The position numbers and the translations under genes were made by a program. The notes under the pieces are model-generated. The model was not told the origin of the DNA. It searched no databases and was given only the letters and a program-made list of their open reading frames with translations. From positions 1-32,481 of the IMG/VR virus record IMGVR_UViG_3300020169_000066: a DNA stretch of 32,481 nt; one strand, given 5' to 3'. This DNA comes from a virus. Positions within the stretch are counted from its first letter, which is position 1; the number at the start of each line of letters is the position of its first letter. Below are positions 1 to 32,481 of this stretch, piece after piece.

Positions 1-29
1 CAACGCAAGCATCAGGAGTACCGTGGTAA
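1..29 (+). CDS. possible 3' end of an upstream gene (partial)
   Basis: The frame ending in TAA at 27-29 reads TQASGVPW and its stop overlaps the ATG of the next gene as TAATG, a junction used repeatedly in this phage. The gene enters from outside the window, so nothing can be said of its function. Another frame stays open from position 1 to a TAG near 81 and would overlap the next gene by about 50 bases; that is less like the packing seen elsewhere. Neither reading is secure. Confidence 0.25.
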
Positions 30-187
30 TGCTACTACTAGACTACTTAAACGCCCTCACAGCCCTTGTAACGGCCTGTAGCGCCATTACGGCACTCACT
101 CCTACTCCTAAAGACGACAAGCTCATTGGTAAGCTCTATAAGTTCTTAGAGATTGGTGCATTGGTTATCGGTAAGGCCAAAAGATAA
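29..187 (+). CDS. small membrane protein, possible lysis protein
   Basis: A 52-residue protein starting MLLLDYLNALTALVTACSAI. Residues 1-24 form one hydrophobic segment that could span the membrane. The rest is basic and amphipathic (TPTPKDDKLIGKLYKFLE) and ends in KAKR. An AGGAG ribosome-binding site lies at 14-18, about ten bases before the ATG. The stop is followed at once by the next ATG, and two more small membrane proteins follow, so this is the first of a three-gene membrane cluster. Such clusters in tailed phages usually encode holin, antiholin or spanin functions. That role is inferred from size, topology and context only; I do not recognise a named family. Confidence 0.7.
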   Translation: MLLLDYLNALTALVTACSAITALTPTPKDDKLIGKLYKFLEIGALVIGKAKR

Positions 188-361
188 ATGCAAGAAGAAG
201 CAAAAGTCGCAGTGGACGCACTGGCGGTAACTACGACAGTGTCCACCCTAATGGGCTGGATACCTGCTGTGGCTGCTGCTTTGAGCATTATATGGACTGT
301 CATTAGGATCTTTGAGACGGAGACAATACAAAACTTAATCCATAAAAAGAAGGACTCTTAA
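188..361 (+). CDS. small membrane protein, holin-like
   Basis: A 57-residue protein starting MQEEAKVAVDALAVTTTVST. The N-terminus is acidic; residues about 18-42 are hydrophobic (LMGWIPAVAAALSIIWTVIR) and form one membrane span; the tail is charged and ends IHKKKDS. A short acidic head, one span and a basic tail fit small single-span phage holins, but I see no family-specific motif. The ATG directly abuts the upstream stop, and the stop overlaps the region where the next gene begins, so the three small genes are probably translated together. If it is the holin, the peptidoglycan-cleaving partner would be the M15 peptidase gene near 24863, which lies far away in this linear window. Confidence 0.7.
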   Translation: MQEEAKVAVDALAVTTTVSTLMGWIPAVAAALSIIWTVIRIFETETIQNLIHKKKDS

Positions 362-362
362 T

Positions 363-515
363 GTGGAGTACATTGATCTTATTGGATCAATCTGGCCCAT
401 CTTTGTGGGCTTCATTGTGCTTGTCCTTACATTGGGTAGGCTAATGTCTCGTATGGACGTAGTGGAAGAAAAGCTTAAAACTTTGTTTGACCTCTGGAAT
501 AATCGGAACAGCTAA
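363..515 (+). CDS. small membrane protein with C-terminal amphipathic helix
   Basis: The frame starting GTG at 363 encodes 50 residues beginning VEYIDLIGSIWPIFVGFIVL. Residues about 7-26 form a strong membrane span; the remainder (MSRMDVVEEKLKTLFDLWNN) is an amphipathic, possibly coiled-coil helix. An AAGGA site lies near 350-354. The stop TAA at 513-515 overlaps the ATG of the next gene as TAATG. An ATG at 361 in another frame gives only 27 residues without conserved character and was rejected. One span plus a charged helix resembles i-spanin-like or holin-associated proteins, but the assignment is inference. Confidence 0.7.
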   Translation: MEYIDLIGSIWPIFVGFIVLVLTLGRLMSRMDVVEEKLKTLFDLWNNRNS

Positions 516-3355
516 TGGCTTATAAAGTACTTACTAAGCAACAGTGGGATAGCCTACCTGCCTACAAGAAGTATCAGATGAGGGCTAATACCCCTGATTT
601 GTACAACTACTATCAAGATAGGTATGTGCCTAAAGCAGAACCTGTTGCACAAAAAAGAACCATTGAAGCTGAAGACGGTATGCTCGGAAGCTTAGACTCT
701 GATATAAAACCTGTAGCGTATGAAGCCCCCGCATTAGCACCACTTACTACAGGTTCTATGGAGCGCAGAAGAATTAGTGACCCAATAGGCTCTGTGGGTA
801 ACTCTGGAACTCAACAAGTCCTTACTGAAGCTGCACCGTTAGCAACACTTACTACAGGTTCTTCTACGGAAAGTACAAGAGTTGTAGACCCAATAGGATC
901 TGTGGGCAATGCACCTAAAGGTTGGTGGGACGTAGCAGACCCTAAGGCTTTCTTTGGTGTTCAGGGTGAGCGTACAGACGAACAAAAAGAGCGAGTACAG
1001 CAGTTTAGACAAGAGTGGGGAAATGTAAAAGGCGCTGCGGCTCTTAATGGTTTAATAAACGGTAGGTACACAGCGGATCAACTAATTCAAAACTGGGGTG
1101 CTCAAAACTTAGCTTCAGCTATTAGAGCCGATACCTACAGTTTAGGAGAGTTTACTGAAGGCAGTGATTTCGGTTCTTATTTAGCATCAGAATGGGAAAA
1201 CCTTAAGGAGTGGTATGGCGATAAGGACGTAGGTTTAGGAGATATATCTCTTGCTCCTTTACAGGGCTTAGGCGGGCCTAAAGGTAACGAAAGAGGTGTT
1301 TCCGTAACTGCAACCCGTTTAGTTCAATCACAATATTCAAGTGCTTTACAGGCTGCTGCTGCACAAGCTGGCGTACCTATAAGCGTTATTTCTCCCGATG
1401 GCGCACAGTATGAGCTTAATATAGGACAGTTTGATGACGTTCCTTTAGGAGGATATAAGCAAACTGTAGAACCTTTTGATACTCTTGATAAAGTTGGAAT
1501 GGTCGCTGCCGCTGTTCTTGAAGCAGTTTTAATAGCGGGTGTTACAGGAGAAATAACATCAGCTATTACCGCGTTAGCGGGTGGGGTTCAGGCCGCAGGC
1601 GGTACGGTAAAAACAGCTAATGGAGTAATGACATTTTCAGATGCTGCTGCTACGGCAGACCAAACTAAAGACTTTTTAGATACAGCTTCAGACATAGTAT
1701 CTATTTATCAAGATGTTTCAACGATTGCCTCAGAAATTGAAACAGCTACTGATTTAATATCTGAAGTAGCGGGTACAATAGATCCTGACAAAGAAGTACC
1801 AGAAGACATAATAACAGAAGAAGAGTTTGTACTAACTGAAGGCCCAGAGCTAAAAGAAGCTCCTGTTTTTACAACTGAACAGGGAAGTACTCGCGTAGTA
1901 GACCCTATAGGTTCCGTTGGTAATGCAGAAGCTGATGTTCAAGTAATTACAAGAGAAGACATAGAAAATGCGGCACGTAATGCAGGTCTTAATCCTGAGG
2001 ATCTTACACCCAGCGATTATTTTCTTGTTGGCGATATTACAAAACTTACGGACAGGGAAGGCAACCCTGCTACAGTTGCAGATCTTTTAGAGTATCAAGA
2101 AAGTGTTTTTGCAGAACGAGCAGCAGAAGTAGAGGAAGTAGTTTCCTTAGATCCAGACTCAGACCTATTGGGTACTTCAACCGTTGAGGAAACCATAGGT
2201 GACGAAGACTTTACTACTGCTCCTTTACCTACTTCAGAAACTATAGTTGACGAAGTAGTAATAGACGAAATACCTGTGGAAGTTGGTGAAGTTGATGATA
2301 CTGTAGAAATACAAGTAGAAGCTCCAGATCTTACACAACCAGAAACAGTCACTGAAGAAGCTGTTGACGACAGTAGTAGTGCGCCTGACGGTGGCGGGGG
2401 TGGCGCTGAAAGCGGAGGCGCTAGTACCGCTGGCGCTGGCACTCCTGCTACTGCTGGAGGTACTGATGCTGCTGGAGGTACTGATACTGCTGGAGGTGCT
2501 AACGGAGACCCTGTTATTACTAGGGACGTTGGGGCTGTTGATGATGATCCTTTAATTGTAAACGAAGGAGATATTGTAGGAAGACAGATTAAAGAAGCTT
2601 ATGAAGCTGAAACTGATCCTGAGTTAAAAGAAGATTTAAAGGAAGAGTTAATAGCTTGGCTAGAGGGTGGGGCTGGTGAACCCGAGCCTATCCCTACAAC
2701 AGAGCAACCTCCTGAAAGTACTTTTGACCCTAGTGTTGCAGAAACTGTAGGCGATAGTACTGCCACAGAAGAAGACGCTTCAGTAATTGATGTTGTTTTA
2801 AACTCTGGAATTGATGCTGTTGATATTGTAGACATTATTATTGATGACGCTACTAAATCAGACCCTACAGTTCCTGTCGATATAGACACTACAGGCAGTG
2901 CTTCAACCAGTACTACAGATACTACAGAAGTAGTAGACCCTAATCAATTAACCACAGATTCCGATGGTGACGGTATTGTTGGTACTGAGGGTACTGATGT
3001 TACTGAGGTTACTGAGGTTACTGAGGGTACTGAGGTTACTGAGGTTACTGAGGTTACTGAGGGTACTGAGGGTACTGAGGTTACTGAGGGTACTGAGGGT
3101 ACTGAGGGTACTGAGGGTACTGAGGGTACTGAGGGTACTGAGGGTACTGAGGGCGGTAACGGAGGTGACGGTGGTGACGGTGGTGATGGTGGGCCTGACG
3201 GTGGCTTAGGCGGTACAGGTTTATTTGGTGGTAGAGAAGGTTCTCCTACTGATATTTTTCAACCTAACTATAAACCACTAGAGTACAATACACAACTTCT
3301 AACTCCAACTTTATTTGATTTTATAGACTACAATCCTCTTAGGAATTTGAAATGA
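515..3355 (+). CDS. large repeat-containing virion-associated protein (function unknown)
   Basis: A 946-residue acidic protein. Residues 1-40 are a conserved-looking head (LPAYKKYQMRANTPDLYNYY). The motif DPIGSVGN occurs three times, at residues about 89-96, 125-132 and 470-477, each after an LTTGS or STRVV-type lead. Residues about 330-370 are Ala/Gly-rich and hydrophobic (VAAAVLEAVLIAGVTGEITS). The C-terminal half is Asp/Glu/Thr-rich low complexity with GGTDAAGG-type tracts and 19 tandem GTE/VTE tripeptides, then a Gly/Asp-rich stretch, and it ends LLTPTLFDFIDYNPLRNLK. Its TGA overlaps the ATG of the head-tail adaptor gene (ATGA). Position at the head of the tail and ejection block suggests a virion protein. 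No enzymatic motif is visible. The repeats may vary in number between strains. Confidence 0.75.
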   Translation: MAYKVLTKQQWDSLPAYKKYQMRANTPDLYNYYQDRYVPKAEPVAQKRTIEAEDGMLGSLDSDIKPVAYEAPALAPLTTGSMERRRISDPIGSVGNSGTQQVLTEAAPLATLTTGSSTESTRVVDPIGSVGNAPKGWWDVADPKAFFGVQGERTDEQKERVQQFRQEWGNVKGAAALNGLINGRYTADQLIQNWGAQNLASAIRADTYSLGEFTEGSDFGSYLASEWENLKEWYGDKDVGLGDISLAPLQGLGGPKGNERGVSVTATRLVQSQYSSALQAAAAQAGVPISVISPDGAQYELNIGQFDDVPLGGYKQTVEPFDTLDKVGMVAAAVLEAVLIAGVTGEITSAITALAGGVQAAGGTVKTANGVMTFSDAAATADQTKDFLDTASDIVSIYQDVSTIASEIETATDLISEVAGTIDPDKEVPEDIITEEEFVLTEGPELKEAPVFTTEQGSTRVVDPIGSVGNAEADVQVITREDIENAARNAGLNPEDLTPSDYFLVGDITKLTDREGNPATVADLLEYQESVFAERAAEVEEVVSLDPDSDLLGTSTVEETIGDEDFTTAPLPTSETIVDEVVIDEIPVEVGEVDDTVEIQVEAPDLTQPETVTEEAVDDSSSAPDGGGGGAESGGASTAGAGTPATAGGTDAAGGTDTAGGANGDPVITRDVGAVDDDPLIVNEGDIVGRQIKEAYEAETDPELKEDLKEELIAWLEGGAGEPEPIPTTEQPPESTFDPSVAETVGDSTATEEDASVIDVVLNSGIDAVDIVDIIIDDATKSDPTVPVDIDTTGSASTSTTDTTEVVDPNQLTTDSDGDGIVGTEGTDVTEVTEVTEGTEVTEVTEVTEGTEGTEVTEGTEGTEGTEGTEGTEGTEGTEGGNGGDGGDGGDGGPDGGLGGTGLFGGREGSPTDIFQPNYKPLEYNTQLLTPTLFDFIDYNPLRNLK
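2981..3151 (+). repeat. 19 x 9-nt in-frame tandem repeat
   Basis: Nineteen consecutive 9-base units, GGTACTGAG or GTTACTGAG with one GATGTT-type variant at the second unit boundary, run without interruption inside the 946-residue gene. They encode GTE or VTE tripeptides with one GTD. The last seven units are identical, which points to recent slippage or unequal recombination. A Gly/Asp-rich tract follows. Confidence 0.9.
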
Positions 3356-3999
3356 CATATTTAGAATTAGTAAACGGAGTCCTAAGAAGGCTCAGAGAAG
3401 ATCAAGTAGGCTCCGTTAATCAAAACCCTTATTCAGCTCTTATCGGTGATCTTATTAATGACGCTAAGAGGACTGTTGAGGATGCTTGGGATTGGTCTGC
3501 GTTGCGAACAACTCTTACTATTACTACAACGGAAGACATCTTTAACTACGTACTTGTAGGTAGTGGTAATAGGATTAAGATTATTGACGTTATTAATGAT
3601 ACGTCCAACTGGTTTATGACTTACAAAGACACGCATTGGATGGACAATGCTTTCTTAAATGAAACACCCCCTAAGTCAAGCCCTACGTTCTATAACTTTA
3701 ATGGTGTGGATACTAATGGGGACACTCAGGTTGATCTTTATCCTATTCCTAACGCTGTTTATACTATCCGAGTAAACTGTGTCCAACGTAACCCTGACTT
3801 AGTTAATGACACTGACAAGCTTCAAATCCCACACATGCCCGTACTGCACTTAGCACTGGCTTTGGCTTCCAGAGAGCGTGGGGAAACTGGCGGTAGATCA
3901 GCAGGGGAAATGTTAGCATTTGCTCAGAACTATATGTCCGATGCAATTGCTTTGGACGCATACAAACACCCAGAAGAAACTATCTACAGGGCGGTCTAA
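3352..3999 (+). CDS. head-tail adaptor (tail tubular protein A-like)
   Basis: A 215-residue protein starting MTYLELVNGVLRRLREDQVG, with INDAKRTVEDAWDWSALRTT near residues 36-57. This N-terminal helical pattern, with a WDW or similar core, is typical of podovirus adaptor proteins of the tail tubular A/gp11 type that sit below the portal and connect it to the nozzle. Its length is close to the T7 gp11 size class. The start overlaps the upstream stop as ATGA, and the tail-nozzle gene follows four bases after its stop, matching the usual adaptor-nozzle order. The middle part (VDTNGDTQVDLYPIPNAVY) is consistent with the beta-rich part of these adaptors. Assignment is by remembered family resemblance. 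Confidence 0.8.
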   Translation: MTYLELVNGVLRRLREDQVGSVNQNPYSALIGDLINDAKRTVEDAWDWSALRTTLTITTTEDIFNYVLVGSGNRIKIIDVINDTSNWFMTYKDTHWMDNAFLNETPPKSSPTFYNFNGVDTNGDTQVDLYPIPNAVYTIRVNCVQRNPDLVNDTDKLQIPHMPVLHLALALASRERGETGGRSAGEMLAFAQNYMSDAIALDAYKHPEETIYRAV

Positions 4000-4002
4000 G
4001 CA

Positions 4003-5535
4003 ATGGCTCAGGACAGACAGAATATAACGATTGCAGCCCCTGCGTTTAGAGGTTTAAACACACAGGACTCTCCGCTTAGTTTGGATGCTTCCTTTGCGTC
4101 CATTGCGGATAACTGTATTATTGACCAGTACGGGCGTATAGGCTCTCGTAAAGGCTTTACTGCTGTCACCACTAGCACAACGCCTATAGACGGCAGTAAT
4201 GGCATTGAAGTTATTAAAGAGTACATAGATCCTGTAGGGGCTAATGTAGTTATATCTGCGGGTAACAATAAGATATTTACAGGTACTACTACACTTACTG
4301 ACGTAACCCCAGCAGCTTATACTATTACAGCTAATAACTGGAAGATGGTTAACTTTAACGACCACCTGTATATGTTTCAATTAGGATATGAGCCTTTGAT
4401 GTACTCTGCTCATGCTGGCGTTGTGGAAAAAATGTCTGACCACGCTCATGCTACAGGTACTCCACCTCAAGGTAACGAAGTCTTAGCAGCCTTTGGCAGA
4501 CTTTGGGTAGCTGATTTTTCAACGGATAAGTCTACAATTTATTGGTCTGACTTACTAAATGGCTCAGGATGGTCTGGAGGTTCTACTGGCTCCATTGACA
4601 TTTCTAAAGTATGGCCTAATGGTCTTGACGAAATTGTAGCTTTAGCAGCTCATAACGGTTTTTTAATCATCTTTGGTAAAAACTCCATTGTTGTTTATCA
4701 AGGAGCTAGTGACCCTACTACAATGTCTTTGGCTGACACTATAGCCAACGTAGGCTGTATTGATAGAGACACTGTACAACCCACAGGTACTGATTTACTT
4801 TTTATGTCCAACGAAGGTTTACGTAGCTTTGGTAGGACTATTCAAGAAAAGTCAATGCCCGTTAGGGACATTAGTAAGAATGTTCGTAATGATTTATTAT
4901 ACATAAACGCACAACAAGTCAATAGCCCTTTACGATCTATATACAGCCCAGAGGAAGCGTTTTACTTATTGTCCTTTAGTGACTCTAAGTACGTCTACTG
5001 CTTTGATATGAGGACTGCTTTGGAAGACGGAGCGCATAGGGTTACTACGTGGTCAGACACAACCCTAAGAGCCCTTGAGAGGACTCAGGACGGCTTGTTG
5101 TACGTAGGGAATACCAATGGTATTGCCACTTACAGCAACTATCAGGATTATGGTCAGTCCTATGACATGAGCTACTTTAGTAATCCACTTTCCTTTGGGG
5201 ATAGCTCAAGACTTAAGATATTAAAAGAAATTATCGTTACGTTTATTGGTGGTCAGGGAGCACAGGCAGTTGTGAACTGGGGCTATGACTACAGCCAAGC
5301 ATATACTAAACAGATTGTTGAGATTAACTCTGGTAGTAAGACGGCTTATTACAATCAAAGTGAGTACAATGTGTCTACTTCAGAGTACAGTCCTTCAATC
5401 ATTGTGGACAGACCAAAGACTAAAACAACAGGTTCAGGAACGGTAGTGACCATAGGTGTGGACGCTACTATTAATCAAAATGCGTTATCTTTGCAAGAAC
5501 TTAATATTCAAGCTTTAATAGGTAGGATGATCTAA
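4003..5535 (+). CDS. tail nozzle / tail tubular protein B-like stabilisation protein
   Basis: A 510-residue beta-rich protein. The N-terminus (PAFRGLNTQDSPLSLDASFA, then DNCIIDQYGRIGSRKGF) is the hallmark start of many podovirus nozzle or stabilisation proteins: a statement that objects lie in given positions, followed by a GR.G..KG turn. Recurrent aromatic beta segments (ALAAHNGFLIIFGKNSIVVY) recall beta-propeller blades. It lies directly after the adaptor, where T7-like phages carry gp12. It probably forms the distal tube below the adaptor and the attachment surface for fibres. It is shorter than T7 gp12 (794 residues). Its stop overlaps the next ATG as TAATG. Confidence 0.78.
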   Translation: MAQDRQNITIAAPAFRGLNTQDSPLSLDASFASIADNCIIDQYGRIGSRKGFTAVTTSTTPIDGSNGIEVIKEYIDPVGANVVISAGNNKIFTGTTTLTDVTPAAYTITANNWKMVNFNDHLYMFQLGYEPLMYSAHAGVVEKMSDHAHATGTPPQGNEVLAAFGRLWVADFSTDKSTIYWSDLLNGSGWSGGSTGSIDISKVWPNGLDEIVALAAHNGFLIIFGKNSIVVYQGASDPTTMSLADTIANVGCIDRDTVQPTGTDLLFMSNEGLRSFGRTIQEKSMPVRDISKNVRNDLLYINAQQVNSPLRSIYSPEEAFYLLSFSDSKYVYCFDMRTALEDGAHRVTTWSDTTLRALERTQDGLLYVGNTNGIATYSNYQDYGQSYDMSYFSNPLSFGDSSRLKILKEIIVTFIGGQGAQAVVNWGYDYSQAYTKQIVEINSGSKTAYYNQSEYNVSTSEYSPSIIVDRPKTKTTGSGTVVTIGVDATINQNALSLQELNIQALIGRMI

Positions 5536-5768
5536 TGAGCAATTACACAAAGACTACAAACTTTACAGCCAAAGATACTCTTCCTACGGGCAACCCTGCG
5601 AAGATTATCAAGGGTTCTGACTTTGACACTGAGTTTGATGCACTGGTTACAGCAGTGGCTTCAAAGTCTAATTCAGAAAGCCCAACATTTACAGGGACAG
5701 TTACGATACCAACGCTTAATGTAAACGGTGTGTTAACTGCTGGTACAATTACTGGAGGTACATACTAA
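5535..5768 (+). CDS. short tail-fibre-type protein (77 aa)
   Basis: A 77-residue protein starting MSNYTKTTNFTAKDTLPTGN, followed by PAKIIKGSDFDTEFDALVTA and a Thr/Gly beta-repeat tail ending GVLTAGTITGGTY. The head resembles the N-terminal attachment domains of phage fibre proteins, and the tail looks like the beginning of a fibre shaft that stops early. It is translationally joined on both sides (TAATG at each end), so the short length is not an obvious frameshift. The GGTY terminus recurs in the 331-residue fibre-type protein at 31433-32428. It may be a separate adaptor subunit or a reduced fibre. Confidence 0.7.
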   Translation: MSNYTKTTNFTAKDTLPTGNPAKIIKGSDFDTEFDALVTAVASKSNSESPTFTGTVTIPTLNVNGVLTAGTITGGTY

Positions 5769-7513
5769 TGGCGCTTATTGATGATCTGTTAGGATTAGGT
5801 TTTGACATAAGTCAGTATAAAAACCTTTCCGACGAACTTAAAAGTTTTGGAAGTACTTCTCAAACAGGTATGCAAACTATAGGTAATACCGCTGCTTCTG
5901 AAATGGCGTTTAAACCTTTTACAGTAACTTCTGGTCTTGGGGCAACAACTACTACTGCCGATGGCGGTACTACATTAAGCTTATCTCCAGAGCAACAAGC
6001 TTTAGCCACAGGTTTAGAAACAGGCGCTACGGGCTTAATGCCTCAGGCTACTACAAGAACTGGAACCTATGATCCTTTTGCAGCTTCAGCTTTAACTGGA
6101 GCAACTACTGCGTTAGGTGGTGTAAACCAACAAGACTTATCAATGGCTCTACAGCGAGCTGGCGTAGGCAATCTTTTTAGTCAACAATTAATGGGCATGG
6201 GTGCTCCTACGGGTTTAGAAGGTCTTACACAACAAGCTTTGACAGGGGGACAACAACGTATTGCAGGAGCTGGGCCTTCTTCAGAGCTTAATCAACTAGC
6301 TCAGTTATTTGGTGGTAATGTTTCTCAACTTTTACAGCAACAACCTTCACAGCAAATAGGCCAATTAGGCTCTCAAGCTTTAGCTTTAGGTCAACAAGGC
6401 TTAGGAGGCGCTGCACCAGCAGACATAGAAGCTTTACGGTCACAGTACGCAGGTCTTGCAGGACAAGCCGCTGGTGGCTTAATGCAGCCAAGAGGGGACA
6501 GAGAGCAGGAAGTTTATGAAAGAATTAGAGCCGCACAGTCTCCTGAGGAAGAAAGACAAAGACTTTCCCTTGAGAATCGTTTGGCTTCTCAAGGTCGTTT
6601 AGGTGTTGCTTCTTCACAGTACGGAAGCACGCCCGAACAGTTTGCTCTGGCTAAAGCACAGTCAGAATCTCAGAATCAAGCAGCCTTAATGGCTATGCAG
6701 CAAGCGGGTACGGAAGAGCAGCAAGCACTGCAAAGAGCTTTAAGTCTTTCAGGTCAAACAGGGCAGCTTGCGGGTACTTCTTCACAGTTGCAATCAGCAG
6801 CTCAGAACAGAGCCTCAGAGTTGTCTCAGTTAGGCTTATCAGCAGAGCAGATTGAGTCTCGTTTACAGAGTGAAGGTTTAGGTAGAGCTGGTCAGGCCGC
6901 TGGTTTATCCAGTCAGTTTAGACAGGCTTCCTCTGGATTAGAATCAGAAGCTTTACAGCGAGGCTTGGGGTTAAGTCAGTTAGGTATGTCTGGTACACAG
7001 GCAGGGGCTGGCTTAGAAGCTCAAAGACTACAGCAACTATTAGGCTTGCAACAAGCAGACATAGGGTCTGCTGGAGCACAGCAACAGTTACAACAGGGTC
7101 AATTAGGTCTTGCTGGGGGTATGTTTGATATATCCAGAGGAGCTGCTGGCTTACCTTCACAGCTACAAGCAGGCGACATTGCTAACTTACAAGCGTTGAT
7201 GCAGTCAGGTTACGCTCCAGAAGCTCAGATGTTGAATCAATTGCAAGTTGGCACTAATATAGCCTCTCTTGCTGATGTAGCGCGTAGACAAGCTGCTATG
7301 GAGAAAGCAGAATCTTACGCTTCTGGGCTTGAGGCTAACTTAGAAGCTCAGAAACTAAGAGCTGGTCTATTAGGACAAGCCTTAGGTTCTGCTGGTGATG
7401 TTATAGGTGGTGGTATAGGCGGCGGCGGTTTGTTTAGCAGTCTTGCAGGAGCTGTTGACGATGCTTCTAATATTCCAGACTTTCTTAAAAAACTATTAGG
7501 ATTAGGAACTTAA
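5768..7513 (+). CDS. Gln-rich virion / ejection-type protein
   Basis: A 581-residue protein very rich in Gln, Ala, Leu and Gly. Residues 1-60 are a more ordered head (DDLLGLGFDISQYKNLSDEL). Between residues about 240 and 300 is a charged block (YERIRAAQSPEEERQRLSLE, then NRLASQGRLGV). Most of the rest is helical repeat rich in LGLSQLGMSG- and QLGLAGG-like phrases. The C-terminus is glycine-rich and hydrophobic (AGDVIGGGIGGGGLFSSLAG) and ends LKKLLGLGT. This composition is usual for internal virion proteins that are ejected into the host or line the tail, and the gene sits between tail-nozzle and other ejection-type genes. No enzymatic motif is seen. Confidence 0.7.
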   Translation: MALIDDLLGLGFDISQYKNLSDELKSFGSTSQTGMQTIGNTAASEMAFKPFTVTSGLGATTTTADGGTTLSLSPEQQALATGLETGATGLMPQATTRTGTYDPFAASALTGATTALGGVNQQDLSMALQRAGVGNLFSQQLMGMGAPTGLEGLTQQALTGGQQRIAGAGPSSELNQLAQLFGGNVSQLLQQQPSQQIGQLGSQALALGQQGLGGAAPADIEALRSQYAGLAGQAAGGLMQPRGDREQEVYERIRAAQSPEEERQRLSLENRLASQGRLGVASSQYGSTPEQFALAKAQSESQNQAALMAMQQAGTEEQQALQRALSLSGQTGQLAGTSSQLQSAAQNRASELSQLGLSAEQIESRLQSEGLGRAGQAAGLSSQFRQASSGLESEALQRGLGLSQLGMSGTQAGAGLEAQRLQQLLGLQQADIGSAGAQQQLQQGQLGLAGGMFDISRGAAGLPSQLQAGDIANLQALMQSGYAPEAQMLNQLQVGTNIASLADVARRQAAMEKAESYASGLEANLEAQKLRAGLLGQALGSAGDVIGGGIGGGGLFSSLAGAVDDASNIPDFLKKLLGLGT

Positions 7514-7516
7514 ATA

Positions 7517-8872
7517 ATGGCTAAATTTTCACAAGGGTTTTTAAGTGGTATTTCTGATTTTGGTAAAATGGATCCTAGTCAGCCACAGAGAAGGTTAGCT
7601 CAAGCAGCGCCACAGTACAAGCAAATGGGAACCACAGACCCCTTAGCTCGTCGTGTCGGCAGTTTGTTTGGCAACTTAGGTATAGACACAAGCTATATGC
7701 AGACGGGTGAGGAACGTGCTGGGGCAGCTATGGCTGAAGCTGGTAAGGGACAGTTTGAGTCTCCTGAGGGTCGCATGATTGCTATGTTGGAAGCTCAACT
7801 TCCTACGCTTAGACCTCAGGCTCAGATGGAGGCTGTTGAAAAGATTAGACAGCTTAGGTCTATTGAGCAAGCTAGGGTAGAAAAAGCGGCTCAACAACAA
7901 GCTGACTTACAGATTAAAAGTACTTCTGCACAAGTTGTAATGGATCAGCTTTCAGACTTGCAAGGGTCTACAACTCCTCAGATAGCTAAACAAGCTAGTA
8001 ATTTATTAAGACTAGCAGCCGTAAGGGGAGCTGATGCTTATGCTTTACAAGGACAAGTAGCAAAGTTACAAGAAGAAGAAATTAAAGCTGTTGCACCTAA
8101 GGGCGTAGAAACTTTAACAGTAGATCGTGTAAAACCTGACGGTATTACGGAAAGATGGCTTGTTAATAAAGAGACAGGAACAGACATTAGAAGTTTAGGT
8201 GTTACTGGAAGACCTAAAGGAGCAGTACCTAAAGTAACTATTAAACCCTCAGGAAATGGGTTTATAGGTCTTAATGAAGAGACTGGTGCTGAGCTGTGGA
8301 GAGTTGATACTAGATCTGAAGCTGAACAAATACAAGCAGCCAGTGTGGCCTCACAGGCTCAACTTTCTTTTATGGTTGAAAGAGATAATCAAATAGCTAA
8401 AATAGATAAAGCAGTAGACATTATAAACTCTAAAGGGGATATAGGTGAATATAACTTATATACTGCCCGTCTTGCTCAAGATCCTAATTCTCCTTTTATA
8501 GCTTCAGTTTTTCCAGAATATGTTACTTTAAAAGATACTGTTGAATCTATTAAAGCTAGTTTAGGTTTGGACACAATTAAAGAACTAAAGGCTGCATCTT
8601 CTACAGGGTCAACAGGTTTAGGGGCTGTTTCTAATATAGAACTTCAAGCCTTGCAGAGCAAGATTGCAACTTTAAATCCTGCTAACTTAGTAGATCTTCC
8701 TAATACTTTAGAAGACATTAAAAGGCACTATGATAATGTTTTAAAATTAAGTGCAGGCGAAATACCAGACATTAACTGGGAAGACTCGCAATATAAAAAT
8801 TATACAAAAGTAGCAAGTGACGGTAATAGGTATGTAACTACAGATGGTGGTAAAAACTGGATTAAGTTTTAA
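7517..8872 (+). CDS. internal virion / ejection-type protein
   Basis: A 451-residue protein that starts MAKFSQGFLSGISDFGKMDP, three bases after the upstream stop. Residues about 80-170 are helical and charged (MIAMLEAQLPTLRPQAQMEA and EKIRQLRSIEQARVEKAAQQ), consistent with coiled coils. Residues about 195-275 look beta-rich (VETLTVDRVKPDGITERWLV). The C-terminus ends in a compact YVTTDGGKNWIKF. I recognise no catalytic motif. Its place between two other large helical proteins in the late operon suggests a DNA-ejection or tail-internal protein, which is inference from context. Confidence 0.68.
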   Translation: MAKFSQGFLSGISDFGKMDPSQPQRRLAQAAPQYKQMGTTDPLARRVGSLFGNLGIDTSYMQTGEERAGAAMAEAGKGQFESPEGRMIAMLEAQLPTLRPQAQMEAVEKIRQLRSIEQARVEKAAQQQADLQIKSTSAQVVMDQLSDLQGSTTPQIAKQASNLLRLAAVRGADAYALQGQVAKLQEEEIKAVAPKGVETLTVDRVKPDGITERWLVNKETGTDIRSLGVTGRPKGAVPKVTIKPSGNGFIGLNEETGAELWRVDTRSEAEQIQAASVASQAQLSFMVERDNQIAKIDKAVDIINSKGDIGEYNLYTARLAQDPNSPFIASVFPEYVTLKDTVESIKASLGLDTIKELKAASSTGSTGLGAVSNIELQALQSKIATLNPANLVDLPNTLEDIKRHYDNVLKLSAGEIPDINWEDSQYKNYTKVASDGNRYVTTDGGKNWIKF

Positions 8873-8898
8873 GTTTAAATCTTTAAAGGTAAAATATA

Positions 8899-11448
8899 AT
8901 GGATAAAGTTACAGATCCCGCGTTGTTAGAAGAACTTAGGGGGCTTTATGAGTCTGAAAAAAACACTCCCTCCATAGAAAGACAGTTTTCTGCTGAGTCT
9001 GTTACAGACCCTGTTTTGTTGTCTGAACTGAATGAAGAAGCTTCTTCTAAAGAAAACTGGTTAGAAGACCCAATGATGGCTTCAAGAGCTATTCTTGATG
9101 GATTTTTCTATGGTTTTAGCGATGAGATAGGGGCAAGTATTTCTGCTGGAATGGTTCAGCTTTTACAGCCAGAACTTGTAGAAGATAAATCTTATTTGGA
9201 AGTTAGGCGGGAGATGATAAAAGAGTTAGAAACTCAGCAAGCTAAATGGGCTGATGATAACTTTGGTTTAGCTTTGGGTTTAAATGTATTAGGGGCGGTA
9301 GGCTCTGGAACCGCTGCTTTTAAAGGGTTACAATCGGCTGGAAAAGCCTTATCATCTACAAGGGCTGTTCAACCCGCTGTACAGGCTATCCAGCAAAGAG
9401 GGTTACAAAGTGCTTTACAAAGAGCTGCTTTAACACCAGCTCCTGCAACAGCGTTAGAAGCTTCAATAGCTGCTACTCCTACAGTAGCGGGTGGTTTATT
9501 ACAAGCAGGTAAACAAGCAGCGCCTTATGCTCCTTTGTTAGCCGCTGAAGGCGGTTTAGCGGGAATAGGTTATGCAGAGCAAGGTTCTGATTTAGTTGAA
9601 GCAGGGGTTACGGGCGCTGGGATGGGCGTAGCTTTTGGTCTTCCAATGATGACGGGGTTAAACTATGTTCTTAATGGAGTTTCTAAAAATAGGATTGCAC
9701 AACAAATAGGTCAAAAAGAAGATTTTATTCCTCTTTCAATAGCTTTAAAAGAAAGAGCAGCAGGAACTTATGAAAAAACTTTAGGTTGGATGTACAATAA
9801 AGTTTTAAATAAAGCCTTTGGAAGTGATAGTCTTTTAGAAAGCCAAGCTAAACAGGTTAGTGTAAGAGCAGACCAAGAACTTGCTAAAGAAGGTGTAAAA
9901 ACAGAACAAGCGATTAACGTAGCAAAAGCTAAATTATCACAAGCTAAAAATAGCACTGTTGTAGAACAAAAAGTTTCTCAGTTAAAAGCTGAAGCTAAAG
10001 CTGAAGACTTAGAAGAGTCTTTTAACCTATCCGATGCTAAATTAAAAATAAAAACCGATGCTGCTAAGGAAAGCGATTCCGCAATAAACCTTGCAAACGC
10101 CGCTTTTAGAGTTAACTTAGCTATAGATTCTATTCCTGTAAACGCCCCAAAAGAAATAGTAGAGGAAATTAAAAATGCGGCAGACCCTCAAATTAGACAG
10201 CGTTTAATTAACGAGGCTTGGAGCGCAGATTCTGTATTTGGGATGTTAAAAAATAGAAGCTTTAGAATTAATAAAGAACAGATCAGTAAAGAGTTAGAGG
10301 ATCTTATTAATACTGAGCTTTCTGCTTTAAGTCCTAAGCTCAACGGAGGGGAAGACGTTGCTACTTTTATTGCTTCTTTTTTAGAAAGAAAAACAAACAG
10401 AAATGGTTGGATTTCTGGTGAAGAGCTTTCAAGTATGCGTTCAGAATTAGGAAGAATTGGTAATATGTATCCAGATCAAGGTGCTGGTGCTGCTCAAGGT
10501 TATCAAATAAAAAGACTAATAGATGTTCTTAACGACAGGATTGAATCGCAATTGTCGGGGACTGCCTTTGAAGCTTTTAAGGCTGAAAAGCAACGCTGGA
10601 AAACAAACTTAGCTTTAAGGGAAAGCGTTCTTCAATCCACTAAGAAAAGTGGAGCCTTTACTGCTGATGACTATTTAGGTACACTTAAAAAGCTTTTTCC
10701 AAAAGATGCTCAAGAAAAAAGAGGAGTCTTTCAAAGAGAAGCTGAAGAGTTAAGAGATTTAAACATTAAACAAGACGAGACTATTAGTGAGCTTTCAGAA
10801 GAAGCTATTAGAAACATGGAAAGAAATAGTAAGAAAAACAACCTTTCCGCTAAGAAAGACTTAGAAAATAGAATAAAAGATTTAGAAAAACAACAAAAAA
10901 CTAAAGTTTATAATGCCGAGCGTACTGCTGAAATAGAAACAGAACTTGCTTCAACCAACCAAAGGCTTGCAGAATTAAAAAGTTTCACAGAAGAACTTGA
11001 TTCTCTTAAAAAATCTTCTGAAGATTCTGCGCTTATAAAAGTTTTCTATACGTCTTCTTTAGCTTCTCCTGTGATAGGTTTAGGTTTAGGAGGTATTTTG
11101 GCTGCTCCTATAACTGGCGCTGGTATAGCTTCTGGATTAGGAACTCAAGCAGCTCAAAGAACTTTGGTTGGTCAAACAGGCTGGCAACAAGGGTTAGCTA
11201 ATCTGATGAGTAAAAAACCAGTAGAAAAGACAATAAGCAGATTAGCTGGTGTTGGAGATTCTGGAGCTATGGGTGCTGAAGAAGGCACTTATACTCAGAT
11301 GGATATTCTTATGTCCCAAACAGACCAAAGAAAAATAAAAGCATATCAAAATCTTTCTAAGTCTGGAAAACTATCTGAGTTACAAAGATTAAACCCTAAA
11401 GTTTATAAGTCTTTAATTGCTGCTGTAGAAAAAAGAAAAGCACAGTAA
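8899..11448 (+). CDS. large internal virion / DNA-ejection protein
   Basis: An 849-residue protein and the last gene of the rightward tail block. The N-terminus carries a short duplicated motif, VTDPALLEEL at residues 4-13 and VTDPVLLSEL at 35-44. Hydrophobic Ala/Gly-rich segments occur near residues 120-140, 195-255 (LLAAEGGLAGIGYAE, GVTGAGMGVAFGLPMMTGL) and 715-750 (SPVIGLGLGGILAAPITGAG). Between them are long charged coiled-coil helices. The pattern of long coils plus membrane-active segments fits podovirus ejection proteins such as T7 gp16 or P22 gp16/gp20 in role. I see no transglycosylase or peptidase motif, so it may lack the lytic domain some relatives carry. A converging hairpin follows the stop. 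Confidence 0.72.
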   Translation: MDKVTDPALLEELRGLYESEKNTPSIERQFSAESVTDPVLLSELNEEASSKENWLEDPMMASRAILDGFFYGFSDEIGASISAGMVQLLQPELVEDKSYLEVRREMIKELETQQAKWADDNFGLALGLNVLGAVGSGTAAFKGLQSAGKALSSTRAVQPAVQAIQQRGLQSALQRAALTPAPATALEASIAATPTVAGGLLQAGKQAAPYAPLLAAEGGLAGIGYAEQGSDLVEAGVTGAGMGVAFGLPMMTGLNYVLNGVSKNRIAQQIGQKEDFIPLSIALKERAAGTYEKTLGWMYNKVLNKAFGSDSLLESQAKQVSVRADQELAKEGVKTEQAINVAKAKLSQAKNSTVVEQKVSQLKAEAKAEDLEESFNLSDAKLKIKTDAAKESDSAINLANAAFRVNLAIDSIPVNAPKEIVEEIKNAADPQIRQRLINEAWSADSVFGMLKNRSFRINKEQISKELEDLINTELSALSPKLNGGEDVATFIASFLERKTNRNGWISGEELSSMRSELGRIGNMYPDQGAGAAQGYQIKRLIDVLNDRIESQLSGTAFEAFKAEKQRWKTNLALRESVLQSTKKSGAFTADDYLGTLKKLFPKDAQEKRGVFQREAEELRDLNIKQDETISELSEEAIRNMERNSKKNNLSAKKDLENRIKDLEKQQKTKVYNAERTAEIETELASTNQRLAELKSFTEELDSLKKSSEDSALIKVFYTSSLASPVIGLGLGGILAAPITGAGIASGLGTQAAQRTLVGQTGWQQGLANLMSKKPVEKTISRLAGVGDSGAMGAEEGTYTQMDILMSQTDQRKIKAYQNLSKSGKLSELQRLNPKVYKSLIAAVEKRKAQ

Positions 11449-11453
11449 ACAAA

Positions 11454-11472
11454 AGGGGGCATTGCGCCCCCT
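11454..11472 (-). terminator. intrinsic terminator, best on the leftward strand
   Basis: AGGGGGC (11454-11460), a five-base loop ATTGC, then GCCCCCT form a perfect 7-bp GC-rich stem between converging genes. Read leftward, the stem is followed by TTTTGTTT, a good U-tract, so it should end the RNR operon. Read rightward it is followed by AAGTTTATAT, a weaker tract, so it may act in both directions with lower efficiency rightward. Confidence 0.8.
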
Positions 11473-11476
11473 AAGT

Positions 11477-13348
11477 TTATATCTCGCAGACTCCAGCTAC
11501 ACAAGCTAAGGTTTGCGCCCCTTCGGTATTATCACTGGACTCCTCAATATCCCATTGCATCCCCTTAGGCATCTCTTTAGACAGCTTCTGATATGTTTCT
11601 TTATCTATCTTCTGATAAGGAGCTTGCTTGTATACGTGCTCGGCTTCTGGGAGGAAGCTGATCCCACTAACGCTATCAAAGTTCTCCCAGATCCACTGAC
11701 AGACAGCAAAGAAATTGTCGTCGTTGTAGTAGCAAGTCATGGAGGGCTTATGTTCACACCAATGGTCTTGGTAGGTCTTCCAGAGCCTTAGCTGTTCCAT
11801 AGCGCCCATGCTTTCCACAGTCACAGCCTTGCTCGGAGCCTTCTGAGGGAACGAGAATACCCAATTAGAGTTATTCATTACGTCCTCTTCATGAGGAAAA
11901 CCTCTGTCAATCATAGCGGTAGCCAGAGGATCCTTCTTGTCAGCCCTAACAGTACGGACATAGTAGTCACTAAAGCGTGGATGAATACCACTGGCGCTGT
12001 CAGTCAACTGTGAGACAGTACCAGAGGGCTTGACGCACGTAATGGCTACTGACTGATTGATACCCAGAGCTGAGGCCCACTGTCGGTTAGTCTCAACAGC
12101 TACAGTCCTCAGGTTGTCCAGAAGCTTACCCAAAGCCTCCTCACCTGTAGACCCATTGGTCAGCTTACAGTCCATGATGCCCGTCATTGAGACACCCAGC
12201 AAAGCCTCTTCCTCAGTGTTACGCTTCCAGATGTTCCGTAGGTATCGGAAGTCCGTAAGGGTAGCCTGTAGAGTCCCTAAGATGGTCGCTAGGCGTACCT
12301 TCTCTTTAAGGGTCTGCAATGTATCGTCTGTACGTACAATCACCTCAGAGAGATTACAGAACTGATAGGGGCGTAGTATGATCTCAGAGCATGGGTTAGT
12401 CCCAAACTTGTGTGTCGCATCCCTGCGCTCGTTACGTGCCGCTACATTCTGTGCTGCAATGCGGCTAAAGATCCCACGCTCCCCAGACTTAGAGTCATAC
12501 AGACGCTTCATCTCGGATGAGTAAGTGTCAAAGTCAGGCTTCTCAGAGTACACAGCACTGTTGTTTGCTAAGGCTCTTTGACCGTTGCTAATGTACCACT
12601 CACCGTTCTTAGCGTTAGCCATACGATTGTCAGTAACATTGCTCAAAGAGATTAGGGCAGACCTTCGGACACCACCAACGACTACAATGTCTGCAATCTT
12701 GCACACTAAGTCATGGCACTCAAGGGACGTTAGCTTGCGCCCTGCCGCACCTTTAAACAAGTCCACTGAGAAGTTAAACAAGTCAGCCAAAGGTTGTGGC
12801 CCACTGGCTCTACCGCCAAAGGTCTTGAGTCTAGCACCCGCAGCCCTAACCTTAGTCAAGTCACACTTAGGAACCTTACCTGCGTACAGGAGGCTTATAA
12901 GCTCTCTGAAGGCACTAGCCCAGCCTACCTTACTGTCGGACACCACAACGGTTGTCTTTGTGTCATGGAAGCTGTCAGCAACCACAGGGAGCTGATTAAC
13001 GTAGTCCCGCTCAACGCTGAACCCTACGCCCGTACCGCACATGAGGATGTACATAAGCTCGTCAAAGGATCTGGGGCTGTCTATGGGCAGGTAAGAACAG
13101 TTAAAGGCTGCAACATTGTCCCGCTTTAAAGCCGTCCCTGCGGTCATTATACAGCGCATGGAGGGCATTACCTGCATGTCCCTGATGGCGTTGAACAGCT
13201 CAAAGGCTTGCCCCTGATCTATTGAGCCACGCTCTGCAAAGAAATCAATGTAGCGATTAACTGTCTCGTCCCAAGTCTCCCTGCGTCCCTCATCGTCCAA
13301 GTAACGTGCGTACCGTGATTTATGTATGTATTGTTGATATTGATCCAT
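11477..13348 (-). CDS. nrdJ: adenosylcobalamin-dependent (class II) ribonucleotide reductase, monomeric type
   Basis: A 623-residue enzyme that reduces ribonucleotides to deoxyribonucleotides. The order of functional residues follows the Lactobacillus leichmannii RTPR pattern: first redox cysteine C84 in AAFNCSYLPI, radical cysteine set C320 and E322 in GTNPCSEI, second redox cysteine C331 (11 residues after C320, as in the known enzyme), and a C-terminal shuttle pair C616/C621 in CVAGVC, again with the known spacing. The length is well below the 739 residues of RTPR, so it is a compact form. It needs coenzyme B12 and a host thioredoxin or similar reductant. The start overlaps the upstream stop as TAATG. 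It is the last gene of the leftward operon and feeds nucleotides to the polymerase with ThyX. Confidence 0.93.
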   Translation of the reverse strand: MDQYQQYIHKSRYARYLDDEGRRETWDETVNRYIDFFAERGSIDQGQAFELFNAIRDMQVMPSMRCIMTAGTALKRDNVAAFNCSYLPIDSPRSFDELMYILMCGTGVGFSVERDYVNQLPVVADSFHDTKTTVVVSDSKVGWASAFRELISLLYAGKVPKCDLTKVRAAGARLKTFGGRASGPQPLADLFNFSVDLFKGAAGRKLTSLECHDLVCKIADIVVVGGVRRSALISLSNVTDNRMANAKNGEWYISNGQRALANNSAVYSEKPDFDTYSSEMKRLYDSKSGERGIFSRIAAQNVAARNERRDATHKFGTNPCSEIILRPYQFCNLSEVIVRTDDTLQTLKEKVRLATILGTLQATLTDFRYLRNIWKRNTEEEALLGVSMTGIMDCKLTNGSTGEEALGKLLDNLRTVAVETNRQWASALGINQSVAITCVKPSGTVSQLTDSASGIHPRFSDYYVRTVRADKKDPLATAMIDRGFPHEEDVMNNSNWVFSFPQKAPSKAVTVESMGAMEQLRLWKTYQDHWCEHKPSMTCYYNDDNFFAVCQWIWENFDSVSGISFLPEAEHVYKQAPYQKIDKETYQKLSKEMPKGMQWDIEESSDNTEGAQTLACVAGVCEI

Positions 13349-13584
13349 TAGAGTTCGTAGTCCCCTCCAGTTAATAGTGATAGTTTTAATTGATCCAGTA
13401 GGAAGTATAAGTCAAGAGTGTCCATATTGGTAGACACAACAATAAATTCCTCCGACTTGACAACACAGAAAGCATCTTCATAGGTGGTTAGGTCTTCCTT
13501 CTCAGTGATTGCGTTGAATACCAAAGGTACTGTTATCTTGTCTTCGTTGGCTTTCTCACCAAAGTTTCCTTCAATTACCTTCAT
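13348..13584 (-). CDS. small conserved-looking protein of unknown function
   Basis: A 78-residue acidic protein starting MKVIEGNFGEKANEDKITVP and ending LKLSLLTGGDYEL. The ATG at 13584 overlaps the TGA of the upstream DUF3310 gene (ATGA), which decides the start; an upstream in-frame start at 13668 would overlap that gene by 88 bases and was not chosen. It looks like a small alpha/beta protein, with a mid-part rich in Glu, Val and Phe (EDAFCVVKSEEFIVVSTNMD). Its stop overlaps the RNR start. I do not recognise a family. Confidence 0.7.
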   Translation of the reverse strand: MKVIEGNFGEKANEDKITVPLVFNAITEKEDLTTYEDAFCVVKSEEFIVVSTNMDTLDLYFLLDQLKLSLLTGGDYEL

Positions 13585-13853
13585 TCTAGCTCCGATTGTT
13601 CTTTGACCATCTTGTTTAAGTACCACTGAGCCTTCTGCAAGTCCTGTAGCCCGTTCTTGTAGCGCCACCTATGTAAATACTTTAGCACATTTCCCTCACA
13701 GTAGTCAACAATTCCTTCACCTAATTGTTGTTTAATGTAGTCTATGGCTTCCATACCGCCCTGATTGTAGTGTGGGGGTTTATTTACTACATCGTTCCAC
13801 TCCTCAGGTGTAGGGTCAGCCCTAAGCTGCATAACGTCATTAATCTTCGACAT
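13581..13853 (-). CDS. DUF3310 family protein
   Basis: A 90-residue protein with the DUF3310 signature: NKPPHYNQGGMEAIDYIKQQ at residues about 24-43, then EGNVLKYLHRWRYKNGLQDL and KAQWYLNKMV. The family is common in phages of many hosts and is sometimes labelled nucleotide kinase-like or SaV-like, but its biochemical role is not firmly known. A TTGGAGG ribosome-binding site precedes the ATG. It sits among nucleotide and DNA metabolism genes, which fits the usual setting of the family. Its TGA overlaps the next ATG. Confidence 0.85.
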   Translation of the reverse strand: MSKINDVMQLRADPTPEEWNDVVNKPPHYNQGGMEAIDYIKQQLGEGIVDYCEGNVLKYLHRWRYKNGLQDLQKAQWYLNKMVKEQSELE

Positions 13854-14013
13854 ACAAATCCTCCAACTCTCTAAATAGCTCCTGCTTGTCTATAAATCTA
13901 TGCTCAAAGGCATCTAAAATGTCTTCAGCAGTTATGTCCAAGACTTCACACAGTAAGTCTACATCGTACTCCTGAAGGATTCGTTCTCTTAACTCATCAA
14001 TTAGCATTGGCAT
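13840..14013 (-). CDS. small acidic protein, unknown function
   Basis: A 57-residue protein starting MPMLIDELRERILQEYDVDL, then LCEVLDITAEDILDAFEHRF and ending ELEDLYVED. It is strongly acidic and predicted all-helical, with a pattern resembling a small helical recognition or adaptor domain (LDITAEDILDAF could be a helix-turn-helix-like pair). The start at 14013 overlaps the end of the endonuclease I gene by 17 bases (a second ATG at 14007 is possible), and the stop lies 14 bases inside the DUF3310 gene. It fills a gap otherwise empty and keeps the tight packing of the operon, which supports it being real. Confidence 0.72.
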   Translation of the reverse strand: MPMLIDELRERILQEYDVDLLCEVLDITAEDILDAFEHRFIDKQELFRELEDLYVED

Positions 14014-14377
14014 AATCAATTAACTCTTGTGTTGTTGCTAGGGTAAAGTGCTTTAACTTTTCCTTATCACACCATTGTCCCATTGTCATCTTAGCGCCCT
14101 TCCTTACTTTCTTGTTGGGATCTGAAAGAAGAAAGACCAACTCCTGATCTTCCTCCAGACAATCCCTAATTGATTTATATTTAAGTGTGTCTCCTTCCCT
14201 AAAGAATCCCTTGCACTCCACCAGCATCCAATCCTTATACACAAAGTCAGGTTTGTAATGCCTATGTACTGTGTAGGCATATTCAAAAGGCTCGTAAGCC
14301 ATAAACTTTCGGGGTAAGGCTTCAGCAAACTTCTTCTCAAGACCTGACCTGTACCTTCCATAATTCTTAGAAACCAT
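13997..14377 (-). CDS. T7 endonuclease I-like Holliday junction resolvase
   Basis: A 126-residue nuclease that cleaves branched DNA. The catalytic layout of T7 gp3 is visible: E14 in RSGLEKKFAE, D44 in HYKPDFVYKD, and E54-x-K56 in MLVECKGFF. The D-to-E gap of ten and the E-x-K pair match D55, E65 and K67 of the T7 enzyme. In T7 it resolves replication and recombination intermediates and helps break down host DNA. The start overlaps the exonuclease stop by 11 bases. Context beside the exonuclease and polymerase fits the T7 set. Confidence 0.9.
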   Translation of the reverse strand: MVSKNYGRYRSGLEKKFAEALPRKFMAYEPFEYAYTVHRHYKPDFVYKDWMLVECKGFFREGDTLKYKSIRDCLEEDQELVFLLSDPNKKVRKGAKMTMGQWCDKEKLKHFTLATTQELIDYANAN

Positions 14378-15236
14378 CTGGAACCTCTGATACGAGTGGT
14401 TGTTTAACTACCTTTGTCAAGTACTTTGGCCCATTTGCGTAGATAAAAGTACGTAGATCAGGGTAACAGTGATCTTTAAACTGACAGTAAGAACAGCCAA
14501 TGGCAAGCTTACGGTTCCCTGACTTACCGTCTGGTACGTCTTCATAGCAGAACTCCTTAGGCTCTGGGCCTTTGACCATCTTCTTAACGTGCTTAACCCT
14601 TTCCGCAATGTCACCTTTCAAGTGTTCGTGCATGGGGTCAAACTCATTATCAAGATCATGCTCACAGAAGGTTAAGTGACCATTGGCTTTGTCCATAGCC
14701 AGCCAAGCAATCTTCCGTTCACCTTCGGAATGAGCATAAGCTTTAAGCTGATCCACGTATCCAAAGGAATCGTTTAGGGGTAAAGTTTTATCTTGAAACT
14801 TCTTAAAGGCAAAGGCGCTGGCTGACTTAACGTCCGTAACAACACCGTCAATACGACAGTCCATGCTGCCCTTAACACCCTCAACCTCACACCTTTTCTG
14901 TTCACAGGTGACTTCATGCCCAGAGGCTCTAGTTAGGAATAAGACTAACTCCTCAATGACATGCCCGTACAGGAACTTTACTAGGGTGTGAGGCTGCAAT
15001 TCCTCACCTTCGGTATTGTGGTACTGATTCCAAAGATACCTGTCAGTCCTGCCTATGCTTGACAGGCGTAGCTTTCTGGTATCTTTAGGTCTATCTTCCG
15101 ATTTAAACTCAGCCCTCATGAGTTCTTTAATTGCTTCTCCGAATGTTTCTATCTCTTTGTCTATGTCTACCCCGTCAGCAACTTCTTTGGTAGACACCAA
15201 GCCATAGATGTCTTCTATTAGTGTGTCTGTGCCCAT
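14367..15236 (-). CDS. RecB/Cas4-like PD-(D/E)XK exonuclease
   Basis: A 289-residue protein with a RecB-type nuclease core: H92 and E95 in GHVIEELV, D126 in KGSMDCRID, D135-V-K137 in VVTDVKSAS, and a Q163...Y167 motif in VDQLKAYAHS. The C-terminal domain has three cysteines C248, C251 and C257 (IGCSYCQFKDHC), as in the iron-sulfur region of Cas4/AddB nucleases. The fourth cysteine, usually N-terminal, is not seen at the expected LSSIGRTDRYLW position. In this place T7-like marine phages encode the exonuclease that processes DNA ends and degrades host DNA. A weak AGGAAAGAC site precedes the ATG; the start overlaps the end of the polymerase gene by 19 bases. Confidence 0.82.
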   Translation of the reverse strand: MGTDTLIEDIYGLVSTKEVADGVDIDKEIETFGEAIKELMRAEFKSEDRPKDTRKLRLSSIGRTDRYLWNQYHNTEGEELQPHTLVKFLYGHVIEELVLFLTRASGHEVTCEQKRCEVEGVKGSMDCRIDGVVTDVKSASAFAFKKFQDKTLPLNDSFGYVDQLKAYAHSEGERKIAWLAMDKANGHLTFCEHDLDNEFDPMHEHLKGDIAERVKHVKKMVKGPEPKEFCYEDVPDGKSGNRKLAIGCSYCQFKDHCYPDLRTFIYANGPKYLTKVVKQPLVSEVPDGF

Positions 15237-16939
15237 GTCTTTCCTACCTTATATTCTCCGTCCAGAGGACAGTTAAGTTTCCATTCAAGACCCGCTGCCT
15301 GTATACAGGACACGGCCAGTCTCCCAAAGGTATCTGTACGCTCATTAATAACTTCAGCTTGTATCTCATCGTGAATGTTACCAACAAACTTATAGTCTAT
15401 ACCCCATATTTTACCATAGTCATCCAGAAGTGTCAAAGCTTTTTTCATTACTAAAGAACCTGCTGACTGTAGCAAGGTGTTTAGAGCGGAATGTTCAGAT
15501 CTGACTCCGAGCTTTCTACCGTCAAGTCCAATGAGGTATCCTCTTCCAGCTGCTTCAGATACTCTGTCCTTAAGAGCTGCGAATGATGGGAGATTATTGA
15601 GGAAAGATTCTCTAAGCTGTTTGCCAGCCTCTCTTCCTCCTCCAGCCACAGACCCAAGTTTTTCATCTCCTGCGCCGTATAAGAGGGCATAAATAAAAGT
15701 TTTAGCCTGATTTCTTGATTCAAGTCCTGCAAGTCGTTGGTTAGCAGTGTGTATATCTCCGTTAATGATTTCATTTGTGTAGTCCTCGTCCTTCATGTAG
15801 TGTGCCAACATACGTAACTCAAGACCACTAGCGTCACAACCTACAATGCTGTAACCCTCAGGTGCAGACCAACAAGATCTACACTCATGACCATACGGTG
15901 AGTACACCGCAGGTACTTGAGCCATGTTAGGGCTTGAGTGTGTCATACGGCCTGTTACAGCGCCATTAGTGTTTACGTAACCATGTACTCTACCGTCATC
16001 CTGAACAGCATCCAACCAGCTCTGTACTTGAGCTACACGCTTCTGGATCATAAGGTATTCGGCTATGAGTTTTGCTTCAGGTATATCCGTAACAGTTTCT
16101 AAAACTGATTCGTCCACAATGGGTTGTCCCTTCTCAGTGAAAGTCTTAGGCTTCCAACCGAACCACTGTAAGTACCTGCCTATCTGCTGTCTTGATCCTA
16201 AGTTAAAAGGGGGATAGTCTATACGAGAAAACCAGCCAGCCACATTCTCAGACTGATCCCCCAGAAACTTTAGGCCAACCGCAGACAGCGTACCGTCCTT
16301 CTTAACTTTCGGAGTAACTTCTTTAACAAAGACAGGCAGAGGCAGAAAAGTCCTCTGAACAGTCTCTTCCAATTCATATTTCTTCTCCTTCAATAATGCT
16401 ATCAAATCGTTAGTGTGTTTAGGGTCAATCAACCAGCCATTCTTAATCTGCTGCTGAATGATCCTCTGAACGTCATGCTCAAGCTTTACGGACTCTTCAC
16501 TGAAACCTACCAGCTCGTCCTGTAAGCACTCCAGAACACGAACAGTGACCGCTACGTCCTGCTCACAGTACTTGACCATCTCTGGGCTTAACTGTGACCA
16601 GTCCTCATGGTCTCCTTTGGGGAAGCCTAAACGCTCACCCCACTGTCTTAGGCTGTGACCAGCTTCTCTGGATGGGTTGGCTAGTCTTGAGAGGACTAAC
16701 GAATCCATAAGCTCGTAACCAGACCAATCAACATCCCACAGTTTAGACATAACAGTATAGTCAAACCCTATGCCGTTGTGGGCTACAATCCTCTGTACGT
16801 CCAGCTCTGCTAACTTTGTGTTAAATGTCTCAGCATCGTACACGGTGTCAAACAGATTGGTAGCACAGCACCAGATCTTAGTGGGGTCAAGACCGTCAGT
16901 CTCAATGTCAAGTATCAGCGTTTTGTTTAATAAGTTCAT
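15218..16939 (-). CDS. polA: family A DNA polymerase with 3'-5' exonuclease
   Basis: A 573-residue replicative polymerase of the T7 gp5 type. The proofreading domain shows Exo I D11/E13 (ILDIETDG), Exo II N55/D60 (AHNGIGFD) and Exo III Y124/D128 (YCEQD). The polymerase domain shows motif A D369 (CDASGLELR), motif B R409, K413, Y417 and Y421-G422 (RNQAKTFIYALLYG), and motif C H523-D524-E525 (NIHDE). Y417 aligns with T7 Tyr526, the position equivalent to E. coli Phe762. It is shorter than T7 gp5 (704 residues), partly because the region that holds the thioredoxin-binding loop in T7 looks reduced. Its start overlaps the upstream gene by 32 bases. Confidence 0.95.
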   Translation of the reverse strand: MNLLNKTLILDIETDGLDPTKIWCCATNLFDTVYDAETFNTKLAELDVQRIVAHNGIGFDYTVMSKLWDVDWSGYELMDSLVLSRLANPSREAGHSLRQWGERLGFPKGDHEDWSQLSPEMVKYCEQDVAVTVRVLECLQDELVGFSEESVKLEHDVQRIIQQQIKNGWLIDPKHTNDLIALLKEKKYELEETVQRTFLPLPVFVKEVTPKVKKDGTLSAVGLKFLGDQSENVAGWFSRIDYPPFNLGSRQQIGRYLQWFGWKPKTFTEKGQPIVDESVLETVTDIPEAKLIAEYLMIQKRVAQVQSWLDAVQDDGRVHGYVNTNGAVTGRMTHSSPNMAQVPAVYSPYGHECRSCWSAPEGYSIVGCDASGLELRMLAHYMKDEDYTNEIINGDIHTANQRLAGLESRNQAKTFIYALLYGAGDEKLGSVAGGGREAGKQLRESFLNNLPSFAALKDRVSEAAGRGYLIGLDGRKLGVRSEHSALNTLLQSAGSLVMKKALTLLDDYGKIWGIDYKFVGNIHDEIQAEVINERTDTFGRLAVSCIQAAGLEWKLNCPLDGEYKVGKTWAQTH

Positions 16940-17447
16940 GTATTGGTCTCAGCTCATTAATCGGAACGTTGTAGCAGTCCGACTTTACCTTCCATCCATT
17001 AGAAGAGTCAACAGTTCCCTTCTCCATAAAGGTTGCTTTGTCAAAGTATTCGCTCTTTGGCAAGAAACCTAAGATCCATCCTATAGTCATGTCGCTACGT
17101 ACTCTAGTGAATACGTATACGTCACACTTCTGTTTAGTATTGTAGGCTGTGATTGAACACTCATAGTCAAGTCTGGGTGGGAAACCTGTACGCTTTGACT
17201 TTACGTCAATCGTTATGTCACCCTCAAGGATTAAATCATAATCATACGTGTTAGTCCAGCCGCACATTTGGCCTTGATCCTGCAAGTATTCATGAACTAA
17301 ACCTTCACCGACAAACCCTACAAGATTACCAGCTCCGTTTGTTACTGAGTTCTTCAGGGTTCCCATCTCCATTGACTTCTCATGCGCTGCCGTCATGATG
17401 GGCGTTGTCACTACCCGCTCTATAATGTCATCGTAACTAGAAATCAC
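16908..17447 (-). CDS. predicted PD-(D/E)XK nuclease-like protein
   Basis: A 179-residue protein between the primase-helicase and the polymerase. GFVGEGLVHEYL (E48), YDYDLILEG (D71) and ITIDVKSKRT (D81-V-K83) form the E...D...DxK arrangement of PD-(D/E)XK nucleases, so a metal-dependent nuclease fold is likely. Substrate is unknown; the size and the following beta-rich C-terminal part recall small restriction-endonuclease-like folds. The GTG at 17447 is chosen because GGAGG lies nine bases before it inside the helicase gene, giving an 11-base overlap with that gene. The link to DNA metabolism is supported by position. Confidence 0.72.
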   Translation of the reverse strand: MISSYDDIIERVVTTPIMTAAHEKSMEMGTLKNSVTNGAGNLVGFVGEGLVHEYLQDQGQMCGWTNTYDYDLILEGDITIDVKSKRTGFPPRLDYECSITAYNTKQKCDVYVFTRVRSDMTIGWILGFLPKSEYFDKATFMEKGTVDSSNGWKVKSDCYNVPINELRPIHELIKQNADT

Positions 17448-19077
17448 CGTTAATAACCTCCGCTGGTTTGTTTGTCTCTAGCATCCGTCCAGTCACTTTG
17501 TCGTACTTCAAGTAACACGCTGGGCCTGTCAAGCCCGTGTAGCGATTCTTGAGCACCCTGAGTGTGGTCGTATTGCGTACTGCTTCGTCGTCATGCTGCT
17601 GATCCCTCTCAAGACCCAGCACAATGTCCGACAACTGAGCGATGGCCTGTGACCCTCTGAGTTCAGACAAAGAGATCTTACCACCGTCCTCATGAGCCTG
17701 ACCGCTGCTGCGTTTGAGGTGACTGACTAAGAACAGACCTACGCCTAACTCCTGAACCAAAGTCCTGAGTTTTGTCATGATTGCGTCTATGTTCTTGCGC
17801 TCGTCACCGCCTTCCTGACTGCTAACTACGATGGATAAATGGTCTAAAATTATCCACTTACAGTCCATAGCTTTAGCTAAGTATCGGATTTGTGACATCA
17901 AGGTGTCCTCACCCGTAGACCCCCAATGATCCAGCATGAAGAACCGATTGGATCCTAACGTGCTGTCCCAGTAAGGCTTGAAGCTGAGTGTGTCTGCGTC
18001 TTCGTCTAAGTGTAGTGGCTTGTTAGCCGCCATTGACATAATCCCTAATGTAGTGCGTGACAAGGACTCTTCAAGGGCTAGGATGCCTATGTTGTCCTCC
18101 GTAGCGTTAAACAGGAAGTATTCAACCTCCTTGACAAGCTGAGACTTACCCATGCCACTGCCTGACGTAATCGTAACAAGCTCAAAGGGTCTGACGCCCT
18201 TGACAAGCTCGTTAAGACCTGACCACGGATACGGTATGGACTTAACCTTTCGTGAGTTAATGAGATGATCCCAAGTCTCAGATCCTGCCACAATACCGTC
18301 AGGTCTGTGTACTTTAGCGTCCCACCATGCCGCAGTGAAGTCTCGGATCTTGTTAGCCACAAGCATCTCGCTGGGGTCTTTCATGGGTAGCTTACAGATC
18401 TTCAGCTTGTTGGGACTAAACAACGCCTTAACGCTCTCTGTGGCTATCTCACCAGCTTTATCGTTATCAAAGCACAGAACAACATTCTCATAACCCTCAA
18501 GAAACTCTAACTGCTCTTTGACCTCTTTGGCTGCTGAGGCTGCACCAGTCCGTAGGGACACTACGTCCCACTTCCTGTCAAACATCTCGGACACTGACAA
18601 GCAGTCTAGCTCACCCTCAGTGATCGTTATGTACTTGCCTCTACCTCTGCAAGTGTCCTGACCAAACAAGCCCATATTGCTGCCGTAGCTGCCGTTAATG
18701 AGAAACTGTTTGTCCTTGACTATACGCACTTTGGTGCATACAACCTCACCTGTGTTAGCGTCTTTGAAAGGGTAGTGATGCTTTGCTATCTCACCGTTCT
18801 GACCGTACTCTACGCGCACACCGTACTTCTGGCATGTGTCCTTAGACAGTCTCCTGTCTGGTATTGCTGCTATAATTCCTGTCATTTCCGTTACCACCAC
18901 CTGTTTATAGGTTCCATTAGTAAATGAGGAAGATTGTACCGCAGTGTCAGTGGCAGGTTCAAAGTAACCACAACCTGTGCTAAAACAATAAGCGTGGCCG
19001 TCTGAGTATCTGGCTAGATTGTTCCTGCTACTGCACTTTGGACACTCCTCATGCCGTGTAAACTTGTTATCGGACAT
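17437..19077 (-). CDS. DNA primase-helicase (T7 gp4-like)
   Basis: A 546-residue bifunctional replication enzyme. The N-terminal zinc-binding domain uses C12, C15, C31 and C36. The Toprim primase core has E155 (ITITEGELDCL) and the D204-x-D206 pair (LCFDNDKAGE). The C-terminal DnaB/RecA-type helicase has Walker A at 306-312 (GSGMGKS), Walker B ending D412 (WIILDHLS), and SELRGSQAIAQLSD and LKNRYTGLTG as later motifs. It unwinds the fork and lays primers for the polymerase. The ATG at 19077 is chosen since AAGGAG lies nine bases before it; a start 45 bases further upstream would run into the SSB gene. Confidence 0.95.
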   Translation of the reverse strand: MSDNKFTRHEECPKCSSRNNLARYSDGHAYCFSTGCGYFEPATDTAVQSSSFTNGTYKQVVVTEMTGIIAAIPDRRLSKDTCQKYGVRVEYGQNGEIAKHHYPFKDANTGEVVCTKVRIVKDKQFLINGSYGSNMGLFGQDTCRGRGKYITITEGELDCLSVSEMFDRKWDVVSLRTGAASAAKEVKEQLEFLEGYENVVLCFDNDKAGEIATESVKALFSPNKLKICKLPMKDPSEMLVANKIRDFTAAWWDAKVHRPDGIVAGSETWDHLINSRKVKSIPYPWSGLNELVKGVRPFELVTITSGSGMGKSQLVKEVEYFLFNATEDNIGILALEESLSRTTLGIMSMAANKPLHLDEDADTLSFKPYWDSTLGSNRFFMLDHWGSTGEDTLMSQIRYLAKAMDCKWIILDHLSIVVSSQEGGDERKNIDAIMTKLRTLVQELGVGLFLVSHLKRSSGQAHEDGGKISLSELRGSQAIAQLSDIVLGLERDQQHDDEAVRNTTTLRVLKNRYTGLTGPACYLKYDKVTGRMLETNKPAEVINGDF

Positions 19078-19090
19078 GAGAAGATACTCC

Positions 19091-19474
19091 TTAGAATTCG
19101 TCGGGGGTTGAACCACCCTCAAAATCCGCTAGTTTTAAGACCTTTACTCGGTCAAGGTATGTTGACGTACCGTGTACGGGGTGAGGCTTGCCAAAGCTGT
19201 ACACAATGCGCACATGGGATCCTCTGGTAACGTCACCTTCAAATTCCGAACCGTCTTCGTTAAGGATTGGTACGTTGTACTGGCTGACAAACTTACGTTG
19301 TGCCGTACCTTCGTAGTCCTTCAGCTTAACACCGTTACTCTGTAACGCTTCAGCAACGTCCTCTGGCAAGCCTAAGGTCAAGGTGTACTTGCCCGTAGAC
19401 TGTCCCTGCCAGCTGTCATGCTCCCGCAGTGATTGAAAGGCCACTGTACCTTCAGCAATGTACTTATTATTCAT
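19091..19474 (-). CDS. single-stranded DNA-binding protein (T7 gp2.5-like role)
   Basis: A 127-residue protein starting MNNKYIAEGTVAFQSLREHD. It looks like a small beta-barrel protein with aromatic and basic segments (AQRKFVSQYNVPI, SHVRIVYSFGKPHPVHG) and ends in a short acidic tail (ADFEGGSTPDEF), the kind of terminus that lets SSBs contact polymerase and helicase. It directly precedes the primase-helicase gene. A GGAG site lies eight bases before the ATG at 19474; an in-frame TTG six bases upstream was not chosen. Family assignment rests on context, fold impression and the acidic tail. Confidence 0.72.
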   Translation of the reverse strand: MNNKYIAEGTVAFQSLREHDSWQGQSTGKYTLTLGLPEDVAEALQSNGVKLKDYEGTAQRKFVSQYNVPILNEDGSEFEGDVTRGSHVRIVYSFGKPHPVHGTSTYLDRVKVLKLADFEGGSTPDEF

Positions 19475-19486
19475 ACACAAACTCCA

Positions 19487-19741
19487 TTAGTAGTTATCTT
19501 CAAAGTCATTGTCCTTATGGACATAAAACATCATATCATCTTCCGCTATATAGTCAACCTCCCTTTCGTCAAGTAATTGTATTGTGTCAATGTCCGTTAC
19601 CAATCCGTCCATCTCAAGCAATGCTTCAACGGACGCCACCAAACAAGAGCTGCACAAGTCCGTATAGTCTCCGCTACTGGAATCCTTTCGTTTCATTTCA
19701 GTTTCCGTCATGACGTTATTACAGGCTCTGCATCTGCTCAT
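19487..19741 (-). CDS. small zinc-finger-like protein
   Basis: An 84-residue protein starting MSRCRACNNVMTETEMKRKD. A CxxC pair at residues 4 and 7 and a second pair in DLCSSCL form a likely four-cysteine zinc site, followed by an acidic helical tail ending HKDNDFEDNY. The start at 19741 follows the upstream TAA by two bases; an in-frame start at 19768 would lie inside the previous gene. It may bind nucleic acid or a host protein, but the function is unknown. Confidence 0.72.
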   Translation of the reverse strand: MSRCRACNNVMTETEMKRKDSSSGDYTDLCSSCLVASVEALLEMDGLVTDIDTIQLLDEREVDYIAEDDMMFYVHKDNDFEDNY

Positions 19742-19743
19742 GG

Positions 19744-19971
19744 TTATTTCTTCCCTGTCACGTACCAAAAGCGTTCTTCGTACATATCGGACAATGCGCT
19801 TGGGGACATAGTTTCATATTTTTCTTGCAGGAAGTCTCTTAGCATTGAGTGTGCTTCGGACAACCTCAGGCAGTGTAGCTCATCATAAGCCAGCTCTAAA
19901 GCCATCTTTTTAAGATGCTCCGCGCTTACCTCACCATCCATTGGATCTGTTACGTCTAATTCATCATTCAT
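19744..19971 (-). CDS. hypothetical small acidic protein
   Basis: A 75-residue protein starting MNDELDVTDPMDGEVSAEHL, mostly helical (KKMALELAYDELHCLRLSEA, MLRDFLQEKYETMSPSALSD) and ending WYVTGKK. It lies directly after ThyX with one base between genes and is followed two bases later by the zinc-finger-like gene. I recognise no family. Its acidity and small size fit host-modulating or replication accessory proteins, but this is only a suggestion. Confidence 0.65.
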   Translation of the reverse strand: MNDELDVTDPMDGEVSAEHLKKMALELAYDELHCLRLSEAHSMLRDFLQEKYETMSPSALSDMYEERFWYVTGKK

Positions 19972-19972
19972 T

Positions 19973-20620
19973 TTATACTCTCCCTGTTAAACAAGACCAA
20001 CTATAGCTGATCGGTTCATGGTTTACAAGTATCTGGTCAATCTTCTCTGCGACTACTCTGCACTCGTACTGTGCGTCCTCTGAGATCCTCTGAGACACTA
20101 CACGCCCAAAGGCGGCTAAGGATCCAGTCCAGTACCACTCAGTCATCATGGACTGTGGCAAGACCATACGGGCTTGCTCAGGGGCTACCCCAGAGGCCAG
20201 CATGTTGTTGTAGATGGTCTCACAGCGTGTCATCAAGTCCCAGTATTTCTCATCAAACCTTTCTTCGTCCCTGCCTTCAAATGTTTCATTAAGTGAACCT
20301 TGTTTCTTATCTGGCGCACGTTTACGCCATGCCTCTGGTGCGTGAAACTCTGGTGTAAAGTCTACGTACCGCCTAGAAATTTCATTGACGGCCAAGCCTA
20401 TAGAACTCTTATGCAGTTGTCTAGCCACGAACAGCGGCGCTTTAATCCTAAATTGAAGCTGTACGTGTGCGAACGGTGTCCAATGCCCATGAGCTGCCAA
20501 GTACCTAATTAGTTTCTTGTCCCTGCTGCCAAACTCCTCAGACTCCATAGCGAAGGACACCCTCGCTGCATTGGCTACTGTTATGTCTGACCCCATGCTA
20601 TTTAGTAGAGTTACGTTCAT
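19973..20620 (-). CDS. thyX: flavin-dependent thymidylate synthase ThyX
   Basis: A 215-residue enzyme that makes dTMP from dUMP using FAD and methylenetetrahydrofolate. The N-terminus (VTLLNSMGSDITVANAARVS) and HWTPFAHVQLQFRIKAPLFV are typical of ThyX. The signature RHRxxSxNExSxRY is present only in part: RQLHKSSIGLAVNEISRRY keeps the NExSxRY half, but the RHR half is replaced and one residue appears inserted. LPQSMMTEWYWTGSL near the C-terminus matches the usual substrate-binding segment. Length is normal. It supplies dTMP alongside the class II RNR. The start overlaps the stop of the upstream membrane gene. Confidence 0.9.
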   Translation of the reverse strand: MNVTLLNSMGSDITVANAARVSFAMESEEFGSRDKKLIRYLAAHGHWTPFAHVQLQFRIKAPLFVARQLHKSSIGLAVNEISRRYVDFTPEFHAPEAWRKRAPDKKQGSLNETFEGRDEERFDEKYWDLMTRCETIYNNMLASGVAPEQARMVLPQSMMTEWYWTGSLAAFGRVVSQRISEDAQYECRVVAEKIDQILVNHEPISYSWSCLTGRV

Positions 20621-20796
20621 AATTCAAATACCGCCCCTGTTGATTCGTGTAGTATAAAAAAAGTAACCATAACTAGACCCCAAAGGGTGACAAAGATCCA
20701 GAACAGACTGTCCTTTTCTGTGTCCGTTAGATTACCTTCTAAGATGTCGTTAAAGACGCTCACAGCCCACCCAAAGAGCCTTTTAAAGATGTTCAT
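20617..20796 (-). CDS. small single-span membrane protein
   Basis: A 59-residue protein starting MNIFKRLFGWAVSVFNDILE. Residues about 32-49 (FWIFVTLWGLVMVTFFIL) form one strong membrane span; the head is amphipathic and basic. The start overlaps the LuxR-type gene by four bases, and its TGA overlaps the ThyX ATG. Position among early genes suggests an inner-membrane host-interaction protein (for example superinfection exclusion), which is inference only. Confidence 0.75.
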   Translation of the reverse strand: MNIFKRLFGWAVSVFNDILEGNLTDTEKDSLFWIFVTLWGLVMVTFFILHESTGAVFEL

Positions 20797-20984
20797 ACCT
20801 TTACCCCGTTTAGCATTAAAGCCGCCACAGTCCTATTACGTGCGCTTAGTTTTTCTCTAATGTTCTGAACGTGAGCTTTAGCAGTCCGCTCAGAGCTATA
20901 GGTTAAGTTTGCTATCTCTTTGTCAGTGTAGCCCATCTTCAAGTAAGAGATAACCCGCGCCTCTTTGTTTGTAAAGATTATCAT
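20793..20984 (-). CDS. orphan LuxR/GerE-type helix-turn-helix protein
   Basis: A 63-residue protein that is almost only a LuxR C-terminal DNA-binding domain: FTNKEARVISYLKMGYTDKE, then IANLTYSSERTAKAHVQNIR and EKLSARNRTVAALML. The T(N/K)xE...GxTxKEIA..T.RTAKAHVxNIxxKL pattern is the GerE family helix-turn-helix with its dimerising helix. No receiver or autoinducer-binding domain is present. GAGGGGG lies upstream of the ATG, and the ATG overlaps the upstream stop. It is a good candidate for a phage transcription regulator acting on phage or host promoters. Confidence 0.88.
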   Translation of the reverse strand: MIIFTNKEARVISYLKMGYTDKEIANLTYSSERTAKAHVQNIREKLSARNRTVAALMLNGVKV

Positions 20985-21241
20985 AAATTAACCCCCTCTT
21001 CTTTAATGACCAAAGAAACTGTGACTTCGCCGTCAGGCCAGTTCAAGTACGCCGATATTAAGTTTTCTCTAAGATTGGTCAAGATTGTCAATTGATCCTC
21101 AAACTCAAGATCCCAGTCTCGGTAAAGCCCAATAAAGGCCAAGACAATTTTCTCTTTTTGAGTGACGACTCCATTAACTAACTTATGGTCCCAGTGATAG
21201 ACCTCTAAATAATAATCACAATGCTCTTTTTCAATATTCAT
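20981..21241 (-). CDS. hypothetical early protein
   Basis: An 86-residue acidic protein starting MNIEKEHCDYYLEVYHWDHK, with a hydrophobic middle (EKIVLAFIGLYRDWDLEFED) and ending VTVSLVIKEEGVNL. It probably forms an alpha/beta fold. Both ends overlap their neighbours as ATGA, so it is translationally coupled. I recognise no family. It lies in the promoter-proximal part of the leftward operon, where phages place host-takeover genes. Confidence 0.65.
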   Translation of the reverse strand: MNIEKEHCDYYLEVYHWDHKLVNGVVTQKEKIVLAFIGLYRDWDLEFEDQLTILTNLRENLISAYLNWPDGEVTVSLVIKEEGVNL

Positions 21242-21588
21242 GCTGCAACCTCTTCGTCCTGTTCTAAAGTTTCATCATAATTGAACCACTTCTGGTTTGC
21301 GTCCGTCATTTCTTCTAAAATAATAAAGAAGCTTTCAATGTCTATGTCACAATACGATAAGTCTTTTACAAAACGCATCGTCAAGCCATTCTCCTCAAAA
21401 ATCTCTGAATAACATTGTAAGACAATAACGCCCTGATCCCCGTCAGTATAGACACAAACGGGCGGCCCATCCTTTAGGTCATCGTTGATAATCCAATCTG
21501 TTCTGAATGATTGCGACCATTCCAAGAACTCATCAAGGGTTTTATTAATTTTTTTAGCTACGTCTTCTTTTTTTAAATATATACTCAT
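21238..21588 (-). CDS. hypothetical early protein
   Basis: A 116-residue acidic protein starting MSIYLKKEDVAKKINKTLDE. The beginning (KKEDVAKKINKTLDEFLEWS) is helical; the rest is alternating beta and helix (PPVCVYTDGDQGVIVLQCYS, DIDIESFFIILEEMTD) and the tail is very acidic (DETLEQDEEVAA). Its TGA overlaps the next ATG. No family is recognised and no catalytic motif is obvious. Confidence 0.65.
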   Translation of the reverse strand: MSIYLKKEDVAKKINKTLDEFLEWSQSFRTDWIINDDLKDGPPVCVYTDGDQGVIVLQCYSEIFEENGLTMRFVKDLSYCDIDIESFFIILEEMTDANQKWFNYDETLEQDEEVAA

Positions 21589-21848
21589 TCTTGCATGTTC
21601 CTCTTTTCTTCCTCATAAGCTTCAATCATTGCGCTGTTCTGCGCCGCTGTGAGGCTCTCAGGGGTTACAGGCTTACCGCCTACCGTTACATCGCAAAACA
21701 GATACGCTTCGTACAGACAGCTCTCAGGCTCATAGGGCTGATAGTCTTCAAGGTTGAAGCGTATCTCATCCCCATCGTGCATAGTCCAATAATCATGGTC
21801 AGTAAACAGCCCGTGTTTACGATCAGTGAATAAATGCGCATGGTTCAT
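21585..21848 (-). CDS. hypothetical early protein
   Basis: An 87-residue acidic protein starting MNHAHLFTDRKHGLFTDHDY. Many aromatic and acidic residues (FNLEDYQPYEPESCLYEAYL) and a helical tail (AAQNSAMIEAYEEEKRNMQE) are seen. It overlaps the preceding gene by 26 bases and the following gene by four. The family is unknown. Confidence 0.63.
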   Translation of the reverse strand: MNHAHLFTDRKHGLFTDHDYWTMHDGDEIRFNLEDYQPYEPESCLYEAYLFCDVTVGGKPVTPESLTAAQNSAMIEAYEEEKRNMQE

Positions 21849-22011
21849 TGTCTAAAAACTCCTTTAGTTGTGAATGATCGTCTAACAGCATACCGTACCC
21901 TGAGACAATAACAAGTGCATGTCTGTCTAAATCGTACAGCATACCCTCAAGAAACGCAATGGCTTCTTTTTGTTGGGTTAGTAGGAAGGTTCGTCCTTCA
22001 ATCGTTATCAT
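21823..22011 (-). CDS. hypothetical early protein
   Basis: A 62-residue protein starting MITIEGRTFLLTQQKEAIAF and ending EFLDNEPCAFIH. The ATG at 22011 lies inside the end of the upstream 55-residue gene; a GTG 18 bases further upstream is possible. It looks like a small alpha/beta domain. No family is recognised. Confidence 0.6.
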   Translation of the reverse strand: MITIEGRTFLLTQQKEAIAFLEGMLYDLDRHALVIVSGYGMLLDDHSQLKEFLDNEPCAFIH

Positions 22012-22165
22012 TTTCGTACAACCTAGCACGCTGAAAGCTGTTCAATAAGTCCATACATTCGCGCAAGGTAGCCTTAAAGTATTTACCAGTGGACGGGTCA
22101 TCTTGCAGCTGATGCAAGACTCCATAAGCCTGTAGGATCTGTTCGCGGGTTGCTTTGATTGTCAT
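21998..22165 (-). CDS. hypothetical small helical protein
   Basis: A 55-residue protein starting MTIKATREQILQAYGVLHQL, then KYFKATLRECMDLLNSFQRA and ending RLYENDND. It is predicted all-helical. AGGAG lies eight bases before the ATG, and the ATG overlaps the TGA of the promoter-proximal membrane peptide. This clear ribosome-binding site and the overlaps on both sides support a real gene. Confidence 0.68.
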   Translation of the reverse strand: MTIKATREQILQAYGVLHQLQDDPSTGKYFKATLRECMDLLNSFQRARLYENDND

Positions 22166-22260
22166 AGCGAAGCTCCTATCAGATCAAAGGCTAAGACAAA
22201 ACCAAATATGATACCAGTGCCTATGAAGGCTAGAAATGTTTCTCGCATATTTTTAGACAT
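22162..22260 (-). CDS. 32-aa membrane peptide, first gene of the leftward operon
   Basis: A 32-residue peptide starting MSKNMRETFLAFIGTGIIFG, hydrophobic from residue about 9 to 28 (one membrane span). It is the first reading frame after the leftward promoter and its hairpin leader, and its TGA overlaps the next ATG. The evidence is size, hydrophobicity and coupling; no strong ribosome-binding site is seen, so it might also act as a leader peptide. Confidence 0.5.
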   Translation of the reverse strand: MSKNMRETFLAFIGTGIIFGFVLAFDLIGASL

Positions 22261-22305
22261 AATTTTTATTCCTATTTTATGTTTCTATTAGTTCCCCTAA
22301 GGATA

Positions 22306-22359
22306 CCTAAGGCAACTTTAAGATATACTATTAAAGTAATATCTTAAAGCTACTTTAGG
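22306..22359 (-). promoter_or_regulatory. leader hairpin at the 5' end of the leftward transcript
   Basis: In the leftward RNA, CCTAAAGTAGCTTTAAGATA (22359-22340) can pair with TATCTTAAAGTTGCCTTAGG (22325-22306): 19 of 20 positions pair counting two wobbles, with one A-C mismatch, and the tip can extend by TAC/GTA. It begins within about ten bases of the predicted transcription start. The same element, with the same order of sub-motifs, follows the rightward promoter at 24357. The role is unknown: an antitermination site, a 5' RNA-stabilising hairpin or a double-stranded operator are all possible. Confidence 0.7.
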
Positions 22360-22372
22360 ATACCATAGGTAA

Positions 22373-22401
22373 ATTTTAACAGCTACCTCAAAACCTGTCA
22401 A
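22373..22401 (-). promoter_or_regulatory. sigma70-type leftward promoter
   Basis: Read leftward: TTGACA (22401-22396), a 17-base spacer, TAAAAT (22378-22373), with a predicted start near 22366. Five of six -10 positions and all -35 positions match the sigma70 consensus. It lies in the only non-coding gap in the leftward block and should drive the genes from 22260 down to the RNR gene. Confidence 0.75.
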
Positions 22402-22404
22402 GCA

Positions 22405-22608
22405 TTATTTAATGGATTTTAAACCTATGTTATCTTTTAAATAATTTTCATAATCGTTTAAAGCCATTCTAAGGGCTGTCTCTGGATTACAGTCTTTAGG
22501 GAAATACCAGCCTTGAGTAGACCGTGGGAACTTGATGCCTCTTATTTTCACCACGTAGCCCACGGGTTTACCGTTATGTTTAGCCACCTTGCTTATTCTA
22601 GTTCTCAT
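22405..22608 (-). CDS. hypothetical basic protein
   Basis: A 67-residue basic protein starting MRTRISKVAKHNGKPVGYVV. A short beta-rich domain (VVKIRGIKFPRSTQGWYFPK) is followed by a helix (PETALRMALNDYENYLKDNI). The first part has the look of small nucleic-acid-binding domains such as AP2-like or integrase N-terminal folds, but that is only an impression. GGAGG precedes the ATG, and the start overlaps the upstream gene by 11 bases. The leftward promoter begins just after its stop. Confidence 0.65.
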   Translation of the reverse strand: MRTRISKVAKHNGKPVGYVVKIRGIKFPRSTQGWYFPKDCNPETALRMALNDYENYLKDNIGLKSIK

Positions 22609-22912
22609 ATTCCACCTCCATTGCGCTATAGAAAAATATTGATTGTAAAGCTGTATCGTCTGACAAGCAAACCGCCTTAGGGAACATCCCGTCCGCTTCT
22701 AATGCCTCACCCATGCCGTACAGGTCTACAGTATAGACTCCATCGTCTAGGTTGTCGGTTATGTGGTCCGCTATGCTGTAGCGTCCAGAGACAAAATCAA
22801 GCCAGCTCAGTTCGTCGTCTGTCAGCGTGTACTGTTCCCCGTCTTCTAATTGATAGTGGTAGTTCTCAAAGTCGCCGTCCTGTGCCCTTAGGCTGTCGTT
22901 AGTGTGGATCAT
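22598..22912 (-). CDS. hypothetical acidic protein
   Basis: A 104-residue, strongly acidic protein starting MIHTNDSLRAQDGDFENYHY. It has a run of Asp-rich beta-like strands (DDGVYTVDLYGMGEALEADG) and ends AMEVEYEN. It is preceded by GAGG and by the sequence GAGGTAGCATAACATGA, which also precedes the next upstream gene. Its acidity suggests a DNA mimic or protein-binding role, which is a guess. Confidence 0.63.
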   Translation of the reverse strand: MIHTNDSLRAQDGDFENYHYQLEDGEQYTLTDDELSWLDFVSGRYSIADHITDNLDDGVYTVDLYGMGEALEADGMFPKAVCLSDDTALQSIFFYSAMEVEYEN

Positions 22913-22913
22913 G

Positions 22914-23117
22914 TTATGCTACCTCATAAAAGCAATTGACTATAAACCTATGGCGCTGATCTAGCATAAACTCCTTGTCAGCCTCATAGGTAAACCGATT
23001 GAAGTCTAAGGTGTAGCGGTTGTATCCATCCACCTCAACTTGAGTCAGTACCCTGCCATTGAAGGGCGATATTAAATCACCGTGCTTTGCTAGTTCCTGC
23101 TGTCTAGTGTCTCTCAT
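22914..23117 (-). CDS. hypothetical small protein
   Basis: A 67-residue protein starting MRDTRQQELAKHGDLISPFN, then GRVLTQVEVDGYNRYTLDFN and ending FIVNCFYEVA. It seems to be a small beta-rich domain. GAGG precedes the ATG within the junction sequence GAGGTAGCATAACATGA. Function unknown. Confidence 0.63.
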   Translation of the reverse strand: MRDTRQQELAKHGDLISPFNGRVLTQVEVDGYNRYTLDFNRFTYEADKEFMLDQRHRFIVNCFYEVA

Positions 23118-23118
23118 G

Positions 23119-23364
23119 TTATGCTACCTCCTCATCCGTTACGTAATGCTCTGCCAATTCCTGCCAGTTGACAGCGCCTAGATCAATCAAGTCTTTAAAC
23201 ATTGGGGGTACTTCCGCCTCTTCTAGCATATCCCACACTGTCTCTTCTATGTAGTCAGCCATCAAGCTTTGCCCCTCATTGGCTACGTCTTGGAAATACG
23301 CGCCCAACCATAGATTGATAACCCAAGTCTCTCGGTTCGTCCAACCGTTGTAGTCTGTCTTCAT
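23119..23364 (-). CDS. DUF7249-like early protein
   Basis: An 81-residue acidic protein starting MKTDYNGWTNRETWVINLWL. The YNGWTNRETWVINLWLG phrase is a recurrent signature of a small phage protein family; I recall it under DUF7249, function unknown. The ATG at 23364 is chosen because TGGAG lies nine bases before it and because the family usually starts just before this phrase; longer in-frame starts at 23379 and 23487 exist, and the latter would overlap the upstream gene. Confidence 0.72.
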   Translation of the reverse strand: MKTDYNGWTNRETWVINLWLGAYFQDVANEGQSLMADYIEETVWDMLEEAEVPPMFKDLIDLGAVNWQELAEHYVTDEEVA

Positions 23365-23449
23365 GTTGTACTGCTCCATTGTAAAGTTTAGTTTACCCAG
23401 ACGCCCAATATAGGCGTTTCGCTTGAATCTCACAAGCTCATCAGTGGGT

Positions 23450-23650
23450 TTATTTAAAGCTACCCCAATGGTCAATAACGTAATCAATCGCGCTTGCCTT
23501 TGTCTGGGCGACTTTGTAAATGTGGCCGGTGCATTCCTCCAGCACTAGCCATTGCCCGAAGTCGTCACGCTCTACAGAACAAGAGCCGTGATCATGGTCA
23601 ATTCTATATTGCCCTGCTCTAACCTTTTTGATCCCGTTCCTGATGTGCAT
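23450..23650 (-). CDS. hypothetical small protein
   Basis: A 66-residue protein starting MHIRNGIKKVRAGQYRIDHD and ending IDYVIDHWGSFK. It looks like a small beta-sheet with a C-terminal helix (GQWLVLEECTGHIYKVAQTK). AGGAG precedes the ATG. It is the first leftward gene beyond the origin region and needs a promoter there; I see only a weak candidate. Function unknown. Confidence 0.65.
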   Translation of the reverse strand: MHIRNGIKKVRAGQYRIDHDHGSCSVERDDFGQWLVLEECTGHIYKVAQTKASAIDYVIDHWGSFK

Positions 23651-23889
23651 CTTATGTTGCTCCTATATAGTTGATTGATGAACCTATAGTATCAAATGGT
23701 TTAGACAATGCAAGCACTGATTGTTGTCTATATAACGCATCATAAGTAAGACCAATAGTAGTCTGTAGGTCTTCCAATGGTTGCCAATCTGTGATAGGTG
23801 GACATGGGCCGCCATAGGCTCCCCACTAGACCCACACGCCTAGCAATAAGTGTGCCAATGTTGCCAATGGTATGCTTCTTGCACGTTAT

Positions 23890-23936
23890 GCAAGACCCAT
23901 GCCAACTTTAGGCAAGCAATAAGCGTGCCAATAGTT
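23890..23936. repeat. 47-bp direct repeat, copy 1
   Basis: Begins GCAAGACCCATGCCAACTTT and ends GTGCCAATAGTT. It matches copy 2 (23993-24039) at 43 of 47 positions by eye. The second half (GCAATAAGCGTGCCAAT, 23916-23932) has a third relative at 23843-23859. Confidence 0.9.
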
Positions 23937-23954
23937 ATCCACAGGTTATCCACA
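23935..23954. promoter_or_regulatory. two tandem DnaA-box-like sites
   Basis: TTATCCACA occurs at 23935-23943 and again at 23946-23954, 11 bases apart start to start, so on the same face of the helix. This is the exact high-affinity bacterial DnaA box. They lie between the two 47-base repeats. Confidence 0.7.
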
Positions 23955-23992
23955 GGCTACCCCTAGCAACTATCATGCCAACTCTAGGCCCT

Positions 23993-24039
23993 GCAAGATC
24001 CGTGCCAACTTTAGGCAAGCAAGAAGTGTGCCAATAGTT
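23993..24039. repeat. 47-bp direct repeat, copy 2
   Basis: Begins GCAAGATCCGTGCCAACTTT and ends GTGCCAATAGTT; four differences from copy 1, which starts 103 bases earlier. A partial third unit, CATGCCAACTCTAGG, lies between the copies. Confidence 0.9.
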
Positions 24040-24044
24040 TCCAA

Positions 24045-24075
24045 TGGGGTTGCTTTTAGGGGCGGGGGAGGGGGG
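24045..24075 (+). other. G-quadruplex-forming motif
   Basis: Four runs of at least four guanines on the plus strand, with loops of about nine, one and one bases (GGGG, then GGGG-C-GGGGG-A-GGGGGG). This meets the usual pattern for a G-quadruplex and contrasts with the AT-rich surroundings. It sits in the putative origin. Confidence 0.6.
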
Positions 24076-24110
24076 CAGCCATTGGTTATTATTAGTAGTA
24101 CCACCTTAGG

Positions 24111-24181
24111 CACTAAAAAGGGCCATTTTGAACACTAAAGTGCACCAAAAAGAAGCATTTTAGTACACTAATAGGCACTAA
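24111..24181. repeat. four CACTAA iteron-like copies
   Basis: CACTAA occurs at 24111, 24133, 24166 and 24176 within 71 bases of otherwise AT-rich sequence; two copies are preceded by GG. Short repeats of this kind are common where an initiator or regulator binds, but the motif is short enough that chance is not excluded. Confidence 0.4.
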
Positions 24182-24231
24182 TTATTGTGTAATTCTGTAG
24201 ATCAACTTCTTGAATTCCATAGATTTTGTGA

Positions 24232-24267
24232 ATGGTTGACTAAATGGTCAAATGGTGGGCTAATGGT
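24232..24267. repeat. four ATGGT iteron-like copies
   Basis: ATGGT occurs at 24232, 24244, 24252 and 24263, spaced by 12, 8 and 11 bases, just before the rightward promoter. It could be a binding array for a regulator. Low complexity alone may explain it. Confidence 0.35.
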
Positions 24268-24333
24268 AGACACAACAAGCATCGCACAGGTGCGGCTTAA
24301 GACAAATAGTTTAGGGTTTCTACTAGAAAGTTC

Positions 24334-24362
24334 TTGACTTTTAACTAAAAATGTGCTATAAT
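24334..24362 (+). promoter_or_regulatory. sigma70-type rightward promoter
   Basis: TTGACT (24334-24339), a 17-base spacer and a perfect TATAAT (24357-24362), with a predicted start at the G near 24368-24369. It should drive terminase, endolysin and portal genes. The promoter at 28978 shares the same TTGACTTTT and TATAATATAC blocks and the same spacing. Confidence 0.85.
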
Positions 24363-24373
24363 ATACAGGTATA

Positions 24374-24438
24374 CTAAGGAAGCATAAAGAGATTACTTTT
24401 AAGAAATTAATTAAAGTAATATTCTAAAGCTGCCTTAG
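24374..24438 (+). promoter_or_regulatory. leader hairpin at the 5' end of the rightward transcript
   Basis: CTAAGGAAGC (24374-24383) can pair with GCTGCCTTAG (24429-24438) with one mismatch, and ATTACTTT (24392-24399) pairs perfectly with AAAGTAAT (24413-24420) nearer the loop. The order of blocks, GGTAT, CTAA, AGC, ATTACTTT, then TAAAG, TGCCTTAGGTATCCT, is the same as in the leader of the leftward promoter at 22306-22368. It lies between the predicted start and the ribosome-binding site of the terminase gene. Confidence 0.65.
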
Positions 24439-24480
24439 GTATCCTAAAGTATCTCATAGCAATACTAGGAGGCAATACTT

Positions 24481-24870
24481 TTGCTTGAAGAAATACCCAA
24501 AAGAAAACGGGGTAGACCTAAGAAAGTCCTTGTTGAGTCTAACAAGAAGGGTGGTAGGAATGCCGTAGGTAGACCCAAAGGTGACGCTGCTATCATTAAT
24601 GAGTACAAAGCTCGTATGTTAGCCTCCCCTAAGTCACAGAAAGTGTTGGACAGTATCATGAATGCTGCTTTGGACGATGACCATAAGCATCAAGCAGCAG
24701 CATGGAAGTTAATGATGGACAGGATGTTACCCGTAAGCTACTTTGAGAAGGATAAGCTTAATGGAGGTAGGTCTTCCATATCCATCAACATAACGGGATT
24801 AGGTTCCCAAGAAACAACTATTACTGATAATCCTGAAGTTATGGAAGGGGAATACACAGAATATGAGTAA
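24481..24870 (+). CDS. terminase small subunit
   Basis: A 129-residue protein beginning at a TTG, eight bases after a strong AGGAGG (24467-24472), which decides the start. Two AT-hook-like motifs (KRKRGRPKK near residue 7 and GRPKG near 31) suggest DNA-minor-groove binding. The middle (DDDHKHQAAAWKLMMDRMLP) is helical and the tail is acidic (PEVMEGEYTEYE). Its place two genes before the large terminase and its DNA-binding look support a small terminase that recognises the packaging site. It is the first gene after the rightward promoter. The assignment is mainly contextual. Confidence 0.72.
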   Translation: MLEEIPKRKRGRPKKVLVESNKKGGRNAVGRPKGDAAIINEYKARMLASPKSQKVLDSIMNAALDDDHKHQAAAWKLMMDRMLPVSYFEKDKLNGGRSSISINITGLGSQETTITDNPEVMEGEYTEYE

Positions 24871-25216
24871 AGAGTTTAAATATTTTACTTATGAAGAGTT
24901 TAACTGTCAAGAGACAGGTAAGAATGAAATGTCCATAGCTTTTATTCATCGTTTGGATGAACTAAGAGAAAAGTGTGGTTTCCCCTTTACTATCACCAGT
25001 GGCTATAGAGACAGGACTCACAGCGTGGAAGCTAAGAAAAAGACTGTGGGTCAGCATGTCTTAGGTGTGGCTGCTGATATAGCTGTAAAGGACGGTAATC
25101 AAAAGCATGTACTTATTAAACATGCTATGGAAATGGGCTTTAAGGGCGTAGGGGTTGCTAAAACATTTATTCATGTTGATGACAGAAGGGGTGTCCCTGT
25201 GGTTTGGTCTTATTAG
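24863..25216 (+). CDS. M15-family peptidase, probable endolysin
   Basis: A 117-residue zinc peptidase of the M15 (D-Ala-D-Ala carboxypeptidase / L-Ala-D-Glu endopeptidase) type. TITSGYRDRTHS leads into the zinc site GQHVLGVAADI (H65 and D72), and FIHVDDRR supplies H104 and the D106 nearby. It would cut peptidoglycan peptides at lysis. There is no signal peptide or cell-wall-binding domain, so a holin would be needed for export; candidates are at the window start. It is unusual in lying between the two terminase genes. The start overlaps the small terminase by eight bases. Confidence 0.88.
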   Translation: MSKEFKYFTYEEFNCQETGKNEMSIAFIHRLDELREKCGFPFTITSGYRDRTHSVEAKKKTVGQHVLGVAADIAVKDGNQKHVLIKHAMEMGFKGVGVAKTFIHVDDRRGVPVVWSY

Positions 25217-26472
25217 TGTCTGAACTAAATATTAACTTACTGCCGTGGCAGCAGGAGGTCTGGGAAGACCCCACACGCTTTAAGATTGTAGCTGCGGGTA
25301 GACGTACAGGTAAGTCCAGACTTGCAGCATGGTTATTAATTGTTAATGCCTTACAGACTGACAGAGGTACTGTCTTCTATGTAGCCCCTACGCAGGGTCA
25401 GGCTAGGGACATTATGTGGGAAACCCTAATGAGCTTAGGGCAACCCGTCATAGCGTCCAGTCACATTAACAATTTACAAATAAAATTAGTAAACGGTGCT
25501 ACAATCTCCCTAAAGGGTGGGGATAGACCTGAAACTATGCGTGGTGTGTCTTTAAGGTACTTAGTCTTGGACGAGTACGCAGACATTAAGCCTGACGTAT
25601 GGGAACAAATCCTAAGACCAGCCCTAGCTGACCAAAAGGGTCATGCACTATTCATTGGAACCCCTATGGGGCGTAATCACTTCTATGACTTGTATCAGTA
25701 CGCAGAACTAAGTGACGATGAAACGTACAAAGCATGGCACTTTACCAGCTATGACAACCCATTACTAGACGAAGAAGAGATAAATACAGCTAAAAAGTCC
25801 ATGTCCAGCTATGCCTTTAGGCAGGAATTTATGGCTTCCTTTGAAGCCAAAGGCTCAGAGATGTTTAAAGAGGACTGGGTTACTTTTGCAGACAAAAAAC
25901 CAGAACACTACGATTGTTACATCTCAGTGGATTTGGCGGGGTTTCAGGACGTATCTAAGAAGAAGTCTAAAAACACTCGTCTTGATAATACAGCCATTGC
26001 GGTAGTCTTTGTGAATGAAGACGGTTGGTACGTAGAGAACATTATTTATGGTAGATGGACTTTGGACGATACAGCACAGAAGATCTTTCAAGCCGTCAGG
26101 GACTACAAGCCAATCTCAGTGGGTATTGAGAGGGGTATAGCAAAGCAAGCGGTTATGTCTCCCCTAACGGACATGATGAAGCGTAACGGCTTCTTCTTTA
26201 GGGTTGAGGAACTAACTCACGGCAACCAGAAGAAGACTGACCGTATCATGTGGGCCTTACAGGGTCGCTTTGAGAATAATATTATACAGTTAAGCAAGGG
26301 AGAATGGAATAGTCGTTTCTTGGACGAACTCTTTCAGTTCCCCGACCCGCTAACTCACGATGACTTAGTGGACGCCTTAGCTTACGTGGATCAATTAGCC
26401 AAAGTTGCTTACGCAGGGGACTTTGAGCAGTACGATGATTTTGAAACCTTAGACTCCGTAGCAGGATATTAA
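25216..26472 (+). CDS. terL: terminase large subunit
   Basis: A 418-residue packaging motor. ATPase: Walker A near residues 28-34 (GRRTGKS), Walker B LVLDE with D119 and E120, and a coupling motif in FIGTPMGRNHFYDLY. Nuclease: D239 in YISVDLAG, E305 in VGIERG, and D383 in THDDLVDALAY, an RNase H-type metal site. The GTG at 25216 overlaps the stop of the endolysin gene as TAGTG and is preferred; an in-frame TTG at 25204 would lie inside that gene. It drives DNA into the prohead through the portal encoded next. The length is near the lower end of the family. Confidence 0.93.
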   Translation: MSELNINLLPWQQEVWEDPTRFKIVAAGRRTGKSRLAAWLLIVNALQTDRGTVFYVAPTQGQARDIMWETLMSLGQPVIASSHINNLQIKLVNGATISLKGGDRPETMRGVSLRYLVLDEYADIKPDVWEQILRPALADQKGHALFIGTPMGRNHFYDLYQYAELSDDETYKAWHFTSYDNPLLDEEEINTAKKSMSSYAFRQEFMASFEAKGSEMFKEDWVTFADKKPEHYDCYISVDLAGFQDVSKKKSKNTRLDNTAIAVVFVNEDGWYVENIIYGRWTLDDTAQKIFQAVRDYKPISVGIERGIAKQAVMSPLTDMMKRNGFFFRVEELTHGNQKKTDRIMWALQGRFENNIIQLSKGEWNSRFLDELFQFPDPLTHDDLVDALAYVDQLAKVAYAGDFEQYDDFETLDSVAGY

Positions 26473-26476
26473 ATAT

Positions 26477-28495
26477 ATGGAAGATTACAACGAAGAACAC
26501 AAGCCGTTGATGATTGATGAGGCTTTGGAGGATTGGGTCATTACTAAATGTGACTCATGGCGGGATCACTTTGAAGCCAACTATGCACAGAAGTTTGATG
26601 AATACTATCGCCTTTGGCGTGGCATCTGGGCGCAGGAAGACGTAACCAGAGATTCAGAGCGTTCTCGCATCATTAGCCCAGCCCTACAACAAGCCGTGGA
26701 GAGTTCCGTTGCGGAAATTGAAGAAGCAACCTTTGGAAGAGGAAAGTTCTTTGACATCACTGATGATGCTAACGATCCTGACAAAGCTGACATTGTTTAT
26801 CTTCGTAATAATCTGCATAAGGACTTTGAGAAGACTAAGGTTAGAAAAGCTGTTGCGGAGTGTCTTATCAATTCCGCTGTCTTTGGTACGGGGATTGCGG
26901 AAGTTGTTCTTTCCGATGAAAAAGAAATGATGCCAGCCACCCAGCCCATTATGGGAGGGGACTTAACCGCTGTGGGTGTTAACATTGTTGACAGGACTGT
27001 CTGTCGCCTACGCCCCGTAATGCCTCAGAACTTCCTTATTGACCCCGTAGCAACCTCCGTGGAGGACGCTTTAGGCGTTGCTGTGGATGAGTTTGTCTCC
27101 GCACACACCGTTGAGCAGCTACAGGAAGCTGGGGTTTACAAGAAGTGTCACGTAGGTTCAGCAGCCCCAGACTTTGACATTGAGCCAGATCAAGACCTAA
27201 CCACCTACGCAGACGACAAAGTACGTCTTACTAAGTACTATGGGTTAGTACCTGCTTACTTGTTGGCTGACGCTCAGGCTCAGTTAGCTAAGAGTAATGA
27301 TGACGACGACGATGAAGTTGAAGAAGAAATCATTGAGATGGACGGTGAGCTGGAAACTGATTCAGAAGAGTACTACGTAGAAGCCATCGTGGTTATTGCC
27401 AATGGTGGTATTCTTCTCAAAGCGGAAGAAAACCCCTACATGATGCAGGACAGACCCATTGTGGCATTCCCGTGGGACGTTGTACCGTCTCGCTTCTGGG
27501 GTCGTGGAGTCTGTGAGAAGGGCTACAACAGCCAGAAGGCGCTGGACGCAGAGATTAGAGCACGTATTGACGCTCTGGCTCTTACAGTCCATCCTATGAT
27601 GGCTATGGACGCTACACGTATCCCCAGAGGCTCTAAGCCTGAGGTACGTGCGGGTAAGCTTATCCTCACCAATGGTAATCCAGACGAGATCCTAAAGCCC
27701 TTTAACTTTGGTCAGGTCAGTCAGATTACCTTTGCACAGGCTGACGCATTACAAAAGATGGTACAAACCGCTACAGGAGCCATAGACTCTGCGGGTATCT
27801 CAGGGAGTATTAACGGTGAAGCAACGGCTGCTGGTATTAGTATGTCTCTTGGTGCTATTATTAAGCGCCATAAGCGTACACTGATTAACTTCCAAGAGTC
27901 CTTCCTAATCCCCTTTGTAACCAAAGCTGCACACCGATACATGCAGTTTGACCCAGAGCACTATCCTGTCTCTGACTATAAGTTTAATGCTACGTCCACT
28001 TTGGGCATCATGGCGCGTGAGTACGAAGTAACACAGCTTGTACAGCTCCTACAGACCATGAAGGCAGACTCTCCGTTGTATACGTCTTTGATTAGTGCAA
28101 TCATTGATAATATGAACCTGTCCAACCGTGAAGAGCTGATGCAACGCCTAGAGCAAGCAGGACAGCCCACTCCAGAGCAGCAGCAGGTTCAACAAGCCAC
28201 GCAACAGGCTCAGATGGAGTTCCAGCAGTCTCAGACAGCGGCCCTCTCAGGGCAAGCTCAGGAGTCTCAGGCAAGGGCGCAGAAGATTGCTATGGAAACA
28301 CAACTTATGCCTCAGGAGCTTGAGATTGATCGCATGAAGGCCGTGACGACTAACTTAAAGTCTGGCACTGAGGACGACAAAGAGTTTGAGCGTAGACTTA
28401 AAGTAGCCGATATGCTGTTAAAAGAGAAGGCTGCTAAAAAAACTACATCTAACAACACTATCCCAATGCAACCGAGAGGGCCTAATGGTCAGTAA
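26477..28495 (+). CDS. portal protein
   Basis: A 672-residue protein directly after the large terminase. The N-terminus (WRDHFEANYAQKFDEYYRLW) and SRIISPALQQAVESSVAEIE are typical of large podovirus portals. A very acidic insert (DDDDDEVEEEIIEMDGELET) lies around residues 275-295. The clip and stem region is followed by a Gln-rich helical tail (QQVQQATQQAQMEFQQSQTA) that may form the barrel inside the head. It forms the dodecameric channel that the terminase docks to and the adaptor caps. The start is four bases after the terminase stop. Confidence 0.87.
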   Translation: MEDYNEEHKPLMIDEALEDWVITKCDSWRDHFEANYAQKFDEYYRLWRGIWAQEDVTRDSERSRIISPALQQAVESSVAEIEEATFGRGKFFDITDDANDPDKADIVYLRNNLHKDFEKTKVRKAVAECLINSAVFGTGIAEVVLSDEKEMMPATQPIMGGDLTAVGVNIVDRTVCRLRPVMPQNFLIDPVATSVEDALGVAVDEFVSAHTVEQLQEAGVYKKCHVGSAAPDFDIEPDQDLTTYADDKVRLTKYYGLVPAYLLADAQAQLAKSNDDDDDEVEEEIIEMDGELETDSEEYYVEAIVVIANGGILLKAEENPYMMQDRPIVAFPWDVVPSRFWGRGVCEKGYNSQKALDAEIRARIDALALTVHPMMAMDATRIPRGSKPEVRAGKLILTNGNPDEILKPFNFGQVSQITFAQADALQKMVQTATGAIDSAGISGSINGEATAAGISMSLGAIIKRHKRTLINFQESFLIPFVTKAAHRYMQFDPEHYPVSDYKFNATSTLGIMAREYEVTQLVQLLQTMKADSPLYTSLISAIIDNMNLSNREELMQRLEQAGQPTPEQQQVQQATQQAQMEFQQSQTAALSGQAQESQARAQKIAMETQLMPQELEIDRMKAVTTNLKSGTEDDKEFERRLKVADMLLKEKAAKKTTSNNTIPMQPRGPNGQ

Positions 28496-28646
28496 CAGAG
28501 AACTAGAAGAAATTGTAGCACAAGTTAATCGTAACTTTGCTTTACTTTTTGAAAGACTGGAGGTTTTAGAAAGTGCCGAAGAAGAAAGACTCAAAGCTGG
28601 AAAGGGCGGGAGTAAGCGGTTACAACAAGCCAAAGAGAACGCCTAA
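28485..28646 (+). CDS. small coiled-coil protein
   Basis: A 53-residue protein starting MVSNRELEEIVAQVNRNFAL, then LFERLEVLESAEEERLKAGK, a probable coiled coil with a basic tail (GGSKRLQQAKENA). It overlaps the end of the portal gene by 11 bases and the start of the following gene by 74 bases in another frame. Leu heptads and the placement just after the portal suggest a structural accessory, but the overlap lowers certainty. Confidence 0.55.
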   Translation: MVSNRELEEIVAQVNRNFALLFERLEVLESAEEERLKAGKGGSKRLQQAKENA

Positions 28647-28857
28647 CCATCCAACTAAGTCCCACGTAGTCGTTGCCAAAGAAGGTGACAAAACAAAGAC
28701 AATTAGGTTTGGACAGCAAGGTGTGAGTGGTGCGGGTAAAGCCCCTACAACTGAGAAAGAGAAAGCCAGACGCAAGTCATTTAAAGCTCGTCATGCGGCA
28801 AATATTGCAAAAGGTAAAATGTCAGCGGCTTATTGGGCCAACAAGGAGAAATGGTAA
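28573..28857 (+). CDS. conserved basic phage protein (DUF6321-like)
   Basis: A 94-residue, very basic protein starting MPKKKDSKLERAGVSGYNKP (GTG start). KRTPNHPTKSHVVVAKEGDK and TIRFGQQGVSGAGKAP form a characteristic block that recurs in many phages, which I recall as DUF6321; the function is not known. A GGAGG site lies upstream inside the overlapping coiled-coil gene. The tail (ARHAANIAKGKMSAAYWANK) is rich in Lys and Ala. High basicity and late position suggest a packaged DNA-binding or head-associated protein. Confidence 0.8.
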   Translation: MPKKKDSKLERAGVSGYNKPKRTPNHPTKSHVVVAKEGDKTKTIRFGQQGVSGAGKAPTTEKEKARRKSFKARHAANIAKGKMSAAYWANKEKW

Positions 28858-28976
28858 TGCCAAAAGTAGGTGGAAAAAGCTATAGTTACGACAAAGCTGG
28901 TATGGCGGCTGCTAAGAAAGCAGCTAAGAAGACTGGTAAGAAGATGACAATGGCAAGTAAGAAGACTAAAAAATAG
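28857..28976 (+). CDS. 39-aa Lys/Ala-rich basic peptide
   Basis: A 39-residue peptide starting MPKVGGKSYSYDKAGMAAAK and ending in KKTKK; more than a third of residues are Lys. The ATG overlaps the previous stop (TAATG), and GGAG lies upstream. Histone-tail-like composition suggests DNA binding. The next promoter's -35 begins two bases after its stop. Confidence 0.65.
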   Translation: MPKVGGKSYSYDKAGMAAAKKAAKKTGKKMTMASKKTKK

Positions 28977-28977
28977 C

Positions 28978-29006
28978 TTGACTTTTTGTCTAAAATATGG
29001 TATAAT
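28978..29006 (+). promoter_or_regulatory. sigma70-type rightward promoter (capsid unit)
   Basis: TTGACT (28978-28983), a 17-base spacer, TATAAT (29001-29006). The -35 and the TATAATATAC block are identical to those of the promoter at 24334, which argues for a shared phage promoter type. A TGTAC/GTACA inverted repeat with a five-base loop lies just after the predicted start. It should raise expression of scaffold and capsid genes. Confidence 0.85.
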
Positions 29007-29057
29007 ATACCTGTACATTAAGTACACAACTTTAATCTGTCCTTTAAAGGAGAAACA

Positions 29058-29321
29058 GTGAACGATCAAGAATTTGAAGACTATACCAGAAGTATGCAAG
29101 AAATGTTCCGAAGCTCAGGCTGGGAGTATTTCTTAAACGATCTCAGAGGAAGCGTCCCAAACGTCAACTCCGTTGAGGTCACTAAAGACTTAACAGACTT
29201 ATTCTTTCGTAAAGGTCAGCTTGCAATCATGGCTAATGTTCTTAACCTTGAAGCACAGCTAGAAAGCGTTATTGAAGAACGCAATAACCCACAGGACAAC
29301 GATCAGGAGGAAGCCGCTTAA
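29058..29321 (+). CDS. hypothetical head-module protein
   Basis: An 87-residue acidic helical protein starting MNDQEFEDYTRSMQEMFRSS (GTG start), with AAAGGAG seven bases before. It includes GWEYFLNDLRGSVPNVNSVE and ends in an acidic tail (NNPQDNDQEEAA). It is the first gene after the second rightward promoter and abuts the zinc-ribbon gene (TAATG). Function unknown. Confidence 0.68.
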   Translation: MNDQEFEDYTRSMQEMFRSSGWEYFLNDLRGSVPNVNSVEVTKDLTDLFFRKGQLAIMANVLNLEAQLESVIEERNNPQDNDQEEAA

Positions 29322-29554
29322 TGCGTCTTCTTTTTGACTTCAGATGCCCTGACAATCACGTTACGGAGGCCCTAGTAGCCTCCGACGAGACAGAACACAC
29401 CTGTGGTTTATGTAATAAAATTGCAACTAGAATCATATCTCCCGTTCGTTGCTCACTTGACCCCATTAGTGGGGACTTTGTAGGTGCTACTATGAAGTGG
29501 GCTAAACAACGCGAACAGAAGATAAAACTAGAAAGAAAGGCAAACTCGGAGTAG
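29321..29554 (+). CDS. zinc-ribbon-like protein (FmdB-like)
   Basis: A 77-residue protein starting MRLLFDFRCPDNHVTEALVA. C9 and the C28-x-x-C31 pair (HTCGLCNK) resemble a one-and-a-half zinc ribbon of the FmdB regulatory type, with a further Cys in SPVRCSLDP. The rest (FVGATMKWAKQREQKIKLER) is a helical basic tail. In phages this family commonly precedes the scaffold gene and its role is unclear. Confidence 0.7.
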   Translation: MRLLFDFRCPDNHVTEALVASDETEHTCGLCNKIATRIISPVRCSLDPISGDFVGATMKWAKQREQKIKLERKANSE

Positions 29555-29609
29555 ACCTTTCTTATACAAACCATGTCACTCCATAATACGTTAGTACGGA
29601 GATTTAATA

Positions 29610-30395
29610 ATGGCTACACTCTTAGATGAGCGTCTTGATGACGAAGAACAACCAGACGAAACTGAACAGGCTGGTGATTTTGAAAATGACCCTGTAGAGC
29701 AGGAAACTCAATCAGAAATCCCAGACAAGTACAGAGGTAAATCCGCAGAAGATCTTGTACGGATGCACCAAGAAGCTGAAAAGCTCTTGGGCCGTCAAAG
29801 CTCTGAAGTAGGTGAACTAAGACAGGTTGTTGATAGTTATATTCAGACACAACTCTCAAACCAACAAGCACCACAACAACAAGAAACTGTTGATGAGGTG
29901 GATTTTTTCTCGGATCCAGAAGAGGCCGTTAAACGGGCCATTGATAACCATCCAAAGATCAGAGAAGCTGAGAACATCAGTAAGCAGTACCAAAAGACCA
30001 CTGCCCTGTCTCAACTTCAGAAAGATCATCCCGACATGCAAAACATTTTGACGGATGATAAGTTTGCGGAATGGATTAAAAGCTCAAAGATACGGACTCA
30101 ACTGTACGTACAAGCAGACAAGCAATACGACTATGAAGCTGCACACGAACTGTTTACCCTTTGGAAAGAACGTAAGCAGGTTGTACAACAAACAGCTAAT
30201 GCTGAAAAGCAAGGTCGTAAGCAAGCTGTAAAGAACGCATCAACTGGCGCAGCCACTGGTAGTTCTGAAACGAAAACGAGAAAGATTTACCGAAGGGCAG
30301 ACATTATTAAACTTATGCGTACAGACCCTGAACGGTATCAATCATTGTCCGATGAGATTATGAAGGCTTACCAAGAGGGGAGGGTACGAAACTAA
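29610..30395 (+). CDS. capsid assembly scaffolding protein
   Basis: A 261-residue, very acidic N-terminal, helical protein directly upstream of the major capsid gene, the usual scaffold position (T7 gp9-like). Residues 1-50 are Asp/Glu-rich (DERLDDEEQPDETEQAGDFE), then KYRGKSAEDLVRMHQEAEKL and a charged helical centre, and a basic C-terminus (RRADIIKLMRTDPERYQSLS) that would bind the coat. The acidic-to-basic gradient is typical. It would guide prohead assembly and then leave the head. Confidence 0.85.
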   Translation: MATLLDERLDDEEQPDETEQAGDFENDPVEQETQSEIPDKYRGKSAEDLVRMHQEAEKLLGRQSSEVGELRQVVDSYIQTQLSNQQAPQQQETVDEVDFFSDPEEAVKRAIDNHPKIREAENISKQYQKTTALSQLQKDHPDMQNILTDDKFAEWIKSSKIRTQLYVQADKQYDYEAAHELFTLWKERKQVVQQTANAEKQGRKQAVKNASTGAATGSSETKTRKIYRRADIIKLMRTDPERYQSLSDEIMKAYQEGRVRN

Positions 30396-30415
30396 TCTAT
30401 TAAGGAAAAAATATT

Positions 30416-31345
30416 ATGGCTACTTCAGTATGGCCCAGCCAAACAGGTGCAGTAGATAATGCTCGCGCCGCAACGTTTATCCCCGAAATTTGGAGTGACG
30501 AGATTGTCGCTGCTTATCAAGCTAACTTAGTACTTGCTAATCTCGTTAAGAAGATGGCAATGACTGGTAAGAAAGGGGACACCATCCACATTCCTAAGCC
30601 TACCCGTGGCGTTGCTACTGCTAAAGCAGCAAAGACCGCTGTAACGATTCAGGCAGACACTGAGAGTGAAGTACAAGTCGTTATTGACAAGCACTTTGAA
30701 TACTCTCGCATGATTGAAGACATCACCGAAGCACAAGCTTTGTCTTCACTACGACAGTTCTACACTGGTGACGCAGGGTACGCCCTTGCCAAGCAAGTGG
30801 ACAACGACCTCTTCACTTTAGGCAAGTCCTTTGGTGACGGTGACGGTTCTGACTGGACTAACAGTGCTACGTTTATTGTTAATTCAGGCGGTACTGGTGT
30901 TGAAGCTTATGCAGGCGCAGGTACTGTAAACGCATTTACTGACGCTGGCTTCCGAGCTTTGATTCAGAAGATGGACGATGCAGACGTACCAATGGACAAC
31001 CGTTCATTTGTTGTACCTCCTTCACTGCGTAATGCAATCATGGGTGTTGAGCGTTATGTATCTTCTGACTTTGTTGACGGACGCAGCGTACAGAACGGTA
31101 AGATTGGTAACTTGTACGGCATTGACGTATTCACCACCAGCAACTGTCCTTTGACGTACACCACGACTGTTAAAGCTGCCTTCCTTGTCCATAAGGACAC
31201 GATGGTTATGGCTGAACAGCAGGGCATCCGCTCACAGACTCAGTACAAGCAAGAGTTCTTGGGTACGCTTTATACCGCAGACACGCTCTACGGTGTTAAG
31301 ACGTTACGACCAGAATCAGGTTTTGTATTGGCTGTAGCCGCTTAA
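30416..31345 (+). CDS. major capsid protein
   Basis: A 309-residue protein of the HK97/P22-like coat type that follows the scaffold. The N-terminal arm (ARAATFIPEIWSDEIVAAYQ), then LANLVKKMAMTGKKGDTIHI, VTIQADTESEVQVVIDKHFE and later PMDNRSFVVPPSLRNAIMGV and FLGTLYTADTLYGVKTLRPE show the usual order of a small coat protein with an extended arm and a beta-rich domain. It forms the icosahedral shell. AAGGA precedes the ATG. A terminator follows at 31361, which limits read-through into the fibre genes. Confidence 0.92.
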   Translation: MATSVWPSQTGAVDNARAATFIPEIWSDEIVAAYQANLVLANLVKKMAMTGKKGDTIHIPKPTRGVATAKAAKTAVTIQADTESEVQVVIDKHFEYSRMIEDITEAQALSSLRQFYTGDAGYALAKQVDNDLFTLGKSFGDGDGSDWTNSATFIVNSGGTGVEAYAGAGTVNAFTDAGFRALIQKMDDADVPMDNRSFVVPPSLRNAIMGVERYVSSDFVDGRSVQNGKIGNLYGIDVFTTSNCPLTYTTTVKAAFLVHKDTMVMAEQQGIRSQTQYKQEFLGTLYTADTLYGVKTLRPESGFVLAVAA

Positions 31346-31360
31346 TCTATAAAAATATGT

Positions 31361-31396
31361 GTGAGGGAAAGCCTTAGGGCAAGTACCTCACTTTTT
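31361..31396 (+). terminator. intrinsic terminator after the capsid gene
   Basis: GTGAGG (31361-31366) pairs with CCTCAC (31386-31391), enclosing an inner GCC/GGC hairpin, and TTTTTATT follows. It lies between the capsid and fibre genes and probably sets their relative expression. Confidence 0.8.
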
Positions 31397-31432
31397 ATTC
31401 ATTTATTTTTTTAGTAACAGCGGAGAGCAAGT

Positions 31433-32428
31433 ATGGCGATATTTAGAGGGGACGGAGGATCTGGAGATAGTTCTACGGATGCCTACGCCAGTCAAATAGC
31501 AGTCTACGCTCAAACTGCTACTACAAAAGCAAATGAAGCATCAGCTTCTGCAAGCGCAGCGGCCATAAGTGCAACTAACGCTGCTATCAGCGAGGTAGGG
31601 GTAGACGCAGACGCACTTGCAGCAGCCATCAGCGCCACCGCAGCGGCAACTAGCGCAACCAATGCTGCATCTTCGGAAACTAGTGCTGGCAATAGTGCAA
31701 CCGCCGCCGCAACCAGTGAGACCAACGCAGCCACAAGCGCAACTAATTCAGCAACCTCTGCAACCGCTTCAGGAACGTCAGAGACGAACGCAGCGGCTAG
31801 TGCTGTCACAGCTACTACTAAAGCTTCAGAAGCCGCCACAAGCGCCTCAGATGCCTCTGGGAGTGCTACAGCGGCCAGTACTAGCGAAACTAATGCAGCA
31901 ACCAGCGCCACTAACGCTGGGACAAGTGAAAGTAACGCTTCCACCAGTGCCAGCACAGCGTCAGATAAGGCAGGGGAAGCATCCACCAGTGCTACTAACG
32001 CAGCAACGAGTGAAAGCAATGCGGCTACCTCAGAAACCAACGCAGCGTCCAGTGCCACCAGTTCAGCGGGTAGCGCCACTACAGCTACAACCAAAGCAAC
32101 GGAGGCAGCAACAAGCGCAACCAACGCTGCAACTTCGGAAACAAACGCAGCGACTTCCGCTACTAATGCTGGCAACTCTGCAACGGCTGCTGCTACGTCT
32201 GAAAGCAATGCTTCTACTTCCGAGACCAACGCTGCAACCTCCGCAACCAACGCATCTAACAGTGCAACAGCGGCGGCTACAAGCGAAACAAATGCAGGTA
32301 CAAGCGAAACTAACGCAGCAGCAAGCGCAACGGCAGCGGCAGCTTCGGCAGCGGCAGCAGTAGCTACTTTATCAAATTTAAACGCAGACAACATGACAAC
32401 TGGTACGCTCTCAGGCGGCACTTACTAA
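31433..32428 (+). CDS. Ala/Thr/Ser/Asn-repeat tail-fibre-type protein
   Basis: A 331-residue protein. Residues 1-40 (MAIFRGDGGSGDSSTDAYAS and on) look like a conserved head. From about residue 35 to 305 the sequence is a near-continuous set of heptad-like repeats such as TSETNAATSATNA, SATAAATSESNAS and TTKASEAATSAS, which form long coiled-coil or collagen-like fibre shafts in phages. The end (LNADNMTTGTLSGGTY) matches that of the 77-residue fibre protein. It is a probable side-fibre subunit used to reach host receptors. Repeat DNA makes the gene prone to length change. The fully open antisense frame is a composition artefact. Confidence 0.8.
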   Translation: MAIFRGDGGSGDSSTDAYASQIAVYAQTATTKANEASASASAAAISATNAAISEVGVDADALAAAISATAAATSATNAASSETSAGNSATAAATSETNAATSATNSATSATASGTSETNAAASAVTATTKASEAATSASDASGSATAASTSETNAATSATNAGTSESNASTSASTASDKAGEASTSATNAATSESNAATSETNAASSATSSAGSATTATTKATEAATSATNAATSETNAATSATNAGNSATAAATSESNASTSETNAATSATNASNSATAAATSETNAGTSETNAAASATAAAASAAAAVATLSNLNADNMTTGTLSGGTY

Positions 32429-32443
32429 CAAGGGAATTAAACA

Positions 32444-32481
32444 ATGGCTACAACAATTGTAACTAAAAGCGGCTCAGGTGC
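32444..32481 (+). CDS. 5' end of a further tail-fibre-type gene (partial)
   Basis: Twelve codons are visible, MATTIVTKSGSG, starting at the ATG after a purine-rich GGGAAT; the gene leaves the window. The start is of a kind common in phage fibre or structural proteins whose next residues set a repeat domain, and it follows a fibre-type gene, so a fibre component is likely. The function is not determinable. Confidence 0.6.
   Translation, partial: MATTIVTKSGSG

Follow-up and report, generated by a model that had tools for sequence, protein, structure and literature searches.

Phased palindromic heptamers at the start of two divergent phage transcripts: possible paired operator arrays

The two divergent transcripts of the phage genome analysed here each begin with an array of short palindromes. 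The arms of both leaders consist of palindromic heptamers near CCTWAGG (and variants of it), which follow one another in exact 10-bp steps within an arm. This phasing is the strongest regularity of the two elements and was absent from an earlier note on the same DNA. We tentatively read both leaders as a pair of operator arrays that span the beginning of each transcript, a reading suggested by sequence comparison, whose chance of being right we place a little short of even. It builds on promoter-proximal positions, left–right similarity, phasing, an insertion/deletion of one whole unit, the lack of covariation and a unit that is lineage-specific and shared by both sides. Protein binding, repression and timing are what we infer from these observations.

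The window, i.e. the whole stretch of DNA that was analysed, comprises 32,481 bases (IMG/VR virus record IMGVR_UViG_3300020169_000066, positions 1 to 32,481). It is a podovirus-like genome, and its IMG/VR relatives form a large uncultured group that is probably marine. Scans anchored on the portal and on the probable small terminase gene (terS), each with at least 600 stretches, assigned hundreds of IMG/VR contigs to this group. The portal protein matched those of isolate phages (HMO-2011-type and other phages) only at about 21–28% identity, the best values being about 23–28%, and the probable small terminase had zero matches in the isolate phages searched. By these comparisons, the group is without a close relative among them.

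The right block (plus strand, from 24481) contains probable terS, endolysin, terL, portal, scaffold and major head protein, in this order. The left block (minus strand) contains small genes, a GerE protein, thymidylate synthase, SSB, primase-helicase, DNA polymerase and ribonucleotide reductase. The first gene of the right transcript (24481–24870, plus strand) is not LuxR-like: judged by its position ahead of the endolysin and large terminase genes, its product is probably the small terminase subunit. The product has an AT-hook-like stretch (KRKRGRPKK) and no family match above the cut-off. The ORFs scanned included neither an integrase nor a lysogeny gene.

Only three near-consensus sigma-70 promoters were plausibly placed in the window, at 22373 (minus), 24362 (plus) and 29006 (plus). 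The first two are named by the end of their −10 and share the form TTGACN-17-TAWAAT: the left promoter is TTGACA-17-TAAAAT (22373–22401, minus strand) and the right promoter is TTGACT-17-TATAAT (24334–24362, plus strand). A promoter similar to the left one precedes the left leader in relatives, and the right one is conserved 5′ of terS in nearly all relatives. Both are directly followed by leader elements, while the strong 29006 promoter has no array. In the sequence, the transcript of the latter opens with a small GTAC-ATTAA-GTAC hairpin.

The left leader element spans 22296–22372 (minus strand, predicted transcription start near 22366) and the right one 24363–24449 (plus strand, predicted start near 24368). 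Both were thus found where the earlier note had located them, each directly downstream of a sigma-70 promoter. The left leader does not, however, open the series of leftward genes, as five small leftward ORFs (22405–23650) lie upstream of it. The relatedness of the two elements, also proposed there, was confirmed: their local alignment scored 72, far beyond chance, with a maximum of 48 for the left leader against 2,132 other windows. The 27-nt segments 22300–22326 and 24419–24445 showed 89% complementarity on the plus strand; the identical 15-mer TGCCTTAGGTATCCT is part of them.

If transcribed, each copy is predicted to fold into a single long hairpin. The left one (−34.1 kcal/mol, z −5.8) beat 99.6% of the window segments. 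Almost all positions of its main stem were paired, two of the pairs being G-U, and there was one A-C mismatch; the earlier count of 19 of 20 outer positions pairing (wobbles included) is therefore a fair one. The right one was only moderate (−21.8 kcal/mol, z −3.0), and 22% of the 90-nt window segments folded equally well. Of the long hairpins claimed for both copies, the left is exceptional and the right is nothing unusual for this genome.

The left array consists of six units on the minus strand: CCTATGG (22363–22369), CCTAAAG (22353–22359), CTTTAAG (22343–22349), CTTAAAG (22316–22322) and two copies of CCTTAGG (22306–22312 and 22296–22302). The right array consists of five units on the plus strand: ACTAAGG (24373–24379), CATAAAG (24383–24389), TCTAAAG (24423–24429), CCTTAGG (24433–24439) and CCTAAAG (24443–24449). 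Counted from the −10, the left units lie at offsets 3, 13 and 23 and, after a gap, at 50, 60 and 70, and the right units at 10 and 20 and at 60, 70 and 80. Left leaders of relatives showed the same steps (L159: 4, 14 and 43, 53, 63; L160: 3, 13 and 41, 51, 61), as did right leaders (L135: 64, 74, 84, 94, 104; L110: 37, 47, 57 and 95, 105, 115). As the heptamer was found in the same sequences that were analysed, significance is judged more fairly from the identity at lag 10, which presupposes no motif; by this measure, the leaders ranked in the top 0.02% (left) and the top 0.7% (right) of the window segments.

The units also behave as discrete elements. One clean 10-nt unit separates the left leaders of two relative sub-groups as an insertion/deletion; the first left unit is missing in L090/L092-type relatives. 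The additional 3′ unit outside the main stem was retained in most copies. In the left-leader alignment, the last two 3′ units had T or A at their centre depending on the genome (CCTTAGG or CCTAAGG), and as double-stranded DNA these two are the same site in opposite orientation. Palindromes that are repeated in register are self-complementary by construction, and the hairpin therefore needs no separate explanation. It is probably a by-product of the repeat units.

The relatives were represented by more than 100 loci anchored on the portal and the probable terS. Among the matches listed, the right promoter and leader lay upstream of terS in nearly all relatives, and left leaders of the same kind were also gathered. 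Each locus was then searched with its own right leader to find a second leader. Such a leader was found on the opposite strand, 2–4 kb off and behind a promoter or −10, in differing lineages; in some lineages this search found none. Several lineages had quite different units, namely GCAAGAGA inverted repeats (L112, L132, L150) or a 23-nt element (L110/L111). Within a lineage, for example that with GCAAGAGA, the leader upstream of terS and the second leader on the opposite strand carried the same unit. The mean score of left–right pairs was 53.5 within lineages, 28.7 between lineages and 23.4 in shuffles. The claim of two related cis elements at the starts of the two main transcripts was upheld by their conservation in relatives. 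That two separate sites change in concert implies either a shared reader or gene conversion, and the comparison suggests that one trans-acting factor per lineage, differing between lineages, may read both sites.

Read as operators, each array would begin at or just past the predicted transcription start and offer five or six 7-bp palindromes. A single DNA-binding protein, encoded by the phage or the host, could occupy these as dimers placed next to one another on the same face of the helix, from about +1 to +80. Once bound, it would impede initiation or the escape of the polymerase from the promoter, and the transcripts for replication (left) and for packaging and structure (right) could in this way be timed or balanced jointly. 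The in-register palindromes would let the transcript fold into a hairpin as a secondary effect. Operators were among the alternatives listed in the earlier note, and the phased palindromic units behind both promoters back them: both leaders hold multiple palindromic copies at promoters, and within the arms of lineage A the units share one helical face. This phasing is not strict between arms or elsewhere. The inter-arm distance was 27–29 or 38–41 bp in lineage A and 25–44 bp in lineage B, which is no multiple of the helical turn, and some lineages other than A had a period of 8 or 11. The GCAAGAGA lineage showed looser phasing, with two tandem hairpins in some leaders. These distances and the looser or other periods speak against operators. 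Moreover, every unit is located downstream of the −10, with none over the −35, which counts against operators because an RNA element would be placed in the same way.

The main rival is therefore a nut-like RNA site, at which a lineage-specific phage RNA-binding factor would modify the host polymerase or act on the transcript, giving antitermination or anti-pausing in both operons. We regard it as unlikely, with a minor yet appreciable chance of being correct. The elements lie wholly in the transcribed leader, are oriented alike in the two transcripts and fold as hairpins in most lineages. The unit is common to left and right within a lineage and different between lineages, like boxB among lambdoid phages, and the free inter-arm spacing is what RNA loops would allow. 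A search of ten records for a T7-type RNA polymerase was without match, which would suit a factor acting on the host enzyme; the control searches were equally without match.

The stems themselves do not behave as this rival predicts. An RNA stem should favour G-U pairs, and under strand-neutral scoring of the left and right leaders, G-T mismatches (16) were about as frequent as A-C mismatches (18), meaning that selection for an RNA stem was unsupported. Several right copies even folded better as the antisense strand. The earlier note had looked to covarying stem changes in related phages: in the right leaders, none exceeded the shuffles (score 0.106, against 0.096 after shuffling; 104 of 500 shuffles reached it), and part of the stem was broken in L092/L096-type right leaders. 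RNAalifold did not recover the long hairpin from the right-leader alignment. From the left-leader alignment it gave a weak structure, in which 2 of 12 pairs had double changes and others had A-C mismatches. The alignments were small, and these four results are thus an absence of support and no disproof. Intrinsic-terminator-like sites between 13000 and 32481 were not in excess (17 vs 14.5 in shuffles), none of the 4227 Rfam models matched at either element up to E = 1, and no N-like protein was named in the PHROGs/Pfam scans of the main ORFs. With neither covariation nor a G-U excess, an Rfam match or a terminator excess, and with one hairpin per copy, the put/nut-like RNA antitermination put forward earlier was not borne out. 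The strict 10-nt phasing within arms would also be left unexplained by a nut-type site.

The leaders might also represent a new kind of RNA control element that differs from lineage to lineage: in an abundant marine phage group with no recognised RNA polymerase of its own, both main transcripts would bear a matched and fast-evolving tag through which a co-evolving phage factor reprograms the host polymerase; this we consider improbable, at roughly one chance in several. A direct put-like mechanism is less likely than a nut-like RNA factor. As put contacts the host polymerase directly, we would not expect its complete change between related phages.

Hairpins that stabilise the 5′ end against 5′-end-dependent decay are distinctly unlikely. 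Any stable stem would suffice for this purpose, and the similarity of the two leaders would have arisen via duplication or gene conversion. The stems of the window do begin a few nucleotides from the predicted transcription start, and the small hairpin at the 29006 promoter shows that a third transcript opens in a comparable way. Against this, at least 10 unpaired nucleotides precede the stem in the GCAAGAGA lineage, many window segments fold at least as stably as the right hairpin, and part of the stem is broken in the L092/L096-type right leaders. The 10-nt phasing, the conserved units outside the stem and the unit shared within lineages would remain without an explanation.

Binding sites for the initiation of packaging (pac/cos) or for replication, e.g. 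sites for the small terminase encoded behind the right copy, have a slim chance. Small terminases bind phased repeats near their own gene, and the right array lies immediately upstream of probable terS. DnaA boxes, which lie upstream of the right leader at a distance of about 420 bp, would fit a role in replication. However, every pair compared had a second array at a distance of 2–4 kb, preceded by a promoter or −10, TerS was 63–98% identical across lineages with completely different units, and the contig ends did not pile up sharply at the array.

If the leaders are operator arrays, their partner protein should be encoded by the phage or its host. The LuxR-type (GerE) protein of the window (63 aa; 20793–20984, minus strand) has a GerE domain (44 bits), and LuxR-type domains bind palindromes. 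Its gene was present in the window, in L155 and in the L013/L096 and L014/L097 contigs. In the relative L156/L088, which is 92–94% identical on both sides, the GerE gene alone was missing and both arrays were kept; in L087 and L159, which also keep both arrays, it was not found in the covered stretch from the left leader to SSB. The earlier idea of paired operators for this protein thus retains its operator part and loses its LuxR-type part, and GerE as the reader of the arrays is disfavoured and highly improbable.

A ribbon-helix-helix regulator was rejected as well, since a search of 16 records for family PF01402 found nothing. Neither the GerE nor the PF01402 check yielded a candidate binding protein, which is a point against the operator reading. 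Clustering of the genes between and around the leaders showed no candidate regulator common to all lineages. A zinc-ribbon protein (19487–19768 in the window) occurred in lineages A and B, but its side relative to the left leader differed between them.

Since both promoters are followed by a cis signal that is matched and changes fast, a single trans-acting regulator is indicated, and it could be traced through a gene that varies in step with the repeat unit. Should this regulator determine superinfection immunity, the immunity type of uncultured phages could be read from the sequence of the repeat unit. The arrays may also bear on how this phage group times its expression with the host RNA polymerase.

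Among known systems, a lambda-type nut site consists of boxA, a small boxB hairpin and an N-like arginine-rich protein, and boxB is lineage-specific among lambdoid phages. The leaders resemble it in a lineage-specific sequence common to the left and right copies, but they lack the small boxB hairpin of 15 nt, and an N-like protein was not recognised. The HK022-type put RNA is about 70 nt long and binds the zinc-binding domain of the RNA polymerase β′ subunit. HK022 put has two stem-loops, and putL begins at the transcription start (PMC9378689). HK022 putL and putR, like the leaders, are two related elements of ~70 nt behind two promoters (PMC9378689). Judged by the predicted starts, the leaders likewise lie downstream of both early promoters, with one copy at the transcription start. 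They differ from put in having one long predicted hairpin per copy in place of two stem-loops, in the lack of stem covariation described above and in a sequence that changed fully between lineages of the phage group.

In Escherichia coli, RelB dimers occupy short repeats on one DNA face, with four 6-bp repeats whose protections are interrupted by 9–10 bp (PMC2812701). The tandem operators of Arc, MetJ and RelB share with our arrays the short repeats side by side on one DNA face. The likeness is in site architecture only, and no PF01402 protein was found here.

The sites of lambda OL/OR are 17 bp long, about 24 bp apart and overlap the −35/−10. Lambda OL/OR and its heteroimmune relatives resemble the arrays in having multi-copy, lineage-specific palindromes at the two main divergent promoters. 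In contrast, the units described here are 7 bp long, 10 bp apart and only downstream of the −10, and they occur with no repressor found and no integrase or lysogeny gene in the ORFs scanned. Multi-site operators common to two promoters are already known. New are the 7-bp units, their 10-bp steps, their position downstream of the −10 and their turnover lineage by lineage.

Two consensus DnaA boxes (TTATCCACA) were found 11 bp apart at 23935–23954, within an intergenic region (23690–24300) rich in GCCAAT/TTTAGGC repeats. Tandem DnaA boxes occurred again 340–780 bp upstream of terS, the probable small terminase gene, in most contigs of lineage A and in two contigs of lineage B (the lineages differ in the leader repeat unit). 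The tandem-box stretch is probably a replication origin at which host DnaA would be used.

Where the convergent ends of the left and right blocks meet, there is a GC-rich hairpin (AGGGGGC-ATTGC-GCCCCCT, 11454–11472), which is followed on the minus strand by TTTTGTTT. Hairpin and TTTTGTTT together are likely to act as a terminator. A third strong sigma-70 promoter, free of any heptamer array, was located within the structural block (28978–29006) and is kept in other lineages.

Two small proteins were noted. The stand-alone GerE/LuxR-type protein (20793–20984, 63 aa) is encoded by some genomes, and its gene is precisely missing in one close relative. The zinc-ribbon-like protein (19487–19768), a possible regulator or RNA polymerase-binding protein, is common to lineages A and B, although their overall similarity is low.

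Directly 5' of terS, a possible ribosome-site hairpin was observed (24448–24479). Its geometry, GUAU-CUCCU-loop-AGGAG-3 nt-AUAC, has a background rate of ~13%; compensatory variants (CCUUA/UAAGG and UCUUU/AAAGG) were found among ~12 distinct relatives. The leaders preceding terS were built differently in some IMG/VR relatives: long leaders of TTAAAGCG/GCTTTAAAGC repeats with a period of 8 in loci L103–L107, and CTACAGTAGTA repeats with a period of ~11 in L094/L095.
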